64,000 nt of DNA from positions 1 through 64,000 of the forward strand of contig JARGGJ010000002.1 in assembly GCA_029210915.1 (NCBI GenBank). Direction: 5' to 3'. Position numbers and translations under genes: made by a program. Origin of the DNA: Patescibacteria group bacterium. GTDB lineage: Bacteria > Patescibacteriota > Patescibacteriia > 2-12-FULL-60-25. Every line of letters starts with the position of its first letter. Positions within the stretch are counted from its first letter, which is position 1. The notes beneath the pieces are model-generated. The model searched no databases and was not told where the DNA came from. It saw only the letters and a program-made list of their open reading frames with translations. Positions 1-64,000 of the stretch are shown in pieces.

Positions 1-840
1 CCCTACATAACCGACACAATCCGGCGCCTTTCAAAATCACTAGCCGACCTCACAATCCCATGGCAAATAATCATCGCCGATAATGGATCAACTGATCAAA
101 CTAAACAAACTATTCAAGAACTCATTCGTACATGGTCCTACGTACATGGTCCTGGCTATAGTCTTAGTAACCAGGACCATGTACCCAGGACCATGGACCA
201 ATCGGTTGGTTCAGTACCCAGGACCCAGGACCAATTAGTTTATTTAGAATGTCCCAAAGTCGGCAAAGGCTCAGCCATCCGCTTCGCCGCCGAACAAACC
301 CCCGACGACGCCTCCTCATCTCCACCACAGGCAGATCCGCCGCGAAATACGAAATTCGAAATACGAAATTCGAATCAAAATCAGTTCTTCGGTTTCATCG
401 ACGCCGACCTCTCCGCCGACCCCGATGCCATAGTGGGCATGGTTACCCGCTTGCTCGAAGACAAAGCCGACATTGTCATCGCCTCAAGACTCCTCATCAC
501 CAAAACAACCAACCGCAGTTGGCTCCGAACTCTAAGCTCCAAACTCTTCAACTTCCTCGCCGACCTCTTTTTAAATCTCAAAGTCGCGGACGCTCAATGC
601 GGGCTCAAGATTATGAATGAAAGGGGATTAAAGATCCTCCGTGAGTGCCAAGAAGACGGCTGGTTTTTAGATATTGAATTTTTAGCAAAAGCCAGGCAAG
701 ATAGGTTAAGGATAGCCGAGGTCCCCGTCCCATGGCTCGAATTCCGCTATCCCAACCGCAAAAGCCAAATCCACCATTTCCGAGATGGTATCGAAGCCAT
801 TAAAGCAATTTTGAGAATTTATAAGGACTTTCGTACCTAG
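1..840 (+). CDS. Family 2 glycosyltransferase (DPM1/DPG-synthase-like), 5' end outside the window
   Basis: The frame is open from base 1, so the gene starts upstream of the window. The visible part has the GT-A nucleotide-binding motif IIADNGSTDQT, then GKGSAIR, then the metal-binding FIDADLS, followed by VIASRL and an acceptor segment (DAQCGLKIM, DIEFLAKA), as in polyprenyl-phosphate glycosyltransferases. It probably moves a sugar from a nucleotide to a lipid phosphate at the inner membrane. Two stretches between conserved motifs (about 125-235 and 340-377) are made of the same repeat words as the intergenic elements and are read in frame without a stop. An internal ATG at 193 could be taken for the start, but the catalytic motif upstream argues against that. 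Confidence 0.85.
   Translation, partial: PYITDTIRRLSKSLADLTIPWQIIIADNGSTDQTKQTIQELIRTWSYVHGPGYSLSNQDHVPRTMDQSVGSVPRTQDQLVYLECPKVGKGSAIRFAAEQTPDDASSSPPQADPPRNTKFEIRNSNQNQFFGFIDADLSADPDAIVGMVTRLLEDKADIVIASRLLITKTTNRSWLRTLSSKLFNFLADLFLNLKVADAQCGLKIMNERGLKILRECQEDGWFLDIEFLAKARQDRLRIAEVPVPWLEFRYPNRKSQIHHFRDGIEAIKAILRIYKDFRT
125..235. repeat. Word-repeat hairpin, GGACCATGTAC type, inside a coding sequence
   Basis: GTACATGGTCCT occurs twice on the left and its complement AGGACCATGTAC follows, with further AGGACC copies. The same words appear between genes at 28919-28997 and 33775-33842. Here the element lies in frame in the glycosyltransferase. Confidence 0.85.
340..377. repeat. Tandem word repeat, GAAATACGAAATTC type, inside a coding sequence
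   Basis: Two copies of GAAATACGAAATTC in tandem are translated just before the DADLS motif. The vocabulary matches the TTCGAA-type array at 4826-5030. Confidence 0.75.
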
Positions 841-932
841 TACCTTGTACCTAGTACCTAGTACCTAGTACAAACTTATGTGATTTAATATTCTGTTGGT
901 ACTTAGTACTAAGTAGTAGGTATTAAGTATAT
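833..932. repeat. Word-repeat hairpin, GTACCTA type, left of the S23 gene
   Basis: The left arm has five to six copies of TAGTACC-like words (833-874). A short AT-rich loop and a right arm GGTACTTAGTACTAAGTAG (898-930) follow. It begins at the stop of the upstream gene. Confidence 0.85.
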
Positions 933-942
933 TAAAAGATAT

Positions 943-1293
943 ATGGGAATTGAGAAATTTGAGGATATTATTGCTTGGAAAAAAAGTCGGGTTATGGCTG
1001 GTAATATATATAGTGAATTTCGTAATTTACGTGACTATGGTTTTCGAGATCAAATTGAACGGTCAGCTGTTTCAACGATGAATAACATAGCGGAAGGCTT
1101 TGGTCGTCGAGGAAATCGTGAGTTTAAAAGATTTTTAAATATTGCATACGGATCTTGTTGCGAAGTGCAATCTATGCTTTACTTAGCCTTAGATCTTGGT
1201 TATATCAACAGTACTCGTTTTTCGGATCTGTTTAAACAAGCTAATGAATCAGCAAGACTGATAAGCGCCCTCACCCGCAGCATCTCCGAATGA
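943..1293 (+). CDS. Four-helix bundle protein of the S23 / 23S rRNA intervening-sequence family
   Basis: The 116-residue protein matches the S23/IVP family: FEDIIAWKKSR at the N terminus, then DQIERSAVSTMNNIAEGFGR, EFKRFLNIAYGS and CEVQSML. The length is normal for the family (about 115-125). Family knowledge: the first members were found in stem-loop intervening sequences inside 23S rRNA genes, and the molecular function is unknown. Here the gene lies between word-repeat arms of the same vocabulary on both sides (833-932 and 1328-1368), much like an IVS open reading frame in its stem-loop. No Shine-Dalgarno is visible. The base composition is more AT-rich than in the genes on either side. 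Confidence 0.9.
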   Translation: MGIEKFEDIIAWKKSRVMAGNIYSEFRNLRDYGFRDQIERSAVSTMNNIAEGFGRRGNREFKRFLNIAYGSCCEVQSMLYLALDLGYINSTRFSDLFKQANESARLISALTRSISE

Positions 1294-1327
1294 CCCCATC
1301 CTACTTAACCACCACGTACATCAAAAA

Positions 1328-1368
1328 GTACTAGGTACAAGGTACTAGGTACAAGGTACTTAAGTAGT
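1328..1368. repeat. Word-repeat arm, GTACTAGGTACAAG type, right of the S23 gene
   Basis: Two tandem copies of GTACTAGGTACAAG. The reverse complement shares GTACCTTGTACCTAGTACC with the arm at 833-874, so the S23 gene lies between inverted copies. Confidence 0.85.
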
Positions 1369-1376
1369 ACGAAATT

Positions 1377-2750
1377 ATGCTAAACAACCGCACCCGCATC
1401 AAACAACTACTCCTGCTTCTGGGCGATTTTTTAGTATTTCAAATTTCGGTACCCCTCATGATCTTATTGCGCTTTGGCGAGTTAACTCCAAGTACTTACG
1501 ATCAACATGCTCTGCCATTTTTATTCCTCTCTTGTATTTGGCTCGTGGGCTACTACGTGGCCGGGCTTTACGATTTACGCCTTAGCCGAGATTCGCTAAA
1601 ATTTTTACGCACATACTTTGAAGGTACAATAGCCAACTTGCTTTTAGCTTTTGGTTTTTTCTACCTGCTCCCAATCTTTGGCATTGCCCCGCGCCGTAAC
1701 CTCATTCTTTACGTCATAATCGTTTTACTCTTGGATTACTTTTGGCGTATCGCTTTTAATCGCATTGTCGCGAGCACAATCTTTAAGACACGCTTACTCT
1801 TTATCGGTTCACCTCAAGATGCCGGCCGTGTTGCGGAGCTTATTCAAGAGGTGGCGCCGGGTTTCGAGCTTAAAGCGGTTTTGCAAACAGCGCCCGGTAC
1901 ACGTTTCGATGACGGCTCGGTTGTTTGGCACGCATCGCCCGATTCAATTCGGGGTTTGGTTAAAGATGGCGAAATCGACACAATAATAGTTGGTCACACA
2001 CCCGAAGAGGTCCCGGGGCTTCAAGATGCTCTTTACGAAACGATTTTTTCGGCAGTCACGCTTGTAGATCGTGCCGGGTTCGAAGAAATTGCCACCGGCA
2101 GAATCCCTCTCGAGCATATCTCACAAAACTGGTTCCTCTCGCACATCCACGAGGGCGAAAAAGTGGCATACGAGGGCGTAAAGCGTTTTGTTGATGTCAT
2201 CCTCGCTGTCCCAATCGCCATCATAACCATAATCCTGTATCCCATTTTGGCACTGCTTGTAAAACTCAGCTCACCCGGGGCTGTTCTGTATTCTCAAATC
2301 CGCGTAGGAGCCAATCAAAAACCATTTCGCATCTACAAATTTCGCACAATGCGTCAAGATGCCGAAGTGGCGGGTGTTCCTCAATTCGCGCAAAAAGACG
2401 ATCCAAGAATCACAAAAATAGGCAAGTTCATGCGTGCCGCCCGCTTAGATGAACTTCCGCAAATCTGGAATGTTTTGCGTGGCGATATGTCGCTCATCGG
2501 CCCCAGGCCCGAGCGCCCCGAATTTGTCACCGAGCTCGTTGCACAGATGCCCTACTATTCTTTACGACATTTAACCCGCCCCGGCCTAACCGGCTGGGCG
2601 CAGGTACAATTCCCATACGCCTCCACCTTCGAGGAAAACATAAAAAAATTACAATACGATCTCTACTACATCAAACACCGCACCCTAATGCTCGACATGG
2701 CCATATTGCTAAAAACCATCAGGATTGTGCTAAAGAGGATGGGAACATAA
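1377..2750 (+). CDS. Polyprenyl glycosylphosphotransferase (WbaP/PglC-type sugar transferase)
   Basis: This enzyme transfers a sugar phosphate from a UDP-sugar to undecaprenyl phosphate, the first membrane step of a surface glycan. The 457 residues show four to five N-terminal membrane segments, a Rossmann-like middle domain beginning LLFIGSPQDAG, and the bacterial sugar transferase domain from about residue 265. That domain has the membrane hairpin KRFVDVILAVP, FRIYKFRTMRQDAE, LDELPQIWNVLRGDMSLIGP and RPGLTGWAQV. All core motifs are intact. It is the likely initiating enzyme for the glycosyltransferases in the first 13 kb. The sugar cannot be read from the sequence. Confidence 0.93.
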   Translation: MLNNRTRIKQLLLLLGDFLVFQISVPLMILLRFGELTPSTYDQHALPFLFLSCIWLVGYYVAGLYDLRLSRDSLKFLRTYFEGTIANLLLAFGFFYLLPIFGIAPRRNLILYVIIVLLLDYFWRIAFNRIVASTIFKTRLLFIGSPQDAGRVAELIQEVAPGFELKAVLQTAPGTRFDDGSVVWHASPDSIRGLVKDGEIDTIIVGHTPEEVPGLQDALYETIFSAVTLVDRAGFEEIATGRIPLEHISQNWFLSHIHEGEKVAYEGVKRFVDVILAVPIAIITIILYPILALLVKLSSPGAVLYSQIRVGANQKPFRIYKFRTMRQDAEVAGVPQFAQKDDPRITKIGKFMRAARLDELPQIWNVLRGDMSLIGPRPERPEFVTELVAQMPYYSLRHLTRPGLTGWAQVQFPYASTFEENIKKLQYDLYYIKHRTLMLDMAILLKTIRIVLKRMGT

Positions 2751-2751
2751 T

Positions 2752-2817
2752 CAAATTGCAAATATCAAATAGCAAGAGTAAACTAGGCAACTCTTGCTAT
2801 TTGCCATTTGCAATTTG
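2752..2817. repeat. Word-repeat hairpin, AAATAGCAAGAGT type
   Basis: The 28-nt arms 2752-2779 and 2790-2817 match at 26 of 28 positions as reverse complements around a 10-nt loop. It starts one base after the stop codon. There is no U-tract of the classical length. Confidence 0.9.
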
Positions 2818-2832
2818 TTATTATTTTTCCGC

Positions 2833-2861
2833 TTGTGAATCAGTTTAGACTAAGTTATAAT
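2833..2861 (+). promoter_or_regulatory. Promoter of the subtilase gene
   Basis: TTGTGA (2833-2838), a 17-bp spacer and TATAAT (2856-2861). The ATG follows only 6 nt after the -10 box, which implies a leaderless transcript. Confidence 0.75.
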
Positions 2862-2867
2862 CACCCC

Positions 2868-4826
2868 ATGAAATTCAACCAAATTTTCTCTCTTTTATCG
2901 CTCACGCTGATGCTTTTTGCTGTGGCAAATCCGGCTTTGGCTGTAGAAACTCCCATTCCTACGCTCTACACGGATGGAGCAGAGCCAACGCTCAAAAGCC
3001 CTGCTCCAAAGCGCATGGTTATTAACGATACATTTCAAAAAAATCAGTGGTATTTGGATGCAATAAATGCTTACGAGGCTTGGGCAGTTGCTCCCACATC
3101 ATCACCGCGAGATATCATCGTTGCGGTTGTAGATGGTGGTTTTGATGATTCACACCCCGATCTAAAAGGATCGCTTTGGGAAGATCCCGATGAACCCATA
3201 GACGGCAAAGATAACGACGCCGATGGATACGTGGATGATGCTAATGGTTGGAATTATGTAAACGATAGTTCGGATATTCGCCCGGTTGGAAATATCGATA
3301 AAGATAATGGAGCCTGGGAGCATGGCACAATTGTGGCATCACTCATCTCGGCACGCGGAAACGATAACATTGGCATGGCCGGCATGGCCTGGAACGTAAA
3401 AATAATGCCCCTCGTTATACTTGATTCCAACGGATCGGGCGGTACCGATAAACTTGCGCAAGCTATTCGTTATGCGGTTCGCCATCGCGCGGATATTATC
3501 AACTTAAGTTTAGAGGGCGATATGCAAGATCAAGATGTTGCCGATGCAATTCTCGAGGCTACCGCGCAAGGCGTGCTGGTTGTTATCGCGGCCGGTAATG
3601 GTTTTGATGGAATCGCCCATAATTTTGATGATTACGAAATCTTCCCGGCCTGCCACCCCGGAGCCGCCGGTCAAAGTGTTTTGGTGGTTACCGGAACAAA
3701 TGCTGATGGCTCCAAATACGATTCGGCAAACTACGGCTCTTGCGCAAGCTTGGCCGCGCCCGGTGGAGAAATCTTTGCCGCGCGCCCCACTTACGACCCC
3801 GATGGCAATCGCACCGAAGTATCGGGATACGGCGCATGGAGCGGTACCTCTATGTCGGCCCCGCTTGTTTCAGGAGTCGCGGCCATGTTGAAGGCAAAGT
3901 ATCCAACCTGGACAGGCGAGCAATTGGCGCAAAGGATTTTAGACACGGCTCAGCCATTTAATGCTGAAATTGATTCTTTTGGTATGGGAGTCGGCGTTTT
4001 AGATGCTTACTCGGCCATGGTTGATGCTGATCCGATTAAATATGGCACTTGGAATCTTTTCGCGTCTACAAAAGACCAAGCTCCAACAGTCTGGATAACG
4101 GATTTTAACGGCAACAATCTTTTTACATTCCCCGTTGGCAACTCCGGCGACAAACGTGCTATCCACACCGCTTTCGTCCGCTGGGATGATGACCGCTACC
4201 CCGAAGTTATAGTTACAGCCGAGGGAGACGAAAGGGGATCATGGCGCGTATATCGCACAGACGGTGTTTTGGTGGCCGCCGGCCGGCTGGCCGAGGATTC
4301 GGAAGAACCGATTCAAGGTGGTTTGTACATTGCCACGCAAGATATTCACTCATCCGGCTGGAGCGACATACTGTTTACAGAGGCGGGTGGAAACCGCGCT
4401 TGGCTTACAACTCCGCAAGAAACCAAAACAGATCCAATCACTTTCGAACAAGGCGGAACAGAAAATGGTATTTTGGCGGTTGGTTTAGAGCGCCCTTTGC
4501 AATCATTTGTAATTTTAACTCGCGGAACAACCAATTCTCAGCTTTACTTGCTGAATAATTGGAATTTGGATGAGGGCACGGTAATCGAAACAGAACATCC
4601 CGAACGCTTGCGCATGGTTGGCGCCCTAACCCAAGATAACCGCGAGCTATTGCGTTTTGTTCAAAGCGGAGAGCCTTCTTACTTAATGGAAAAAGAGGGG
4701 ATGATTCAAATTCTATCAAAAGAAGAAGCGGAAAAAATTACAGTTTGGCAATGGAGGCAAGCGCCTCTCGGAGAAAAGCTGGATGAAATGGAGGGGAAAC
4801 TTTTCTATGATACTTGGCCCAGATAA
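2868..4826 (+). CDS. Exported S8 (subtilisin-like) serine protease
   Basis: A secreted endopeptidase. A signal peptide (MKFNQIFSLLS to NPALAVE) begins at the ATG at 2868; the longer reading from 2808 would put extra residues before it and overlap the promoter. The catalytic triad is clear: Asp in VVDGGFDDSHPDL, His in HGTIVASLISARG and Ser in SGTSMSAPLVSG, with the oxyanion Asn in AAGNG. After about residue 400 a beta-rich region with DFNGNNLFTFPVG and aspartate-rich turns suggests a propeller-like domain. It may process surface proteins or host polymers. The 3' end overlaps the proposed start of gtrA. Confidence 0.92.
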   Translation: MKFNQIFSLLSLTLMLFAVANPALAVETPIPTLYTDGAEPTLKSPAPKRMVINDTFQKNQWYLDAINAYEAWAVAPTSSPRDIIVAVVDGGFDDSHPDLKGSLWEDPDEPIDGKDNDADGYVDDANGWNYVNDSSDIRPVGNIDKDNGAWEHGTIVASLISARGNDNIGMAGMAWNVKIMPLVILDSNGSGGTDKLAQAIRYAVRHRADIINLSLEGDMQDQDVADAILEATAQGVLVVIAAGNGFDGIAHNFDDYEIFPACHPGAAGQSVLVVTGTNADGSKYDSANYGSCASLAAPGGEIFAARPTYDPDGNRTEVSGYGAWSGTSMSAPLVSGVAAMLKAKYPTWTGEQLAQRILDTAQPFNAEIDSFGMGVGVLDAYSAMVDADPIKYGTWNLFASTKDQAPTVWITDFNGNNLFTFPVGNSGDKRAIHTAFVRWDDDRYPEVIVTAEGDERGSWRVYRTDGVLVAAGRLAEDSEEPIQGGLYIATQDIHSSGWSDILFTEAGGNRAWLTTPQETKTDPITFEQGGTENGILAVGLERPLQSFVILTRGTTNSQLYLLNNWNLDEGTVIETEHPERLRMVGALTQDNRELLRFVQSGEPSYLMEKEGMIQILSKEEAEKITVWQWRQAPLGEKLDEMEGKLFYDTWPR

Positions 4827-5409
4827 AACGAATCGAATTTCGAATTTCGAACCACGAACTACGAATACTGAACCACATAATTCGAACATCGAACGACGAA
4901 TATCAAACACAAGTCGAGATCAGCTCGACGAACAACGAACATCGAATAAACAATTCGGTAATTCAGTTACTGAAAATATTTATAATCAACAAAAATCGAG
5001 GTTCGTAGTTCGTAGTTCGAAGTTCGAAAGTGAGTTTTGGAAACTTTTCAAATTTGGAATCGTTGGCATTTCCGCATTTTTGATACAATTTATATTATAT
5101 TTCATATTCACCAGATTCTTGATGCCCGGTTTGCCCCGCACTTTAGTCTACGTTTTGGCAATGGGATACTCCATGGTAGAAAACTACACAGCTCATCGCC
5201 TGTGGACTTTCAGCGATCACATAGTCACAAAAGGTTCTGTATGGCGCTATGCATCGGTTGTTGCCCTTGCGGCCATCATAAACGCGGTTATCTTTTGGTT
5301 TGGCCACAATATAATTCAAATTTACGATCTAATCGTTGTAATCATAGCCGGCCTGGCCGTCCCATTCATAACCTACGCCGGCCACAGGTGGTACACGTTC
5401 AAACGGTAG
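4807..5409 (+). CDS. GtrA-like membrane protein with a repeat-derived N-terminal extension
   Basis: The C-terminal ~125 residues are a GtrA-like four-helix membrane domain (KFGIVGISAFLIQF, MVENYTAHRLWTF, VPFITYAGHRWYTF). GtrA-like proteins are thought to help move polyprenyl-linked sugars across the membrane. The preceding ~65 residues are unlike any GtrA and are encoded by the TTCGAA-type word-repeat array. No ATG, GTG or TTG occurs in frame closer to the GtrA domain, so translation from 4807 (or 4783) must read through the array, unless a rare codon is used. The start overlaps the protease gene by 20 nt. Confidence 0.8.
   Translation: MILGPDKTNRISNFEPRTTNTEPHNSNIERRISNTSRDQLDEQRTSNKQFGNSVTENIYNQQKSRFVVRSSKFESEFWKLFKFGIVGISAFLIQFILYFIFTRFLMPGLPRTLVYVLAMGYSMVENYTAHRLWTFSDHIVTKGSVWRYASVVALAAIINAVIFWFGHNIIQIYDLIVVIIAGLAVPFITYAGHRWYTFKR
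4826..5030. repeat. Word-repeat array, TTCGAA/CGAAC type, read as protein
   Basis: The left part has words such as CGAATTTCGAA and CGAACATCGAA. The right part (5000-5028) has the complement GGTTCGTAGTTCGTAGTTCG. The inner CAGCTCGACGAAC is shared with the copies at 12299-12355. Confidence 0.85.
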
Positions 5410-5410
5410 A

Positions 5411-5500
5411 GTTCATCAAGATTAAAGACTAAAGTTCATCAAGAGTTACCTAAGCTTCTCTTGATGAACTTTAGCCTTGATGAACTTTTATCTCGTTCTC
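5411..5500. repeat. Word-repeat hairpin, TTCATCAAGA type
   Basis: GTTCATCAAGA words on the left and TCTTGATGAACTTT words on the right. The 20-mer GACTAAAGTTCATCAAGAGT recurs at 7786-7885. Confidence 0.9.
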
Positions 5501-5527
5501 TGGTTCTATGTTATAATGGTAGCAACT

Positions 5528-6541
5528 ATGGCAGACAAAGTTCACTTTGAACGTAAAAACGTGCTTGTTACGGGTGGAGCCGGTTTTATTGGCTCGCATC
5601 TTTGCGACAGGTTAATAAAAGATCGCAACGTAATTTGCGTTGATAATTTTATCACCAGCTCGGTTGCCAATATCGATCACTTATTGCGCGAGCCTCATTT
5701 TGAGTTTATCAATCACGATATTACTCAACCGCTAAATTTAGATCGCTTTACCGAGCTCGAGCGTTTTAATGTTAAATACACGGGCATTCAAGAAATCTAT
5801 CACTTAGCTTGCCCAATCTCCAAGCGCCATTTTGATGACTTTAAAATCGCTACGGTTCTTACGAATTCGGTGGGTGTTAAAAACGTTTTGGATTTGGCGG
5901 TAGAGCATCAGTCCAAAGTTCTCTACGCGTCCTCGAGCGTTCTCTATGGCAACCGCCGAGGCGACCCAAACCCCTGCCGTGAAGCCGATGAGTGCCGTTT
6001 GGACCACCTCACAACCCGCGGAGCTTACGACGAGGGCAAACGCTTCTCCGAAGCCATCCTTCAAACCTATGCCGAGGTCTATGGCCTTGATGTTAAAATA
6101 GCCCGCATCTTCCGCACCTACGGCCCGCGCATGAAAATATTCGATGGCAACTTAATCCCCGATATGGTTTTAAACGCCTTAGACGGCAAAGACATCACAA
6201 TCACCGGCGATGAAGAAACTCGTACATCGCTTGCTTATGTATCGGATATCGTCAGCGGTTTAATGCGCTTAATGTCTTCCCCGCTCGAAATCACCCTTGT
6301 CAACCTCGGCTCCGACGAAGAGCTTCGCCTGGTAAACGTCGCGCAACGCATTTTGGAAATAACCGGCTCCACCTCCCGTGTCCGCTTCGAACCGCACGTA
6401 GTCAACTACATAGATCCCGGCTTGCCAGACATCTCCCGTGCCAAAGACCTCCTCGGCTGGATCCCCCTCATTCAACTCGACAAAGGCCTCCGAGAAATGA
6501 TCGAATACACAAACTCTAACAAAAACCTGCTCTCATTTTAA
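5528..6541 (+). CDS. NAD-dependent sugar-nucleotide epimerase/decarboxylase, UXS-like (first of a pair)
   Basis: An extended short-chain dehydrogenase that would act on a nucleotide sugar in the cytoplasm. NAD binding is shown by VTGGAGFIGSHLCD. The catalytic region is ASSSVLYG followed by YDEGKR, and ARIFRTYGPRM is typical of UDP-glucuronate decarboxylase (UXS) and close dTDP-glucose dehydratases. The ATG at 5528 puts the Rossmann fold about 10 residues from the N terminus and lies 10 nt after TATAAT (5512-5517); upstream starts would cover the promoter. It has a paralogue directly downstream. The substrate is not certain. Confidence 0.88.
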   Translation: MADKVHFERKNVLVTGGAGFIGSHLCDRLIKDRNVICVDNFITSSVANIDHLLREPHFEFINHDITQPLNLDRFTELERFNVKYTGIQEIYHLACPISKRHFDDFKIATVLTNSVGVKNVLDLAVEHQSKVLYASSSVLYGNRRGDPNPCREADECRLDHLTTRGAYDEGKRFSEAILQTYAEVYGLDVKIARIFRTYGPRMKIFDGNLIPDMVLNALDGKDITITGDEETRTSLAYVSDIVSGLMRLMSSPLEITLVNLGSDEELRLVNVAQRILEITGSTSRVRFEPHVVNYIDPGLPDISRAKDLLGWIPLIQLDKGLREMIEYTNSNKNLLSF

Positions 6542-6544
6542 AAA

Positions 6545-6655
6545 AAAAGTATCTTGTATCTAGTATCTTGTATCTTGCGGTTATTTAGCTTTAAAAACTA
6601 TATTAACCACGCTACCGCTAGATACCAGATACAAAATACTAGATACTTAATTGTT
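6545..6655. repeat. Word-repeat hairpin, GTATCTTGTATC type
   Basis: AGTATCTTGTATC words on the left and CTAGATACCAGATAC words on the right. The same vocabulary lies at 36040-36122. Confidence 0.9.
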
Positions 6656-6668
6656 AATTGTAAGTTAT

Positions 6669-7775
6669 ATGCCTCCCATTTTCGATAAAAAGAATATCAT
6701 TGTTACAGGCGGCGCCGGTTTTATCGGGTCGCATCTTTGTGAAAAATTGCTCGCCGAGGGCAACAGGGTTATTTGCGTAGATAATCTAATCTCGTCGGCT
6801 CTGCAAAATATCGATTTCTTACTCAAGAACCCGGATTTCGAATTCATCCGCCACGATATCGGCATGCCATTCGACCCCGAGCAATTCCCCGAGCTCGAGC
6901 GTTTCAAAGTAAAATTTCAAGGTATTCAGGAAATCTATCATCTGGCTTGCCCAATGAGCCCCAAAGCCTTCGAACAAACTCGCATGCAAGTTTTGTATGC
7001 CAATAGTTTGGGAATGAAGTATACGCTCGATTTGGCTGTTAAATACAAGGCTCGCTATCTTTTCACTTCCACATCCAGCGTCTACGGCCCGCGCCCAATG
7101 GATAACCACCATCTAAAAGAAGATGAAAACGGCCAAACCGATATGCATAGCCCCCGCGCCAGCTACGACGAGGGCAAGCGCTTTGCCGAAACATGTTGCA
7201 GTACTTACAACCACGTCCATGGCGTTGATGCCCGCATTGCCCGCATTTTCCGCACCTACGGCCCGCGCGAGCGCCTATATTCGGGTGAGATGGTCCCGGA
7301 TTTTATTTTAAACGCACTCGATAACAAAGAAATCGAAATCTACGGCGACGAAACTTTTACCACATCTCTCTGCTACGTCACCGATGTGGTAGACGGCCTC
7401 ATGAAACTCATGTCCGCCGATAAAGATATCGGCCCGGTCAATATCGGTTCCGATATTGATATTCCGCTTGTCGACATTGTCCGCAACATCCTAGAGATGA
7501 CAGGCTCCACCAGCAGAATCTCTTTCAAACCATCATTGCTCTTCATGACCCCGCTCGGTCTCCCTGATCTCACCAAAGCCAAAGAAAAACTCGGTTGGAT
7601 GCCTCTTGTTCCTTTGGATGAAGGCCTCAAAAAAATCATCGATTATACAATGGCCTACAAAAACATCCTTCAAGGTTTCGGCGGAACCGCCACCCCGGGC
7701 ATAGCCCCAACCGAATCCGAATCAAAAGAATCATCAACCATCGCCGGAGTAGAGGATATGCCGGAGCTGGGATAG
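6669..7775 (+). CDS. NAD-dependent sugar-nucleotide epimerase/decarboxylase, UXS-like (second of a pair)
   Basis: A paralogue of the upstream gene. It has VTGGAGFIGSHLCEK, TSTSSVYGPRP, YDEGKRFAE and ARIFRTYGPRERL, so the Ser/Thr-Tyr-Lys triad is intact. The serine region (TSTSSVYG) is closer to canonical UXS than that of the first copy (ASSSVLYG), which suggests the pair has diverged in substrate or product. A ~35-residue low-complexity tail (SESKESS) ends the protein. The start at 6669 is chosen because it fits the fold. Both enzymes probably supply a nucleotide sugar (pentose or 4-keto sugar) to the nearby glycosyltransferases. Confidence 0.88.
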   Translation: MPPIFDKKNIIVTGGAGFIGSHLCEKLLAEGNRVICVDNLISSALQNIDFLLKNPDFEFIRHDIGMPFDPEQFPELERFKVKFQGIQEIYHLACPMSPKAFEQTRMQVLYANSLGMKYTLDLAVKYKARYLFTSTSSVYGPRPMDNHHLKEDENGQTDMHSPRASYDEGKRFAETCCSTYNHVHGVDARIARIFRTYGPRERLYSGEMVPDFILNALDNKEIEIYGDETFTTSLCYVTDVVDGLMKLMSADKDIGPVNIGSDIDIPLVDIVRNILEMTGSTSRISFKPSLLFMTPLGLPDLTKAKEKLGWMPLVPLDEGLKKIIDYTMAYKNILQGFGGTATPGIAPTESESKESSTIAGVEDMPELG

Positions 7776-7785
7776 CCGAGTAAAA

Positions 7786-7885
7786 AGTTCATCAAGACTA
7801 AAGTTCATCAAGAGTAATCTATAGTAACTCTTGATGAACTTTAATCTTTGATCTTGACGAACTATAAGTTTATCTTGATAAACTC
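7786..7885. repeat. Word-repeat hairpin, TTCATCAAGA type
   Basis: Two AAAGTTCATCAAGA copies, then ACTCTTGATGAACTTT and further TTGATCTTGACGAACT words. The right end carries TTGATA, which sits 17 bp from TAGTGT before the next ATG. Confidence 0.9.
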
Positions 7886-7909
7886 CCCAAGTTTGTGTAG
7901 TGTGTAACC

Positions 7910-8596
7910 ATGAAAGTCATCGGCGTCATACCCGCCTATAACGAGGAAACCCGCATTCAACAAACCGTGGATGCTTGTTTGCCGTTTGTAGACGAGCTCA
8001 TCATTGTCGATGACGGCTCGGCCGATGAAACTTATACAGTCGCAAAAGCAATCCCCGGGGTTTACGCGATCCGCCACGCAATAAACCGCGGGCAAGGCGC
8101 CGCGCTCCGAACCGGTACGAGGGCCGCGCTAAGCTTGGGCGCAGACGTAGTTGCCCACTTGGATGCCGATGGCCAACACGACCCATCGCAAATCCCCACA
8201 CTCACAAACATCATCAAAGATAACCAAGCTGATGTTGTTTTTGGTTCTCGCTTTTTGGGGCAAGAGCCAAAAGGAATGCCCGCATCACGTCGTTTTTTAC
8301 TTTGGGGCGGAAGGTGGTTTAATACTTTCGCCCAAGGAATCCCGCGATCCGTCACCGACCCGCAAAGCGGTTTCCGCGCCTTCTCCGCGTCCGCAGCCAA
8401 GCAAATCGCCTTCAAACAAGACCGCATGGCCCACGCATCAGAAATCCTCAAACTCGTCACGCGTTCCAACCTCCGCTGGCGCGAAGTCCCCATCCAAGTA
8501 ACCTACACACCCGAAAGTTTAAAGAAAGGCCAAAAAAACACCGACGCCCTAAAAATCGCCTGGCAATTGTTATTGGGAATTTTCACGAAATCGTAA
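7910..8596 (+). CDS. Family 2 glycosyltransferase (polyprenyl-phosphate type)
   Basis: The 228 residues contain VIPAYNEETRI, ELIIVDDGSADET, NRGQGAALRTG and HLDADGQHDP (the DxD motif), then VFGSRFLG and DPQSGFRAFSA. This is the dolichyl/undecaprenyl-phosphate mannosyl- or glucosyltransferase type, without C-terminal membrane helices. It probably makes a lipid-linked sugar donor on the inner face of the membrane. The ATG lies 6 nt after TAGTGT, which is itself 17 bp from TTGATA, so the mRNA may be leaderless. Confidence 0.92.
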   Translation: MKVIGVIPAYNEETRIQQTVDACLPFVDELIIVDDGSADETYTVAKAIPGVYAIRHAINRGQGAALRTGTRAALSLGADVVAHLDADGQHDPSQIPTLTNIIKDNQADVVFGSRFLGQEPKGMPASRRFLLWGGRWFNTFAQGIPRSVTDPQSGFRAFSASAAKQIAFKQDRMAHASEILKLVTRSNLRWREVPIQVTYTPESLKKGQKNTDALKIAWQLLLGIFTKS

Positions 8597-8689
8597 AATC
8601 ATAAAATTACAGACACAGTTTTCGTAGGGATAATCCCTTGTGGTTATCCGTGCCATATCAGCGCTATTGAGCCCCGCCTCCGGCGTCAG

Positions 8690-8751
8690 AACGGGCGAAC
8701 ACCCCACTTCGTCATTCGACTACGAGGGGCACCGCGAGGTTCGCGCCCTAC
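8690..8751. repeat. 62-nt dispersed repeat, copy 1
   Basis: The reverse complement matches 15744-15805 at 61 of 62 positions. The core pairs GGGCGAAC and GTTCGCGCCC, so it can fold on itself. Confidence 0.92.
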
Positions 8752-8802
8752 AAACGAAAACGGGCGATCACAAGGATACGCCCCTACAGAGAAATCAATT
8801 AA

Positions 8803-8870
8803 CCCCGTTACGACGTTATGACGTTAAGACGTTATGACGTTAAGACGTTAAGACGTTAAGACAATTCGTT
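8803..8870. repeat. Tandem word repeat, GACGTTATGACGTTAA type
   Basis: Seven or so GACGTTA units in a row. The vocabulary is shared with 34270-34352, 43815-43932 and 51175-51260. Confidence 0.85.
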
Positions 8871-8919
8871 CGTTTATAGACTTTTACACCTCGATTGCGG
8901 TAAGATAGTTATTAAGTTT

Positions 8920-9276
8920 ATGTTAATTCAGATTTTGCTAATTTTAGGCTTTGTTTTGGCTTTTGCCGTAACTTGGCGCCGGTTTCGTCAAAATGTAATA
9001 TCCATAAGCGAGGCTCTGCTCTGGAGCCTGCTTTGGTTGTCGGGCATAGCTGTTACCCTTATCCCCAAGATTACTGAGCGCCTGGCATCACTCTTTGGCG
9101 TTGGCCGTGGCGTGGATCTTGTTCTCTACCTGGCCGTCGCCATTCAATTTTTCCTTATCTTCAAACTTTTCATCTTAAACGAGCAAACCGAACGCAAAAT
9201 CACAAACCTCGTGGAGCGTGAAGCCTTGTCCCAAATCAAAAAAGATTCCGATCCAAAGAATCAAAGCATTGTATGA
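8920..9276 (+). CDS. DUF2304 family small membrane protein
   Basis: The 118-residue protein has three membrane segments (LIQILLILGFVLAF, ISEALLWSLLWLSGIAV, VDLVLYLAVAIQFFLIF) and a charged C-terminal helix. It matches the DUF2304 pattern. The function is unknown, but these proteins are usually encoded next to glycosyltransferases, as here. The stop codon overlaps the start of the next gene by 4 nt, which indicates co-translation. Confidence 0.8.
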   Translation: MLIQILLILGFVLAFAVTWRRFRQNVISISEALLWSLLWLSGIAVTLIPKITERLASLFGVGRGVDLVLYLAVAIQFFLIFKLFILNEQTERKITNLVEREALSQIKKDSDPKNQSIV

Positions 9277-10388
9277 ACGATCAAGTAGACCAATCACAAC
9301 CGGAAAACCCACCCAACCATCCCACGGTCGAATTGATTATTGTTTCTTGGAATCATGCAAAGTTTATGGATGCTCTTTTCGAGTCTTTAGCCAAAGTAAC
9401 TTACCCTCGCGATAGCTGGCGCATCCACGTTGTCATCAATAAAGATGGCGATGGAACTCTGGAAGAAGTGCGCCGTAAACTTGCAGATCTCCAACCTCAA
9501 CTTCCCGAAGTCCGCATCCACGAACCGCATGCCAACCTCGGCTTCGCCGGAGGCAACAATTATGTGATGCAATGGGCAATCCAAAATCATAGCGATTACG
9601 TTTATCTTTTAAATCCTGATACGGAAATTTTCCCAGATGCTATCGAGGAAGCAATAAAAGTCGCAAAAAGCGAACAGCTCGTTGGTTCCGTGCAATCACT
9701 TTTGATCCGTGGAGACAATCAACTGGAAATAAATTCCAGTGGAAACGCTTTGCATTTCCTGGGTTTTGGCTACGCAAAAGGGGATCATGATCCAATCGAA
9801 AAAGCTCCGACTGTACCAAAACCAATCGGCTATCCATCGGGTGCCGGAGTTCTGTTGCCTGTAAAGGTTTTGGAAGAGGTCGGCTTATTCGACGAAACTC
9901 TCTTTGCTTATCACGAAGATTTGGATTTGGGTTGGCGCATTATGCTAACCGGGCGCAGTAATTACATCGCGCCAAAATCCAAAGTTATCCATCATTACGA
10001 ATTCTCGAGATCAATAGAAAAGTGGCATCTCATGGAGCGCAACCGCATTATTGTTATTCTTAAAAATTACAAATTACTTACAATATTATTTATGCTCCCG
10101 GCATTTATGGCAACAGACATGGCAATTTGGGCTTTCGCGGCCAAGGGAGGCTGGCTTAAACAAAAATTCAAAGCATCCATCTTCTTCCTAAAACCATCAA
10201 CATGGAGCTATCTATTGAAAGCCCGTGAGCGCATTAACCGTACCCGCCGGGCACCGGATTTTTTAATTTTGCCCCGTATGACTTATAAAATTGAATATCA
10301 AGAATTAAAAAGCGGACTTGCCGAGCGCATTGCCAACCCTTTCTGGGGAGCGCTTTACGCAAGCTATAGTTTTATTATTAGTTGGTAA
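9273..10388 (+). CDS. Family 2 glycosyltransferase (rhamnosyltransferase-like)
   Basis: The protein of 371 residues has ELIIVSWNHAKF, NLGFAGGNNYV, YLLNPDTEIFPDA (the DxD site) and the acceptor part GAGVLLPVKVLEEVGLFDE followed by YHEDLDLGWRIMLTG. This is the WbbL-like layout, which adds sugars to surface polysaccharide in the cytoplasm. A C-terminal hydrophobic stretch (LFMLPAFMATDMAIWAF) may anchor it. It overlaps the DUF2304 gene by 4 nt, and the two probably form one operon. Confidence 0.92.
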   Translation: MNDQVDQSQPENPPNHPTVELIIVSWNHAKFMDALFESLAKVTYPRDSWRIHVVINKDGDGTLEEVRRKLADLQPQLPEVRIHEPHANLGFAGGNNYVMQWAIQNHSDYVYLLNPDTEIFPDAIEEAIKVAKSEQLVGSVQSLLIRGDNQLEINSSGNALHFLGFGYAKGDHDPIEKAPTVPKPIGYPSGAGVLLPVKVLEEVGLFDETLFAYHEDLDLGWRIMLTGRSNYIAPKSKVIHHYEFSRSIEKWHLMERNRIIVILKNYKLLTILFMLPAFMATDMAIWAFAAKGGWLKQKFKASIFFLKPSTWSYLLKARERINRTRRAPDFLILPRMTYKIEYQELKSGLAERIANPFWGALYASYSFIISW

Positions 10389-10394
10389 CCGTCT

Positions 10395-10509
10395 TGAACC
10401 TTGATTAAACCTGATTCACGCTCATATTACCTTGATTACTGTATGATTAAATTTTTTCAATAAGTAATCATGTTCAATGAGGATTGTAATCAAGTTTAAT
10501 CAAGGTTCA
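10395..10509. repeat. Word-repeat hairpin, CCTTGATTAA type
   Basis: The 22-nt arms 10395-10416 and 10488-10509 match at 21 of 22 positions as reverse complements. The loop of ~70 nt has further TGATTA/TAATCA words. The same vocabulary bounds the GxxExxY gene at 50.6 kb. Confidence 0.92.
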
Positions 10510-10583
10510 GACGTTTGACGATATAAAAAAATCACTACCTAAATTTGAATCCTGTTAATCCTTTAATCGTGTTAATCAAGGTT

Positions 10584-11693
10584 ATGCAAATACTTCACAT
10601 CAGTTGCGTGGCTCCGCCAAAGGGCGGGGGAATGGGAGCGGTAGCCGACCAAGAGGTTAGATCTTTGCGCCAAAAGGGCGTAGAGGCTTGGTTGGCCTGT
10701 CCTAAAATCAAAGGTAGAAGCAAAATGGAACATATTATCGAGTTGCCATCTGTTGGTTTTGGAAACGGATCTTTTTTACTGGGCTTGGTTCCGAGTCTTA
10801 AAAATGCGGATGTTGTGCATTTGCATTATCCATATTATGGAACCGCGGAGGAAGTGGCTTATTATAAAAAGAAAGGTATTATTAAACACTTGGCAATGAC
10901 TCTGCACATGGATGCGGAGGCGGATGGTATGAGGGGGGTAATTTTTGATACGCATCGTAAATATATTCAACCAAAAGTACTTTCTTGCGCAGATAAAGTT
11001 TTTGTTTCTTCTTTGGATTACGCGGAAAATTCTTCTTATAAAAGTTTTTTAGATACTAACGCGGAAAAAGTTATAGAACTTCCTTTTGGGGTTGATACCG
11101 AGGTTTTTAGTTGCGGTGCGCCAAATAGGAGTCGTTTTGATATCCCATCGGGTTGCTGTGTTGTGGGAACGGTAAGCGTTCAAGACAGCGCCCACAAATT
11201 TAAGGGAATTGATTTGCTGATTAAAGCCATGGCCAAATTACCCGAACACGTGCATTTGCTTTTGGTGGGTGATGGAAACATGCAATCAAGTTATCGCGGT
11301 TTGGCAAATAATCTGCACATTAACGATAGGGTGCATTTTGCCGGCAAACTAAGCCAAGAGGATCTGGTTTGTGCTTACAGAACCATGGATATCTTTGCTT
11401 TCCCCAGCACCAGCGGAGCCGAGGCATTTGGCTTGGCCATGCTCGAGGCAATGGCTTGCGGAAAACCGATAATCGCCAGCGATTTGCCCGGTGTCCGCAG
11501 AGTTGCCGACGGCGCGGGTGTTATAATCCGGCCAAATGATTTGGATGAATTGATTTCCGCCATAAAAACCATGTCCGAAGATCCGGTGCGATGTAAGCAA
11601 CATTCCGAATCGGCGCTTGCCAAATCGTTTAAATACAGTTGGAGCAAGCACACGGATATGCTCATGGAGGAATACAGAAAACTATGCGCATAG
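10584..11693 (+). CDS. Family 4 glycosyltransferase
   Basis: A GT-B fold enzyme of 369 residues. The N-terminal part has HISCVAPPKGGGMGAVADQE, and the C-terminal donor-binding half has GTVSVQDSAHKFKGIDLLI, LLLVGDGN and the E-x7-E type motif PSTSGAEAFGLAMLEAMACG. It is expected to use a nucleotide-activated sugar for surface glycan assembly. The start at 10584 is preferred over 10545 because it begins the first beta strand. The 3' end overlaps the next gene by 10 nt. Confidence 0.9.
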   Translation: MQILHISCVAPPKGGGMGAVADQEVRSLRQKGVEAWLACPKIKGRSKMEHIIELPSVGFGNGSFLLGLVPSLKNADVVHLHYPYYGTAEEVAYYKKKGIIKHLAMTLHMDAEADGMRGVIFDTHRKYIQPKVLSCADKVFVSSLDYAENSSYKSFLDTNAEKVIELPFGVDTEVFSCGAPNRSRFDIPSGCCVVGTVSVQDSAHKFKGIDLLIKAMAKLPEHVHLLLVGDGNMQSSYRGLANNLHINDRVHFAGKLSQEDLVCAYRTMDIFAFPSTSGAEAFGLAMLEAMACGKPIIASDLPGVRRVADGAGVIIRPNDLDELISAIKTMSEDPVRCKQHSESALAKSFKYSWSKHTDMLMEEYRKLCA

Positions 11694-12904
11694 CGATTCT
11701 AACAAATTCATATCCGCCCGATTCACGAGGCGGTTCGGGTCAAATTGCCAAATTGCAAGCAGATTGGTTTATCTCCAAAGGGCACGAGGTGCGTGTTTGG
11801 GTTCCCGCGCCTTTTTCCGATGTACCAAATAATGAGCCAATTAAAACTTTTAAAACTCAAACCTCTATTCCTTTTCCCGAAATCGCCAAGCACAATCCTT
11901 TGTCGAGGTTGTTTTTTCATATCGAAGACCTAAGCCCAAACGCAAGTTTGGTCGAGGAAATCCGCAGTTACAATCCCGATGTTTTGCTTACTCACAATCT
12001 CACAGGATGCGGATGGGGAACACCAGATACTCTGCGCAAGGCGGGGATCCGTTGGGTACACGTACTGCACGACGTGCAAATGATAGAACCGTCCGGGCAG
12101 ATTTTTTCTAAAGAATCTCTTCCCGCACTACGATCTATCTGGCGCAAATACTGGGCAAAAAAGCGCTCAAAAACCTTTGGTTCCCCGGACACGATTATTA
12201 CACCATCCAACTGGCTTCTCACCTTCCATAAGCAATTTAACCTGTTTCAAAACTCAAAAACCACTGTTGTGCCTAACCCGATTCTAAAACCGAACCCGAA
12301 TCGAGCTCAGCTCGACGAACCACTAACTGGAATCGAGCTCAGCTCGACGAACCACGAATTTAAGATAGTGCTATATGTGGGGCGTGTTTCAAAGGATAAA
12401 GGAGTTGAAAATCTAATCGAAGCTTGGAGTCTTTTTAAACAAAAAATCGATGTTCGACCTTCGTCCCGAGCTCATGTCGAGGGAAGTTCGAAGTTCGATG
12501 TTCGTCTGAGATTGGTTGGTGACGGCCCTTACCTTCAAGAAATCAAAAAGTTAAACGATCCCACCATCGAATGCTTAGGCGCTTTGGATCACTCCGAACT
12601 CGCCAAATATTATGCGGAGGCATCGATCTTCGTCTTCCCATCCCTACTCATGGAAAACCAACCAACGGTTCTTCTCGAGGCTGTGTCGCACGGCTTAAAT
12701 ATAGTAGCGTCTGATATTGGCGGAGTGGGGGAATTATTGCGTGGTTACGGTACCCTCGTTCCACCCGCAGACTCAGCCAAGCTCGCAGATGCTATCAACA
12801 CCGAAATCACAAACAAACCCAACCTTGCACTTGGTCAAGAAATCTTATCACGCCACGATATGGATAAAGTGATGGATGAATACCTAAAAAACCTATCCTT
12901 GTAG
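11684..12904 (+). CDS. Family 4 glycosyltransferase with two repeat-encoded insertions
   Basis: The GT-B fold is visible from RIAILTNSYPPDSRGGSG to LYVGRVSKDKGVENLIEA, RLVGDGPYL and SLLMENQPTVLLEAVSHG. Between conserved segments there are two stretches unlike the family: residues around 205-225 (RAQLDEPLTGIELSSTNHE) and around 255-275. They come from tandem words GAATCGAGCTCAGCTCGACG (12298-12355) and their inverted relatives (12448-12508). The frame and all motifs are kept, so the enzyme is probably active. The start at 11684 lies inside the end of the upstream gene, which implies translational coupling. Confidence 0.9.
   Translation: MRIAILTNSYPPDSRGGSGQIAKLQADWFISKGHEVRVWVPAPFSDVPNNEPIKTFKTQTSIPFPEIAKHNPLSRLFFHIEDLSPNASLVEEIRSYNPDVLLTHNLTGCGWGTPDTLRKAGIRWVHVLHDVQMIEPSGQIFSKESLPALRSIWRKYWAKKRSKTFGSPDTIITPSNWLLTFHKQFNLFQNSKTTVVPNPILKPNPNRAQLDEPLTGIELSSTNHEFKIVLYVGRVSKDKGVENLIEAWSLFKQKIDVRPSSRAHVEGSSKFDVRLRLVGDGPYLQEIKKLNDPTIECLGALDHSELAKYYAEASIFVFPSLLMENQPTVLLEAVSHGLNIVASDIGGVGELLRGYGTLVPPADSAKLADAINTEITNKPNLALGQEILSRHDMDKVMDEYLKNLSL
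12298..12508. repeat. Word repeats, GAGCTCAGCTCGACGAAC type, inside a glycosyltransferase gene
   Basis: A ~25-nt unit occurs at 12298-12323 and 12330-12355. Complementary words (GTTCGAAGTTCGATGTTCG) occur at 12488-12506. Both sets are in frame and encode loops between motifs. Confidence 0.88.
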
Positions 12905-12979
12905 CCGGGACGACCACGTGGGGGATCGCCCTACAGTTTTTTTTGTTGTACGATATACGACGTACGAAACCCGGTTGGT

Positions 12980-15091
12980 TTATTCCGCAAAATCAAATTT
13001 ATAAATCATGATTTTTCCGTTATCAATACTCCATTCTTCGTTTGCAATCGTGGAAATTTTTTCGTTTAACTCTTCCGCTTTCCACCAATAATCATTTATT
13101 ACAACATAAACCAAATCCGATTTACCTAATCTCGAAGCCTCTCTAACCGTTTCTATGGATGGATCCTCGTAACTCATTTTTAAGTAAATCTGGTATAACG
13201 GCCCGCCTGTTGGTATTGGATAAAAGAAAACCTCATCAGTTGTATACCTCTTAAATCCAAACTCTTTAATTGCCGCCGCCGATACTGATTGGTTGGCAAG
13301 TACCGTATAAATTTCATCTTTGGCAGAGCGGTCTATCCATTTTACAGCTTCAATTTCCGCGCGCCCGGTGCTCCAACCCCGGCTTGGTTCCACGCTATCG
13401 TGCCTGGGTAAAGCATTGTGTGCGTTTGCCGCGCCAATCGCGCCAATAAATAACATAACTATTAAACTTGCAATGGGAATTCCGGAGCGAATTTTATTTA
13501 ATAAAAAACTTATGGTTGGAACGCCCGCAAACATCAAAAGTATTATTCCCAATTGCATCAATCTATTTGCGTAATCACCTTTTTCGTATTGGATCAAAAA
13601 CGAGAAGTCGCTGGCGTGCTCCAAAAGCCCCGCGGAAAACATCATCGATCCCGCGCCTATCATAAACATGGCCGTACGCCTTTTTACTTTTATGGGCAAA
13701 AAGAACCCGATAATGGCGAGTATTAAACCAATCGCCGGCAATGAAGCCATGATTAAAGATGAAAAAGCCGGCCATAACACATATTTGTTGGGAAGCCACG
13801 GTATTAAACCCGAGAAAGAACTTGCCCAATCTTTTATCGAGGAAACATGAGAAAAATCCCATTCAATGCTCATACTCGGTAAAAAATAACTGGCTATAAA
13901 AAATATCACCGGTATGGCCAACCCGCACGTTGCCGCAACCGCATACGATAAAACAATAGAGGCTATGTTTGTTTTGCGTCTTATCATTAAAGCTACGGCA
14001 AAAAGCAGTAAAGGAATGCCCGCGAGCGGATGGATTAAAATACTCCATATACCAAGCCACATTGGCCCCGTGATTCTGATGTGGCGCTCTGCCGAACCTA
14101 TAGCCAAAATTACCGCCGAAAAACCAATTACAGCTGCAAAGCCCTGCGGTGTGGAGGCAACAAACATGGACATGGGAACAAGTGCCAATATGAGTGCCGC
14201 ATAATGATCCGGATCAAATCTTTGATACGCGAATGCAACACTCGCCGGCAGTATAATGCTTGCCGAAACAGGTACCAGCCATTTTGATATTAAGATCAAA
14301 GGCAAATCAAATATTCTCGAGAGCCAGGTAGTTAAAACGTATTGACCCATGTAATAAAAAGGTTTTGGATCCAGTGACCCTGTTTTTATCAAAACCTCTT
14401 CACCGGCGATGTGCAAAAAGCTGTCAAAACCATAGCCCAACACATAAATAATCGGCGCGATCGCTAAAGTAGCGCCAATCGCGAGCATGGTATGCACAGT
14501 TGTTAAAGTAATTGATTTAATACTCATGGCGCTCAAAATAGCCGAAATCCATAAAAGAGCGATTGCCGGCAACACACCCGCGTCTAACAAAGGCCAAGGT
14601 GTACGAATACTCTCCAAAGTTCGGGCGTTCCACGCCGACATTACTACAAACACAAATGCCGCGAGTGCGGCAACTCCCAGTAGTGATGCCAGTATTATTC
14701 GCTTTCTTGTCCAATCGGTTCGGGCGGGTAATGGAGGAGCTGCTATTAAAAGAACGGTTTCAGCCGTAACACCCGATAAATGAGAAGCCGCAATTGCAAT
14801 AGCTAAAGACCAAGCATCGGATAAACCGCCAAGCGGAGCCCCAATATAGAACCAAATAACTTGAGCCACGCACTGCACGGCAATAAGTAAAAGCAATCCA
14901 AAAGGTGCCGAGGCTAGCCAGTGGCGAGAGGGAAAAACATTTTTTCCAAAAATATAGGCATGAAAAATAATCGCGAACACCCAAATAAATGGTCTTATTG
15001 CATCAAAAATATCCAATTGCCAATACTGCATGCCCAAAATAAGTATTATGAAAATAATACCCGCAATTGCGTCTAGCGTTCGTTCTCCCAT
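12980..15091 (-). CDS. Large multi-pass membrane protein, possibly GT-C-like
   Basis: From the chosen ATG (MGERTLDAIAG) the protein has about 703 residues and at least a dozen hydrophobic segments, followed by a C-terminal soluble domain of ~110 residues (WIDRSAKDEIYTVLANQS to the end). This is the layout of GT-C glycosyltransferases and related proteins of surface polysaccharide loci, but I see no diagnostic motif. The reading from 15247 adds ~50 residues without membrane character that overlap the divergent gene, so the shorter start is preferred. It lies opposite to the glycosyltransferase genes and would be transcribed divergently from 15128. Confidence 0.75.
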   Translation of the reverse strand: MGERTLDAIAGIIFIILILGMQYWQLDIFDAIRPFIWVFAIIFHAYIFGKNVFPSRHWLASAPFGLLLLIAVQCVAQVIWFYIGAPLGGLSDAWSLAIAIAASHLSGVTAETVLLIAAPPLPARTDWTRKRIILASLLGVAALAAFVFVVMSAWNARTLESIRTPWPLLDAGVLPAIALLWISAILSAMSIKSITLTTVHTMLAIGATLAIAPIIYVLGYGFDSFLHIAGEEVLIKTGSLDPKPFYYMGQYVLTTWLSRIFDLPLILISKWLVPVSASIILPASVAFAYQRFDPDHYAALILALVPMSMFVASTPQGFAAVIGFSAVILAIGSAERHIRITGPMWLGIWSILIHPLAGIPLLLFAVALMIRRKTNIASIVLSYAVAATCGLAIPVIFFIASYFLPSMSIEWDFSHVSSIKDWASSFSGLIPWLPNKYVLWPAFSSLIMASLPAIGLILAIIGFFLPIKVKRRTAMFMIGAGSMMFSAGLLEHASDFSFLIQYEKGDYANRLMQLGIILLMFAGVPTISFLLNKIRSGIPIASLIVMLFIGAIGAANAHNALPRHDSVEPSRGWSTGRAEIEAVKWIDRSAKDEIYTVLANQSVSAAAIKEFGFKRYTTDEVFFYPIPTGGPLYQIYLKMSYEDPSIETVREASRLGKSDLVYVVINDYWWKAEELNEKISTIANEEWSIDNGKIMIYKFDFAE

Positions 15092-15127
15092 AAAGTTTGA
15101 ATATATGTTAGCATAGATACATGAGCT

Positions 15128-15730
15128 ATGGGATGGTTGACTGAACGAAAGTTTATGACCAACGATACAATCGTGCTGTACATGCAAGATCGTATCTTGG
15201 CAAAAACTCTGCTCCCTTTGATCCCTCGTTGGATCAAACCGAACCACGTTACAATATTGCGTTTGTTGCTAATTCCTGCAAACGTGTATTTTGTAATTCT
15301 AGAAGAGTGGACAATCCTGCTCCCTCTTTTTATTTTCACGGCCTTTACCGATATGTTGGATGGCGCCATGGCTCGAGTGCGCAAGCAAATAACTCTCTGG
15401 GGGGCAATTTTAGATCCTACGGCAGACAAACTTTTACTCGCATCGGTTGCCGGGATATTTATAGTTCGTAACGTTTCACCCCTGCTGGCCTTCACTATAA
15501 TTTTTTTGGAATTTTTGATTGTACTCGGAGCTTACTCTCGAAGGCGCCGTGGCGAATACATCTGCGCCAATGGTGCCGGTAAAGTTAAATTCACTCTTCA
15601 AGCTTTCGGTTTCGGTTTTATGCTCTTAGGAGCGCTCATTGGCCACCCATGGCCAATTTACATCGGCACCGCACTGATGATTTTATCATTACCATTCGCT
15701 ATCACATCACTTTTAACCTACGGATTGTAA
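15128..15730 (+). CDS. CDP-alcohol phosphatidyltransferase family protein
   Basis: An integral membrane enzyme that joins a CDP-alcohol to a second alcohol, as in phosphatidylglycerol-phosphate or phosphatidylinositol-phosphate synthesis. The full CAP signature D-x2-DG-x2-AR-x8-G-x3-D-x3-D is present as DMLDGAMAR...GAILDPTAD, with four acidic residues in place. IKPNHVTILRLL precedes it as in the family. The protein has 200 residues and about five to six helices. The start could also be at 15155. The acceptor alcohol cannot be told from the sequence. Confidence 0.88.
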   Translation: MGWLTERKFMTNDTIVLYMQDRILAKTLLPLIPRWIKPNHVTILRLLLIPANVYFVILEEWTILLPLFIFTAFTDMLDGAMARVRKQITLWGAILDPTADKLLLASVAGIFIVRNVSPLLAFTIIFLEFLIVLGAYSRRRRGEYICANGAGKVKFTLQAFGFGFMLLGALIGHPWPIYIGTALMILSLPFAITSLLTYGL

Positions 15731-15743
15731 TCATCATTCCTCT

Positions 15744-15805
15744 GTAGGGCGCGAACCTCGCGCTGCCCCTCGTAGTCGAATGACGAAGTGGGGTGTTCGC
15801 CCGTT
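15744..15805. repeat. 62-nt dispersed repeat, copy 2
   Basis: Inverted relative to copy 1 at 8690-8751 with one mismatch. A diverged third unit follows at 15898-15964. Confidence 0.92.
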
Positions 15806-16031
15806 CTATCGCCAAAGGCGTAACCAAATTAGCAAAATTCATAGTACGGGTAAACACAAGGTATTACCCCTACGAGAAAACTAAAAAACTGTTTTTCGTA
15901 GGGGCGTATCCTTGCGGCGCCCCTCGAAGTCGAATCACGAAGTGGGGTGATCGCCCGTGCTGACGCTGGAAGCGGAACTAAATGACCTAATCAAGGCACG
16001 GATAACCACAAGGTCATCTCTGCAAAAAAAA

Positions 16032-16058
16032 CACCCCGAGAGAAAATTCTCTCGGGGT
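16032..16058 (-). terminator. Intrinsic terminator of the lipoprotein gene
   Basis: ACCCCGAGAG and its complement CTCTCGGGGT with a 4- to 6-nt loop. On the minus strand a run of T follows. Confidence 0.9.
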
Positions 16059-16076
16059 TAGATGTATGGCGAGTGC

Positions 16077-16862
16077 TTACTTGCACTGCCACGTGTTGGG
16101 CACGGATGCGCCCAAAGGTTGAGGTGTACCGCTCTCGCACGTGCAAGGTGGTCCACCTGTATAAGTTGTTTTCTGCGCGACTGTCAAATTTTTGACCCCC
16201 GGACCCACGCAGGTGAATTCCTGTGCGGGTTGGTTGTCTTTGACAACCAGGCAGGTTGCGATCCGCTTGTCACCATCGGTGCGCGAATCACAGGTAACCT
16301 GCGTCCTCGAGGCAGTCGCTGTCGTTGTAGTTGCAGTACCCTCTGTCTTCGCATCGACGGGCGCAGGTTCCTTGTAAGGATCATCGCCGGTTCGGGGGAA
16401 GCCGAATGGCTGAGTGATTTCTCGACTCAACACTTCGTTCGGTGTTGGTTCCTTACAGTTGGGATAAGCTTCCTTATCCCAAATGAATGTGCTCCACACC
16501 GCCTCGCGTCGACCTTGGACGCACCGGCAAATCAAGGTGCCTTCAGCCAACTTCTGCGGTGCAGGCATTGCGCCTCCGCACTCGGGGGGCAAAGCATGGT
16601 TGCTGGTTGTGGGCGGAGCGGGTGGTGCCGGCGGAGCGGTGTCCGGCTTTCTGTCTTGCTGTTGGCGATCTGGAACTGCCGGGGCTGCTTCCGGGGCCGA
16701 TTGCTGTTCCGCTCCGCTTCGATCGTCGATGTTGCCCCAAGCACCCTTGGCATCCATCTGCCCGGTAGCCGAGTTCGCCTCGGCGTTCGCGCCCATGGAC
16801 CCTCCGCATGCACCCAGAACCAAAGCCGCCATCGCAAACAACGAAACCATCAAGCTCTTCAT
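16077..16862 (-). CDS. Cys-rich lipoprotein of unknown function
   Basis: The N terminus is a lipoprotein signal peptide with lipobox LGAC, so the mature protein would start at that cysteine and be membrane-anchored. An Ala/Pro/Gln linker follows (to about residue 90), then two Cys-rich parts (ECGG, CRCVQG, CKEP; later CDSR, ATCLVV, FTCVG, CTCESG). I do not recognise a family. The gene is clearly more GC-rich than its neighbours. It has a Shine-Dalgarno (GAGGAG, 7 nt before the ATG), a strong promoter and its own terminator. This is unlike most genes here and may point to transfer. Confidence 0.8.
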   Translation of the reverse strand: MKSLMVSLFAMAALVLGACGGSMGANAEANSATGQMDAKGAWGNIDDRSGAEQQSAPEAAPAVPDRQQQDRKPDTAPPAPPAPPTTSNHALPPECGGAMPAPQKLAEGTLICRCVQGRREAVWSTFIWDKEAYPNCKEPTPNEVLSREITQPFGFPRTGDDPYKEPAPVDAKTEGTATTTTATASRTQVTCDSRTDGDKRIATCLVVKDNQPAQEFTCVGPGVKNLTVAQKTTYTGGPPCTCESGTPQPLGASVPNTWQCK

Positions 16863-16964
16863 TTGAATCTCCTCATTTTTTGAAGTTTGATCCCTGTTTG
16901 TTTCTTGTTTCTTGTATCTTGTTTCTTATCGTTTATATCTTTTGATGTTTAAGAACGATGGCTT

Positions 16965-16993
16965 AAATTAGCACAAATATGCCAAAATGTCAA
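16965..16993 (-). promoter_or_regulatory. Promoter of the lipoprotein gene
   Basis: On the minus strand: TTGACA, a 17-bp spacer, TAATTT. The untranslated leader is about 100 nt long and contains TTTCTTG-type word repeats. Confidence 0.85.
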
Positions 16994-17061
16994 GTATATC
17001 TAAGTTCAATCGTTTAGAATTAGTCAAATATTGGGTTTTTTGCTAAATTAAGATAAAGAAT

Positions 17062-18375
17062 ATGCTTCATCAACTCAAAAACCTGGTCCCGCAAGGCCTT
17101 AAAGATACCTATCATTTAATACTTTCATATATAGCGGCAATTTTGTATAGCCACCCCTCGCGCCGGCTAATCGTCATCGGAGTCACCGGCACAAACGGCA
17201 AAACCAGCACAGCCTATATGATTGCGAAAGCTCTTGAGGCGGGTGGTGCCAAAACCGGTTGTACCACAACCGCCATCTTCAAAGTCGCCGAAAAAGAATG
17301 GCTGAACAACACCAAGATGACCATGCTTGGCCGTTTTCAATTGCAAAAACTTTTACGAGAGATGGTGGACTCGGGTTGCACTTATGCTGTCATCGAGACT
17401 TCCTCCCAAGGCATAACCCAACATCGCCACAAAAACATCGCCTACGACATTGGGGTATTCACCAACCTCACACCCGAGCACATCGAAGCTCATGGCGGTT
17501 TCGAGAATTACAAACAAGCCAAAATCCAACTCTTTCGTCATATTGCCTCGCTCCCGCCTAAAATGCTGGGTGATAAACTCGTACCGCGCGCATCCGTTAT
17601 AAATTTTGACGATGAACACTCTGTCGACTTTAAAGTCGCAGGTTTGGAAAATGTCATCACCTACGGAGAAGGGGAGGGCGCGGAAGTTCACGCAACCAAC
17701 ATTACAGAAACAACCGGCGGAGCGTCTTTTGATGTTGATAATCATCAAATCAAACTTAACCTCTTAGGACGAGTAAATGTCTCAAATGCTCTCGCTTCGT
17801 TAGCCGTCGCTAAAGCTTGCGGAATGGATCTTGATTCGGCAGTCAAAAAACTGGAAACTATCAAAAACTTACCCGGCCGTTTCGAGCTTATCAATGAAGG
17901 TCAGCCTTACACGGTTATCGTCGATTACGCACCCGAGCCCGCATCTCTCTCAAAAATCTACGAAACAATCAATGCCTTAAATCCAAATCGCCTAATCCAC
18001 GTTCTAGGCTCATGCGGAGGCGGTCGTGATGTGGCTCGCCGGCCCATCCTTGGCAAAATGGCAGGTGAAACCGCGGACATCGTCATAGTCACCAACGAAG
18101 ATCCATACGATGATGATCCAATGCAAATAATCAACGACGTTGCAGAGGGCGCAAAAGAACAGGGAAAAATAGAAGGGCAAAATCTCTTTCTTATCGAAGA
18201 TCGCAAAGAGGCAATCGATAAAGCTATCGGCATCGCAGAACCCGGCGATATCGTCTTATTAACAGGTAAAGGCTCCGAGCAAGCCATCTGCATTGCCGGA
18301 GGCAAAAAAATTCCCTGGGACGAACGCGAAGTTGCCCGCGAAGCTATTAAAAACCATATTGCTAAACCAAGCTAA
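17062..18375 (+). CDS. MurE-like Mur ligase (UDP-N-acetylmuramyl-tripeptide synthetase)
   Basis: An ATP-dependent ligase that would add the third amino acid to the peptidoglycan precursor. It has the ATP loop GVTGTNGKTSTAYMI, GCTTTAIF, the ETSSQGITQHR region, GVFTNLTPEH and the carbamylated-lysine part GGFENYKQAK, then the Mur C-terminal domain with GSCGGGRDVARRP and VTNEDPYDDDP. In classical MurE this last position has DNPR (meso-DAP) or a related motif; the EDPYDDDP form here leaves the third residue open. At 437 residues it is shorter than E. coli MurE because the N-terminal domain is reduced. Confidence 0.88.
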   Translation: MLHQLKNLVPQGLKDTYHLILSYIAAILYSHPSRRLIVIGVTGTNGKTSTAYMIAKALEAGGAKTGCTTTAIFKVAEKEWLNNTKMTMLGRFQLQKLLREMVDSGCTYAVIETSSQGITQHRHKNIAYDIGVFTNLTPEHIEAHGGFENYKQAKIQLFRHIASLPPKMLGDKLVPRASVINFDDEHSVDFKVAGLENVITYGEGEGAEVHATNITETTGGASFDVDNHQIKLNLLGRVNVSNALASLAVAKACGMDLDSAVKKLETIKNLPGRFELINEGQPYTVIVDYAPEPASLSKIYETINALNPNRLIHVLGSCGGGRDVARRPILGKMAGETADIVIVTNEDPYDDDPMQIINDVAEGAKEQGKIEGQNLFLIEDRKEAIDKAIGIAEPGDIVLLTGKGSEQAICIAGGKKIPWDEREVAREAIKNHIAKPS

Positions 18376-18385
18376 AAGCTATATA

Positions 18386-18515
18386 ATAACCAATGACCAA
18401 GCTCCAATTACCAATAAATAACCAATAACCAAGCTCCAATCACCAATTGGTTATTATAATAAAATTGGTTATTGATGATTAATTGATTATTGTTTTGTTG
18501 GTTATTGGTTATTAC
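18386..18515. repeat. Word-repeat hairpin, AACCAATAACCAAGCTCC type
   Basis: Left words AATAACCAATAACCAAGCTCC and right words GGTTATTGGTTATT. Relatives lie at 21110-21180, 33845-33980, 53800-53855 and 61205-61262. Confidence 0.88.
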
Positions 18516-18521
18516 AGTTTT

Positions 18522-19244
18522 ATGTTCAGCATCGAATCAATCATTCAGCTAAAAGAAGAAGAAAATATCGAGGCCATAGTTCGGCGGCATTTGGCATCTT
18601 TAATACCATCGTTATTTTTTGCAATGATTATCATTGTATTGCCTTTTTTCTTTTTGTTTCCATTGTTCAGTCTAGGTGTTATCGGTGTGCTAATATTTGG
18701 CATAAGTATAATGATCGGTATTCTGTGGGCGATACGCAGTTTATTTCTTTGGAACACTGATGTTTTGGTTGTTACAAATATGCGTATTGTGGATGTCGAT
18801 CAAAAAGGAATTTTATCGCGCAAAGTCTCCGAGGCTCCATATGATGTAATTCAAGATGTTTCCTGGAAGCGAGAGGGGATTTGGCAAACCATTTTTCGCA
18901 TGGGCTCTGTCAGTATCCAAACCGCAGGTTCATCCGCCACTATCGAGGCCGAGCGTGTTCCGCAACCCGGCAAACTTCACGAAATAATCAACGACGAGCG
19001 TTTAAGATATACAAGCGAACCAAAAGAACATATCCAATCTCCGCAAAAGAAAGATCGCCGTTCACGCATCCGCCGTATAGCCGAGCTCTTGGAAGAAGTC
19101 AGCGATACTTCTGTAGCAGAGATCGAAGCGGTTCTGGAGCGCAAAGTAAAAAGTTCATCCATGGAAAAACTCTTCAACGAAAAACCAACTAACGATGTTA
19201 CGAGTGAAGAAGATCAGGAAGAATTAAAAGAGGATGAACGGTAG
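18522..19244 (+). CDS. Membrane protein with a bacterial PH domain (YdbS-like)
   Basis: Two close hydrophobic segments (about residues 25-75) are followed by a bacterial PH domain: WNTDVLVVTNMRIVDVDQKG, then PYDVIQDVSW and GSVSIQTAG. The C-terminal ~70 residues are charged and helical. Such proteins are common in CPR genomes and their role is unknown. The start at 18522 (MFSIES) is used because the earlier ATG at 18483 would translate the repeat in front of the gene. Confidence 0.8.
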   Translation: MFSIESIIQLKEEENIEAIVRRHLASLIPSLFFAMIIIVLPFFFLFPLFSLGVIGVLIFGISIMIGILWAIRSLFLWNTDVLVVTNMRIVDVDQKGILSRKVSEAPYDVIQDVSWKREGIWQTIFRMGSVSIQTAGSSATIEAERVPQPGKLHEIINDERLRYTSEPKEHIQSPQKKDRRSRIRRIAELLEEVSDTSVAEIEAVLERKVKSSSMEKLFNEKPTNDVTSEEDQEELKEDER

Positions 19245-19247
19245 AGT

Positions 19248-19350
19248 TGCGTTCATAACGTTCATAACGTTCATAACGTTTATAACGTTTATAACGAGTT
19301 AATGCAGTCTCCCGGTTCCCAATTCGTGGTTCGTTGTCCGATATTCGATT
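19248..19350. repeat. Word repeat, GTTCATAACG type, with TTCG words
   Basis: Five tandem copies of GTT(C/T)ATAACG (19251-19298) begin just after the stop. TTCGTGGTTCGTTGTCC words follow up to the next start. Confidence 0.85.
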
Positions 19351-19351
19351 T

Positions 19352-19774
19352 ATGCCCCCAGCCGATTCCAACTTTTCATCACAACTGGCCAACAAAGCCA
19401 AGTGGCCTTTGTTTTTGGTTGCCAATATCGCGATTCTGTTTGTGGTTGGAGTTTCAACAATACGCGAGACATACCGTGGTTGGAGCGTGGATCGTGAGAT
19501 TATAGCCCTCGAGCAAAAAGCCGCCTCCCTCGAAGGCAGAAGGGGTGAATTGGCCGCGTTTGCCGATAAAATGCAATCCCCGCAGTACGTAGAACGCGAA
19601 GCCAGGGCTAAATTGGGTTTGCAAAAACCCGGCGAACATGTGATTATTCTCGAAGGTGTTTCCGCTACCAGTAGTGAGTGGTCCATAGAAATCACTCCTC
19701 CGCCCCCGGTAGCTATTGATACACGCTCAAACCCCAAGCGCTGGTGGGATTATTTTACAAAACCGGCCACTTAA
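19352..19774 (+). CDS. Septum formation initiator family protein (FtsB/DivIC-like)
   Basis: A small bitopic division protein. A membrane helix (WPLFLVANIAILFVVGVS) is followed by a coiled coil (DREIIALEQKAASLEGRRG) and the family's ending YVEREARAKLGLQKPGE. It should sit at the septum with FtsL/FtsQ-type partners. The ATG at 19352 is taken; the TTG at 19334 also reads in frame. It is followed 9 nt later by a SurA-like gene, so both are probably co-transcribed. Confidence 0.88.
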   Translation: MPPADSNFSSQLANKAKWPLFLVANIAILFVVGVSTIRETYRGWSVDREIIALEQKAASLEGRRGELAAFADKMQSPQYVEREARAKLGLQKPGEHVIILEGVSATSSEWSIEITPPPPVAIDTRSNPKRWWDYFTKPAT

Positions 19775-19783
19775 CAGTTTAAT

Positions 19784-20404
19784 ATGAACAAAGCAACTCA
19801 AAAAATTATCGCTATCTCTGCGGCTCTATTATTGGTTATCATTTTAACGGTAAGCGCCGGCTTGGCGATGAACGATATTTACACTAAACAATCCGAGAGC
19901 TCCTCTGCCAGGTTTGTGTCTAAAGCGTTCTCTTTACCGGCGGCCAATGTTAATGGCAAGAGTATTAAGTACGACAGATTTCTGCAAACTCGCGATGCTG
20001 TCCGCAAATTCATCAATAGCGATGCCGGTAAAGATGTTGGCGCAACCATGCCTCCCGAAAAAGAATTAAACGAAAACATTTTAGAGCAACTGATTCGTCA
20101 AAAACTTGTAGAATCTCTTGCCGAGGAAAAGGGTATAAGTGTTTCAAATGATGAGGTAAGCGAAACCTTTAACGAAGTAGCCGCACAAGCCGCATCTACA
20201 ACAGAATCTACCATTACGGAATACTTACAGGATAATTATGGTTGGAACGAGCAAAATTTTCGAGATTACGTTTTAAAGCCTGCTTTATTAGAGCAAAAAG
20301 TAGCTTCAGAAGTAGGTACGGAAGCCGATCCTTATGCCATGGAAAATCTTCTTTTAGCCAACAGGCAAAAACCCGAAGTAGTAGTCTACTTAAGATTCGA
20401 GTAA
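19784..20404 (+). CDS. Membrane-anchored SurA N-terminal-like chaperone without PPIase domain
   Basis: An N-terminal membrane helix (IIAISAALLLVIILTVSAGL) is followed by an all-helical domain with VNGKSIKYDRFLQTRDAV, ENILEQLIRQKLVESLAEEKGIS and NYGWNEQNFRDYVLKPALLEQKV, the pattern of the SurA N-terminal chaperone domain. No parvulin domain follows, although the family often has one. It probably binds exported proteins on the outer side of the membrane. Confidence 0.82.
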   Translation: MNKATQKIIAISAALLLVIILTVSAGLAMNDIYTKQSESSSARFVSKAFSLPAANVNGKSIKYDRFLQTRDAVRKFINSDAGKDVGATMPPEKELNENILEQLIRQKLVESLAEEKGISVSNDEVSETFNEVAAQAASTTESTITEYLQDNYGWNEQNFRDYVLKPALLEQKVASEVGTEADPYAMENLLLANRQKPEVVVYLRFE

Positions 20405-20429
20405 AGACACAGTACCAATCAAATTAGAA

Positions 20430-20458
20430 CCACCTACGACATCGCTGGTGGTTTTTAT
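20430..20458 (+). terminator. Intrinsic terminator after the SurA-like gene
   Basis: ACCACC and GGTGGT arms around TACGACATCGCT, followed by TTTTTATTT. Confidence 0.85.
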
Positions 20459-20479
20459 TTGTAGCTTTTTCCGTTTAAA

Positions 20480-20842
20480 AAATTCCTCGGTTTAAATCTC
20501 CAAGGGGTCCGGGGGTAGCGTAACCTGAGTATTACACGATTTACTGAACTTGTTTCAGTAGAGAGGGCACCGCGCCCGCCAAAGCTGAGCTTAAGCGATG
20601 CGGACGGGTCGCGGACCCCGGCAGTTTTGCTTACTGGCGCCTGTCCCGTCGGATGACGGGGCTGTCAAAAGTGAGTCGCCGAAGGCTAAACCTAAACACA
20701 AAAAATCAAGCATGTATAAATAATTAAAGATATAGCAAGGTAAAAGGTCGTGGCTCTTCCATGAGCCATGGTATTAAACGCTTATACGACAAACACTGGT
20801 GGTTATCTAAACACTAAAAAACAGCCTAAGCTGTTTTTTGCC
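20480..20842 (+). ncRNA. Candidate structured RNA of unknown family
   Basis: This gap has no gene but many nested pairings: GGGGTCCG (20504) with CGGACCCC (20612), CTGAACTTGTTTCAG as a hairpin, CCCGTC with GACGGG (20644-20661), GGCTCTTCCATGAGCC, and a terminator AACAGCCTAAGCTGTT followed by T (20818-20839). CCTCGGTTTA at 20485 can also pair with TAAACCGAGG at 20849. I looked for tmRNA, RNase P, SRP and 6S signatures and recognised none. No strong promoter is seen, so the 5' end is uncertain. Confidence 0.45.
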
Positions 20843-20939
20843 CTTCGATAAACCGAGGACATTCGACTTAATTCCACTTTTAGCTATTACTGATGGTCGT
20901 AGACCATGAGCCAAATGAGCGAAGCGAAATGGAGTCGAA

Positions 20940-21015
20940 TGGAGCCGAAAGCGGGATTTGAACCCGCGACCTCTGCTTTACGAAAGCATTGCTCTACCAA
21001 CTGAGCTACTTCGGC
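20940..21015 (-). tRNA. tRNA-Thr (anticodon CGT)
   Basis: On the minus strand the acceptor GCCGAAG pairs with the 3' strand TTTCGGC, followed by T and an encoded CCA. The D arm (GCTCAGTTGGTAGAGC) and T arm (GCGGGTTCAAATCCCGC) are intact. The anticodon loop TTCGTAA gives CGT, threonine. The length is 76 nt. Confidence 0.95.
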
Positions 21016-21059
21016 TTGAAATTTATGAACGGTTATTTGGACTGCTTAAGCTATATAGA

Positions 21060-21180
21060 ACTAGTGAACAGTGAACAGTGGATACTATGTGATGTGCTAG
21101 TTTTGTCGGTTATTTATTGATTATTGGCAGCTTGATTATTGATTATTAACTGGTTATTGGAGCTTGGTTATTGATTATTT
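21060..21180. repeat. Word repeats, GTGAACA and GGTTATTG types
   Basis: A tandem GTGAACAGTGAACAGTG is followed by TTGATTATTGATTATTAA and GGAGCTTGGTTATTGATTA words. The last one provides the -35 box of rlpA. Confidence 0.8.
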
Positions 21181-21192
21181 ATCTGTTATACT
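21164..21192 (+). promoter_or_regulatory. Promoter of rlpA with its -35 box inside a word repeat
   Basis: TTGGTT (21164-21169), a 17-bp spacer and TATACT (21187-21192). The ATG is 10 nt further, so the leader would be only a few nt. Confidence 0.75.
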
Positions 21193-21202
21193 ATGAAGGC
21201 CT

Positions 21203-22078
21203 ATGTGGAGAATGATCACAGTGATTTTAATGTCCATGAGTGTACTTGTTTGCACTCCGCTAGTCAAGAATGCTAACGCCGCGACTAACTTTTTTGGCTC
21301 TTCCACCTTCACGCCATTATTTTTGGATGAAGGATTTTTAGGTCGCGAAGTAAATCTCGACTTACCCGAAATAAATGTTAAGGTAATTTTTGGTGAAACG
21401 GATATTCCGGCACCCGGAGTTCTTACCATCATAACCGAAATACCAACTCACGCAACTTCCGGTTTGGGTTATCCGGTACTTAGCGACACGATTCGTTTGC
21501 ACTGGCAAACCAATGCACCCAGCTCGCCCGAGTCAGCCAATTTATCAATCTACACCGATAAATGCTCGGCGGATTCAGAATATGCCTGCGCCATCGAGCA
21601 AAACTATCAAGGCAAAGTAAGTTTAATAAATCTATTGTCTTCAGATGATAATTCAGCTCAAGCGATGGTAAAAATAAATTCTACTGTTAAATTGGTTCAG
21701 ATTCCAAAAGTCAAAGAAGATCCGGGCTACATGACTGAAGGTACCGCCTCTTGGTATGCCTATAAGGGTTGTGATTGCGCGGCTTCTCCCGATTTTCCCA
21801 AAGGGAGTTACGTTAAAGTAACCCGCCTTAACGATCCTAGCAAATCTGTAATAGTCCGCATCAACGATTACGGCCCCGAGCGCGATATCTTCCCTGATCG
21901 TGTTATAGATCTCGATAAAGTCGCTTTTCAAAAAATTGCCCCTCTTGGAGCCGGGTTAACCAATGTTAAAGTTGAACCTGTAGATGCTCCGTCAATTCCT
22001 ATAGAACCACCTGTTCAAGTTGCTCCAAAACCTGCACCGTCTCCAGAAACAGTTACGGAGCTTACTTGGCAATACTAA
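21203..22078 (+). CDS. rlpA: RlpA-like septal ring protein (double-psi beta-barrel)
   Basis: An exported protein with a signal peptide (MWRMITVILMSMSVLVCTPL to NANAA). After a ~140-residue N-terminal region without known domain comes the RlpA double-psi barrel: GTASWYAYKGCDCAASPDFP, GSYVKVTRLNDPSKSVIVRI, NDYGPERDIFPDRVIDLDKVAF and GLTNVKVEPV. Family knowledge: RlpA acts on peptidoglycan at the septum. The usual C-terminal SPOR domain is absent. The position before ftsEX fits a role in cell-wall remodelling at division. Confidence 0.9.
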   Translation: MWRMITVILMSMSVLVCTPLVKNANAATNFFGSSTFTPLFLDEGFLGREVNLDLPEINVKVIFGETDIPAPGVLTIITEIPTHATSGLGYPVLSDTIRLHWQTNAPSSPESANLSIYTDKCSADSEYACAIEQNYQGKVSLINLLSSDDNSAQAMVKINSTVKLVQIPKVKEDPGYMTEGTASWYAYKGCDCAASPDFPKGSYVKVTRLNDPSKSVIVRINDYGPERDIFPDRVIDLDKVAFQKIAPLGAGLTNVKVEPVDAPSIPIEPPVQVAPKPAPSPETVTELTWQY

Positions 22079-22081
22079 TTA

Positions 22082-22185
22082 TGCAAATATCACCAAATAT
22101 AACCAAGAAACAAATCTCACCAAACAAACGCAGAAAGTTTGGTAATATTTGTATATATTTGGGCATGATTTGGTAATATTTATAC
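22082..22185. repeat. Word-repeat hairpin, ACCAAATAT type
   Basis: Left words AATATCACCAAATATAACC, right words TTTGGTAATATTTG and GATTTGGTAATATTT. The same vocabulary is at 61099-61145. The right arm leads into the ftsE promoter. Confidence 0.85.
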
Positions 22186-22190
22186 CCGAC

Positions 22191-22877
22191 ATGATTGACT
22201 TACAAAACATTTCCAAAGTTTACGGCTCGGATGTCCATGGATTAAGGGACGTTAATGTTAATATCGAACCCGGCGAATTCGTTTGCATAGTTGGAACAAG
22301 CGGAGCCGGTAAAACAACTTTGGCAAAACTGCTTATTGCCGAAGAACGCCCAACACGCGGCAAAATTAAAATCGGCGGTTGGGATATTACCAAAATTAAA
22401 CGACGTGATATTCCATATCTCAGACGGCAAATCGGAGTCGTATTTCAGGATTTTAAACTTCTCAAGAAAAAAACGGTTTGGGAAAACGTCTCCTTTGCAC
22501 TAGAGGTTTCGGGTGAAACCAACAAACGCATTCGCGAGATAGTTCCGCATGTGCTTAAGGTTGTCGGCCTCGATCAAAAAGCTCACAGATTCCCTTATCA
22601 GCTTTCGGGTGGTGAGCAACAACGCGTGGTTATAGCGCGCGCGCTGGTACACCGCCCTAAAATACTTTTGGCGGACGAGCCCACCGGTAATTTGGATACC
22701 ATTAATACAGCAGATGTAATCGAGGTTCTTAAAAAGATAAATAATTTTGGCAGTACGGTTATTTTGGTAACGCACAATCGCGAAGTTGTAAACTCATTAA
22801 AGGGGCGGGTTATAACGCTTGCCGATGGTCGAATAATTTCCGATAAAAAGCACGGAAAATACATACTACAAAGCTAA
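22191..22877 (+). CDS. ftsE: Cell division ATP-binding protein FtsE
   Basis: An ABC ATPase that with FtsX controls peptidoglycan hydrolysis at the septum. Walker A is GTSGAGKTT, the signature LSGGEQQR, Walker [13 protein letters not shown] and the H-loop [15 protein letters not shown] and [18 protein letters not shown] are FtsE-typical. The length (228) is normal. The start at 22191 is only 4 nt after TATACC (22181-22186); TTGGGC lies 16 bp upstream of it, so a leaderless mRNA is likely. ftsX follows after 3 nt. Confidence 0.95.
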
Positions 22878-22880
22878 AAT

Positions 22881-23801
22881 ATGATACTAGTCACATCCTT
22901 GGGCCGCATTATTTCATTCTCATGGAAAAACATCATCCGCAACGCTTGGATTGGCTTGGCTACGGTTTTGGTACTTGTTTTGGCTTTGCTCTCGGTTAAT
23001 GTTCTGATTGGTGTTAACGCTTTAGCTTCTTCCGCCATATCCATACTCGAAAAGAAAATCGATGTAAGTGTTTACTTCCTTCCGGAAACTCCCGAGGCGA
23101 TACTGGACCAAGCGCGTTCTTATATGGCGTCTTTGCCCCAAACGGAAAGTGTCATCGTTTCCACCGCAGACCAAGCCTTGGAAGCTTTTAAAGAGCGTCA
23201 CTCCAACGACCCCAGTATTTTAGATGCCTTAAACGAACTCGATGAAAACCCGCTGGGCGCAACCATGATTATTAAAGCTTCCAAAACAACCGACTACCCA
23301 TATCTCATGGAAGCGCTCAACAACCCTCAATTTTCATTTGCAATCGAATCTAAAACATACGATGACCACACGGTAGCAATCGATCAAGTTCAGCAAATTG
23401 CGGCAACAATAAGATACTTTGGATTAATTTTAACGGTGATATTTACCATCTTTTCCGCTCTCATCGTTTACAATGCAATCCGCGTCGCAATCTATACGCA
23501 ACGCGAAGAAATCGGAATAATGCGCTTGGTGGGGGCATCCAATGCTTTTGTTCGCCTCCCGCTAATCATCGATGCAATCTTCTTCGCCCTGTTGGCACTT
23601 CTCATTTCAGCCGCTCTCATCGCAACAATCATATCGGTAGGCGAGCCATACCTTTTGGCATTCTACGACGGTGCTGACCCGGGGTTAAAAACTTATTTTA
23701 CCGCCAACTTTGTTCCGCTTGTTGTTGGAGAGGGTTTGGTTATCTCTTTGGTTGTTGCCATGGCCTCATGGGCCGCGGTTGGCAAGTATTTAAAAAAGTA
23801 A
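22881..23801 (+). CDS. ftsX: Cell division protein FtsX
   Basis: The membrane partner of FtsE. Of its 306 residues an N-terminal helix (WIGLATVLVLVLALLSVNVLI) is followed by the extracellular domain (EKKIDVSVYFLPETPEAILDQ) and three C-terminal helices with the FtsX motif EEIGIMRLVGASNAFVRLP. It passes a signal from the ATPase to a hydrolase outside the membrane. Candidates for that hydrolase partner are not evident nearby other than RlpA. Confidence 0.94.
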   Translation: MILVTSLGRIISFSWKNIIRNAWIGLATVLVLVLALLSVNVLIGVNALASSAISILEKKIDVSVYFLPETPEAILDQARSYMASLPQTESVIVSTADQALEAFKERHSNDPSILDALNELDENPLGATMIIKASKTTDYPYLMEALNNPQFSFAIESKTYDDHTVAIDQVQQIAATIRYFGLILTVIFTIFSALIVYNAIRVAIYTQREEIGIMRLVGASNAFVRLPLIIDAIFFALLALLISAALIATIISVGEPYLLAFYDGADPGLKTYFTANFVPLVVGEGLVISLVVAMASWAAVGKYLKK

Positions 23802-23803
23802 GT

Positions 23804-25018
23804 ATGCATATAAAAGCCACGGAATTGGAAAAAGAGATGGCGCAAAAACGTTCACGGCTTTTGGAATACAGCAATAATAACAAAGAAAAAGATACTTTAT
23901 CGCGCGAAATCTACAGCATAATGACAGAGCCATCAAAAGCAACCCGGCAAGCAAAGGTAAAAAAAGCCAGCTCAAAAATAAAAAAACATAATTTTACCAT
24001 CGAGGGTGCCCACGAGCTCGGCCTTTGCAATAATGATATTCACGATTTAATCAGTTCTTTCCCCGGAGTTTGGTTGTCATCTTTTTCGTATTCAAATAAT
24101 CATCCGCCGGCACACAAAACCCAAAGCACGGGCAGGCAGTCCGTTGTATTGGTGGAAAATGATAATAACAATCTCGCGCAAGTCAGCATCTTTAATCCAA
24201 TCACAAATTCCGGTCTAAATAGCGATGTGCTTTGTCATGGCTGTATTCAGGCTCACACCACGGCGCATTATCCAAATAAAATTTCTCAAAAATCAGTTGA
24301 TTCGATTTCCAAATCAATAAACTCTATAGATTCCGGTGTTTTTCACTCCACTCATAAAGACAACATAAACAAACCGGGCCGAAGCCACCTGCACGCCAAG
24401 CAAGAATCCGAAGCGGTTTTGTGGCCGTCATTCATCCAAACGGCTTTCGAGGCACCTCTGCTTAATAACGATCAAGATTGGAGGCTCGCAACATTTAATG
24501 CTCTAATGGGAATGCAATATTTAACCGCCTCCGATGCTGAAAAAATAATCGATTCACTCTCGCTGTATTTTTCCGAACTCGACCCCGAGGCAGATATGAA
24601 TCAACTTATTCGCAATTATCAAAAACAGGTAAATTTATTGGAATTTAAAATTTTGAGCAAACATATATCCGTGCTTTTTCAAGAGATGCCGGATAAAGGT
24701 TTAAAAAATTTTTTCAATCGTTGGATAAAACACCTAAACCAAGAGTCCACCTCTCTACCGGCTCTACAAGCAAGAGTGCGCCAACATGTCCCAAGTTTAC
24801 GAGTCGGCATGGCACTCGATGATGCAAAAGAGCTGGGGGCAAACTTGTCTGTCAGTTTGCGCGTGCAAGCTACCGATATAAAAGATAAAAGGCGTGTGCT
24901 AAACGATTTAAGATCCAGCATCAGGCGTTTTAATGAAATCTGGCGCGATCTTGATAAAAAAGAGCAAAGGTTTTTACGTCCAAAATTATTACAGATTGTG
25001 CACTCATCAATTTATTAA
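23804..25018 (+). CDS. Unknown protein downstream of ftsX
   Basis: I do not recognise a family. The 404 residues are hydrophilic with no signal peptide or membrane helix. Residues 1-60 are Lys/Glu-rich and helical, the middle (60-210) is Asn/Ser/His-rich with a cluster CHGCIQAHTTAH, and the C-terminal half is helical (SLRVQATDIKDKRRVLNDLR near the end). The ATG at 23804, two nt after the ftsX stop, is preferred over 23768 inside ftsX. It is co-transcribed with ftsEX and might be lineage-specific. Confidence 0.65.
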   Translation: MHIKATELEKEMAQKRSRLLEYSNNNKEKDTLSREIYSIMTEPSKATRQAKVKKASSKIKKHNFTIEGAHELGLCNNDIHDLISSFPGVWLSSFSYSNNHPPAHKTQSTGRQSVVLVENDNNNLAQVSIFNPITNSGLNSDVLCHGCIQAHTTAHYPNKISQKSVDSISKSINSIDSGVFHSTHKDNINKPGRSHLHAKQESEAVLWPSFIQTAFEAPLLNNDQDWRLATFNALMGMQYLTASDAEKIIDSLSLYFSELDPEADMNQLIRNYQKQVNLLEFKILSKHISVLFQEMPDKGLKNFFNRWIKHLNQESTSLPALQARVRQHVPSLRVGMALDDAKELGANLSVSLRVQATDIKDKRRVLNDLRSSIRRFNEIWRDLDKKEQRFLRPKLLQIVHSSIY

Positions 25019-25028
25019 CTTTCAAAGT

Positions 25029-25595
25029 ATGGTATCAGAGAAAAATCGTCTTATTATTTTTAATACAGCTGGGCAACCTCTGGGTGAGATGATTTTTAAT
25101 CATGATCTTTTTTTGCAAGCCACATTATATCCCGATGGCGAGCAATCGCTTGGCGGGTGCTTAGAGGATTGGCAGGTTAACGGCATTATGTATTTTCACC
25201 CTGCAGCCAGCACTCGCACATCTCTTAGCACCATAGGTGAGTGTGTAACCATGCACGACCCGGCCTTTCCCTCCGCGCTCCGCCAATGGCTCGAGCGAAA
25301 CAGCCTTTATTCGGTTGTTATCCCCGAAGAATCTTGGGATATTTGGAGTTATATAGAGCAACTCCCACTCTCCGATTCCGAAAAATTCAATTTGGTAATG
25401 CGCCTCTCTTTATCCGAAAAACAAAACCTGGAACTGTCTAAAAAATCCCTGCTAAAAATAATTAACGAGCTCGATAAACTGGAACAAGAACCAAAACCAC
25501 TCAAGAAGTCGAAAGAAAAAACAGCATCAAAAAAGCAAAAAACCAAACCAAAAAAGATGAATGCTAAAAAAGTTAAAGTCAAAATTAAAAAATAA
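25029..25595 (+). CDS. Unknown protein with a Lys-rich tail
   Basis: No family recognised. The 188 residues begin MVSEKNRLIIFNTAGQPLGEM. The first ~110 look globular with aromatic residues (WDIWSYIEQLPL), and the last ~45 are almost only Lys, Ala and Thr, which could bind nucleic acid or the wall. The ATG at 25029 is 10 nt after the previous stop; the longer reading from 24933 would overlap that gene. It ends in a terminator hairpin that includes the stop region. Confidence 0.65.
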   Translation: MVSEKNRLIIFNTAGQPLGEMIFNHDLFLQATLYPDGEQSLGGCLEDWQVNGIMYFHPAASTRTSLSTIGECVTMHDPAFPSALRQWLERNSLYSVVIPEESWDIWSYIEQLPLSDSEKFNLVMRLSLSEKQNLELSKKSLLKIINELDKLEQEPKPLKKSKEKTASKKQKTKPKKMNAKKVKVKIKK

Positions 25596-25620
25596 CGCCA
25601 ATATGCGTTATTTGTTTTTA
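25590..25620 (+). terminator. Intrinsic terminator after the Lys-tail gene
   Basis: AAATAACGC and GCGTTATTT arms with a 6-nt loop, followed by GTTTTTA. Confidence 0.8.
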
Positions 25621-25669
25621 AGCATATTTTAGTCTTTTTAACCCCACATATAATTATTATTGCTAACTA

Positions 25670-25698
25670 TTGACCTTATTTAGTTATTTACCTATACT
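25670..25698 (+). promoter_or_regulatory. Promoter of tRNA-Gln
   Basis: TTGACC, exactly 17 bp, TATACT; the tRNA begins 8 nt later. Confidence 0.88.
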
Positions 25699-25706
25699 GA
25701 CTGCAA

Positions 25707-25780
25707 TCCGAGGTCGTCTAATGGTAGGACAGCGGCCTTTGAAGCCGTTTATCGGGGTTCGAATCCCTGCCTCGGAACCA
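25707..25780 (+). tRNA. tRNA-Gln (anticodon TTG)
   Basis: The acceptor TCCGAGG pairs with CCTCGGA, followed by A and an encoded CCA. The T arm has GGGGTTCGAATCCC. The anticodon loop CTTTGAA lies in a GGC/GCC stem and gives TTG, glutamine. The length is 74 nt. Confidence 0.95.
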
Positions 25781-25783
25781 CGT

Positions 25784-25815
25784 AAAAAGCCGCTTAGTTA
25801 AATGGGCGGCTTTTT
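25784..25815 (+). terminator. Terminator after tRNA-Gln
   Basis: AAAAAGCCGC and GCGGCTTTTT arms. It is the first of three similar hairpins. Confidence 0.9.
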
Positions 25816-25862
25816 GCGTGCCCCGTGATTAATGAAGCAATAGAAATAATAGCGTAATTAAT

Positions 25863-25910
25863 TTTACGGGGCAAAGCATCTTTAAGTACCGGCTTCACGT
25901 GGCACAGCCA
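25863..25910 (+). repeat. 48-nt direct repeat, copy 1, followed by a terminator-like hairpin
   Basis: Identical over 48 nt to 26028-26075. It starts TTTACGGGGCAAAGC and ends CACAGCCA. Its ACGGGGC can pair with GCCCCGT at 25820-25826. A hairpin with ACCGC and GCGGCTTTTT follows at 25915-25947. Confidence 0.9.
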
Positions 25911-25914
25911 TCAT

Positions 25915-25947
25915 AAAAAAACCGCTTAGAATAATAGGCGGCTTTTT
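25915..25947 (+). terminator. Second terminator-like hairpin of the tRNA-Gln region
   Basis: AAAAACCGC and GCGGCTTTTT arms around TTAGAATAATAG, 4 nt after repeat copy 1. Confidence 0.8.
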
Positions 25948-26027
25948 ACGTTCCTCGCGTAAAGTGACTTCGTCACCACGCGACACAGCCGCGATTATGA
26001 ATGAACGTGGATCTGATGGATATCAGA

Positions 26028-26075
26028 TTTACGGGGCAAAGCATCTTTAAGTACCGGCTTCACGTGGCACAGCCA
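26028..26075 (+). repeat. 48-nt direct repeat, copy 2, followed by a terminator-like hairpin
   Basis: Identical to 25863-25910. The sequence between the copies is different, so this is not a simple tandem duplication. Confidence 0.9.
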
Positions 26076-26079
26076 ACCT

Positions 26080-26112
26080 AAAAATCGCCATATAATAATT
26101 GGGCGATTTTTT
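26080..26112 (+). terminator. Third terminator-like hairpin of the tRNA-Gln region
   Basis: AAAAATCGCC and GGCGATTTTTT arms, 4 nt after repeat copy 2. Confidence 0.85.
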
Positions 26113-26166
26113 GCATCCCGCTTAAAATAGCGATACCACAAACCCGGCTTACGCCGTGATCCGAAT

Positions 26167-26499
26167 CTACGAGGCAGAATTTGGAGCCAATACCACAAAC
26201 ATTACGGCATTGCTGGGCATTGGTTGCATCTGAAATCTATAATATTCAACAAAACTCAAAGATTTCTTGCTTAGAATCTTTTTTAAAGATTCCTGAAGCT
26301 TACCACTGCCGGATCCTGTGATAATTTTCACAACTTTATAATCTTTTCTGGAAACACCGGCATGCTCTCGGCTTAAAAAATTTTCAATTTCATGCTCGGC
26401 TTGGTCTACAGTGTAACCATGCAAATCCAAAACAGAGGCATTGTTATCATCAAGCTCGGCTGAGAAAATCAATGATTCGATTGTATCGTTTTTGAACAT
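26167..26499 (-). CDS. Smr-domain protein
   Basis: A single Smr domain fills most of the ~110 residues: the LDLHG motif in SVLDLHGYTVDQAEHEIENF and KIITGSGSGKLQESLKKIL. Smr domains occur in MutS2 and as stand-alone proteins with nuclease or RNA-binding activity. The ATG at 26499 (MFKNDT) is chosen, since the longer reading would overlap the divergent glycosyltransferase start. The role here is unknown. Confidence 0.85.
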   Translation of the reverse strand: MFKNDTIESLIFSAELDDNNASVLDLHGYTVDQAEHEIENFLSREHAGVSRKDYKVVKIITGSGSGKLQESLKKILSKKSLSFVEYYRFQMQPMPSNAVMFVVLAPNSAS

Positions 26500-26552
26500 G
26501 GAGGTCGTATTCTTGTAAAAATGAGATATTAATGCTAAGCTAACATAAATAT

Positions 26553-27689
26553 ATGAGAATAGCAATGAATGTTACGCGTGAATTTTTAGGAGGTATAACA
26601 ACCTCGAATCTAAATTTACTGAATTTTTTAAAAGGAAAAGGCAAGGGTGTTATTGGAATTGAGTTAAACGCAAGACGCCACATCAGAGGCGCGACAGCTT
26701 TTTGGCATCTGGGCCCGGAATGGTTTGAGCAACACATTTTTAATATCCATGACATGCAGATTATGGATAACGTGCGCCGCTCTAAAAATTTAAAAGAGCT
26801 GGAAAAAAAATATCGTCCAATAATAGACATGATAAAAGCCGTATTAGACAGAGAAACTCCGGATGTACTTTTATTAAATGGAACATACTTTATGCCATGG
26901 CTGGTTTCGATTGCCGCGGATGAATTGGAGATACCCACGGTTTTACGATACGCAGGTGTTCTTTCTCGTGAGACTGTACATATGAAACCGAAGGCTAGAA
27001 AAATCTTTCTAGAGATGGAGAGATCATTCCAAAAACGTGTTTATTCGTTCATTTTTCCAAGTAATTTAACAAAAAAAGTTGTCGAGGAAGAGGTCTACAA
27101 AACAAAGATAAAAAGATATTTTGTCATCCCTAACCCGGTTAATATTCCGGAAGATTTTGCATTACCAAAACGATCTGTCGAAAGGCGTATCGCGGCCATT
27201 GGTCGTTGGGATTACATAAAGAATTTCAGCGCATTTTTTGATATTCATAAAATTCTAAAAAGACAAAAATATAACCATGTTGCTACTTTTGTAACACGTG
27301 AAGCAAAAATCAACGGCATTCCTAAAAGCATCAACCGTCTTGCGCCCATGACTCCACAGGGTTTGTGGCGTTTCTACACAACTCAAGGTTTAATAATCTC
27401 GCCATCGCATTTTGAAACTTTCGGAAATGTAGCAATGGAAGCGGCCTTTTTAAGTATTCCGGTTCTAGTCTCTGATCAAATGGGATGTGCGGAAATTCTA
27501 AAGATTGCCGGTTTGGAAAAAATGGTAATGCCTTTTGATGATCTTAAAGCGGTGGCCGAAAGAGCGAAAGACTTATGCGGTCAATACATATTACCAAAAC
27601 AGTTAAATAATTTGCGTAGCCAGCTCGATCCGCAAACTATAAATGAACAGATCTATGGCGTCTTAAGGGAAGCTGCAAGAAGTATTTAA
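26553..27689 (+). CDS. Family 4-like glycosyltransferase
   Basis: A GT-B fold protein of 378 residues. The N-terminal part has NVTREFLGGITTSN and NGTYFMPWLVSIAADEL, and the C-terminal part has FVIPNPVNIPEDF, AAIGRWDYIKNFSAFFDI and the acidic motif SPSHFETFGNVAMEAAF followed by IPVLVSDQMGCAEI. It is about 25 kb from the main glycan region, has no partner gene here, and might modify a surface protein or glycan. Confidence 0.85.
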   Translation: MRIAMNVTREFLGGITTSNLNLLNFLKGKGKGVIGIELNARRHIRGATAFWHLGPEWFEQHIFNIHDMQIMDNVRRSKNLKELEKKYRPIIDMIKAVLDRETPDVLLLNGTYFMPWLVSIAADELEIPTVLRYAGVLSRETVHMKPKARKIFLEMERSFQKRVYSFIFPSNLTKKVVEEEVYKTKIKRYFVIPNPVNIPEDFALPKRSVERRIAAIGRWDYIKNFSAFFDIHKILKRQKYNHVATFVTREAKINGIPKSINRLAPMTPQGLWRFYTTQGLIISPSHFETFGNVAMEAAFLSIPVLVSDQMGCAEILKIAGLEKMVMPFDDLKAVAERAKDLCGQYILPKQLNNLRSQLDPQTINEQIYGVLREAARSI

Positions 27690-27718
27690 AGGAGTTTTGC
27701 GGGGTGAAACTTTATTCC

Positions 27719-27747
27719 TTGACTAAGCGGGGGATGTTGCGTATGAT
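27719..27747 (+). promoter_or_regulatory. Promoter of the first acidic micro-protein
   Basis: TTGACT, 17 bp, TATGAT; the leader would be about 30 nt without a Shine-Dalgarno. Confidence 0.75.
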
Positions 27748-27784
27748 GATTTTACGTTAATTCTTAAGCATCAAAATAAAAACT

Positions 27785-27940
27785 ATGATGTTTGACGACA
27801 TGGTAGACGCGCCTATGACAGACGCACCGGCAACTGATGAAGTTGCAACAGAAGAAGTAACAGAAGCTCCTGCAGAAGAAACAGCAGCTCCAGCCGAGGA
27901 AGCAGCTCCAGAAGCAGCTCCTGAGGAACCGGCAGCGTAA
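27785..27940 (+). CDS. Acidic Ala/Glu/Pro-rich micro-protein (51 residues)
   Basis: The peptide begins MMFDDMVDAPMTDAPAT and continues with Glu, Ala and Pro only, ending EEPAA. It has no basic residue. It has its own -35/-10 promoter and a terminator 16 nt after the stop, so I consider it a real, separately expressed gene. The M-x-F-D-D start is shared with the next micro-gene. The function is unknown; such short acidic proteins might act as a polyanion or bind cations. Confidence 0.7.
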   Translation: MMFDDMVDAPMTDAPATDEVATEEVTEAPAEETAAPAEEAAPEAAPEEPAA

Positions 27941-27955
27941 ATTTACACTGCATTT

Positions 27956-27984
27956 AAAAAGGCCTGATTTATCGGGTCTTTTTG
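27956..27984 (+). terminator. Terminator after the first acidic micro-protein
   Basis: AAGGCCTGA and TCGGGTCTT arms with two mismatches, then a T-run. Confidence 0.75.
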
Positions 27985-28001
27985 TATGGGGATATTTTTA
28001 T

Positions 28002-28035
28002 CTTGACCGCTAAAATAAAGCGGTTTAATATTGAT
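28002..28035 (+). promoter_or_regulatory. Promoter of the second acidic micro-protein
   Basis: TTGACC, 17 bp (containing AAAATAAAG), TAATAT, upstream of an untranslated leader of about 28 nt. Confidence 0.75.
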
Positions 28036-28064
28036 TTTACCACTAACTCTTAAACAAAAAATTT

Positions 28065-28160
28065 ATGTGGTTTGATGACGACGAAGTCATGACAGACGAA
28101 GAAGAGGTCGACGAAGAGGTCGACGAAGATGATGATTCTGATGATGAGGATGACGAGTAA
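28065..28160 (+). CDS. Poly-acidic micro-protein (31 residues)
   Basis: The peptide starts MWFDDDEVMTDEEEVDEEV and ends in a run of Asp/Glu; 24 of 31 residues are acidic. It has a -35/-10 promoter and a perfect terminator 4 nt after the stop. It resembles the upstream micro-gene in its M-x-F-D-D start and layout. No function is known to me. Confidence 0.65.
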   Translation: MWFDDDEVMTDEEEVDEEVDEDDDSDDEDDE

Positions 28161-28164
28161 AAAC

Positions 28165-28187
28165 AAAAAGCCCGCAGGGGCTTTTTT
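28165..28187 (+). terminator. Terminator after the second acidic micro-protein
   Basis: AAAAAGCCC, loop GCAG, GGGCTTTTTT. Confidence 0.92.
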
Positions 28188-28212
28188 CAATACTAATAAC
28201 CAAATTAACTTT

Positions 28213-28290
28213 AACTTCTCTTGCTATCATGACCCTCGTAGCTCGGAGAGCGAAGTGGGTTTGCTATTTGCTATTGTTATTTACTATTTG
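28213..28290. repeat. Word-repeat element, TTGCTAT type, with a 38-nt insert
   Basis: CTCTTGCTAT is followed at 28226-28263 by a 38-nt stretch identical to 44458-44495, then TTGCTATTTGCTATTG words. Confidence 0.88.
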
Positions 28291-28319
28291 ATATTGATAC
28301 CATGTGTTAAAATATTACA

Positions 28320-28922
28320 ATGAAAAGAAAAACATCCCGTTTATTGTTTGGTATAGTCGCCGGTTTCTGCTTAATTTTAATCGCATCATGGAACTTAGAG
28401 AATTCTCCCGAGGCATCCTCGCAAATCTCGCCAACTTCAACTCAAATAAATAAAACCTCTGAAACTTCGGCAACCAATAACGAAGCAGGGGATACAAATG
28501 CTTTAGTTGTCAGTATCGCGGACGGTGATACACTAACGGCAATTATGGATAGCGAGCCCGGCACAGAAGTTAAAGTCCGCTTTCTTGGTGTTAACACCCC
28601 GGAAACGGTCGATCCGCGTCGTCCGGTAGAGTGCTTTGGTAAAGAAGCCTCGGAATTTACAAAAAGCCTTCTAAGCAATCAACGCATAAAGCTCGAGGCC
28701 GACCCCGAGGCTGATGAAATTGACAAATACGGTCGTCTACTGCGTAATATCTATCTGGCCGATGGAACTGATGTCAACGCAGAGCTCGTAAAACAAGGCT
28801 ATGCTTACGCTTACGTTTCATTCCCGCAAAACGCCGAACGCAAAGCGTATCTAAGGTCGCTCGAATCCGAAGCCAAAGCAAACCTCCGCGGACTCTGGAA
28901 CCCGGAAACCTGCCCTAACTAG
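28320..28922 (+). CDS. Exported thermonuclease (staphylococcal nuclease-like)
   Basis: An N-terminal signal or anchor segment (LLFGIVAGFCLILIASW) and a Ser/Thr linker precede an SNase domain: VVSIADGDTLTA, VKVRFLGVNTPE, ECFGKEASEFTKSLL, DKYGRLLRNIYL and GYAYAYV. The catalytic Arg-Glu-Arg set is present (R in KVRFLG, E in NTPE, R in YGRLLR). It cuts DNA and RNA outside the cell or in the periplasm and may supply nucleotides to an organism with poor biosynthesis. TAAAAT ends 6 nt before the ATG, which suggests a leaderless mRNA. Confidence 0.9.
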   Translation: MKRKTSRLLFGIVAGFCLILIASWNLENSPEASSQISPTSTQINKTSETSATNNEAGDTNALVVSIADGDTLTAIMDSEPGTEVKVRFLGVNTPETVDPRRPVECFGKEASEFTKSLLSNQRIKLEADPEADEIDKYGRLLRNIYLADGTDVNAELVKQGYAYAYVSFPQNAERKAYLRSLESEAKANLRGLWNPETCPN

Positions 28923-28997
28923 GGTACATGGTCCTACGTCCATAGTCCTGGCTTCGACTTAATTAACCAGGACCTTGTACCTAGGACCTAGGACGAA
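28919..28997. repeat. Word-repeat hairpin, GGACCATGTAC type
   Basis: GTACATGGTCCTACG and ATAGTCCTGG on the left, CCAGGACCTTGTACCTAGGACC on the right. It shares GTACATGGTCCTA with the in-gene copy at 125-235. Confidence 0.9.
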
Positions 28998-29006
28998 AAA
29001 CAGTTT

Positions 29007-29759
29007 ATGAATACAAAAAAAATTATCAGGTTCCGTCGTGGAATCCTCCTAGCTTCATTGGTCGGATTTTTTGCATCTTCCTACCTGCTCTATACCTACA
29101 CCACGGGCGCAGATTTAAAATGCGGATCCCTCGTCCATGGCTGTGATGCCGTTCGCCTTTCCGAGTGGGCAAGTATGTTTGGCATACCAACTCCCATATT
29201 CGGTGTTATTTTTTATCTCTCAGTATTAATCATCCTCATCGCCCGCACTTATGCGCCCGAGTACAAACCCGGATTAGCGCGTTTGGGGCAGCTTGTGTTT
29301 GGTATTGCCGGATTTGCGGAATCCGCCTTTTTATTCTACATACAAGCTTTTATAATCAAGCAATTCTGCTCTTGGTGTTTGGTTTCCGCTATCGCCGCTA
29401 CTGTAATTTTTATATTCTCAATACTCGACAGCAAATATGCTTTAGAAAAATCAGAAAGCATAAAAGAGCTCAAATTCATCGGAATGTCTTTAGTTGCGTT
29501 CTTTGTGGCAGGAGGTCTAACCTTTATCTGGCTAATCCGCCCCGTTGAGGCACCACCTATATCACCCGAATTTATTCAAGGCCAAATAGAATCATTTAAA
29601 CCTCAGGTAGATACAACTTCAACAACCACACAAGATGAAAACTTGTTTCACAAAGAAACAACTACAACCAAATCAACCGAGCCGAGCCAATCCTACGCAT
29701 CAACTACTATAGAGGAAATGATTTTTACGGCAACCTCATCAGAAAAGATTTCAAATTAG
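29007..29759 (+). CDS. Vitamin K epoxide reductase (VKOR) family protein
   Basis: An integral membrane quinone-linked oxidase of DsbB-like function that forms disulfides in exported proteins. The paired cysteines of the first loop (CGSLVHGC), the conserved Ser/Trp region SEWASMFGIPTPIFG and the active CxxC (FCSWC) in a later helix are present. Four to five membrane segments precede a Thr/Ser-rich C-terminal tail (residues ~185-250). No thioredoxin domain is fused. It would serve the Cys-rich exported proteins of this window, such as those at 16077 and 53918. Confidence 0.9.
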   Translation: MNTKKIIRFRRGILLASLVGFFASSYLLYTYTTGADLKCGSLVHGCDAVRLSEWASMFGIPTPIFGVIFYLSVLIILIARTYAPEYKPGLARLGQLVFGIAGFAESAFLFYIQAFIIKQFCSWCLVSAIAATVIFIFSILDSKYALEKSESIKELKFIGMSLVAFFVAGGLTFIWLIRPVEAPPISPEFIQGQIESFKPQVDTTSTTTQDENLFHKETTTTKSTEPSQSYASTTIEEMIFTATSSEKISN

Positions 29760-29884
29760 TAATAAATTAACGCTAACTTTACGATTAGGTGTAAATAATA
29801 ATCCCGTTGCAGATCGTGAGTGTGGTCATGGGGTCAATCCTGACACGTCACCAGTGAATGACGTACCCTTGTTCTAAATTAAAA

Positions 29885-29906
29885 AACTCCGGCAAGTGCT
29901 GGAGTT
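29885..29906 (-). terminator. Terminator of the Cys-rich mini-protein
   Basis: AACTCCGGC/GCTGGAGTT arms; on the minus strand a T-run follows. The stop codon lies at its start. Confidence 0.85.
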
Positions 29907-30099
29907 AACTGTTTACGGAGATAATATCGCCGAGTTTGAAAAAGTGCGAAGCTCTACATTCTATCTCATGCGCTTGGATAAATGCGATTTTAACTTTCCT
30001 ATCGCAATACCTGCAACGGTGGCAACAAAATGGATGATGCGTCTCATCCTCGGGCGAACATTTGCAAAAGATCGAAAGCTTGCGTGTGTTTTGTTCCAT
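29905..30099 (-). CDS. Cys/His-rich mini-protein, probable zinc binder
   Basis: The 64 residues contain FCKCSPEDETHHPFCCHRCRYCD, with a further cysteine in HEIECRAS; several Cys pairs could hold one or two zinc ions. I do not know the family. An overlapping open frame on the plus strand exists, but only this strand has a promoter (TTGACA-17-TAAACA), a Shine-Dalgarno (GGAGGA) and a terminator in the right places. It is divergent from the HAD phosphatase gene at 30273, and the two may be co-regulated. Confidence 0.75.
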   Translation of the reverse strand: MEQNTRKLSIFCKCSPEDETHHPFCCHRCRYCDRKVKIAFIQAHEIECRASHFFKLGDIISVNS

Positions 30100-30118
30100 G
30101 AATCCTCCGAATGAGCAT

Positions 30119-30147
30119 TGTTTACCAGTAAACTAAAAGCATGTCAA
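30119..30147 (-). promoter_or_regulatory. Promoter of the Cys-rich mini-protein
   Basis: Minus strand: TTGACA (30147-30142), 17 bp, TAAACA (30124-30119). Confidence 0.85.
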
Positions 30148-30214
30148 TAACTCACCAATTACCACTTACCACTGGTATTCCGATGTATTTAATCGTGAAT
30201 AAATACATATCCTA

Positions 30215-30243
30215 TTGACATTTTGACGAAATTTTGCTTAGCT
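30215..30243 (+). promoter_or_regulatory. Promoter of the first HAD gene
   Basis: TTGACA, 17 bp, TTAGCT. A Shine-Dalgarno AAAGGAAG lies 5-6 nt before the ATG at 30273. Confidence 0.88.
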
Positions 30244-30272
30244 TGGTTTGCACCATCACAAAGGAAGTATGG

Positions 30273-31124
30273 ATGGAACAATCAAAGATCGCCGAGATTA
30301 ATTCGAAACTGGATAATCTTACTACTCGCAGTGCCGACGTGTTTGATATCGATGGCACTGTGTTTAAGGGGCGATTATTGCTTAACTTAGTAGAAGGGGT
30401 TTGTGAGAGTATGGGCCCTAAAAAGCCCGAGCGCCAAGCGGTTCGCAGTAGTTTTGAATTATGGCGATATGGCAAACTCACGACCCAGCAACTTTTTTCT
30501 CAAGTTGTCGATATGGTAGACTGTGGTTTCTTTGTCGGTCTGCCAAAATCTGAGGTGGAAATTATCGCCTCCCGCGCCGCAGACAAGTGTATTGGCTTGC
30601 GTAACCTGTTTGCCTTCGAGCTTATCCAGTGTCTGCGTAAACGCCCAACTAAAGATCGGCGTTTAATCATCGCGATTACGGGGTCTCCCGAGGAGATAGT
30701 CTTACCCTATTGCAAACACATGGGGTTCGACGTGGTAATCAGCTCCTATTACCACACTGATATCGAGGGTAACTACATCTTCGAACGCAATCTCGAAGCC
30801 GCATTTAAAAAAGCGGCTATCATGGACACTCTCCAAAAAGATTGTGGTATTTCTTGGAAGGGTGCAATCGGTGCTGGTGATACGGGTGCCGATATAGGTG
30901 CATTGGACTTTGTTGAATACCCCATCGCCGTGAACCCGGATACGAAGTTACTGGAGCATGTCAGAAAAAACAACCAAAGTATCGCGGTTGTGTACGACAG
31001 CCCAAAAAAGGGCGTTCAGCTTTTCAAGTCTGACAAGGAAGGTCGCTTGCACGAAGCATGTTTGGAAAAGGTTCTTCCTCTCGACATAGCTGAAAAGTTC
31101 CCCAAGCTTCCCGGAATGATTTGA
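30273..31124 (+). CDS. HAD-superfamily phosphatase (HAD-IB/SerB-like), first of a pair
   Basis: A haloacid dehalogenase-fold phosphatase. Motif I is FDIDGTVF with the nucleophile and acid Asp, motif II IAITGSPEE, and motif IV GAGDTGADIGALDF. A helical cap lies between residues ~45 and 130. The last ~15 residues (KFPKLPGM) are shared with the next gene. The start is set by the Shine-Dalgarno at 30260-30267; ATG 30269 is in another frame. The substrate is unknown; HAD-IB enzymes often act on phosphoserine or lipid-type phosphates. Confidence 0.85.
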   Translation: MEQSKIAEINSKLDNLTTRSADVFDIDGTVFKGRLLLNLVEGVCESMGPKKPERQAVRSSFELWRYGKLTTQQLFSQVVDMVDCGFFVGLPKSEVEIIASRAADKCIGLRNLFAFELIQCLRKRPTKDRRLIIAITGSPEEIVLPYCKHMGFDVVISSYYHTDIEGNYIFERNLEAAFKKAAIMDTLQKDCGISWKGAIGAGDTGADIGALDFVEYPIAVNPDTKLLEHVRKNNQSIAVVYDSPKKGVQLFKSDKEGRLHEACLEKVLPLDIAEKFPKLPGMI

Positions 31125-31133
31125 GTCTACTTT

Positions 31134-31157
31134 GCCCCATATTGCTGGGGCTTTTTG
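31134..31157 (+). terminator. Terminator after the first HAD gene
   Basis: GCCCC and GGGGC arms around a 9-nt loop, then TTTTT. Confidence 0.88.
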
Positions 31158-31183
31158 TTACCCCAACACCCAAGTATTCATGA

Positions 31184-31212
31184 TTGACTCCTGTGCGATT
31201 TTTTGCTAGCCT
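31184..31212 (+). promoter_or_regulatory. Promoter of the second HAD gene
   Basis: TTGACT, 17 bp, TAGCCT. The spacer has the same GCGATTTTTTGC flavour as in the first HAD promoter. A Shine-Dalgarno AAAGGA lies 7 nt before the ATG. Confidence 0.85.
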
Positions 31213-31241
31213 CACCTCAGATCATTTGAAAGGAATATACG

Positions 31242-32120
31242 ATGCAAAAAAGCAAAATCCGCGATGTCGCTCGTGCGCTTAGAGCCAGGAAAGCTCGACG
31301 TATCATTTTTACCGATATCGATGGCACCGTGTACCAATGGCAACTGCTTATCGATCTGGTGCTGGTTATCGCTAAACATTATCCCAATAAAAGGCCAATC
31401 GTCGAGCCTTTACGAAAAGCTATCAATCAATACAAAAAACGTGTTCTCTCTTTTTCCATTGTCATCAAAATCCTCATAACCATCATTCCCGATGTGTTTA
31501 AAGGTGTTAATAAAAAGATGGTAAAAAAATTCGCTGCCACCAGAGCACGAAACGTTGGGAGTCGGGTATATCTTTTTCCGAAGACCTTGATCGATGTTGC
31601 ACTGGAGATCGTTGACGATCCATGGCTGATCGTAGCTATCACGGGGTCACCGCAAGAAGTGGCTGATCCTTTTTGTCACCAGTTGGGTATTCATGTAGCT
31701 ATAGGCTCTTTCTACAAATCCGATAAAAACGGTCTGTATACCGGTGTGCGTGATATTGACTCCGGTATAAATAAAGGAGTCTACGTAGAGGCTATTGCCG
31801 AAGAATGCCCAGAAATAGTTTGGGAGGAATGTATTGCGCTTGGTGACTCGGAAACCGATTTGCCCATGTTCGAGCGCTGTGGCTACGCTGTCGCTATCAA
31901 TCCCAACGAACCACTGTTGGATCACATCCGCACCGCGGAAAAAACGATTCGTATGGTTCGTTGCGGGCAAAAATCCGGTACGCAAATCTACACTCGCGAT
32001 GGTTACGGTTTGTTCACCGAGCACTGCGCCGACTGCACTTTGCCAACAGATGTGGGAGCTCGTTTTCCAAAGTTGCCGGGCATGGCGGAAAAAGGAATTT
32101 GTATTTGCGATCATGAATAA
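31242..32120 (+). CDS. HAD-superfamily phosphatase (HAD-IB/SerB-like), second of a pair
   Basis: A paralogue of the gene before it, with FTDIDGTVYQW, VAITGSPQEV and ALGDSETDLPMFERCG as motifs I, II and IV. The C terminus repeats the ARFPKLPGM ending and adds a CICDHE tail. The two genes share motifs, cap size and layout but differ widely elsewhere, so they probably duplicated long ago or were acquired together. Both have their own promoter, Shine-Dalgarno and terminator, in contrast to the leaderless genes around them. Confidence 0.85.
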   Translation: MQKSKIRDVARALRARKARRIIFTDIDGTVYQWQLLIDLVLVIAKHYPNKRPIVEPLRKAINQYKKRVLSFSIVIKILITIIPDVFKGVNKKMVKKFAATRARNVGSRVYLFPKTLIDVALEIVDDPWLIVAITGSPQEVADPFCHQLGIHVAIGSFYKSDKNGLYTGVRDIDSGINKGVYVEAIAEECPEIVWEECIALGDSETDLPMFERCGYAVAINPNEPLLDHIRTAEKTIRMVRCGQKSGTQIYTRDGYGLFTEHCADCTLPTDVGARFPKLPGMAEKGICICDHE

Positions 32121-32152
32121 GAACTCTGACGTCCATCTTGTGGGCGTTTTTT

Positions 32153-32178
32153 AATACGTCATTCGCGAATGACGTATT
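32153..32178 (+). terminator. Perfect 26-nt palindrome, terminator-like
   Basis: AATACGTCATTCG and its exact reverse complement with no loop, followed by TTATTT. It comes after a weaker hairpin at 32127-32152 and ends just before the -35 box of pepA. Confidence 0.75.
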
Positions 32179-32182
32179 TTAT

Positions 32183-32211
32183 TTGCGAAAATCTTTCCTG
32201 TCCCGTAAGCT
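32183..32211 (+). promoter_or_regulatory. Promoter of leucyl aminopeptidase
   Basis: TTGCGA, 17 bp, TAAGCT; the ATG at 32220 is 8 nt downstream, so the leader is 0-2 nt. Confidence 0.78.
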
Positions 32212-32219
32212 ACATTGAT

Positions 32220-33767
32220 ATGAAATACACAATTAATACCGAAGAAATCGGCTCTTGCGCTTGTGATGTTCTGGTTGTTGGTGTTTGGAAAACTGATTCT
32301 ATAAACATCAATGTCCCGGCTTTGTCATCAACTTTAAACTCAGCAATAAAAGTAGAACTAAAACGCAGGAGCTTTACCGGTAAAGATGGTGAAATGAGCA
32401 TGATGCCCGTTTTGGGCGAGGGAAAAATTAAACATGTTTTATTTGCCGGAATGGGGGAGAAGAAAAAATTTCAAGACACGCACTTACGCTCCATGGCGGC
32501 GCGAATTGTAAAACAAGTTAACAGCATCAAAGCTAAAAACATTGTACTCGATCAAACCATCACGTCCGCCATCAAGAAAAGCATAGAAGGCGCACAATAC
32601 CTTGTCGAAGGATTCGAACTTGGTAGTTATGGGTTCACATCATTCCGCAAACAAACTCAAAAAAATGAAGAAAAGAAAAAGACACTCACCGAGGTCGCCA
32701 TTTCTTTGAAAGATGGAAAGCAAGCAAAAGAGTTGGAGCGGGGAATAGAGATTGGTCAAATTTACTCTAGCGGCACCATCCTCGCGCGCGATTTGGTAAA
32801 TACACCCGCCATGAGCATGCACCCGGGCGAGATGGTAAAAGTCGCTGAAAGTCTTTCGGGTCGTGGCACCGGCATAACTTGCAAAGTTCGCGGACGCGAA
32901 GAAATGGAAAAGCTTGGTATGCATGCATCGATTGCTGTTGCTATGGGCTCCATCCACGAACCAAAGTTCGTCCATTTGGTCTACAAGCCCAACAATCAAA
33001 GCCGAAAACATGGGACGAGCAACGAGCGACGAGCGACGATAAAAAAGGTTGTTTTGATTGGCAAGGCTGTGACTTTTGATGCGGGTGGGTTAAATCTCAA
33101 ACCCGAGAACGGCATGACAGATATGAAGATCGATATGGCTGGTTCCGCGTCGGTTCTCGGCGTCTTTAAAGCTCTTCCCGATCTTAAGCCAAACGTCGAA
33201 ATCCACGGCTTATTCATTGCTGTCGAAAACATGCCCGGAGGCCGTGCTTACCGCCCCGGTGACGTCATCTCTGCCATGGACGGCACAACCATTGAAGTCG
33301 AAAACACAGACGCCGAAGGCCGTATAACCCTCGCGGATGCTTTAGCTTTTGCCTCCCTCAAAATCAAACCCGATTACATGATAGACCTCGCAACTCTAAC
33401 CGGCGCAGTTATTATCGCCCTGGGCTCCGAAATCACCGGTATGTTGGGCACCAGTCCGGATATCAAAAAAGCACTCAACGTCGCCTCCAAGCAATCAGGT
33501 GAGCACGTTTGGGAGCTTCCCATGCATGCGCACTATCGCGAACTCATAAAATCCAAAATCGCAGACGTCCGCAACGTTGGCGGCCGCCCCGCCGGTGTAA
33601 TCACTGCAGCCCAATTCCTCGAAAAATTCATCCACGATATTCCTTGGGTCCACTTAGATATCGCCGGTCCATCATACGCCGAAAAAGAATTCAAACCCGA
33701 AACACCCATCGGCGGAACGGGCTGGGGAGTGAGGATGTTGCTAAATTACTTGCGAGATTTGAAATAA
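32220..33767 (+). CDS. pepA: Leucyl aminopeptidase (M17 family)
   Basis: A cytoplasmic two-metal aminopeptidase that removes N-terminal residues from peptides. The metal ligands and catalytic residues lie in GKAVTFDAGGLNLKP, DMAGSASVLG and NTDAEGRITLADALAF. At 515 residues the length is normal. The start at 32220 is set by the promoter; the ATG at 32169 would lie upstream of it. Before the VTFDAGG motif there is a short insert (SRKHGTSNERRATIK) encoded by GACGAGC word repeats at 33008-33038. Confidence 0.93.
   Translation: MKYTINTEEIGSCACDVLVVGVWKTDSININVPALSSTLNSAIKVELKRRSFTGKDGEMSMMPVLGEGKIKHVLFAGMGEKKKFQDTHLRSMAARIVKQVNSIKAKNIVLDQTITSAIKKSIEGAQYLVEGFELGSYGFTSFRKQTQKNEEKKKTLTEVAISLKDGKQAKELERGIEIGQIYSSGTILARDLVNTPAMSMHPGEMVKVAESLSGRGTGITCKVRGREEMEKLGMHASIAVAMGSIHEPKFVHLVYKPNNQSRKHGTSNERRATIKKVVLIGKAVTFDAGGLNLKPENGMTDMKIDMAGSASVLGVFKALPDLKPNVEIHGLFIAVENMPGGRAYRPGDVISAMDGTTIEVENTDAEGRITLADALAFASLKIKPDYMIDLATLTGAVIIALGSEITGMLGTSPDIKKALNVASKQSGEHVWELPMHAHYRELIKSKIADVRNVGGRPAGVITAAQFLEKFIHDIPWVHLDIAGPSYAEKEFKPETPIGGTGWGVRMLLNYLRDLK
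33005..33040. repeat. Short word repeat, GACGAGC type, inside pepA
   Basis: GGGACGAGCAACGAGCGACGAGCGACGA is read in frame just before a conserved strand. The words match those at 63730-63775. Confidence 0.75.
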
Positions 33768-33774
33768 CTTATTC

Positions 33775-33985
33775 CTTGGTCCTGGGTACATGGTCCTAAG
33801 TCCTGGCTCCGATCAACGCCATGACCATGTACTTAGGACGATGTACCAATATATTATTGATTATTGGAATCTGGTGATTGGTGATTTATTGGAGATTGGA
33901 GCTTGGTTATTGGTTATTACAAGTTTGGTGATTGGTGATTAATTGGATATTGGAATTTGGTTATTGGTGATTACTGATTTTTGTG
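33775..33985. repeat. Two word-repeat elements: GGACCATGTAC type, then GGTTATTG type
   Basis: 33775-33842 has GGTACATGGTCCTAAG with the complement ACCATGTACTTAGGACG. 33845-33980 has TTGGTGATTGGTGATT and GGAGCTTGGTTATTGG words. The last TTGGTG forms the -35 box of the next gene. Confidence 0.88.
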
Positions 33986-33992
33986 CTATACT
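33964..33992 (+). promoter_or_regulatory. Promoter of the glutaredoxin gene with its -35 in a word repeat
   Basis: TTGGTG, 17 bp, TATACT; the ATG lies 17 nt after the -10 box, without a Shine-Dalgarno. Confidence 0.7.
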
Positions 33993-34009
33993 TAGTACTG
34001 TTGATAAGT

Positions 34010-34267
34010 ATGCACATAACCATCTATACAACGCCAACCTGCCCTTACTGCAAATTGGCTAAAGATTATTTTAAAGACAAGGGTATAACTTTCTCGGAAA
34101 TAGATGTAGCCGCAGATCCGGCCGCCGCTAATGAGATGGTAAAAAAGTCCGGTCAAATGGGCGTGCCAGTTATAGAACTCGGAGATGAAATAGTTGTAGG
34201 TTGGAATGAATCGGCTGTAGAAGAAGTTCTCAAAAAGTCACCTAAAAAAGAAAAGCAAAAAGCTTAA
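34010..34267 (+). CDS. Glutaredoxin-like thiol oxidoreductase
   Basis: A small cytoplasmic redox protein: ITIYTTPTCPYCKLAK gives the CPYC active site, and MGVPVIELGDEIVVGW has the cis-Pro and the glutathione or substrate groove of glutaredoxin/NrdH-type proteins. A Lys-rich tail follows. The start at 34010 begins directly with the first beta strand. It opens a redox cluster and may reduce the peroxiredoxins encoded nearby. Confidence 0.9.
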   Translation: MHITIYTTPTCPYCKLAKDYFKDKGITFSEIDVAADPAAANEMVKKSGQMGVPVIELGDEIVVGWNESAVEEVLKKSPKKEKQKA

Positions 34268-34269
34268 AA

Positions 34270-34352
34270 GACAAAGTCTTAACGTCATAACGTCCTAAAG
34301 TCATAACGTAACAATCCAAAACCCGTTAAGACGTTACGACGTTAAGACTTGT
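34270..34352. repeat. Word-repeat hairpin, AACGTCATAACGTC type
   Basis: Left CTTAACGTCATAACGTCC, right CGTTAAGACGTTACGACG. It begins just after the stop of the glutaredoxin gene. Confidence 0.9.
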
Positions 34353-34369
34353 CACTAATAATAAAAAAT

Positions 34370-34576
34370 ATGCCAACACCAAAAAAACGCAAGCCCGCTG
34401 CAAAACGCAAGGCCTGCAAGCCAAATAGCAAATGTTGTAACAACAACAGCGCTTTCGATGGATTCCTAGCCGATTTCGTAGCCAACAAAACAACAGTGCT
34501 TGTCCTTATGGCAGCAGTCTTGGGCATGGGCGCTATGTTCTCCATGATGCTTGGAGTCAGTGCAGCCAGCTTCTAA
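34370..34576 (+). CDS. Small membrane protein with a basic N terminus
   Basis: The 68 residues begin MPTPKKRKPAAKRKAC with a CC pair shortly after, then have one hydrophobic segment (VLVLMAAVLGMGAMFSMML). No family recognised. The position between a word repeat and a possible terminator, and the well-formed positive-inside pattern, support a real gene. It might be an inner-membrane micro-protein whose basic end binds nucleic acid or phospholipid. Confidence 0.55.
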   Translation: MPTPKKRKPAAKRKACKPNSKCCNNNSAFDGFLADFVANKTTVLVLMAAVLGMGAMFSMMLGVSAASF

Positions 34577-34767
34577 AGACGATTAAACTACAATCAAAAA
34601 AACGTCACGTATAACCTACGCGACGCTTTCTGTTTGTTGCGGGTTCATGAATTTTACAAAATTCTGCGTTGCTGTCTGTGTTTTTTCTCTACGTACATGA
34701 ACACGTTTCGTAAAACGCTTGATCGCGCCTTGATCTTAACTCACATTCATAAACCCTCCGCTCTAGA

Positions 34768-34800
34768 ATCTAGTACTTAGTACTTAGTACTTAGTACGAT
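34768..34800. repeat. Tandem word repeat, TAGTACT type
   Basis: Four to five CTTAGTA units run up to the 3' end of the ahpC gene. Confidence 0.8.
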
Positions 34801-35324
34801 CAATCCTTCCCCAAAGTCTCTTCACCCCTAGACCAGTTGGCAGGGCAACGTTCTCCGGTTTGTAACGCTTCTAGAACGCGCAACGTCTCATCTACGGAAC
34901 GACCTACTGATCCACCGCTTATTAAGATGTACCTAACAATGCCTTCCGGGTCTATTATAAACAAACCTCTGTTTGCTGTGCCGTTAGATTCTTCCAGAAC
35001 ATCATAATCTCTGGACACAGAATGATTTGTGTCCGCTAAAGATGGGTACATAACTTCTTGTAGATCTCTCTCAAACCATGCCTTGTGACTCCATTTTGAA
35101 TCTGTTGATGCGGCCAATACTTCGGCTCCCAAATCTTTAAATGCCTGTTCTTTTTGAGCAAAACTCCTAATCTCAGTTGGACATATAAAAGTAAAGTCCT
35201 CGGGATAAAAGAAGAAAACTAACCACTTACCTTTATAATCAGCCAAGCTGATATTTTTAAACTCTCCATTTTGATATGCTGCGACGCCTTCAAAATTTGG
35301 CGCCGGTTGATTCATTTTGATCAT
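34800..35324 (-). CDS. ahpC: Peroxiredoxin, AhpC/Prx1 type
   Basis: A two-Cys peroxiredoxin that reduces hydrogen peroxide and organic peroxides. The peroxidatic Cys is in DFTFICPTE and the resolving Cys in GERCPANW near the C terminus. KWSHKAWFERDL and GLFIIDPEGIVRY fit the family. The start at 35324 (MIKMNQPAP) is used; a TTG lies three codons earlier. It is in the same cluster and direction as superoxide dismutase, Bcp and a Fur-type regulator. Confidence 0.92.
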   Translation of the reverse strand: MIKMNQPAPNFEGVAAYQNGEFKNISLADYKGKWLVFFFYPEDFTFICPTEIRSFAQKEQAFKDLGAEVLAASTDSKWSHKAWFERDLQEVMYPSLADTNHSVSRDYDVLEESNGTANRGLFIIDPEGIVRYILISGGSVGRSVDETLRVLEALQTGERCPANWSRGEETLGKD

Positions 35325-35374
35325 ATATTTCAAAAATTATTTATATTATTAATATGTATTAATTTTTTAGTCTA

Positions 35375-35446
35375 TAAAGTCTTTCAAGCTTAAGTCCATC
35401 AAGTGGGTGTAAAAGCTTGACGGACTTGATAGACTTTTAGCTTTTT
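35375..35446. repeat. Word-repeat hairpin, AAGTC(C/T)ATCAAG type
   Basis: Left AAGTCCATCAAG, right CTTGACGGACTTGATAGACTT. The relatives at 36590-36672 and 48725-48815 share GACTTGATAGACTT. Confidence 0.88.
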
Positions 35447-36033
35447 ACTGATGTAAATCTTTGATTTACATTTTCCCAATTCACATGCTTAAAGAATTCC
35501 TCGATGTAGGCTTTGCGATCAGATCCAAAATCGATAAAGTAAGCATGCTCATAAACATCCAGCACAAGTAGGGGAATCGCGCCCCAAACTCCACCATGGT
35601 TATGCGCGTCGCCGGTGTAAATACGGAGAGCTTTATCGTGCGTATCCCAAGCCAATACAACCCAACCGCGAGCCGCCATACCACAGGCTGTAAAATTTTC
35701 GACAAACTTATCAAAACTTCCAAAACTATTGTTTAATACTTCCGCGATCTCACCTTGAGGGTTTCCATCTCCACCCATATTCTCAAAATACCACTCATGC
35801 AGGTAGGTTCCATTAACCGCAAAAGTCTCCCCATCTTTCAAACCTCTTAAATCCGAATAAGTCTGATTGGCTTTACCAAAACCATCCGAATTAAATTCCG
35901 CCAGTTTCTCCTGAATCTCATCCTTTTTCTTCACATAACCCGCATACAATTTATCATGATGAATCTCGAGTGTTTTATCACTTATAGATCCCTGAGCGCC
36001 CGGGAAAGGCATTTTTCTAATTTCTGTAGACAT
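35437..36033 (-). CDS. Superoxide dismutase (Fe/Mn family), variant active site
   Basis: It would convert superoxide to hydrogen peroxide and oxygen. The metal ligands can be placed at EIHHDK, YLHEWYFENMGG and DVYEHAYFIDFG. Compared with E. coli SodA and SodB, the usual HH after HHxK is LY, NHxFFW is replaced by TYLHEWYF and DVWEHAY by DVYEHAY. This looks like a divergent subgroup and not a broken gene. The metal is unclear. Stop and start distances to the neighbours are filled by word repeats. Confidence 0.88.
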   Translation of the reverse strand: MSTEIRKMPFPGAQGSISDKTLEIHHDKLYAGYVKKKDEIQEKLAEFNSDGFGKANQTYSDLRGLKDGETFAVNGTYLHEWYFENMGGDGNPQGEIAEVLNNSFGSFDKFVENFTACGMAARGWVVLAWDTHDKALRIYTGDAHNHGGVWGAIPLLVLDVYEHAYFIDFGSDRKAYIEEFFKHVNWENVNQRFTSVKS

Positions 36034-36039
36034 AATTTT

Positions 36040-36122
36040 TTTATAAGTATCTTGTATTTAGTATCTTGTATCTTGCAGTGATTGGGGCAACTGCTAAATA
36101 CGAGATACTAGTTGCTAGATAC
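36040..36122. repeat. Word-repeat hairpin, GTATCTTGTATT type
   Basis: Left AAGTATCTTGTATTTAG, right GCTAAATACGAGATACTAG, overlapping the 3' end of the bcp gene. Same vocabulary as 6545-6655. Confidence 0.88.
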
Positions 36123-36575
36123 TTTCTTAGTTAGCGCCTTAAGTATTTCTATTTCCTTCGGCATTCCATGCTTGTAAAATACGATATTTCCATCTTTATC
36201 GATTGCAACCACGGTTCGTTTTATTACTTGAGCGGAAAATAATTTTTTGATCGCTCCATATTTTTTGCTGATTTTTTTATCCGTATCAACCAGAAGGGGA
36301 AAGGGAAATTGGTGTTTTTCGATAAACTTGGCATGACTTTTTGCGTCTGCGTGGTTTACTCCGTACACAGCGGCCTTTACCTCTTCAAACTTAGGCCAAT
36401 TGTCACGTATGTTGCAAAGTTGGATAGTGCAACCCGGCGTCATATCGCCCGGATAAAAAATCAAAACGACAGGTTTTTTATCTTTAAAATCCTTTAAAGA
36501 CACTTCTTTGCCTTTTTGTGTTTTGAGTGTGAAAGCCGGTGCTTTATCACCAACTTTTAAGATTGTATCTGGCAT
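36108..36575 (-). CDS. bcp: Peroxiredoxin, Bcp/PrxQ type
   Basis: A thiol peroxidase of 155 residues. FYPGDMTPGCTIQLCNIRD holds the peroxidatic Cys and, four to five residues later, the resolving Cys of the Bcp type. KAPAFTLKTQKGKEVSL and AVYGVNHADAKSHAKFIEKH support the call. The glutaredoxin in the cluster, or a thioredoxin elsewhere, would reduce it. The last codons are encoded within the adjoining word repeat. Confidence 0.9.
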   Translation of the reverse strand: MPDTILKVGDKAPAFTLKTQKGKEVSLKDFKDKKPVVLIFYPGDMTPGCTIQLCNIRDNWPKFEEVKAAVYGVNHADAKSHAKFIEKHQFPFPLLVDTDKKISKKYGAIKKLFSAQVIKRTVVAIDKDGNIVFYKHGMPKEIEILKALTKKVSSN

Positions 36576-36589
36576 AAATTTATGGCTGA

Positions 36590-36672
36590 AAGTCTATCAA
36601 GTCCCTCAAGTTGAATTGTGCAGTCTTGATGAACTTTACGGACTTTAAGCTTGATGAACTCTATGGTTAAGT
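36590..36672. repeat. Word-repeat hairpin, AAGTCTATCAAG type
   Basis: Left GCTGAAAGTCTATCAAG, right GACTTTAAGCTTGATGAACT. The 17-mer GCTGAAAGTCTATCAAG recurs at 48729. Confidence 0.88.
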
Positions 36673-36677
36673 TATTA

Positions 36678-37055
36678 TTAAATATTTTTTGTTGCGCAAT
36701 CATTACAAATTCCTTTTGCGATAAAACTGCATTCATTCGCGCGACCCGGCCATTCTCCTGTAATTTGCACATCCATTACATCCTTCATGGATAAACACCG
36801 CGTACAATAAAAATGCGCATGGCAACCGGTAGTTGCGTCAAATCTTGCCGGGCCATCATCAACTCTTATTTCGTGGGCTAATCCATCATCAACCAGTTTG
36901 GCCAGATGCCTGTAAACGGTAGAACGACCTATACCCGGGATTTTATTGCTCATTTCCAAAAAACACTCCTGCGCCGATGGGTGGTCGTATCTTTCTCGGA
37001 GCATATCCAAAAGAATATGCATGCGATCAGAATCGCGTACTCGGGTTGTTATCAT
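36678..37055 (-). CDS. Fur-family transcription regulator (Fur/PerR-like)
   Basis: A metal- or peroxide-sensing repressor of 125 residues. The winged helix has GIGRSTVYRHLAKLVDDGLA, the linker VDDGPARFDATTGCHAHFYC holds the hinge, and the CxxC pairs CTRC and CNDC form the structural zinc site. An operator-like palindrome lies directly before the gene, so it probably represses itself. The neighbours (AhpC, Sod, Bcp) point to a PerR-like role, but the regulatory metal site cannot be assigned with certainty. Confidence 0.88.
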   Translation of the reverse strand: MITTRVRDSDRMHILLDMLRERYDHPSAQECFLEMSNKIPGIGRSTVYRHLAKLVDDGLAHEIRVDDGPARFDATTGCHAHFYCTRCLSMKDVMDVQITGEWPGRANECSFIAKGICNDCATKNI

Positions 37056-37058
37056 AAA

Positions 37059-37073
37059 TGAGAATAATTCTCA
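37059..37073. promoter_or_regulatory. Fur/PerR-type operator
   Basis: TGAGAATAATTCTCA is a perfect 7-1-7 inverted repeat, the spacing of Fur and Per boxes. It lies between the predicted start of transcription and the ATG of the regulator, so binding would block transcription. Confidence 0.8.
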
Positions 37074-37077
37074 CTTA

Positions 37078-37106
37078 ACAATATATGATAATCGAGTTAT
37101 GGTCAA
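37078..37106 (-). promoter_or_regulatory. Promoter of the Fur-family gene
   Basis: Minus strand: TTGACC, 17 bp, TATTGT. Confidence 0.75.
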
Positions 37107-37163
37107 TATCACATGTGGATAAGCATAGACACAAGCCGAGCGCTCTTGTATCATTAGCTATAA

Positions 37164-37355
37164 ATGCAAGAAAATCCGGAATTAATACGTACAAGCAAAG
37201 TACAGCTGGCAAAACACCATACTAAACAAAGTATTTTATTTATATGGCAAAATCCGGCTTGCTCCATACCATGCGCAACCGGATGTTGCTCTGTGGTATT
37301 TGTTTTGGGAATTGGTGTTTTCTTTGCGATTATTTATTTTTTAACACAATATTGA
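37164..37355 (+). CDS. Small membrane protein with a cysteine cluster
   Basis: The 63 residues end in a single helix (VVFVLGIGVFFAIIYFL) preceded by NPACSIPCATGCC. No family recognised. The reading is supported by the strong hydrophobic segment and by a TATCAT box 9 nt before the ATG. The cysteines may bind metal or form disulfides, given the redox cluster next to it. It could still be a chance frame. Confidence 0.45.
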   Translation: MQENPELIRTSKVQLAKHHTKQSILFIWQNPACSIPCATGCCSVVFVLGIGVFFAIIYFLTQY

Positions 37356-37390
37356 CTTTTTGCTTTCGGTAGAGCAAGATTTCTTAAATT

Positions 37391-38353
37391 ATGAAGCGCA
37401 CAATTGGAATAGTAGGTTTTTTTGCTCTCCTTGTTGTTTTGGGGGCAGGTTGCCTTTGGTTTAATAAAGACAGCAAAATATTACCGGCTGGCCCAAGGCC
37501 GGCTGATTTAAATAATATATCACCCGAAGAAGCATCCAAGCGCATAAACTTTGTACCCGGAAGCCAAATCGAAATTCGCCAAACCTATTTGGGCGTTGGC
37601 GCTCAAGGGGCGGAAAAACTTTCCGAGGGCGACAAATCCGGTGTGCGCATTATTACAATCGATCGTTTCGCGCCAATGAACATTGCTAATCTCAGGTGGC
37701 AACTATCGCAAGATATGGAGACAGGGGAGTCAATCACCGCGCGAGCGGATTACGACGAAGCTGTAAAAAACCTGGAAGAAGGCGAGCAAGCACCCGGTGA
37801 ACCGGAGATAATAAAAGAAAGGCAAACCGTCATTGGCACTTTAACTGATATCAATCTAAAGAACACTCATAAGATTTTTCTGCCCGCATACTGGCCAACC
37901 GGCGAAAGCACCATAGCCGATCTAAGTGCTATTTGGGTATCAACAGACGTATTCGAAGAATTAAAAGGTACAAAAAACTCCACAATTTATTTTGGTATTC
38001 TCGATAGCGCGCTGTTTGGCGCATTATCCATCGCCAAAGAATTCTCGGGCGCTATCGACGCACTAAGATCCGATAAAGCCTCAATCTCCAATAAGGTAGA
38101 TGTGGATTTGGTTAAAGCGGATGAACCATCCGAATGGGAATTGATGGTAAATGGCAAAAAAGTCATGGTGCAGGTAATAAAAGCGCGCAATTGGTTTGGC
38201 GAGATCGTGGTACTCGATAATCCGCAAAACCCGCTTATCCTCAAAATGACCTTCAGCCCCGAAGGCGCAACCGAACTCGAAAAATCAAATGGCGCAGCCT
38301 TCTTGAAAACTCTATTGGGTTACGAAGTGACACAATTAAACGGGGTACAATAA
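37391..38353 (+). CDS. Lipoprotein of unknown function
   Basis: The signal peptide ends in a lipobox (VVLGAGC), so the mature 300-residue protein would be anchored at the outer face of the membrane. The rest is soluble (EIRQTYLGVGAQGAEKLSEG, WPTGESTIADLSAIWVS, NPLILKMTFSPEGATELE) and I recognise no domain. A promoter TTGACT-17-CAAGAT lies just upstream (about 37350-37380). The gene ends next to a word repeat and is convergent with the 38458 gene. Confidence 0.8.
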   Translation: MKRTIGIVGFFALLVVLGAGCLWFNKDSKILPAGPRPADLNNISPEEASKRINFVPGSQIEIRQTYLGVGAQGAEKLSEGDKSGVRIITIDRFAPMNIANLRWQLSQDMETGESITARADYDEAVKNLEEGEQAPGEPEIIKERQTVIGTLTDINLKNTHKIFLPAYWPTGESTIADLSAIWVSTDVFEELKGTKNSTIYFGILDSALFGALSIAKEFSGAIDALRSDKASISNKVDVDLVKADEPSEWELMVNGKKVMVQVIKARNWFGEIVVLDNPQNPLILKMTFSPEGATELEKSNGAAFLKTLLGYEVTQLNGVQ

Positions 38354-38460
38354 TTACGTTTATAACGTTCATAACGTTTTTAACGAGTTGAGATGTAAAA
38401 AAAGTAGCACCCAAAAAGTGCTGCTTAACTCGTTACGTTATAAACGTTACGAACGAATCA
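38353..38460. repeat. Word-repeat hairpin, GTTCATAACG type, with an inner terminator-like stem
   Basis: Left ACGTTTATAACGTTCATAACG, right ACTCGTTACG and TTATAAACGTTACGAACG. The loop holds AGTAGCACCC/AAAGTGCTGCTT. It lies between two converging genes. Confidence 0.88.
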
Positions 38461-39075
38461 AATTTTGTTAAAAGCCTTAAAGTACATCGTGGTTCTTATC
38501 TTCCTCAGTTTCTCATAAACATCCTGAGCAATTCGGCTATAGGGAGTTTGTCTTAGGTTATTACCCATCTCTCGTAGAAGTTCTTCGATAAATAACATTT
38601 CCTCATCGTCCATAACTTCATTTTTTGTGGACATTAATAATAATATTCTGCGCCAACCCGCCATTAAATACTCCTCATTTTCCGCATCATCCCCAGCTTC
38701 CATTTTTCTCATATACTCCCAATGCAAATTCCTTATTCTGCCATGTACAAGCTCTTTTATGTCGTCATGAGTCAACTCAGGTTTAAGATAACCGTTCGTA
38801 ACCGCAACTTGGATTAAAGCCCTAAGCTTTTTGCGCTTCTCGGGGGATTCGGCTTTATCCAAGTCATCCATTAAGGCATTCTCGATTTTCTTTGTATTCA
38901 GTTCGCCAACACTATCAATAAAATACTCTCTTCCGGTATCTATAAAATACCGCTCAACATCAAAAATTGTCGGCATCACTTCCGCTGATGTTTTTGGCTT
39001 TTCACGGACTTTGGTTATTTCGGGTTCATCAAAATCCGGTAATATTGGTATTACAAAAGGATTCCCCTCTATCAT
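38458..39075 (-). CDS. Unknown acidic helical protein co-transcribed with era
   Basis: The 205 residues have no signal or membrane helix. They are helical with many charged residues (KKIENALMDDLDKAESPEKR, ELVHGRIRNLHWEYMRKMEA, FIEELLREMGNNLRQTPYSR). No family recognised. The ATG overlaps the era stop by 4 nt (ATGA), so the two proteins are made from one mRNA and may act together, for example in ribosome maturation. Confidence 0.7.
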   Translation of the reverse strand: MIEGNPFVIPILPDFDEPEITKVREKPKTSAEVMPTIFDVERYFIDTGREYFIDSVGELNTKKIENALMDDLDKAESPEKRKKLRALIQVAVTNGYLKPELTHDDIKELVHGRIRNLHWEYMRKMEAGDDAENEEYLMAGWRRILLLMSTKNEVMDDEEMLFIEELLREMGNNLRQTPYSRIAQDVYEKLRKIRTTMYFKAFNKI

Positions 39076-39932
39076 ATTGCACTAAACTTGTCTTGCCACT
39101 TGGCATCCACCTTTACCTCTAAATCCAAATGCACAGGCGTATCCAATGCGGCTTGTAACTCTTTGCGGGCTCTACTGCCGATTTCTTTTATCATCTTAGC
39201 CCCTGACCCGATTATCATCCTCTTGTACCTATCATTGGTTGTCCAAATAGTTGCGTCAATAAATCTGCCACCGTTAGATCTAAACTTAACATCATTAACC
39301 GTCACTTTCACTGTGTAGGGGAGCTCTTGCTCTAGCGCCATAAAAACTTTCTCACGAATCGTTTCTTCCATCCACTGCTGATGACCCATATCCGTAATTT
39401 GCTTGTCAGGATAATAACCAGGTCCCTCGGGCAAAACTTCAAAAAGTGCATTCACCAAAGATTTTAAATGCGTAGTCTTTGTTGCCGATACTTTTATCGT
39501 CTCCACTTGCTGTACATCCAACTCCTCAAAATGCGGAGTCGCAAACCTCTTTTTGGGCTCAACATCAATTTTATTGATTACTAAAATAACCGGTTGCTTA
39601 ACGCGCTTTAGCAAAGTTTGGATGCTAATTTCCTCAGCTCCCGGCTCACGAGTAGGGTCTACTACGTAAACAACAGCATCTATTCCCTCTAAACTCTTGC
39701 GCACGGAAGTGTTTAACTTTTTCGACAGCACATCTTTTTTACCAAGAAAGATTCCGGGCGTATCAACAAAAACAATCTGCCCGCGCTCATCGTGCAAAAT
39801 CCCGCGGATAGGCATCCTGGTTGTTTGCGCCTTAGGCGTCACGATTGCGACTTTACTGCCAACAAGCGCATTTAAAAGCGTGGATTTCCCCACGTTCGAG
39901 CGCCCAACCAACACAACAAATCCTGATTTCAT
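39072..39932 (-). CDS. era: GTPase Era
   Basis: A GTP-binding factor for 30S ribosome maturation. G1 is GRSNVGKST, G2 around TTRMPIRG, G3 DTPG, G4 NKID and G5 VSATK. The C-terminal KH domain has MIIGSGAKMIKEIGSRARKEL, which in family members binds the 3' end of 16S rRNA. Its 286 residues are slightly fewer than in E. coli Era. It is followed by an unknown gene with a 4-nt overlap. Confidence 0.95.
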   Translation of the reverse strand: MKSGFVVLVGRSNVGKSTLLNALVGSKVAIVTPKAQTTRMPIRGILHDERGQIVFVDTPGIFLGKKDVLSKKLNTSVRKSLEGIDAVVYVVDPTREPGAEEISIQTLLKRVKQPVILVINKIDVEPKKRFATPHFEELDVQQVETIKVSATKTTHLKSLVNALFEVLPEGPGYYPDKQITDMGHQQWMEETIREKVFMALEQELPYTVKVTVNDVKFRSNGGRFIDATIWTTNDRYKRMIIGSGAKMIKEIGSRARKELQAALDTPVHLDLEVKVDAKWQDKFSAI

Positions 39933-40034
39933 ATCAACTATAATACCAAGTCTAACGACAAACGTCGAACATCCTCTAAGCTATCGATCGGTTTTTGTCA
40001 TATGTATACGTTTTTTAGCGTTAGGAGGGTGTGA

Positions 40035-40040
40035 TATAAT
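40035..40040 (+). promoter_or_regulatory. -10 box close to a start codon
   Basis: TATAAT ends 10 nt before the ATG at 40051. The AGGAGGG at 40023 lies upstream of this box, so it cannot be a ribosome site on the resulting mRNA. Confidence 0.65.
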
Positions 40041-40050
40041 CAAATTAGTT

Positions 40051-41154
40051 ATGAAAACAGAAAACATTGTCAAAATCATGATGGGAATCACCGGAATCGG
40101 TTTCCTCCTTACAGCCGCGTTTATCGCAGGTATTTTTATCTTCCCAAATAAAAACTTTCCCGAACCGCAAGTCTTTGTTCCTCACAAGGCGGGGCAAATA
40201 AAACAAGCGGAGGATAAAGCTGCGTATACTGATTCTCAGGAATCCACGGAAATAGTGGTCGAAGAAACCGCATTAAATGAAGTGGTCAAAGCTGACCCAA
40301 GCATCCTAAATGAATGCCACTCGCCATCAAAAGATGAGATCGAGCATTTTTCCAAACTGTTAATGCCAAGCTCAACCCTTTCCTTGCCATACAAAAAGTT
40401 TACACCTCTTCAAATCTGTAATCTCACAAACACCAAACAGGCGGTTGTCTATTCATATGAAACAACTATTTTTCTAACTGATATTATTGTAAAGCGACAA
40501 GCTATATCTGTTATTGGCAAAGATTTTAGCAGGTATGGGTTTAATGGCGCAGATTTCCTATGTCCTAAAGTTATAATTGATGACGTCACCGAAGCTGATA
40601 TTCTTGGCCATTGCGAGTTCACTGACACCCGTGAGAATACAAATGTTAATTTCACCATGGGTTATTCTTATACAGATGCCGAGCTCTTGCATCAGTACGC
40701 CAGGGATAGTTACAGCAAGCCAATCTGGGAGATGGTAGAATATGCAGATGATGAAAATCCAGAAATTGTTTATTGTGATTATCACACTCCAGAGGATACA
40801 GCTTTTAAGACGGTTTTAAATCTCTCCAACTATTTCTATTATTGTCAGCTTTCCAACGGTCATAAACTTGTTGAACTAAATAATGGCGATCATGGAGATT
40901 ATGGATATGTGTATCATCATATAGCCGAGCTTGATGAATACAATGATGTGGTTAAACTTACCAAGCCGTTACAATGCTCAAGGCATTCTGAAAACATTCA
41001 AGTTCAAAGCTTAGAAAATAACACACTCCGCGTCTCTTGCAGTTATGGGGATGGGCCATGTAGCATGATGCAAGTATACGACCTCGACCCGCAAACCATG
41101 GAAGTAAAGGACTCAACAGAGGAGCAGCAGTGCGACATGGAGTTATTTAACTAG
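40051..41154 (+). CDS. Unknown membrane-anchored protein
   Basis: A single N-terminal helix (MMGITGIGFLLTAAFIAGIF) is followed by a ~330-residue extracytoplasmic part with about ten cysteines (LNECHSP, QICNLT, FLCPKV, GHCEFTD, YCDYHTPED, YYCQLSNG, CSRHSE, VSCSYGDGPC). No family recognised. The frame is open further upstream (39697) but that part overlaps era on the other strand and has a different composition; the promoter fixes the start at 40051. The cysteines suggest disulfides, in line with the VKOR gene. Confidence 0.78.
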   Translation: MKTENIVKIMMGITGIGFLLTAAFIAGIFIFPNKNFPEPQVFVPHKAGQIKQAEDKAAYTDSQESTEIVVEETALNEVVKADPSILNECHSPSKDEIEHFSKLLMPSSTLSLPYKKFTPLQICNLTNTKQAVVYSYETTIFLTDIIVKRQAISVIGKDFSRYGFNGADFLCPKVIIDDVTEADILGHCEFTDTRENTNVNFTMGYSYTDAELLHQYARDSYSKPIWEMVEYADDENPEIVYCDYHTPEDTAFKTVLNLSNYFYYCQLSNGHKLVELNNGDHGDYGYVYHHIAELDEYNDVVKLTKPLQCSRHSENIQVQSLENNTLRVSCSYGDGPCSMMQVYDLDPQTMEVKDSTEEQQCDMELFN

Positions 41155-41160
41155 AAATGC

Positions 41161-41190
41161 AAAAAAACGGACGAGGTGTCCGTTTTTTTT
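41161..41190 (+). terminator. Intrinsic terminator
   Basis: AAAAAACGGA and TCCGTTTTTTTT arms around CGAGGTG, directly after the stop at 41154. Confidence 0.92.
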
Positions 41191-41204
41191 AGCTCAGGGA
41201 TAAA

Positions 41205-41302
41205 CTCACTCTAAGTCTCTCTCTTAAGATCAAGAGAGAGACTTCGGACAAAGGTTTTTTCAGAACCCCTCTCTTGATCTTAAGAGAGGGGCAGGGGTGA
41301 GT
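41205..41302. repeat. Inverted repeat, CTCTCTTAAGATCAAGAGAG type
   Basis: CTCTTAAGATCAAGAGAG (41221 region) and its partner CTCTCTTGATCTTAAGAGAG (41268 region), with flanking GATAAACTCACTC and GGGGTGAGTTTATCC. It lies between converging genes and can serve both. Confidence 0.85.
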
Positions 41303-42697
41303 TTATCCTAGAGCTTTCAGCTTCAAAATTACCACAGTCTCAATATGCCTGGTCTGCGGAAATAAATCGAGCGGCTGAATCGAAACCACATCATACTTCT
41401 CCATAAAAGAGGGGAGTTCGTGTTCTAATCGGTGATAGTTGCAAGAAACATAGATAATCGTCTGTGGATAACTAGGAGAGTCCTCCGCGAGCAAAGTTTG
41501 AATTACCTTGTGATGCAAACCGCTACGGGGTGGATCTAAAATAATTGTATCAGCTTTTACATCTTTCCAATCAAGCGCTTCAGCCGGCCCCGAAAAAAAT
41601 CGGCACTTCTCCCCTACCTCATTTACATTCATATTTTGCGACGCAAGCTTTATAGCCTCTTCATCCAACTCATAGCCAACAACTTCTTGAATCTCCCCTA
41701 TCTTTTTAGCTGCCGCAATCCCAAAAAACCCCAACCCGCAATACAAATCCAACAATTTTTTTGTCTTCGCATCGCGAACAGCTTCCAAAACAACATCCTG
41801 TAAGCGGGCAGCCATCTTCGTATTAGTCTGAAAAAACGAATTCGGATGAATCTCATAAGTAACATCATTCACAACCTCTGTAATTGATGGTTTGCCAATC
41901 AAAACCTCAAAACTTTGCGCATATGAGAGATCAGCCGGTTTTGATTGTTCGCCGATCAGTAAACTACTTGGACTTGGACTAGGACTAGGACTAAGTACTA
42001 AGACTTTATCCTTAATATCTTTTTTAGCTTTGTCACTTATTCGTGTTGCATCCCCCACAACCACAATTACCATCCGTTCATTTGTATTAACTCCATCACG
42101 AATCACAACATAACGAACATCTCCGCTGTGAAACTTAACATCCCAAGGTTGTAAATCGTGCTTTGTCATCCATTCGCGCACAATCTGTAAAATCTCGCCC
42201 GCACCCGGTTGCAACAAATGACATTCTTTAATATCAACATACCGGTTCCAACTCCCTGTCTCCTTAAGCCCAATCTCACCATTCCATCCAACCGCGTAAT
42301 CCATGCGATTTCGATAGTTGAGAGTCTCTTCCGCCGGCATAACATCAAGAACTTTATCTTCCAATCCAATCTTTCCAAACAACTCACGCACACCGCGCAT
42401 CTTTTCCTCAAGTTGAGCTTCGTACTTTAGATGTTGCCAAATACAGCCACCGCACTTTCCGGCATGCTCGCAAACAGGCTTGATCCTATCAGCACCGGCC
42501 TTAACAATCTTTTCCAATTCACAAATCTTAACCGCATGATCTCGCTTAATAAAAACAACCTCAAGCTCATCGCCCTTGGCCGAGTGTGGTACTGCAATAT
42601 CTCTTTCGATGCCTTCGGCGATTTCCGCTCTCGCAGTCCCGCGGCCTTTAGCATCATAACCATCAATTTCTATCTTTAGTTTGTGACCAAATTTCAT
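41303..42697 (-). CDS. rlmD: 23S rRNA (uracil-5-)-methyltransferase RlmD-like (TrmA/RumA family)
   Basis: A SAM-dependent RNA m5U methyltransferase. It has an N-terminal TRAM-like domain (KIEIDGYDAKGRGTA), the iron-sulfur cysteines in CEHAGKCGGCIWQHL, and the catalytic domain with FFQTN, LDLYCGLGFFGIAAAK, DTIILDPPRSGLH and YVSCNYHRL with the catalytic Cys. The start at 42697 is chosen (MKFGHKLK). Between residues ~230 and 262 an insert LVLSPSPSPSPSSLLIG is encoded by GGACTA word repeats, in frame; all motifs remain. Confidence 0.92.
   Translation of the reverse strand: MKFGHKLKIEIDGYDAKGRGTARAEIAEGIERDIAVPHSAKGDELEVVFIKRDHAVKICELEKIVKAGADRIKPVCEHAGKCGGCIWQHLKYEAQLEEKMRGVRELFGKIGLEDKVLDVMPAEETLNYRNRMDYAVGWNGEIGLKETGSWNRYVDIKECHLLQPGAGEILQIVREWMTKHDLQPWDVKFHSGDVRYVVIRDGVNTNERMVIVVVGDATRISDKAKKDIKDKVLVLSPSPSPSPSSLLIGEQSKPADLSYAQSFEVLIGKPSITEVVNDVTYEIHPNSFFQTNTKMAARLQDVVLEAVRDAKTKKLLDLYCGLGFFGIAAAKKIGEIQEVVGYELDEEAIKLASQNMNVNEVGEKCRFFSGPAEALDWKDVKADTIILDPPRSGLHHKVIQTLLAEDSPSYPQTIIYVSCNYHRLEHELPSFMEKYDVVSIQPLDLFPQTRHIETVVILKLKALG
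41945..42005. repeat. Word repeat, GGACTAGGACTA type, inside rlmD
   Basis: CTTGGACTTGGACTAGGACT and more units up to AAGTACTAAGAC. It encodes a Ser-Pro repeat in frame on the minus strand. Confidence 0.88.
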
Positions 42698-42883
42698 ATA
42701 TAGTATGTATCTTGTAGCATGTAACATATAACACATATCACAAAACAAAGAAAGACCCGGCCAGGTGTTCCTAAAAATGAAAGAGAAAGAGAATAATATA
42801 TGGTTTTATTCGATTCTAGAATATAAACAAATAATCATGCTAATCCAATGATCGAGTAAATCAAGGTTCAAGACAAATAAAAA

Positions 42884-42902
42884 ACCCTCTAAGTTAGAGG
42901 GT
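42884..42902 (-). terminator. Intrinsic terminator of the 43667 gene
   Basis: ACCCTCTAA-G-TTAGAGGGT is a perfect palindrome; on the minus strand a T-run follows. Confidence 0.9.
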
Positions 42903-42908
42903 AAGGGT

Positions 42909-43667
42909 TTATCCGCTGCCAAGTTTTGTCTTGGTGGGGTATTCCGAGCAAAATCTATAAGATGTATCTGTTACCGTTCTTGGAGTTTTTTGAATCGGCA
43001 CAGAAACAGAGGATTCGCTTGGCGGGGGGTAAGAATCACCGGTAGCGGATCGGGTGTTATTACCTAAGAAGTCCTCTCGAGTTAACCGAGTCTCGCTTGC
43101 TTTGGTGGCACGAGCGGTGGGAATCTCGCGGTCAACAAAAGAGTTTGTGGTTTTTCGTACCTGTGCTGTATTCCTGCGCAAAGCTTCCGGTGAGTCGCAA
43201 TCCGATCGAAGCAATAAATAGATGTTGTTTCTATAGTCAACAAATACTTGCTCTTTTTTTTCCAGACCATAGATTTTGCCTACGGTCATAAGATTACGGA
43301 TCGCAAAAGGATCACGTTCAATATCAAGGTAAACGCACCACAAGGCACTCGTGAGTTGCGGTAACATCTGCATCAGGATCTGACGAGGCTTGAGTATCCC
43401 GTAGGGAATTGACTCGGTTTTATGCAAAAGTACCACCGCCCGACAAAGTTCAACTTCATCAAAACGGCTGATATATTTTAGGTACCTGGCGAATGCCTGG
43501 TCTTCATCCAAACCGGTGTAGGCATGATCAATGTGGCGCATTGGATCCGCACCACAAAAAATAAGCATCTTGGCAACATTGTCACGCGCGAACTCGGTTT
43601 GCAGAGTTCCTTGCGGGTACAAAACGATACTTTTTTGTTCATCAGCCGTAATTGACGAGCTGTACAA
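42909..43667 (-). CDS. Unknown cytoplasmic protein with a TTG start
   Basis: I do not recognise a family. The first ~150 residues are globular (LIFCGADPMRHIDHAYTG, PYGILKPRQILMQMLPQLTS), and the last ~100 are Ser/Thr/Pro/Arg-rich and probably disordered. The TTG start is supported by a perfect Shine-Dalgarno GGAGGTGAT with 6 nt spacing; the nearby ATG is in another frame. It is a single-gene unit with a strong terminator, the style of the HAD and lipoprotein genes. Confidence 0.72.
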   Translation of the reverse strand: MYSSSITADEQKSIVLYPQGTLQTEFARDNVAKMLIFCGADPMRHIDHAYTGLDEDQAFARYLKYISRFDEVELCRAVVLLHKTESIPYGILKPRQILMQMLPQLTSALWCVYLDIERDPFAIRNLMTVGKIYGLEKKEQVFVDYRNNIYLLLRSDCDSPEALRRNTAQVRKTTNSFVDREIPTARATKASETRLTREDFLGNNTRSATGDSYPPPSESSVSVPIQKTPRTVTDTSYRFCSEYPTKTKLGSG

Positions 43668-43814
43668 ATATCACCTCCATGTAAGGATTTCTCCTGTTAA
43701 AGTGCAATGTTTGGCACAGCATTAAAAAACCGCACCGCGCCAAGGTTAGCATGCTTGCAAGCCTTGTAAAACACCGCCAATGGACAGGTTTCTTCAACTC
43801 TTCTAAGCTAAGTT

Positions 43815-43932
43815 GTAACGTCATAACTTCCTAATGTCATAACGTACAAACCCATCCAATCCCGTTACGACGTTATGACGTTAAGACTTTAATGCGTTAC
43901 GACGTTACGACGTTATGACGTTAAGACTAATT
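43815..43932. repeat. Word-repeat hairpin, AACGTCATAAC type
   Basis: Left GTAACGTCATAACTTCC and ATGTCATAACGTAC; right CGTTACGACGTTATGACG and further copies. It leads straight into the next start codon. Confidence 0.9.
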
Positions 43933-43939
43933 TTATATT

Positions 43940-44392
43940 ATGAACTTAGTAATCATCGCCCACAACATACGCTCTGCCGAAAATATCGGCTCTCTTTTTC
44001 GCACCGCGGATGCTCTCGGTGTCGCAAAAATCATCCTCGCCGGATATTCCCCGAGCATAAGTCATCCAAAAGTAAAAAAGACAGCCCTTGGAGCCGAAAT
44101 CTCCGTCAACTCCGAACAAGAAACGGATATCTTAAAAGTTCTAGAAAAACTCAAGCTCGAGGAGTATCATATTCTCGGACTTGAACTCGATGAACAGTCT
44201 ATTCCTTTAAACGATTTTAAGTTACCATCAGATAAAATCGCACTTCTCCTTGGTAACGAGGTGGAAGGAATCCCAAATTACCTGCGCGAAAAATGCGACT
44301 CACTCATCTACATTCCCATGCAAGGCGTAAAAGAATCCCTAAACGTAACCATCGCCACGGCAATAACTTCTTATCAACTCCTTAAAAAATAG
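43940..44392 (+). CDS. SpoU/TrmH-family RNA 2'-O-methyltransferase
   Basis: A SPOUT knot methyltransferase acting on rRNA or tRNA ribose. The three family motifs are NIRSAENIGSLFRTADALGV, LLGNEVEGIPNYL and IPMQGVKESLNVTIATAI. The 150 residues form the catalytic domain alone, without an N-terminal RNA-binding domain, so the target is uncertain; TrmL-like tRNA methylation is one option. Confidence 0.9.
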   Translation: MNLVIIAHNIRSAENIGSLFRTADALGVAKIILAGYSPSISHPKVKKTALGAEISVNSEQETDILKVLEKLKLEEYHILGLELDEQSIPLNDFKLPSDKIALLLGNEVEGIPNYLREKCDSLIYIPMQGVKESLNVTIATAITSYQLLKK

Positions 44393-44515
44393 CAAATAGC
44401 AAATAGCAAATAGCAAGAGTGGCTAAGGTTACTCGGCTACTAAATCTAACTCTTGCCATCATGACCCTCGTAGCTCGGAGAGCGAAGTGGGTTTGCCATT
44501 TGATATTTGTCATTA
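44391..44515. repeat. Word-repeat hairpin, AAATAGC type, with the 38-nt insert
   Basis: AAATAGCAAATAGCAAATAG and CAAGAGT on the left, ACTCTTGCC and TTGCCATTTGATATTTG on the right. 44458-44495 is identical to 28226-28263. Confidence 0.9.
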
Positions 44516-44522
44516 AAAAAGT

Positions 44523-45272
44523 ATGCCCTTCCTTTCAATAGTCATTCCAACAAAAAACGAAGAAAAAAATCTTCCCAATCTTCTGAAAAGCATACGGTTG
44601 CAGACTTTTTCTGATTATGAAATTATTATTGCAGATGCAAATTCCGATGATCGTACACGCTTTATCGCTCAAGAATCAGGAGTTAAGGTCGTGGACGGTG
44701 GTTTGCCCGGGCCCGGGCGTAACCGCGGAGCCGAAGTTGCCGAAGGAACCATCATCCTTTTTTTGGATGCCGATGTGGAACTGTCTGATCCCAATTTTTT
44801 AGAGGCTAATCTCAACGAAATGAAAGACAGGGGAGTCAACGTTGCCACAACACTTGTTAAACCCATGAGTGATAGTTATCTCGATAAAGCAATGCACGAA
44901 GTCTACAACGCTTTTGCGGTTGGCGTGGAAAGGGTTAAACCCCACGCGCCCGGTTTCTGCATCTTTGTAAAAAAGCATGTTCACGATGATATTGGTGGAT
45001 TTGATGAAACGGTAGTCTTCGCGGAAGATCATGAATACGTTCAACGAGCTGTTAAAGAAGGTTATCGCTTCCGTGTTTTACGATCCGTACCTATCTCTGT
45101 TTCAGTCCGCCGCCTCGAAAAAGATGGCCGCCTTGGAATCGCCTTCAAATACGCAATGGCCGAACTTCACATGATGACAAAAGGCCCATATAAAGAAATG
45201 CCCTACGAGTACGAAATGGGAGGAGATGTCGAAACAGAGTCTCAATTAAATAATGAAAAAATGAAAGAATGA
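44523..45272 (+). CDS. Family 2 glycosyltransferase
   Basis: The 249 residues begin FLSIVIPTKNEEKNLPNLL, with EIIIADANSDDRT, GPGRNRGAEVA and the DxD site ILFLDADVEL, then GFDETVVFAEDHEYVQRA. It is a cytoplasmic or membrane-associated sugar transferase that might add to a lipid carrier or surface glycan. It stands alone upstream of murJ, from which a word repeat separates it. Confidence 0.9.
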   Translation: MPFLSIVIPTKNEEKNLPNLLKSIRLQTFSDYEIIIADANSDDRTRFIAQESGVKVVDGGLPGPGRNRGAEVAEGTIILFLDADVELSDPNFLEANLNEMKDRGVNVATTLVKPMSDSYLDKAMHEVYNAFAVGVERVKPHAPGFCIFVKKHVHDDIGGFDETVVFAEDHEYVQRAVKEGYRFRVLRSVPISVSVRRLEKDGRLGIAFKYAMAELHMMTKGPYKEMPYEYEMGGDVETESQLNNEKMKE

Positions 45273-45334
45273 AATTGGTTGTGAGAGCTGGCATATTAGG
45301 CGAGTCAATAAATATTTGATTGCCAATTAAACCG

Positions 45335-45372
45335 CATAACTCGTTACAAACGTTATAAACGTTATAAACGTA
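45335..45372. repeat. Word repeat, GTTATAAACG type
   Basis: ACTCGTTACAAACG and two GTTATAAACG copies, the same words as at 38353-38460, running into the murJ promoter region. Confidence 0.82.
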
Positions 45373-45388
45373 TGCTATTATATAGTTG

Positions 45389-47017
45389 ATGTTTAAGTTG
45401 ATTACAAAACTTTGGAAGGTTGAAACGCCGAATGTTACTTCGGCGGCTTTACTGATCGGCGGTGCCTCGCTTGCCTCACGCCTCGTCGGCCTCATCCGCG
45501 ACCGCATGCTTGCCTCTTCTTTTGGTGCGGGCGATGCTTTGGATGCCTACTATGCGGCATTTCGCTTACCCGATTTTTTCTATCAACTCATAGTTTTAGG
45601 CGCCATTACCGCAGGTTTCATACCCATCTTCACCGAGTATATGGATCGCAAGGGGTCCGAAGAAGCAAAAGCCTTGGCCGGCCGAGTTTTCTCTACAATC
45701 ATGATCATCTTGGTTGTTGCTTGCGGATTGTTCGCGATTTTTGCCAACCAACTCGTCCCATTCACCGTCCCGGGTTTTACCGGAGATAAACTCATAGAAA
45801 CCATCAACCTCTCCAGAATCCTGCTCATCTCAACCGTTCTCCTCGGCATGTCTGCCGTAATGGGAGGAATACTCCAAAGCATGCGCCGCTTTGTAGCTTT
45901 TGCATTCGCCCCGGTCTTATACAATCTGGGAATCATCGCGGGAATCGTCTTTTTAGTTCCAATCTTTGGAACTGCGGGAATCGCCTGGGGAGTTGTCATT
46001 GGTGCGTGTTTACATCTATTAGTCCAAGCCATCGTCGCAATTCCGCTTGGTATGGATAAACTCAAAAAACCTTCTTTTAAAGATGTGGGAGTCAGGCAAA
46101 TTCTTAAATTAACTTTGCCTCGTGTTGGCGCGCTCGCCGCCATGCAGATCAATCTTATAGTCTTAATTGCTCTCGCATCATCTCTCGAATCTGGCTCGGT
46201 TGCCATCTTCAACTTGGCAAACAATCTCCAGTACGTACCAATCGGCCTCATCGGCATCTCCTTTGCTGTAGCATCGCTCCCGGCGTTCTCCAAACTTGCA
46301 GCCGCAAATGATCTCGATGGTCTGCGCCAGATATTTCTATCCACGACTCGTAAAGTTTTCTTTTTGATAATCCCCGCCACAGCTCTCACTCTTCTGCTCC
46401 GCGCGCAAATAGTCCGTATCCTCTACGGAGCCGGCGAGTTCGATTGGACTGCTACAATCCGCACGGCCGATGTTTTGGCCATGTTCGCTCTGTCACTCAT
46501 AGCTCAATCCGCGGCGCCCGTCCTCACGCGCGTCTTTTACGCCTTAAAAGATAGTAAAACCCCATTCATCATCGCATTCATATCCATGACGGCCAACATA
46601 ATCATCGCTTTTTTACTTAAAGATAATTTTGGTGTAACCGGCCTCGCGGCCGCATTTTCCATCGGAGCCTTTATGCAATTCGGTTTGCTTTGGTTCGTTC
46701 TCCGTAAACGCCTCGGAGGTCATCTCGAAGGCAAAGATCTCACAATTTCACTTTCAAAAACAATCATCGCGTCTGTTGCTTTATTCGGTTTTGGTTGGCT
46801 GGCTCGCCAATACATCGGTACAATCTATCCACTTAGAACATTCTTGCAGGTTGCCCTCCAAGCCGGCGCCGCAACCGTTGTCGGTATCACAGCCTTTTCT
46901 GTACTCGCGACTCTGCTCAAAGTCCAAGAGTTCCACGAGTTCATCTCCGCCATGAAATCCAAGCTTTTGCGCAAGGCTAAGATCTCTGAAGGTGTAGATC
47001 AAGCACAGGGGATATAA
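45389..47017 (+). CDS. murJ: Lipid II flippase MurJ
   Basis: A polytopic membrane protein of the MVF/MurJ family that moves lipid II across the membrane. Signs are ASRLVGLIRDRMLASSFGAG, DALDAYYAAFRLPDF, about 14 helices and PVLTRVFYALKDSKTPF. 542 residues is a normal length. The ATG at 45389 follows a TTG one codon before. With the MurE-like ligase at 17062 it indicates that this organism assembles peptidoglycan. Confidence 0.94.
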   Translation: MFKLITKLWKVETPNVTSAALLIGGASLASRLVGLIRDRMLASSFGAGDALDAYYAAFRLPDFFYQLIVLGAITAGFIPIFTEYMDRKGSEEAKALAGRVFSTIMIILVVACGLFAIFANQLVPFTVPGFTGDKLIETINLSRILLISTVLLGMSAVMGGILQSMRRFVAFAFAPVLYNLGIIAGIVFLVPIFGTAGIAWGVVIGACLHLLVQAIVAIPLGMDKLKKPSFKDVGVRQILKLTLPRVGALAAMQINLIVLIALASSLESGSVAIFNLANNLQYVPIGLIGISFAVASLPAFSKLAAANDLDGLRQIFLSTTRKVFFLIIPATALTLLLRAQIVRILYGAGEFDWTATIRTADVLAMFALSLIAQSAAPVLTRVFYALKDSKTPFIIAFISMTANIIIAFLLKDNFGVTGLAAAFSIGAFMQFGLLWFVLRKRLGGHLEGKDLTISLSKTIIASVALFGFGWLARQYIGTIYPLRTFLQVALQAGAATVVGITAFSVLATLLKVQEFHEFISAMKSKLLRKAKISEGVDQAQGI

Positions 47018-47098
47018 TTTAATAGCAAATAACAAATATCAAATAGCAAGAGATACCAGGCGCGCTCTTGCTATTTGATATTTGCCATTTGTAATTGT
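47018..47098. repeat. Word-repeat hairpin, AAATAGCAAGAG type
   Basis: Left AATAACAAATATCAAATAGC and AAGAG; right CTCTTGCTATTTGATATTTG. It begins at the murJ stop. Confidence 0.9.
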
Positions 47099-47117
47099 TT
47101 TAGACAGACTCTATAAT
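47094..47117 (+). promoter_or_regulatory. Promoter of the FecR-domain gene
   Basis: TTGTAA, 17 bp, TATAAT (47112-47117). The ATG lies 8 nt downstream, leaving almost no leader. The -35 box is part of the word repeat TTTGTAATTG. Confidence 0.75.
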
Positions 47118-47125
47118 ACCTCCAT

Positions 47126-48220
47126 ATGATTACGTCTAACGTTAAACGTCTCACGTCAATATCGCTACTATTTGTAGTATTCATGGTAATTTTTGGTGCC
47201 GGTTGCCGCAGAACTCCGCCAACGGTTTCTTATGAAAAAAACGATAATAACCCCAAAACCGCTCAAATAAATCCGTCTGATAATGCTTTAATGGATAAGG
47301 ATGAGTTAGATGTTTCAGAAGTTGGCGACCCTTCCGTTTTAGCTATACTTTTATTAACCCAAAATGCCGAGGTCACCGTCTCTCGCGGAGCAGAGCAAAC
47401 ACAGGCCATTAATCAAATGGAGCTTTACGCGGGTGATGATGTCGATGTAACTAAAGGCGAAGCTCGATTGCTATATCCCAATATCGGCATCTCCATCCTA
47501 CCCGAAGGCACAAGGCTTACAATTATGCCCGGTGAAGGCGCGGGTGACGAAGGTTTCTCCGCGCAAATACTTCTTGAGGCCGGTAAGATTTGGACTCGCC
47601 TCGAACAGGTGCTTGGTTCGGACGAGAGCTTCTCTGTTGAAGCCAGCAATGTAGTTGCTACGGTAAGGGGAACAGCCTTTGGTGTCTCTATGGTAGATGG
47701 TGAAATAGATGTTACGGTTGCCGGTAATCAAGTCGCAGTCTCCACGCGAGAAGCAATGCAAAACTTAAAAGAAACAGTCCAAAATGTTGTTATGGTGGCA
47801 GCGGGTAATTCCATTAAAGTTAATCCCTCCATCCTGATACCCGGTCAAAATCCACGCGCCGAATTACTTAAAAAACTTCGTAAAGTAACAGATGTCGAAA
47901 AACAAGATATTTTTTATCGTTTTGCTTCAGAACGTTTAGATATTGCGACACTTAAAAAACCCGATCAAACATTTAAATGGAGTGCGCCAATAAACGTCGG
48001 CGATAAACTGGAAGAGCGTTTAACCCCCGCGCAAATCGAACGCTTGAAAGCTATTCAATTACGTCAAATTCAAATCCGCCCCGAGCTTTTACAAACCGAG
48101 GCAATATCACGGGATTTAATACAACAATCAGTCCGATTCCAAATCCCGCTTCATGAGGTAATTCTTCTCGACATGCAAACAACAGATACGCCGACTGCGG
48201 ATGGGCCGACGATCAAATAA
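47126..48220 (+). CDS. FecR-domain lipoprotein
   Basis: A lipobox (VIFGAGC) ends the signal peptide, so the protein is anchored outside the membrane. Residues ~75-200 form a FecR domain: NAEVTVSRGAEQTQAINQME, LYAGDDVDVTKGEARLLYPN, GKIWTRLEQV and EASNVVATVRGTAFGVSM. In most bacteria FecR domains sense signals or take part in envelope stress; no sigma factor is nearby, so the role is open. The C-terminal ~130 residues are helical. Confidence 0.85.
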   Translation: MITSNVKRLTSISLLFVVFMVIFGAGCRRTPPTVSYEKNDNNPKTAQINPSDNALMDKDELDVSEVGDPSVLAILLLTQNAEVTVSRGAEQTQAINQMELYAGDDVDVTKGEARLLYPNIGISILPEGTRLTIMPGEGAGDEGFSAQILLEAGKIWTRLEQVLGSDESFSVEASNVVATVRGTAFGVSMVDGEIDVTVAGNQVAVSTREAMQNLKETVQNVVMVAAGNSIKVNPSILIPGQNPRAELLKKLRKVTDVEKQDIFYRFASERLDIATLKKPDQTFKWSAPINVGDKLEERLTPAQIERLKAIQLRQIQIRPELLQTEAISRDLIQQSVRFQIPLHEVILLDMQTTDTPTADGPTIK

Positions 48221-48340
48221 AAAATAGCAAATGGCAAATAGCAAGAGTTAATACGGAAACTCTTGTTTTTTGTCTATTTTAACCAAATAACTATAATAAA
48301 CTCTTGCCATTTGCAATTTGTCATTTGCCATTATCTTGAA
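48221..48340. repeat. Word-repeat hairpin, AAATGGCAAATAGC type
   Basis: Left AAATGGCAAATAGCAAGAG, right CTCTTGCCATTTGCAATTTG and TCATTTGCCATTAT. It ends at the ncRNA promoter. Confidence 0.88.
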
Positions 48341-48347
48341 GCGGTTC

Positions 48348-48376
48348 TTGACATTTTCTGCAATTTTAGTTATACA
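48348..48376 (+). promoter_or_regulatory. Promoter of the structured RNA
   Basis: TTGACA, exactly 17 bp, TATACA. Transcription should begin near 48383. Confidence 0.88.
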
Positions 48377-48382
48377 AAGGAT

Positions 48383-48692
48383 GAGATACGGGTCGCGGCA
48401 TCTTCGTTTGCGAAGGGTACCCGCCGGTATTTGGGAGTCGCTGAGGTACATTGCTCTCTGGCAACGGTGATGCGTCAAAGCGAATTTAGGCTGGGCTGTG
48501 CTTTTTGCACGCCCCCTTGTCCGCAGACAGAGCGGAATCTCCCAAGTCCGTTATCGGTGGCTCACCCGGGCTCGCAGTCGCGCTCTGTCCGTTAGTGCGC
48601 CTGCGCTTGCATGCGTATAATTCGCACCACACCGATAAAGCCCGTATCTCATTCTCTCATCCGGTCACACTTCGTGGCCGGTTTTCTTTTTC
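48383..48692 (+). ncRNA. Structured non-coding RNA of unrecognised family (~310 nt)
   Basis: A near-consensus promoter, a 12-bp perfect closing helix (ATGAGATACGGG at 48381-48392 with CCCGTATCTCAT at 48641-48652) and a terminator (CCGGTCAC/GTGGCCGG, then T-rich, 48661-48692) define a transcription unit without a plausible gene. Inner helices can be drawn: CTTCG/CGAAG, TTGGGAG with CTCCCAA, GGGC-GTGC/GCAC-GCCC, GACAGAGCG with CGCTCTGTC, and TATCGGTG with CACCGATA. I searched by eye for tmRNA, RNase P, SRP and 6S hallmarks and found none, but a divergent form of one of these cannot be excluded. lepA follows. Confidence 0.7.
48661..48692 (+). terminator. Terminator of the structured RNA
   Basis: CCGGTCAC, loop ACTTC, GTGGCCGG, then TTTTCTTTTT. 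Confidence 0.9.
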
Positions 48693-48724
48693 CTTGATTT
48701 TTCCGCTTAAACAAGGTAATCTCT

Positions 48725-48815
48725 CACAAGCTGAAAGTCTATCAAGCCAAAAGTCCATCTAGCCCACATCCACCCGCTTGATAGACTTGGCGGACTTGAT
48801 AGACTTGACGGACTT
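48725..48815. repeat. Word-repeat hairpin, AAGTCTATCAAG/ACTTGATAGACTTG type
   Basis: Left GCTGAAAGTCTATCAAG and AAGTCCATC, right CTTGATAGACTTGGCGG and repeats of it. It runs up to the lepA ATG. Confidence 0.9.
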
Positions 48816-50627
48816 ATGTCTCAACAATCAATCCGAAATTTCTGCATCATTGCCCACATAGATCACGGCAAATCCACACTCGCGGACCGTCTTTTGGAAG
48901 TTACGGGAACTATCGAGAAGCGTAAAATGAAAGAGCAATTATTGGATACCATGGATTTAGAGCGCGAGCGCGGTATTACCATCAAACTTCAACCGGCCCG
49001 CATGTCATACAAGTCCAAAGCCGGCGAAGAGTTTCAACTTAACCTCATCGACACTCCGGGGCACGTTGATTTTACCTACGAAGTCTCACGCTCACTCGCA
49101 GCCGTCGAAGGCGCAATCTTGCTCGTCGATTCCACTCAAGGTGTGCAAGCACAAACAATCGCCAACCTCTACCTCGCAATCGAGCAAAACCTCGCAATCA
49201 TTCCGGTTCTCAACAAAACAGACCTACCCAACTCGGAAGTCGAGCGCCGTGCTGAAGAACTTATTAAGCTCATTGGTTGTAAACGCGAAGAGATTTTGTC
49301 CGTATCCGCCAAAACCGGAGTCGGCGTTCCCGAAATTCTCGAAAGAGTTGTAACCGAAGTTCCACCTCCACAGGGTAAAAAAGATGATCCTTTCCGTGCT
49401 GTTATCTTTGATTCCAAATACGATGAGTTTAAGGGAGTTGTTGCCTATGTTCGAGTCGTCGATGGTGAATTGCAAAAAAACGAAGATGTCCACTTTATGG
49501 CTACAGGCCACTCGGGCGAAGCTTTGGAAATCGGTTCTCTAAAGCCGGCGTACTCACCGCAAGATTCTTTAAAGACAGGGGAGATTGGCTACATAGTCAC
49601 CGGTTTAAAAGATATCGAAGCCGTCCGAGTCGGTGATACTGTGGTGTCTGATAAAGAAAAGCTGAATAAAGAAATCAAACCATTACCGGGTTACAAAGAA
49701 GTACGCCCAATGGTTTACGCCGGCATCTTCCCATCCGAAGGCAATGAGTATGTTCGCCTTCGTGAGTCTTTGCTTAAACTCAAACTTTCCGACGCATCCC
49801 TTCAGTTCGATCCCGAGCACTCAACCGCTTTAGGCTTTGGATTTCGTTGCGGATTTTTGGGCATTCTCCATCTCGAGATAATTAAAGAACGCTTGGAGCG
49901 CGAGCATAACATGGAGATTATCACCACAACTCCATCGGTTGCCTACGAAGTTACTTTAACCAGCAATGAAGAAAAGGTTATCAAATCACCCTTGGAATAC
50001 CCGGATTCCTCACGTTTAAAAGAAGCTCGTGAGCCTTGGGTTACAGTCGATATCGTTACGCCAACCGATTACCTGGGGGCAATAATGTCGCTCGTCTCCG
50101 ACCGCCGTGGTGTTTACAAAAACACCGAATATTTCGAAACCACACGCGCTGTTTTGCACTACGATATGCCGCTCTCATCGGTTATCGTTGATTTTCATGA
50201 TAAACTAAAAAGCGCCACAGCCGGTTACGCATCTTTAAGTTACGAATTTTTGGAGTATCGCCCTGCCAAAATCGTCCGTCTCGACATCTTGGTAGCCGAA
50301 GAAGTTGTAGCCGCGCTCGCAACCCTCATCCACGAATCCGAAGCCTACCATCATGGTCGCTACGTAGTTGAAACTCTTAAAGAATCATTGCCGCGTCAGA
50401 TGTTTGTTGTTAAAATTCAAGCATCTGTTGGCGCCAAAGTCATCGCCTCCGAAAAACTCTCCGCTTACCGTAAAGATGTCCTTGCCAAACTCTACGGTGG
50501 CGACCGCACCCGCAAAGACAAGCTCTTAAAGAAACAGAAAAAAGGTAAAGAGCGTATGTTAAGCCAAGGTAAAGGCAGAGTCGAAATCCCCTCCGAGACA
50601 TTTATTAAAGTTCTTCGCCGAAACTAG
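48816..50627 (+). CDS. lepA: Elongation factor 4 (LepA)
   Basis: A ribosome-dependent GTPase of 603 residues. G1 is AHIDHGKST, the G2 region has RERGITIKLQ, G3 DTPGHVDF and G4 NKTDLP. The LepA-specific C-terminal domain is present (KKGKERMLSQGKGRVEIPSE to the end). It is thought to act in translation under stress or in ribosome assembly. The start codon lies at the end of a word repeat, and no Shine-Dalgarno is visible. Confidence 0.97.
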   Translation: MSQQSIRNFCIIAHIDHGKSTLADRLLEVTGTIEKRKMKEQLLDTMDLERERGITIKLQPARMSYKSKAGEEFQLNLIDTPGHVDFTYEVSRSLAAVEGAILLVDSTQGVQAQTIANLYLAIEQNLAIIPVLNKTDLPNSEVERRAEELIKLIGCKREEILSVSAKTGVGVPEILERVVTEVPPPQGKKDDPFRAVIFDSKYDEFKGVVAYVRVVDGELQKNEDVHFMATGHSGEALEIGSLKPAYSPQDSLKTGEIGYIVTGLKDIEAVRVGDTVVSDKEKLNKEIKPLPGYKEVRPMVYAGIFPSEGNEYVRLRESLLKLKLSDASLQFDPEHSTALGFGFRCGFLGILHLEIIKERLEREHNMEIITTTPSVAYEVTLTSNEEKVIKSPLEYPDSSRLKEAREPWVTVDIVTPTDYLGAIMSLVSDRRGVYKNTEYFETTRAVLHYDMPLSSVIVDFHDKLKSATAGYASLSYEFLEYRPAKIVRLDILVAEEVVAALATLIHESEAYHHGRYVVETLKESLPRQMFVVKIQASVGAKVIASEKLSAYRKDVLAKLYGGDRTRKDKLLKKQKKGKERMLSQGKGRVEIPSETFIKVLRRN

Positions 50628-50664
50628 ACCTTGATTCGCTCGATTTACATGATTAGCTTGATTA
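50628..50664. repeat. Left inverted repeat of the GxxExxY element
   Basis: CCTTGATT, an 11-nt middle, GATTAGC and GATTAT. The reverse complement is found at 51034-51071, with the two ends matching almost base for base. Confidence 0.88.
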
Positions 50665-50665
50665 T

Positions 50666-51037
50666 ATGTCGCATGAGGATATAACTCATAAAATTATCGG
50701 ATGTGCAATGAGTGTACATCGGGAACTTGGTAATGGTTTTCCGGAAGTTGTATATCAAAGAGCTTTAGCAATTGAATTGATGTTGCAAGATATAAAATTT
50801 GAAAAAGAAAAAATCCTACCGTTAATATACAAAAACTACAAAGTAGGATCAAGAAGAGTAGACTTCTTTGTTGAAAAAGCAATAATGGTTGAATTAAAAG
50901 CTTTAACTCATTTGGAGGATGTGCATTTGGCTCAAGCATTTAATTATTTAGAGGCATACAAGATGGAGGTTGGTTTATTAATAAATTTCGGTGGTAAAAG
51001 TCTTGAATTTAAAAGAGTACACAAAAAACTCAGATAA
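50666..51037 (+). CDS. GxxExxY protein, PD-(D/E)XK nuclease-like
   Basis: The 123 residues carry the name-giving motif GNGFPEVVYQRAL and, further on, RRVDFFVEKAIMVELKAL, which fits the D-(x)n-ExK centre of the PD-(D/E)XK nuclease superfamily. The ending INFGGKSLEFKRV is family-typical. Function is unknown for this family. The gene fills the space between inverted repeats of about 38 nt: the ATG directly follows the left one and the stop codon is part of the right one. This arrangement suggests that gene and repeats move as one unit. Confidence 0.88.
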   Translation: MSHEDITHKIIGCAMSVHRELGNGFPEVVYQRALAIELMLQDIKFEKEKILPLIYKNYKVGSRRVDFFVEKAIMVELKALTHLEDVHLAQAFNYLEAYKMEVGLLINFGGKSLEFKRVHKKLR

Positions 51038-51071
51038 TCATGCTAATCAATTAATCAAGTTAATCAAGGTT
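51034..51071. repeat. Right inverted repeat of the GxxExxY element
   Basis: ATAATCATGCTAATCA then AATCAAGTTAATCAAGG. It includes the stop codon of the gene. The same words form the empty hairpin at 10395-10509. Confidence 0.88.
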
Positions 51072-51072
51072 T

Positions 51073-51171
51073 ATGAAGCCCAAGACTAAGAAAAAACTTT
51101 GGAAAGCATTCGTCACGGCCATAATCGTGCTCATGATAATCGCACTGGTTTCACCGTTGATGTTTTTCTAA
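51073..51171 (+). CDS. Single-helix membrane micro-protein (32 residues)
   Basis: MKPKTKKKLWKAFVTAIIVL is a basic start followed by a hydrophobic run (AFVTAIIVLMIIALVSPLMFF). I have seen such short Lys-then-helix proteins beside other CPR genes, but cannot name a family. It begins right after the right repeat of the GxxExxY element and ends before another word repeat. The positive-inside pattern favours a real gene. Confidence 0.55.
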   Translation: MKPKTKKKLWKAFVTAIIVLMIIALVSPLMFF

Positions 51172-51174
51172 TAC

Positions 51175-51260
51175 CAGTCGTAACGTCTTAACGTCATAAA
51201 GTCCTAACGTACATACCTCAACCACCCCCGTTAAGACGTTATGACGTTAAGATTTGTGCC
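51175..51260. repeat. Word-repeat hairpin, AACGTCATAAAGTCC type
   Basis: Left GTAACGTCTTAACGTCATAA, right CGTTAAGACGTTATGACG. Confidence 0.9.
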
Positions 51261-51315
51261 TATCGTAATTAGTCCACATGCAACTTTCTCGTCCACGTGA
51301 TAGTGTAGTTTTGCT

Positions 51316-53136
51316 ATGCAGAAGCACTGGCAAATTATTGATGATTCAGGGGATAATGATACTGATCCAAGCATAAGTAATTTACATCCCGTAGCCATAA
51401 GAATGCTAAAGAGGCGCGGGTTAAATACAGCCGAAGAGATCGATCATTTTTTAAATCCCGATTGGGAGCGTGATGTTCACGACCCGTTTTTATTTACCCA
51501 AATGCAACAAGCGGTGGATCGGATCTTTGATGCAATCGAACGTGCTGAACACGTGGTAATCCACGGAGACTACGACGCCGACGGTGTAACCGGCTCAGTA
51601 GTCCTCGCCTCAACTCTGCAAATGCTCGCTGGTGCAAATTCGAAGCCAGGACCAAGTACCGAGGACTATGTACCAGGAGATGATTCTTCCAAATTCCTCA
51701 ACGTCCTCCCGCTAACCGACACAGCGCTATCGCTGGATATCTACATCCCGCACCGCGAGCGCGAGGGTTACGGATTAAACATGGCAACCGTCGATCGCAT
51801 CGCAGAACGAGGCACGCATCTTCTTATCACGGTAGATTGCGGTGTAGCGAACGCCGGGGAGATCGACGTGCTCAAAGAAAAGGGGATAGATACGATAGTT
51901 GTCGACCATCATCAATTTAACGATAAAATACCGGATGCAATTTGTATCCACCCCAGCTTACCCGAGGAAACGTATCCTTTTAAAAATCTCGCCGCGGTTG
52001 GTGTGGCCTGGAAGGTTGCTCACGCACTCATTATCGAAGCAAGGAAAAGGGGAGTGGAAATCCCGGCCGGTTATGAAAAATGGCTTTTGGATTTAGTCTC
52101 AATCGCAACAGTCACAGATATCGTCCCGCTTGTCGGCGAAAACCGCACACTCGAAGTCTACGGCTTAAAAGTACTAAACAAACTGCGCCGGCCCGGGTTT
52201 CGTGCTTTGGTTAATATTGCCAACTGGAAAAAGGGTGAGTTAGATTCAGAATCTGTCGGTTTTGTGCTTGGGCCGCGCATCAACGCAGCCGGGCGCATGG
52301 AGCATGCTTTTTTGGCTGTAGATCTTCTCTTGGAGCAAAATGAAAGTCGCGCCGCGTTAAAAGCCGCAAATCTGGAGGCTGTAAACAAATCTCGTCAAAA
52401 AGCTACCGAAATACTAATGAAAGAAGCGGAGCATTTCACTAAAACTCAAGATCAATACTCACTAATATTCGCTTGGTCCGAGAATTGGTCGCCATCGTTG
52501 GTTGGCCTTGCCGCCGGCAGATATACCGATAAATTCGGAAAACCCGCCGTTTTTGTTGGAAAACATGATGGTGTATGGATTGGTTCCGGGCGCTCTATTT
52601 TTGGCTATAATATTACCGAAGCTTTACATGAAGTTGGCGGCAATTTACTAACTCGCTTTGGCGGCCACGCGCAAGCCTGCGGATTCAGCCTGGACTCTGA
52701 TGAAAATGTTCGCCTTTTTGCGGATGTAATGCGCAATCACGCCGCCGAATTCTTAAGAGAGCAAGAATTAAAACCCATTTTAAAAATTGAAACTCAAATT
52801 GAACTTAAAGATCTGACCATGGAATTTTTAGAAACCTTAAATCGCTTCGAGCCTTTTGGCGAGTCGAATCCCAAACCCATATTCATGACAGCAAATTTAA
52901 CGGTTTTGGAATCCTCCATGGTTGGTGCTACCCAGAATCATGTTCGAGCTTTGGTGCAAGATAAATTCGGCAAACGTCAAAAAGTCATCGGTTTTTACAA
53001 AGCCGACCTAAAAGATATCTTTAACCCGGGCAACCAAATCGATATTGTCTACGACATCAGCAAATCCGAATGGAACGGCCGTACCGAAATCCAATGCAAA
53101 CTCATAGACGCGCGTAAGACATTAAATAACAAATAA
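51316..53136 (+). CDS. recJ: Single-stranded-DNA exonuclease RecJ
   Basis: A 5'-3' exonuclease of recombination and repair. The DHH motifs are GDYDADGVTGSVV, VDCGVANAGE, VVDHHQFND, and the DHHA1 part has GRINAAGRMEHAFLA-type and WSENWSPSLVGLAAGR, then GRSIFGYNITEAL and GGHAQACGFSL. Between motif I and LDIYIPHREREGYG about 30 extra residues (SKPGPSTEDYVPGDDSS) are encoded in frame by GGACCATGTAC-type words. All catalytic residues are intact, so the protein is probably active. 606 residues. Confidence 0.94.
   Translation: MQKHWQIIDDSGDNDTDPSISNLHPVAIRMLKRRGLNTAEEIDHFLNPDWERDVHDPFLFTQMQQAVDRIFDAIERAEHVVIHGDYDADGVTGSVVLASTLQMLAGANSKPGPSTEDYVPGDDSSKFLNVLPLTDTALSLDIYIPHREREGYGLNMATVDRIAERGTHLLITVDCGVANAGEIDVLKEKGIDTIVVDHHQFNDKIPDAICIHPSLPEETYPFKNLAAVGVAWKVAHALIIEARKRGVEIPAGYEKWLLDLVSIATVTDIVPLVGENRTLEVYGLKVLNKLRRPGFRALVNIANWKKGELDSESVGFVLGPRINAAGRMEHAFLAVDLLLEQNESRAALKAANLEAVNKSRQKATEILMKEAEHFTKTQDQYSLIFAWSENWSPSLVGLAAGRYTDKFGKPAVFVGKHDGVWIGSGRSIFGYNITEALHEVGGNLLTRFGGHAQACGFSLDSDENVRLFADVMRNHAAEFLREQELKPILKIETQIELKDLTMEFLETLNRFEPFGESNPKPIFMTANLTVLESSMVGATQNHVRALVQDKFGKRQKVIGFYKADLKDIFNPGNQIDIVYDISKSEWNGRTEIQCKLIDARKTLNNK
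51638..51690. repeat. Word repeat, CCAGGACCAAGTACC type, inside recJ
   Basis: CCAGGACCAAGTACCGAGGAC and TATGTACCAGG, the same words as the intergenic hairpins at 28919 and 33775, read in frame. Confidence 0.82.
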
Positions 53137-53255
53137 TAAATAACAAAGCGACACAATTAATTAAAAAATTACAAATAACAAATAACAAAGCGAGCGGATG
53201 GGATTTACTTTATTATTTATTATTTATTATTTATTATTTTGCGTAGCGATAGCGA
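53122..53255. repeat. Word-repeat hairpin, AAATAACAAATAATAA type
   Basis: Left AATAACAAATAATAAATAAC and AAATAACAAAGCGA; right four TTATTATTTA units, with GCG at both inner and outer ends. Confidence 0.9.
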
Positions 53256-53264
53256 AGCATAAGT

Positions 53265-53672
53265 ATGAACCTACAGATCTACACAGATGGCGGTGCCCGC
53301 GGAAATCCCGGGCCGGCAGGTATCGGAGTCGCCATAATCGACAAAGCAACCGGCGAAACTATCGCTGAAATCTCACAATATCTTGGTGAAACCACTAATA
53401 ATCAAGCGGAATATCAAGCCGCAATCGCCGGGCTCACCCGTGCTGTTGAGCTTGGTGCCAAATCCGTAGAAATAGTTGCCGATTCCGAGCTTTTGGTTCG
53501 CCAATGCCGCGGCCAATATAAAGTCAAAAACGCAGATCTCGCCAAGCGATTTTTAGAAGTCAAAAACTTAGAGACTCAACTCGGCGGACGTGTCACATAC
53601 ACCCACGTCAAACGCGAACTAAACAAACAAGCAGACGCACTCGCAAACCGCGCTATGGACGCTAAAAAATAA
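53265..53672 (+). CDS. rnhA: Ribonuclease HI
   Basis: It removes the RNA strand of RNA-DNA hybrids. The acidic catalytic set is seen in YTDGGARGNPG (Asp), NNQAEYQAAI (Glu), VADSELLVRQ (Asp) and KQADALANRA (Asp). Its 135 residues make a compact form lacking the basic extension of some homologues, close to the plant/archaeal-like type common in small genomes. It lies after recJ, with a word repeat between. Confidence 0.94.
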   Translation: MNLQIYTDGGARGNPGPAGIGVAIIDKATGETIAEISQYLGETTNNQAEYQAAIAGLTRAVELGAKSVEIVADSELLVRQCRGQYKVKNADLAKRFLEVKNLETQLGGRVTYTHVKRELNKQADALANRAMDAKK

Positions 53673-53697
53673 CCAATCACCCATGAAGCACTAAGTA

Positions 53698-53860
53698 TTA
53701 GTTTATAAAGTTCATAAAGTTCATAAAGTGTATAAAACGAACCAACTCAGTAACTACTTTACAAACTTTACAAACTTTACAAACTGCATCTTTAGTTATT
53801 AGTTTGTTGATTATTTATTGATGATTGGAGCTTGGGTATTGGTTATTGATGGCTATTAAG
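53698..53860. repeat. Word-repeat hairpin, AAGTTCATAAAG type, followed by GGTTATTG words
   Basis: Left AAAGTTCATAAAGTTCATAA, right TTTACAAACTTTACAAAC. 53800-53855 has TTGATGATTGGAGCTTGGGT words. Confidence 0.88.
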
Positions 53861-53917
53861 TCATCCACAGCCAGGTGATGACCGCTTCCGGCGGTTTTTG
53901 TGGTATAATTTAGCCAA

Positions 53918-56017
53918 ATGCCCCCGAGAAAAACGAATCTCAAGAAAGCGAAAAATCGCAAGGCGCTTTATGATTACATGACGCCCGCATTTTGGCGCGC
54001 TCACTTTGCCGTTCCGGCAGGGATTTTCTTTATTTCTCTTGGTATTGCACTTGGAATCGCGCACAGCACAACTCTTCAACCATACAGCGCGACAGCCACA
54101 ACAGCCGACAACATTGTTGGCTGGGCATGGACCACGCACGTAGGTTGGTTTTCTTTAAACGATATAAACGCAGGTGCTTGCGGTACTCCTCCTTGCGGAT
54201 CCTATGGAATCAATATCGATCCTGCAACATCCACTCAACCACACTGGAATCCGTCTATGTGGTCAGTGGGTTCGCATAGTTCGCCTCCGGATGCTCCAGA
54301 TGCAACTGTAATCGGTCATGCGATAAATGGTTTTGTTTGGTCTGATAATGTTGGTTTTATTTGTTTTGGTAATTCTTGCAATATTCCAGCATGTACCGGA
54401 ACTTTCTACCCGGATCCACCAGGCGGAGAGTTTTATGCCTATGCAGAGCAAATAACAGGTACTAATACTGTCGAGGTCCATGGCTGGGCTGTAATTTGTA
54501 ATCAAAAAGATGCCGGCTGGATATCTCTCAACTGTAATGATCTGGGAGCTTGCGATGGTTCTGCCGGCTCCACTTATTACAAACTTGTATATAACCCGGT
54601 TACTCAAACATTCCACAATGCCGCAAACACCGGATCTCCTTTTGCCTGGAATGGTAATACCGATGGTTCGGGGATCGGTTATATCAACTTTTATATGTCC
54701 GCCTTGGGCATGCACCTAGATCCGGATCCCGAAGTTTGCACCGATAATATCGATAATAACTTAAACGGCGCTACCGATTGTTCGGACTCTGCTTGTGTTG
54801 GCACCCCCGCTTGTCCCGAAATTTGCGATAACGGCATCGATGATGACGCGGATACTTTGGTAGATTGCGCAGACCCTGATTGTGCTTGCACAGAGTCTAT
54901 TTGTAATGATGGCGTAGATAATGATTTCGATGGTCCTATAGATTGTGCCGATACGGATTGTTCCGCAAATCCTGTCTGTATGCCGGAAACAATTTGCGAC
55001 GACAGTGTCGATAATGACAGCGATGGAGATGTGGATTGTGCCGATTCTGATTGTGCCGGCGACCCGGTTTGTGTACCGCCTCAACCCCAATGTACCGATT
55101 TCCCCGCAGGCCCCAATCAAGCCGATCAATGCTGTAACGATTTAAGTGATAATGGGACCGGTTTTGTAGATTGTTACGATAGCGATTGCCGATCCCTAGC
55201 CTCCGTATGTTCGGCATGGTTGCAAGTCTCTACCGGTAACATCTATGCAAATTTAGGTATCACGGGCACAAAGCCATCAGATCAAACAGGCTTATCAAAT
55301 ACAAAATGGTGCCTTCGCTCTGATCAAACAATCGACTGGACGAGTGAAGAATCTTGCAAACAAGAAGGCGTTGGTAATATCGAACTTCCCTCCACCGAAA
55401 CAAATTATCGCAATAAACTCGGATTCTTGGATTTGGCTGGCATGCGAGTTAATAATCGCTATGCACCTGTTAAAAATATCGCAAACGCAGCCGGCATCCC
55501 AAATACATTAAATGGTACAATTTATCATTACACGGGCTCCGGTGAATTTGTGCTTCCGGCTAAAACTTTCGCAAATGGCCTGGGAACAACCGGTAACGGC
55601 TCGGGCTTGTTATTAATCGAAGGTGCTGATCTGCGTATAATCGATAATATCGATTATTCAGCAACCGCGGTACAAAGCAGGCTTAAAAACTTGGCATCAT
55701 TTGGTGTGGTTGTTGTTAAAAACGCTTTTGGCGCTGGTGGCAATATCTATATAGATCCAAATGTTACCAAGATTAGCGGTGTGTACTTCGCGGAGAGCAA
55801 TATCTACACGGGAACTACGGGTTCGCCCCCGGATGATTATTTAGACATGGTCGGCATATTTATAGCTAATCAATTTAATCTGCAAAGAGATAATAATACT
55901 GACCCGGCTCGCCCGGCCGAGCGCATTTTATTTGATGGCCGAGCCGTAGTTAACCCTCCACCCGGTCTTTCTGATATGAGCAAGTCATTACCGCGGGCAA
56001 CCGAAGTATCATTTTAA
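53918..56017 (+). CDS. Large surface protein with Cys/Asp repeats, linked to the pilus genes
   Basis: A membrane helix near residues 30-50 (FAVPAGIFFISLGIALGIA) exports or anchors the protein. Residues ~70-265 are rich in Gly and Trp (GWAWTTHVGWFSLND, NGFVWSDNVGFICF). Residues ~270-430 hold four to five repeats of the form C-x3-4-D-N/D-D-x-DG-x2-DC-x-D-x-DC, probably calcium-binding and disulfide-linked. The C-terminal 250 residues are beta-rich (GNIYIDPNVTKISGVYFAES). TATAAT ends 8 nt before the ATG. It lies 6 nt upstream of pilM, so it may be a pilus tip or adhesin subunit. Confidence 0.82.
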   Translation: MPPRKTNLKKAKNRKALYDYMTPAFWRAHFAVPAGIFFISLGIALGIAHSTTLQPYSATATTADNIVGWAWTTHVGWFSLNDINAGACGTPPCGSYGINIDPATSTQPHWNPSMWSVGSHSSPPDAPDATVIGHAINGFVWSDNVGFICFGNSCNIPACTGTFYPDPPGGEFYAYAEQITGTNTVEVHGWAVICNQKDAGWISLNCNDLGACDGSAGSTYYKLVYNPVTQTFHNAANTGSPFAWNGNTDGSGIGYINFYMSALGMHLDPDPEVCTDNIDNNLNGATDCSDSACVGTPACPEICDNGIDDDADTLVDCADPDCACTESICNDGVDNDFDGPIDCADTDCSANPVCMPETICDDSVDNDSDGDVDCADSDCAGDPVCVPPQPQCTDFPAGPNQADQCCNDLSDNGTGFVDCYDSDCRSLASVCSAWLQVSTGNIYANLGITGTKPSDQTGLSNTKWCLRSDQTIDWTSEESCKQEGVGNIELPSTETNYRNKLGFLDLAGMRVNNRYAPVKNIANAAGIPNTLNGTIYHYTGSGEFVLPAKTFANGLGTTGNGSGLLLIEGADLRIIDNIDYSATAVQSRLKNLASFGVVVVKNAFGAGGNIYIDPNVTKISGVYFAESNIYTGTTGSPPDDYLDMVGIFIANQFNLQRDNNTDPARPAERILFDGRAVVNPPPGLSDMSKSLPRATEVSF

Positions 56018-56023
56018 ACAAAT

Positions 56024-57097
56024 ATGGGATTCTTTTCTAAAAAAACAACCAAAAATTTTATCGGCCTGGATCTGGGCCTTTCCGGTGTTAAACTTGTCGA
56101 GCTTGCAAACGATGGCGGGCATGCCAGGCTGGTAACCTACGCCTACTCCGACAGGCCGGTAGAAAGCTTCGATTCCATGTTCACGGACCGTCTCGATGAA
56201 ACCGCAAAACTCATCAAAGACATGTTGTCGCAGGCTAAATGCACCACCAAAGATACCATTGCCGCGGTCCCTGTCTCATCCATCTTCACATCCATCATCT
56301 CAGTTCCTGCAAACAACGAAAAAGAGCTAAAAGAAGCGATTTTACTCCAAGCTCGAAAACTCATACCCGTACCACTCGAAGAAATCCAACTCGACAGCAA
56401 AGTAATCGAAGGCGCCTTTAAAACAGAGGGGCAAAAGAAAGTCTCGCGAGTTCTTTTAACGGGCGCTCCAAAAAACTTGGTTAATCGCTACATCGAACTA
56501 TTAAATAAACGTTGCGGTTTAAACTTAATCTCGCTGGAAACCGAAACATTTGCTCAAATCCGTGCTTTAATCGGCAAAGACCGCTCCAGTATTATGATTA
56601 TCGATATCGGATTTCACCGCACAAACATATCTGTTGTAGATAAAGGAGTACCTTTTTTAAACAGATCAATCGCGGTAGGCGGAGATGGTATTACGCAATC
56701 CATATCGCAAATGTTGGGTATTCCTTATCAACAATCCGAAACAATGAAACGCGATATCCGCTCCATGGCCTCTTTCGCCCCATCCGGCGATCTCACACCC
56801 ATGTTAGAGAGCCTAATGAAACCCATCTTAAACGAAATCAAATATTCGTTCTCACTTTACCAAGGTCGGGGTGATGCCGGGGAACAGCGCAGGATTGATA
56901 AAATAATTTTAACCGGAGGTTCCGCATTATTACCAAGTTTAACCGATTTCTTAACCCAAACAATGAATGTAAACTCATTCCTGGGAGATCCCTGGGCGCG
57001 TGTTGTATACCCGCTCGACCTCCGCCCCATACTAGACGAGATAGGATCTCGATTCAGCGTTGCCATTGGCTGTGCCATGCGTGATATAACCGACTAA
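56024..57097 (+). CDS. pilM: Type IV pilus assembly protein PilM
   Basis: An actin-like cytoplasmic ATP-binding protein that links PilN/PilO to the assembly ATPase. GLDLGLSGVKLVEL is the phosphate-1 region, IMIIDIGFHRTNISVV phosphate-2 and ILTGGSALLPSLTDFL the adenosine motif. 357 residues, as in the family. It is followed by pilN after 9 nt. Confidence 0.94.
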   Translation: MGFFSKKTTKNFIGLDLGLSGVKLVELANDGGHARLVTYAYSDRPVESFDSMFTDRLDETAKLIKDMLSQAKCTTKDTIAAVPVSSIFTSIISVPANNEKELKEAILLQARKLIPVPLEEIQLDSKVIEGAFKTEGQKKVSRVLLTGAPKNLVNRYIELLNKRCGLNLISLETETFAQIRALIGKDRSSIMIIDIGFHRTNISVVDKGVPFLNRSIAVGGDGITQSISQMLGIPYQQSETMKRDIRSMASFAPSGDLTPMLESLMKPILNEIKYSFSLYQGRGDAGEQRRIDKIILTGGSALLPSLTDFLTQTMNVNSFLGDPWARVVYPLDLRPILDEIGSRFSVAIGCAMRDITD

Positions 57098-57106
57098 TTA
57101 TTACTT

Positions 57107-58225
57107 ATGTCTGACATTTCATTCCTTCCTGCTTCCTTAAGGGAGCAAGAGGAAGAAATAAAACAAGATAGCTTAAAAACCTCATCAACCGGTGTGGTTA
57201 GTATGCATGTGCCCGAGGCCGAGGAGGAAGATGTGGAAATAATAGAAGTAGACGCCAGCGAGGTTGATGAAATGCTAATAGGCGAGCCGTTATATACCAG
57301 GCTTTATTACAAAGCCAGTCTTTTGGTTGATAGTCTAAAAGAGAAGTATTTGGCACCGCGCCCGCTCGAGCCCCCGGCCAAAACACCACCGCAATTCTTT
57401 AAACCATCAGCCAAGGGCGAGGCTGAAACCATAACCGCAACAGCCAAACCGGCAGAAAAATCAACAGGTAAACACGCCACAACGCCAATAGCAACATCAA
57501 AAACCTCTGTAGGCACAGCTCAAGCTAAACCGGGTGAGCCTGCAAAACCCGGCCAAAAATCATCGGCTCGCATACGTCCATCACTAAGCAAACCAAGAGT
57601 TGGCCGCAGGGTGCGCATTATTAAACGTGTTAGAAAACCGGTCCATGTTAGCCTTTTAGACGAGCAGGTAATGAAAGATCTGCACATTAATATACCCAAG
57701 CGCCAGTTCACTTTGGTTTTTCTGGCAGTTTTATTTAGTGTTATTTTTGCCGGCGCTTACCTCTTGCTCGACCAAGCGATTGCACAGGCCATTACAAAAC
57801 AAAACGAAATTCAATCAAATTTTAATTCCTTAAGTCAAGAAATAAAAACAGAACAAGGAAAATGGAAATCATTCCAAGATCTCGAGCCTCGCTTAATCAC
57901 ACTGAGTGATTTACTCGATTCCCATGTTTCGGCAAGCAGTGTCTTAAAATTTTTAGAAGAAAATACGCTTGTGGATGTTTCCTACGATTCTTTTATGATG
58001 ACAGAAGATGGCCGTGTAAACCTTGGTGTAACAGCCTTAAATTTTAACACCGCCGCCCGCCAACTCCTCATCTTTGAAGAATCTCCCTACGTTGAATCCG
58101 CCGAGTCAAACGCTTTTTCACTTGCAGGCGTAGAGGGAGGGCAATACATAACTTTTCAACTTGTTATAGATTTAAAACCCGAGGCATTACGCTTTTATAA
58201 ATCCAATAATCAAAAACAACAATAG
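57107..58225 (+). CDS. pilN: PilN-like protein with a long cytoplasmic extension
   Basis: The start carries the PilN signature ISFLPASLREQ, but then ~190 residues of acidic and Pro/Ala/Lys-rich, probably disordered sequence come before the membrane helix (FTLVFLAVLFSVIFAGAYLL, about residues 202-222). The C-terminal part has the coiled coil and ferredoxin-like fold of PilN (NKQNEIQSNFNSLSQEI-type, VDVSYDSFMMTEDGRV). At 372 residues it is about twice the usual size. The N-terminal signature would bind PilM. Confidence 0.82.
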   Translation: MSDISFLPASLREQEEEIKQDSLKTSSTGVVSMHVPEAEEEDVEIIEVDASEVDEMLIGEPLYTRLYYKASLLVDSLKEKYLAPRPLEPPAKTPPQFFKPSAKGEAETITATAKPAEKSTGKHATTPIATSKTSVGTAQAKPGEPAKPGQKSSARIRPSLSKPRVGRRVRIIKRVRKPVHVSLLDEQVMKDLHINIPKRQFTLVFLAVLFSVIFAGAYLLLDQAIAQAITKQNEIQSNFNSLSQEIKTEQGKWKSFQDLEPRLITLSDLLDSHVSASSVLKFLEENTLVDVSYDSFMMTEDGRVNLGVTALNFNTAARQLLIFEESPYVESAESNAFSLAGVEGGQYITFQLVIDLKPEALRFYKSNNQKQQ

Positions 58226-58278
58226 GGTTCTTTTTTGCCCAGCTGATTTATCGGCCGGGCAAAGTGATAGCCTTATAC

Positions 58279-58908
58279 ATGTCCATAACAACGCAAAAAA
58301 GCCGGTCAGATCAAAATTCCGACCAAGCTCCAAAGTTCAAAAAACCTTCCAAGGTTTTTACCGAATATTACAGTTCGATAATTTTAATATTGATAACAAT
58401 TTTGGTGGGTGCCGGGTACTTGGTAATTAAACCGAAAATAGATGAGTATAAAGCCATTCTCGCCAGCGCGGAATCCATAAAAGTTAATCTCGAAAATGAG
58501 CAGGTTTATCTCTCCGGATTACGCAGATCCGTTTCGGCCGCGCAATCCATATCGCCCGATGTTTTGGAAAAAGTGGACGAAGCTCTTCCCAGATCTTTTA
58601 GCATTCCCGACACTCTGGTTCTATTGAATCGTTCGGCTGTAGCATCCGGGGTCGAAATCAAAAACATTGTTTTTAGTCCCATATCCGATACAAACAGTAA
58701 AAAGGTAAGTTTACAGAGTATGCAGTTAAGTCTAAGTATCACGGCCCCTAATTACACCACACTGAAAAAGTTTTTAAGCACACTCGAGGTAAGCTTGCGC
58801 ATGATCGATATTCAAATGTTAACGGTAGCCAATTTTACGGAAGATGGCTCTGATTTTTCGCTTCAATTAAGAACATACTATTATCCGGGTGAAACAACCA
58901 AACCTTAA
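58279..58908 (+). CDS. pilO: PilO-like inner membrane pilus protein
   Basis: An N-terminal helix (IILILITILVGAGYLVI) is followed by a coiled coil (DEYKAILASAESIKVNLENE) and a ferredoxin-like domain, the layout of PilO. SIPDTLVLLNRSAVASGVEI and LKKFLSTLEVSLRMIDIQ match PilO helices. The ATG at 58279 is chosen over a GTG at 58264. It pairs with PilN in the inner-membrane platform. Confidence 0.85.
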   Translation: MSITTQKSRSDQNSDQAPKFKKPSKVFTEYYSSIILILITILVGAGYLVIKPKIDEYKAILASAESIKVNLENEQVYLSGLRRSVSAAQSISPDVLEKVDEALPRSFSIPDTLVLLNRSAVASGVEIKNIVFSPISDTNSKKVSLQSMQLSLSITAPNYTTLKKFLSTLEVSLRMIDIQMLTVANFTEDGSDFSLQLRTYYYPGETTKP

Positions 58909-58911
58909 TTT

Positions 58912-59310
58912 ATGAAATTTACCAAAGCACCACCAATTTTATCCCGCATTATTATGGCCATCTCCGCATTAGCTATGGTTGGTGTTGTTTTTATGTTTGT
59001 TTCCCGTGCCTTGAAACCCGTAGATATTTTGCCTGCAACCCCCGCAAAAAAAGCCGAGGTCTTTAATTCCAAGGCTGATATCTCCAAACACCCCGCCTTT
59101 GCCGAATTGGAAGAGGATTATATGGAACCTGTACCCGATCTGCCCATAGGGCGCGAGAATCCTTTTAATACAATTGTAACTCCCGACGCATCTTCGGCCA
59201 CCGAAGAGGGTATAGCCGTTCCTCGTTCCAAGCTCAAAATATCACCGGTAATTACAGCAGAAACAAACCCGGAATCTCCAACTTCAACAATTGAATCCTC
59301 CGCACTATGA
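58912..59310 (+). CDS. PilP-like membrane-anchored pilus protein
   Basis: A 132-residue protein with one N-terminal helix (IIMAISALAMVGVVFMFV) and a mostly extended remainder that includes GRENPF, the motif often found in PilP-like lipoproteins. The stop overlaps the pilB start by 4 nt. The position after pilO is that of pilP, but similarity is weak and there is no lipobox. In an organism without an outer membrane secretin its role would differ from the classical one. Confidence 0.6.
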   Translation: MKFTKAPPILSRIIMAISALAMVGVVFMFVSRALKPVDILPATPAKKAEVFNSKADISKHPAFAELEEDYMEPVPDLPIGRENPFNTIVTPDASSATEEGIAVPRSKLKISPVITAETNPESPTSTIESSAL

Positions 59311-61097
59311 CAGATCCAATCCTCGATATATTACAAAAAAAAGGCATCATAGATGAAAAAGTCCGCGCTATAGCCGAGGATTTGGTTACGCGTGGAAAAA
59401 CTTTGGAGCAAGCATTGGTGGGAGCGAAATATGTAAGTGATACCGCTTTTGCCGAGGCGCAAGCAGAGGCTTACGGAGTACCTTTTTTAGATGTTTCGGA
59501 TGCGGAATTAAACCCGGATGTTGTAAACATGGTTCCCAAGCAAACGTTAACCGCGTTTAAAATGGTTCCACTTTCATTTAAAGATAACAAACTGACAGTT
59601 CTTTTACGCAACCCCCAGGATTACCGTGCCGTAGAATCTTTAGAGTTTTTAGCCGGCGAGAAAGATTGGGATTTGCAAATAGCAACAGCTCCGGCATCTC
59701 AAATAAATAAATTGGTTAAAACATTAAGCGGGCTGGAGGCCGAAATCGAAACTTCTTTGGAAGCCGCAAAAGGCAAATACGAAAAAGAAAAAGAAGAATC
59801 AGCGCCCGAGGGTAATATTGAGGACATAATAAAAGGCGCGCCGGTTTCCAGGATGCTCTCTGTTATTATGCGCCATGCCGTAGATGGGGGAGCCTCCGAT
59901 ATTCATATAGAACCCGTGGGCAATGAATCAAGAATTCGCTATCGTATCGACGGCGTTCTTCGAACAACACTAACCTTGCCCATCTACGTACATCCTGCGC
60001 TTGTTTCGCGCGTAAAAGTTTTGGCCAATCTTAAAATAGATGAAACCCGCATACCGCAAGACGGCCGTATTACTCAAGAAATAAACAATAAAAAAATCGA
60101 TTTCCGTATCTCCACACTACCCGTTGTTGAACATGAAAAGGTGGTTATGCGTATTTTGGACACAACAGCCGGTGCTCCAACTTTAGAGCGCTTGGGTTTC
60201 CGCAAAGAATACATTGCCATAATGAAAGAAGAGATTAAACAACCTCATGGCCTCTTTCTTATCACCGGCCCAACCGGCTCCGGTAAATCAACCACTCTTT
60301 TTTCCGCGCTAAACTTGCTAAATTCCGACGGTGTTAATATCTCTACCCTGGAGGATCCGGTCGAGTATTATATTGAAGGAGTTAATCAATCCCAAGTTCG
60401 CCCCGAGATAGGCTACACTTTTGCGGCCGGTTTACGCTCTCTTTTGCGCCAAGATCCAAATGTGGTGATGGTTGGTGAAATCCGCGACAGAGAAACCGCC
60501 GAATTGGCCATACACGCCTCACTCACAGGCCACCTTATCTTTTCAACTCTGCATACCAATGATGTTTACGGTTTAGTACCCCGCTTGCTCGATATGGGCT
60601 TAGAGCCGTTCTTGCTTGCCGCAACAATGAACCTTGGAGTTGCTCAGCGCTTGGCTCGCAAGATTTGCGATTTTTGCAAAGAGGAAGAAGAGATCCCCGA
60701 AATAACCCGCAAACAACTTATGGATGTACTGCAAACCATCCCTAAAAAATATCTCACAGATGTTGATATTACAAAAAAGATTACCTTCTATCACGGCAAA
60801 GGCTGCCCCAAATGCGGAGGCATAGGTTATAGCGGGCGCACCGCAGTTGCAGAACTGTTTCAATTCTCCGATAAAGCCAAAAGGCTTGTTGAAAGTGGTT
60901 TCTCCAGAGAGGAATTTCAAAAAGAGTTTGATAAACAAGAAATGATTACCCTTTATCAAGATCTAACTCTTAAAGCCGCCGAGGGTTTGACAACTGTTGA
61001 AGAAGTGATGCGCTTAGCCCAAGATACATCCGACACAGATGACGAACTGGAAAAACCACCGGAGCCCAATTTGCCGGAGGTTAAAAAGAAAATTTAA
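59307..61097 (+). CDS. pilB: Type IV pilus assembly ATPase PilB
   Basis: The extension motor of the pilus. It has the N-terminal GspE domain (residues ~1-140), Walker A GPTGSGKSTTLF, the Asp box DPVEYYIEGV, Walker B VVMVGEIRDRETAELA, and the His box in TGHLIFSTLHTND. A zinc site is formed by CDFC and CPKC, as in GspE/PilB. 596 residues. PilT for retraction is not in this window. Confidence 0.95.
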   Translation: MTDPILDILQKKGIIDEKVRAIAEDLVTRGKTLEQALVGAKYVSDTAFAEAQAEAYGVPFLDVSDAELNPDVVNMVPKQTLTAFKMVPLSFKDNKLTVLLRNPQDYRAVESLEFLAGEKDWDLQIATAPASQINKLVKTLSGLEAEIETSLEAAKGKYEKEKEESAPEGNIEDIIKGAPVSRMLSVIMRHAVDGGASDIHIEPVGNESRIRYRIDGVLRTTLTLPIYVHPALVSRVKVLANLKIDETRIPQDGRITQEINNKKIDFRISTLPVVEHEKVVMRILDTTAGAPTLERLGFRKEYIAIMKEEIKQPHGLFLITGPTGSGKSTTLFSALNLLNSDGVNISTLEDPVEYYIEGVNQSQVRPEIGYTFAAGLRSLLRQDPNVVMVGEIRDRETAELAIHASLTGHLIFSTLHTNDVYGLVPRLLDMGLEPFLLAATMNLGVAQRLARKICDFCKEEEEIPEITRKQLMDVLQTIPKKYLTDVDITKKITFYHGKGCPKCGGIGYSGRTAVAELFQFSDKAKRLVESGFSREEFQKEFDKQEMITLYQDLTLKAAEGLTTVEEVMRLAQDTSDTDDELEKPPEPNLPEVKKKI

Positions 61098-61265
61098 TAA
61101 ATACAACCAAATATGACCAAATATAACCAAATAAGACCAAACGATATTAAGTGTTAATTGTGTGATTTGTAATTTCTTATTTTATTTTTTTGATTTGTTT
61201 GGAAATGTAAGGATTAGTTATTGATTATTTATTGGATATTGGAATTTGGTTATTGATTATTTCAA
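61097..61265. repeat. Word repeats, ACCAAATAT and GGTTATTG types
   Basis: 61099-61140 has AACCAAATATGACC in three to four copies; 61205-61262 has GGTTATTGATTATTTATTGG words. Confidence 0.85.
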
Positions 61266-61269
61266 GTTT

Positions 61270-61641
61270 ATGGAAAAGCAAAAAATTTTATTTATCGAAG
61301 ACGATGCCTTTTTAGCGCGTATATACTCGAAAGCCATAGAAGATGCCTCCTACGAAGCAATTTTGGCGGGTACCGGCGAGGAGGGGTTAAAACTGGCCGA
61401 GCGAGAAAAACCCTCGCTTATACTTTTGGATATTCTATTACCGCACATGGATGGCTTCGAAGTCTTGGAGAAGCTTAAGTCGGACACCGCTCTTGGTTCA
61501 ATACCCGTATTGGTAATCACAAATATGGGAGGTCGCGAAGATGTAGAGCGGGCGAACGGCTTGGGTGCCGCAGGATACCTCATCAAAGCACACACACTGC
61601 CTAAAGATGTTGTAAGAAAAATCCAATCAATACTAGTGTAA
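61270..61641 (+). CDS. Single-domain response regulator (CheY/PilG-like)
   Basis: A receiver domain only: acidic pair in FIEDDAFLARIY, phospho-acceptor Asp in LILLDILLPHMDG, Thr in VLVITN and Lys in YLIKAHTLP. No output domain. It stands between pilB and pilC, 2 nt before pilC, and may control pilus assembly by protein binding, as PilG/PilH do. No histidine kinase is in the window. The start at 61270 (MEKQKILFIEDD) fits the fold. Confidence 0.92.
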   Translation: MEKQKILFIEDDAFLARIYSKAIEDASYEAILAGTGEEGLKLAEREKPSLILLDILLPHMDGFEVLEKLKSDTALGSIPVLVITNMGGREDVERANGLGAAGYLIKAHTLPKDVVRKIQSILV

Positions 61642-61643
61642 CT

Positions 61644-62855
61644 ATGCCAACATTTCGCTATCAAGTACGAATTCCCGATGGTCGGATACAATCCGGTATT
61701 GTTGAAGCTGAAGATAATGATAGCGCCATAGAAGCTTTAGAGGAACGCCAATACGAGGTGCTTTCTATCGAGCCTTATGCCGGCATAAGTAAAGGTGCTG
61801 ATTCTTTTTTGCGTTTTTTAAACAAAGTTAAAAACAAAGAACTCGTTGCAACCATACGTATGCTCGCGGTTATGGTTTCCGCCTCCGTGCCAATCGTGGA
61901 TTCGGTTCGCAATATTGTGCACCAAACCAAAAACCCTCGATTAAAAGAGATTATGGCCGATATCGCCAACGAAATCGAGGGCGGTGCCAAATTATCGGAT
62001 GCAATGGAACGTTATCCGAATATTTTTTCCGGATTTTTTACCAACATGATCCGCTCGGGTGAAACAACCGGCCAGTTATCCGAAGTTTTAAATTATCTCG
62101 CCGATCAACAAGAAAAAGATTTTGACATAAAAAGTAAGCTTCGCGGTGCTTTAATGTACCCGGCATTCATAATCGCCGGTATGTTTGTTGCCGGTTTTGT
62201 TATGATGGTTTACGTGGTTCCCAAACTCACTCAAGTTATTATAGAGGCGGGAGCGGAGTTACCTCTTTCCACACGAATTCTTATCGGCTTTTCAAGCATC
62301 TTGGTAAATTTTTGGTGGGTGCTTATTTTGGGAGCCATTATAATTGGTATTTTTATGTGGGCTTGGTTAAAAACAGAGGAGGGGAGATACAATTTTGATA
62401 AAATAAAATTGAATATTCCAATTTTTGGTGGTTTATTGCGCGATATTTACATAGTTCGTTTTTGCCAATCCATGTACACTCTTATGAAGGGCGGGCAAAC
62501 TTTGGTGCAAGGGCTTGAAGTGGCCGCATCGGTTATTGGCAACGAAGTTTGGAAACGTATGATAATGGATACTATTATAGCTGTAAACGATGGTGAATCT
62601 ATAGTATCGGTTATGCAAAACAGCCGTTATGTACCGCAAATGGCAGTGCAGATGATGGCCGTTGGTGAGGATACCGGCCAACTTACCGATATTTTAAAAC
62701 GCATCAGCGATTTTTATTCTCGCAGTGTTGATAACGCATCAGCCACAATACTTACTTTAATTGAACCTATAGTTATTGTTACCCTTGGCTTAGGTGTTGG
62801 CCTCATGGTCTCTGCAATTATGATCCCGCTCTACAATATCTCTGGCGGTGTCTAA
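61644..62855 (+). CDS. pilC: Type IV pilus inner membrane platform protein PilC
   Basis: A GspF/PilC protein of 403 residues. The N-terminal DUF-like part FRYQVRIPDGRIQSGIVEAE is followed by two T2SSF domains, each with ETTGQLSEVLNYLADQQEKD- and GEDTGQLTDILKRISDFYS-type motifs, and three membrane helices. It holds the pilin during assembly by PilB. Confidence 0.95.
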   Translation: MPTFRYQVRIPDGRIQSGIVEAEDNDSAIEALEERQYEVLSIEPYAGISKGADSFLRFLNKVKNKELVATIRMLAVMVSASVPIVDSVRNIVHQTKNPRLKEIMADIANEIEGGAKLSDAMERYPNIFSGFFTNMIRSGETTGQLSEVLNYLADQQEKDFDIKSKLRGALMYPAFIIAGMFVAGFVMMVYVVPKLTQVIIEAGAELPLSTRILIGFSSILVNFWWVLILGAIIIGIFMWAWLKTEEGRYNFDKIKLNIPIFGGLLRDIYIVRFCQSMYTLMKGGQTLVQGLEVAASVIGNEVWKRMIMDTIIAVNDGESIVSVMQNSRYVPQMAVQMMAVGEDTGQLTDILKRISDFYSRSVDNASATILTLIEPIVIVTLGLGVGLMVSAIMIPLYNISGGV

Positions 62856-62952
62856 ACAATTACCAATTAACAATTAATCCGAATTTTTTTATATGATTAA
62901 AATTGTGGGGCGATACAGTCATTGTTAATTAGTAATTCGCAATTGTTAATTA
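62856..62952. repeat. Word-repeat hairpin, CAATTAACAATTAA type
   Basis: Left CAATTACCAATTAACAATTAA, right TTGTTAATTAGTAATTCGC and AATTGTTAATTAA; the loop has a GTGGGGCG core. Confidence 0.9.
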
Positions 62953-63038
62953 AATGTGCTATACTTATACACATATTTCATTTATTCACTCTTTCATTTT
63001 TTTTCATTCTTTAATCTTAAGTTAAAGATCCCATGCTT

Positions 63039-63551
63039 ATGAAAAACCAAAAAGGTTTTACTCTAATCGAACTCTTGGTGGTTATAGCCATCATTGGTAT
63101 TTTAGCCACCTTGGCTGTTGTTGCCTTTGGCAGCGCCCAAGAAAAAGCCCGCGATTCCAAACGCGTAGCAGATACCCGAGCTGTTGTTGCAGCATTCGCC
63201 GCAGCTAATACCGAAAATCTTTATATTTGTAATGGACCATGTACAGCTGCTGCTACGGCTATTAACGCACCTCTCGCAGTTAGTTCTGTTCATATTTGTT
63301 CGGCTACTTGTGGTACGGCAGGAACAGACAAAACCAACGAATTTATCAATCTTTCTTTAACGAAGGATCCAAGCAATGTCGCAACATTGTGCACAGCGGC
63401 TTCAGCCGCAGAATGTGATTACGCTATCGCACCAAATACAATCGCAAATGCTGTTGTAGATGACTTTAAAATTTTCTTCTTTACCGAAGGAGATGTGCAA
63501 GGCCTTGGTGGAGGTCCACACACATCCGTCCAAACAGGCATCATCAACTAA
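63039..63551 (+). CDS. pilA: Type IV pilin (major pilin candidate)
   Basis: A class III signal MKNQKG^[17 protein letters not shown] with the cleavage after Gly and the conserved Glu at +5. The hydrophobic helix is followed by [17 protein letters not shown], common in CPR pilins, and a globular part with several Cys ([20 protein letters not shown]) that may form disulfide loops. The ATG at 63039 is preferred over 63033. A terminator follows, in line with strong separate expression. Confidence 0.92.
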
Positions 63552-63570
63552 TTACAAAAACTCAATTACA

Positions 63571-63597
63571 AAATCCCCGGCATGTCCGGGGATTTTA
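63571..63597 (+). terminator. Intrinsic terminator after the pilin
   Basis: AAAATCCCCG and CGGGGATTTT arms around GCATGTC. Confidence 0.93.
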
Positions 63598-63639
63598 GTT
63601 TGGGAAAACTCATCCACCAACCCCCCATCTTTCCTGAAA

Positions 63640-63800
63640 TACTCCAGGACTACCTTGCTTAAAGTGAGCAAAGCGCTGAACTTGTTTCAGTGAGAGAGGG
63701 GCAGGGGTGAGTTAAGGTCGTTAGACGTTAGACGTGCGATGTAGGACGTAGGACGAGCTACGTAGGACGAGCGACCCTCCTTCGCTGAAGCTATGGTGGA
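63640..63800. repeat. Word repeats, GACGTAGGACGTAGG type, and a dispersed motif
   Basis: CTGAACTTGTTTCAG (63674-63688) also occurs at 20545-20559, and GAGAGGGGCAGGGGTGAGTT at 41283-41302. GTTAGACGTTAGACG and GTAGGACGTAGGACGAGC units follow. Confidence 0.8.
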
Positions 63801-63830
63801 CCAGCGTAGGACGCTATGATGTTGGTATGG

Positions 63831-63836
63831 TATAAT
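63831..63836 (+). promoter_or_regulatory. -10 box close to a start codon
   Basis: TATAAT ends 7 nt before the ATG at 63844, so the transcript should be leaderless. Confidence 0.65.
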
Positions 63837-63843
63837 GTTTCAT

Positions 63844-64000
63844 ATGCTAAATCGACAACGTCTGCTTAAAGGGATAACCATTCCCGAGCTTTTAATTGGG
63901 GTTTTGATTATAGGTGTGGTTATTGCCATCTTCGTTTACGCTCTTGGTGTTCAGCGCACAATGGCGCGTGATTCCAAACGAGTCTCTGATATCAGCGTAC
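63844..64000 (+). CDS. Prepilin-like protein, 3' end outside the window
   Basis: The frame reads MLNRQRLLKGITIPELLIGV and goes on as a hydrophobic helix with QRTMARDSKRVSDI, then leaves the window. The sequence G^ITIPELL is a class III prepilin site with Ile instead of Phe at +1 and Glu at +5. It would be a minor pilin or pseudopilin. The DSKRVxD match to the upstream pilin suggests a shared origin. Confidence 0.82.
   Translation, partial: MLNRQRLLKGITIPELLIGVLIIGVVIAIFVYALGVQRTMARDSKRVSDISV

Follow-up and report, generated by a model that had tools for sequence, protein, structure and literature searches.

In a window of 64,000 nucleotides from a patescibacterial genome (called G000 below; 1.455 Mb, 98% complete), nucleotides 829 to 1376, approximately, probably form one element, in which a gene for an S23/IVP protein has a tandem array of a heptamer word on one side and the inverted array on the other. 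Most likely, the S23 protein and this word are cognate partners. The association between S23 genes and inverted word arms is in itself near certain, and the layout is far more general than the window alone.

The S23/IVP four-helix-bundle gene occupies positions 943..1293 of the forward strand, to which all window features below also refer, and encodes 116 aa. A preliminary description of the window had assigned it to this family, and the product indeed passes the curated profile cut-offs for membership, with 111.3 bits for PF05635 (Pfam cut-off 33.8) and 104.9 bits for TIGR02436 (NCBIfam cut-off 24). The inverted-repeat and word search placed the first arm of the inverted pair at 833..871, as an array of words GTACCTA, GTACCTT, GTACCTA and so on, in which a TAG serves as stop codon of the upstream GT2 glycosyltransferase gene. 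Left arms had been proposed up to position 932; the strong arm ends at 871, and the remainder is merely a degenerate set of extra word copies at 899..923 (GTACTTAGTACTAAGTAGTAGGTAT). To the right of the gene, the left arm is found inverted at 1328..1360, followed by the outer end of the right arm at 1361..1376 (..GTAGTACGAAATT), which pairs with ..TTTCGTAC at 829-836. For the inverted right arm, previously drawn at 1328-1368, the search gave a 33-nt pair, 839-871 with 1328-1360, that is 97% complementary and is contained in a wider pair of 49 nt (816-864 with 1328-1376, 80%). As initially noticed, the two arms share GTACCTTGTACCTAGTACC, which the right one carries in inverted form. The 12-mer GTACCTAGTACC, with at most 1 mismatch, has 10 matches in the window where 0.04 are expected, and 9 of the 10 fall within the two arms.

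The element is bordered by two protein genes, as had been pointed out: the GT2 gene upstream and a sugar-transferase gene downstream. In rRNA intervening sequences (IVS) carrying an S23 ORF, as in Coxiella and Leptospira, the same protein family is encoded within a stem of inverted arms, and the window element has this layout as well, its S23 ORF lying between complementary, stem-forming arms. Membership of the rRNA IVS was nevertheless rejected: no rRNA is nearby, protein genes are on both sides, and a comparison of all 15 S23 loci of the genome with Rfam gave no family at or above its gathering score, which means that the element is not an rRNA insertion. It also differs from the rRNA IVS, which have been called selfish (PMC4990558), in that the sites are junctions of protein genes, the arms are heptamer-word arrays, and many gene-less cognate copies exist.

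The likeness to IVS leads to a reading at the RNA level, in which RNase III cuts the stem, or S23 binds it and protects the interrupted transcript, so that the element persists as a harmless insertion. In rRNA, inserts with this protein family and this stem layout are excised by RNase III (PMC4990558). When the window element is folded as RNA, its two arms are predicted to pair with each other and enclose the gene (−164.9 kcal/mol, z −5.85), and elements are located inside operons, which also suits this reading. Processing alone, however, leaves unexplained both the spread of gene-less hairpins of the cognate word and the scarcity of arrays in S23-free genomes (see below), and we regard it as a quite improbable account of the system. 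RNA-level action could still come in addition to a partnership at the DNA level.

The generality of the layout was measured with an arm score, defined as the complementarity of the two 250-nt flanks of a gene. For the genome scan, the narrower S23 alignment was used, as the broader one was too divergent. Of the 15 PF05635 matches in the genome of the window, 12 have flanking inverted repeats that score above the 99th percentile, and 14 are visibly enclosed by arms, either inverted word arrays or inverted repeats, nearly each with its own word; the fifteenth match is marginal (33.8 bits) and lies within a longer ORF. In 29 relatives, 67 of 82 S23 matches scored above the 99th percentile of the controls, where about 1 was expected; these controls were 1958 tiled positions, all from the genome of the window. 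With controls taken from the same loci, 38 of 52 S23 genes from a wider set of Patescibacteria and unnamed bacteria, and 21 of 28 from other phyla, exceeded the 99th percentile, and 22 of 29 did so in Geobacteraceae. On plasmids, mostly cyanobacterial, arms were present at 8 of 10 S23 genes, one being borderline. Among other small ORFs, the same score level was reached by 8 of 158 and 7 of 282 (2.5-5%), and the 8 include the S23 gene of the window and two GxxExxY genes, a family treated below. The expectation that inverted words flank S23 genes more often than other genes is therefore borne out in an adapted form of the comparison, at 67/82 against about 1% of tiled positions and these 2.5-5% of small ORFs. 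A chance or low-complexity origin of the arms was rejected by the tiled, local and ORF controls.

Some family members depart from this picture. Seven loci (L012, L042, L043, L050, L051, L053 and L059) form an orthologous S23 group of the genus, with short conserved inverted repeats that are not words (..AGCGCGCAA..) and no word arrays; this group is perhaps a domesticated class. Three S23 genes (L029, L035, L066) have neither arms nor a reverse transcriptase (RT) neighbour. L015 and several of the Geobacteraceae matches are weak PF05635 hits in ORFs of about 160-300 aa, mainly covering profile positions 8-73, and look like a different protein family. On the plasmids, several S23 elements are found between operon neighbours, namely ribonucleotide reductase subunits, cas6 and cas4, or cas10 and cmr3. 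The last two cases are L174 and L179, on cyanobacterial plasmids. Such insertions among cas genes could make IVP, which is named in a legend of PMC10910872, appear CRISPR-associated.

The arms have a clear period. Their self-match averages 0.50 and 0.58 at lag 7 and 0.47 and 0.54 at lag 14, against 0.22-0.32 at other lags, and lag 7 is the best lag in 50 of 70 and 45 of 59 elements. The heptamer is not one fixed repeat, as nearly every element carries its own. Similarity between arms read on the coding strand climbs with S23 protein identity, from 0.21 to 0.56, whereas no rise is seen on the opposite strand; the Mantel correlation of protein identity with same-strand arm similarity is 0.33, for a permuted maximum of 0.09. 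Close S23 paralogues have their word in common. Because arm similarity tracks protein identity on one strand and close paralogues share a word, we conclude that the protein is co-inherited with its word and with the strand of that word.

Gene-less arrays are abundant in the DNA sampled from S23 genomes. In 304 kb sampled from the genome of the window, 100 arrays were counted, 4 of which are near an S23 gene. A gene-less array of the window, at 34762..34797, is of the word type of the window element (TAGTACT), and corresponds to the empty element pointed out earlier at 34768-34800. When each of 163 loose arrays was compared with 72 S23 arms, the best arm came from the same genome for 78.5 of them, where permutation gave a mean of 23.8 and never more than 63.5; for about half of them, an arm from another genome was the better match. 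Loose arrays whose inverse partner is at most 250 nt away have the order found in S23 elements in 44 cases and the reversed order in 1, the cases not being fully independent since both arms of a hairpin may count. Three further hairpins of the window, at 34273-34350, 43804-43935 and 51177-51252, are made of AACGTCAT-type words with period 8; within the genome they best match the S23 element L003, of period 9, and only weakly.

Array density goes with the presence of S23. Eight genomes with S23 have 23.0, 8, 9, 18, 6.7, 7.8, 16.2 and 4.7 period-7 arrays per 100 kb, compared to 0 in seven of nine S23-free genomes and 3.8 (2 arrays) and 1.7 (1 array) in the others (Mann-Whitney p 2e-4, without phylogenetic correction). 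Within the genus of the window, the two S23-free species have the two lowest densities among the species sampled. Arrays of neighbouring periods are few, except for period 9 and, in G000 and G026, period 8. In Geobacteraceae, where densities were sampled in S23-free genomes only, values of 0 (G065) and 1.2 (G078) per 100 kb were found, and a 17-kb sample of G074 contained one array. A few arrays are thus present where no S23 was detected: two in G002, one in G020, two in G078 and one in G074. Hairpins spreading alongside armless S23 genes would have spoken against a role of the protein; instead, all array-rich genomes sampled have S23, and in the S23-free relatives period-7 arrays are rare or absent.

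Empty sites in close relatives, which had been suggested as a check, do exist. In G001, a member of the same genus, 2 nt separate the stop codon of GT2 from the start codon of the sugar-transferase gene, so that the site of the window element is empty there. Between gatC and gatA, G000 and G004 have S23 elements with different words and G008 has a GxxExxY gene flanked by arms of its own, while gatC and gatA almost abut in G001, G002, G003, G005 and G007. Empty sites were seen at the genus level only, with no movement seen within a species. Filled and empty sites are too divergent for a target-site duplication to be read, and element termini drift with the word. Words have also entered coding sequence: in the GT2 gene, a word hairpin at 119..233 (GTACATGGTCC, the word of S23 element L007) and a word array at 341..375 (CGAAATACGAAATTCG, the word of L001) are both in frame, and the GT2 homologues, including that of the same genus, have neither. 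The palindromic elements of Rickettsia, which are palindromic repeats lying in frame within protein genes, are comparable by description only; we know of no S23 or word arrays in them.

Which activity could act on the hairpins? Residues Q37, R40, S44, N48, E51 and E74 are strongly conserved in armed S23 proteins (0.97, 0.95, 0.98, 0.95, 0.98 and 1.00, respectively), and this conservation suggests that they make up the working site of the armed class. The S23-family structures that have been solved, 2gsc and 2rld, were entered as uncharacterised proteins, and to our knowledge no enzymatic activity has been attributed to the family. In relatives, five armless S23-family genes adjoin RT genes and are Avd proteins of diversity-generating retroelements (DGRs); they lack the set of six residues, save for one E aligned at 51. 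Avd shares the PF05635 fold family and resembles S23 in sequence and structure (PMC10053308), but it differs in being RT-adjacent, devoid of word arms, and without nearly all of these residues.

A retro-mobile spread, with S23 acting together with an RT in the manner of Avd, would find its basis in this resemblance and in the Avd-like members next to RTs. However, the RT profile PF00078 was not found in G000, G005 or G007, and G000 has the highest array density though no RT was found there; the window element has no adjacent RT. The Avd members, moreover, are those without word arms and without the residues conserved in armed S23. An RT partner was accordingly rejected for G000, and we give this reading very little credence, as it is largely refuted by array-rich genomes with no detectable RT. 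The RAYT/Y1 transposase was also rejected as the spreading enzyme: PF01797 was not found in G000 nor in several array-rich genomes, yet it is present in the S23-free G018 and G020. With neither PF00078 nor PF01797 found in the genome of the window, copying by an RT or a RAYT is unlikely in that cell.

By analogy, the S23 element would work most like REPIN/RAYT, in which a mostly distinct single-copy gene lies between its own repeats and many gene-less inverted doublets are dispersed genome-wide (PMC3116915). The same is true of the S23 system of the window: the gene lies between repeats of a family that is its own, and inverted copies devoid of the gene are present at other places in the genome. 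It is not a REPIN/RAYT member, because the protein, a four-helix bundle, is not a Y1 HUH transposase, and its repeats are drifting 7-nt word arrays whereas the REPIN is a fixed palindrome. The reading that we favour, and hold to be somewhat more credible than its negation, is a RAYT/REPIN-like partnership with S23 as a non-transposase protein. S23 would recognise the hairpin into which the word arrays fold, whether in single-stranded DNA or in a DNA cruciform and possibly in RNA too, and would promote the spread or upkeep of the word hairpin at the DNA level. Gene-less hairpins of the cognate word would then spread or persist through S23, as REPINs do with RAYT. Binding to the words, the DNA-level step and mobilisation of the hairpins by S23 are what we infer from the nesting, the period of 7, the co-inheritance, the same-polarity gene-less hairpins, the co-occurrence, the empty sites and the lack of RT or Y1 detected in G000. 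Counting against this reading are the few arrays in genomes with no detected S23, the loose arrays that better match arms from elsewhere, the S23 genes with neither arms nor an RT neighbour, the orthologous group with non-word repeats, the solved structures with no known activity, and the fact that neither movement within a species nor a target-site duplication was seen. The early proposal, which saw in S23 a candidate partner of the hairpins in their mobility or processing, is supported by arms, empty sites and array co-occurrence.

S23 might instead be a passenger or a co-selected gene that merely rides in some of the hairpins, these arising and spreading by host replication (slippage, or template switching between arms) or by another enzyme. 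Slippage can lengthen tandem words, a catalytic role of S23 is not known, most S23 copies within one genome are diverged from each other, and similar layouts exist around other gene families. A passenger, however, need not predict array density, word identity with arms of the same genome, or co-inheritance of word and strand with the protein, nor the polar residues conserved specifically in armed S23, and we consider this alternative unlikely.

Other gene families do pair with hairpins. Genes of the GxxExxY family (PF13366, PD-(D/E)XK nuclease fold) are found between arms of other words, mostly of period 8-10 (...CTTGATTA..., CACAGAG/CACAAAG types). Their arms score 20 or more in all 16 cases testable in relatives, and 18 of 22 exceed the 99th percentile in other phyla. 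The window has one at 50627-51073, where a GxxExxY gene (50666-51037) stands between inverted CTTGATTA-word arms, protein and word both being other than in the S23 element. As sole driver of the arrays GxxExxY was rejected, since PF13366 was not found in G001, G005, G006 and G014, which are array-rich; S23 thus does not need it. In relatives, DUF559 (PF04480) genes (L403-L422) are mostly flanked by inverted CCCTC..GAGGG-type palindromes, a third protein-hairpin pairing, with 14 of 18 flanks scoring 18 or more (no separate control set). At L086, a gene that by eye looks of PemK/MazF type lies between inverted CTTGAGAATCTATGAATCTAAGC arms (17053-17743). Finally, at 53132-53848 of the window, an RNase H-like gene (53265-53672) is placed between unlike word arrays, of AATAACAAATA and CAATAACC types, which are probably separate insertions.

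Intergenic heptamer repeats have been described before: TAACTGA in Beggiatoaceae and cyanobacteria, GGGAATC in Xanthomonas, and the heptamers of Nostoc. They too are tandem 7-nt words, often in inverted pairs in Xanthomonas (PMC4679880, PMC4692102), and S23 is not mentioned in either article; here, by contrast, every S23 gene is tied to its own word. Among the open-licence papers searched, we found no report joining S23 to word repeats. S23 (PF05635), a widespread family with no assigned function, is now linked by statistics in several phyla to heptamer repeats, which are reported from several phyla and had no explanation so far. This link offers an explanation for the heptamer-word arrays of Patescibacteria and cyanobacteria, and may explain the IVP genes inside cas and other conserved operons. 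We see an even chance that S23 and, in parallel, GxxExxY and DUF559 proteins, each paired with its cognate family of drifting words or palindromes, spread gene-less hairpins as a widespread undescribed mobile class. If this is true for S23, it would account for bacterial heptamer repeats and for the function of S23/IVP, and the Q-R-S-N-E-E cluster would be a novel site of activity or recognition. RAYT/REPIN would exemplify a general strategy if other families of small nuclease-fold proteins share the layout.
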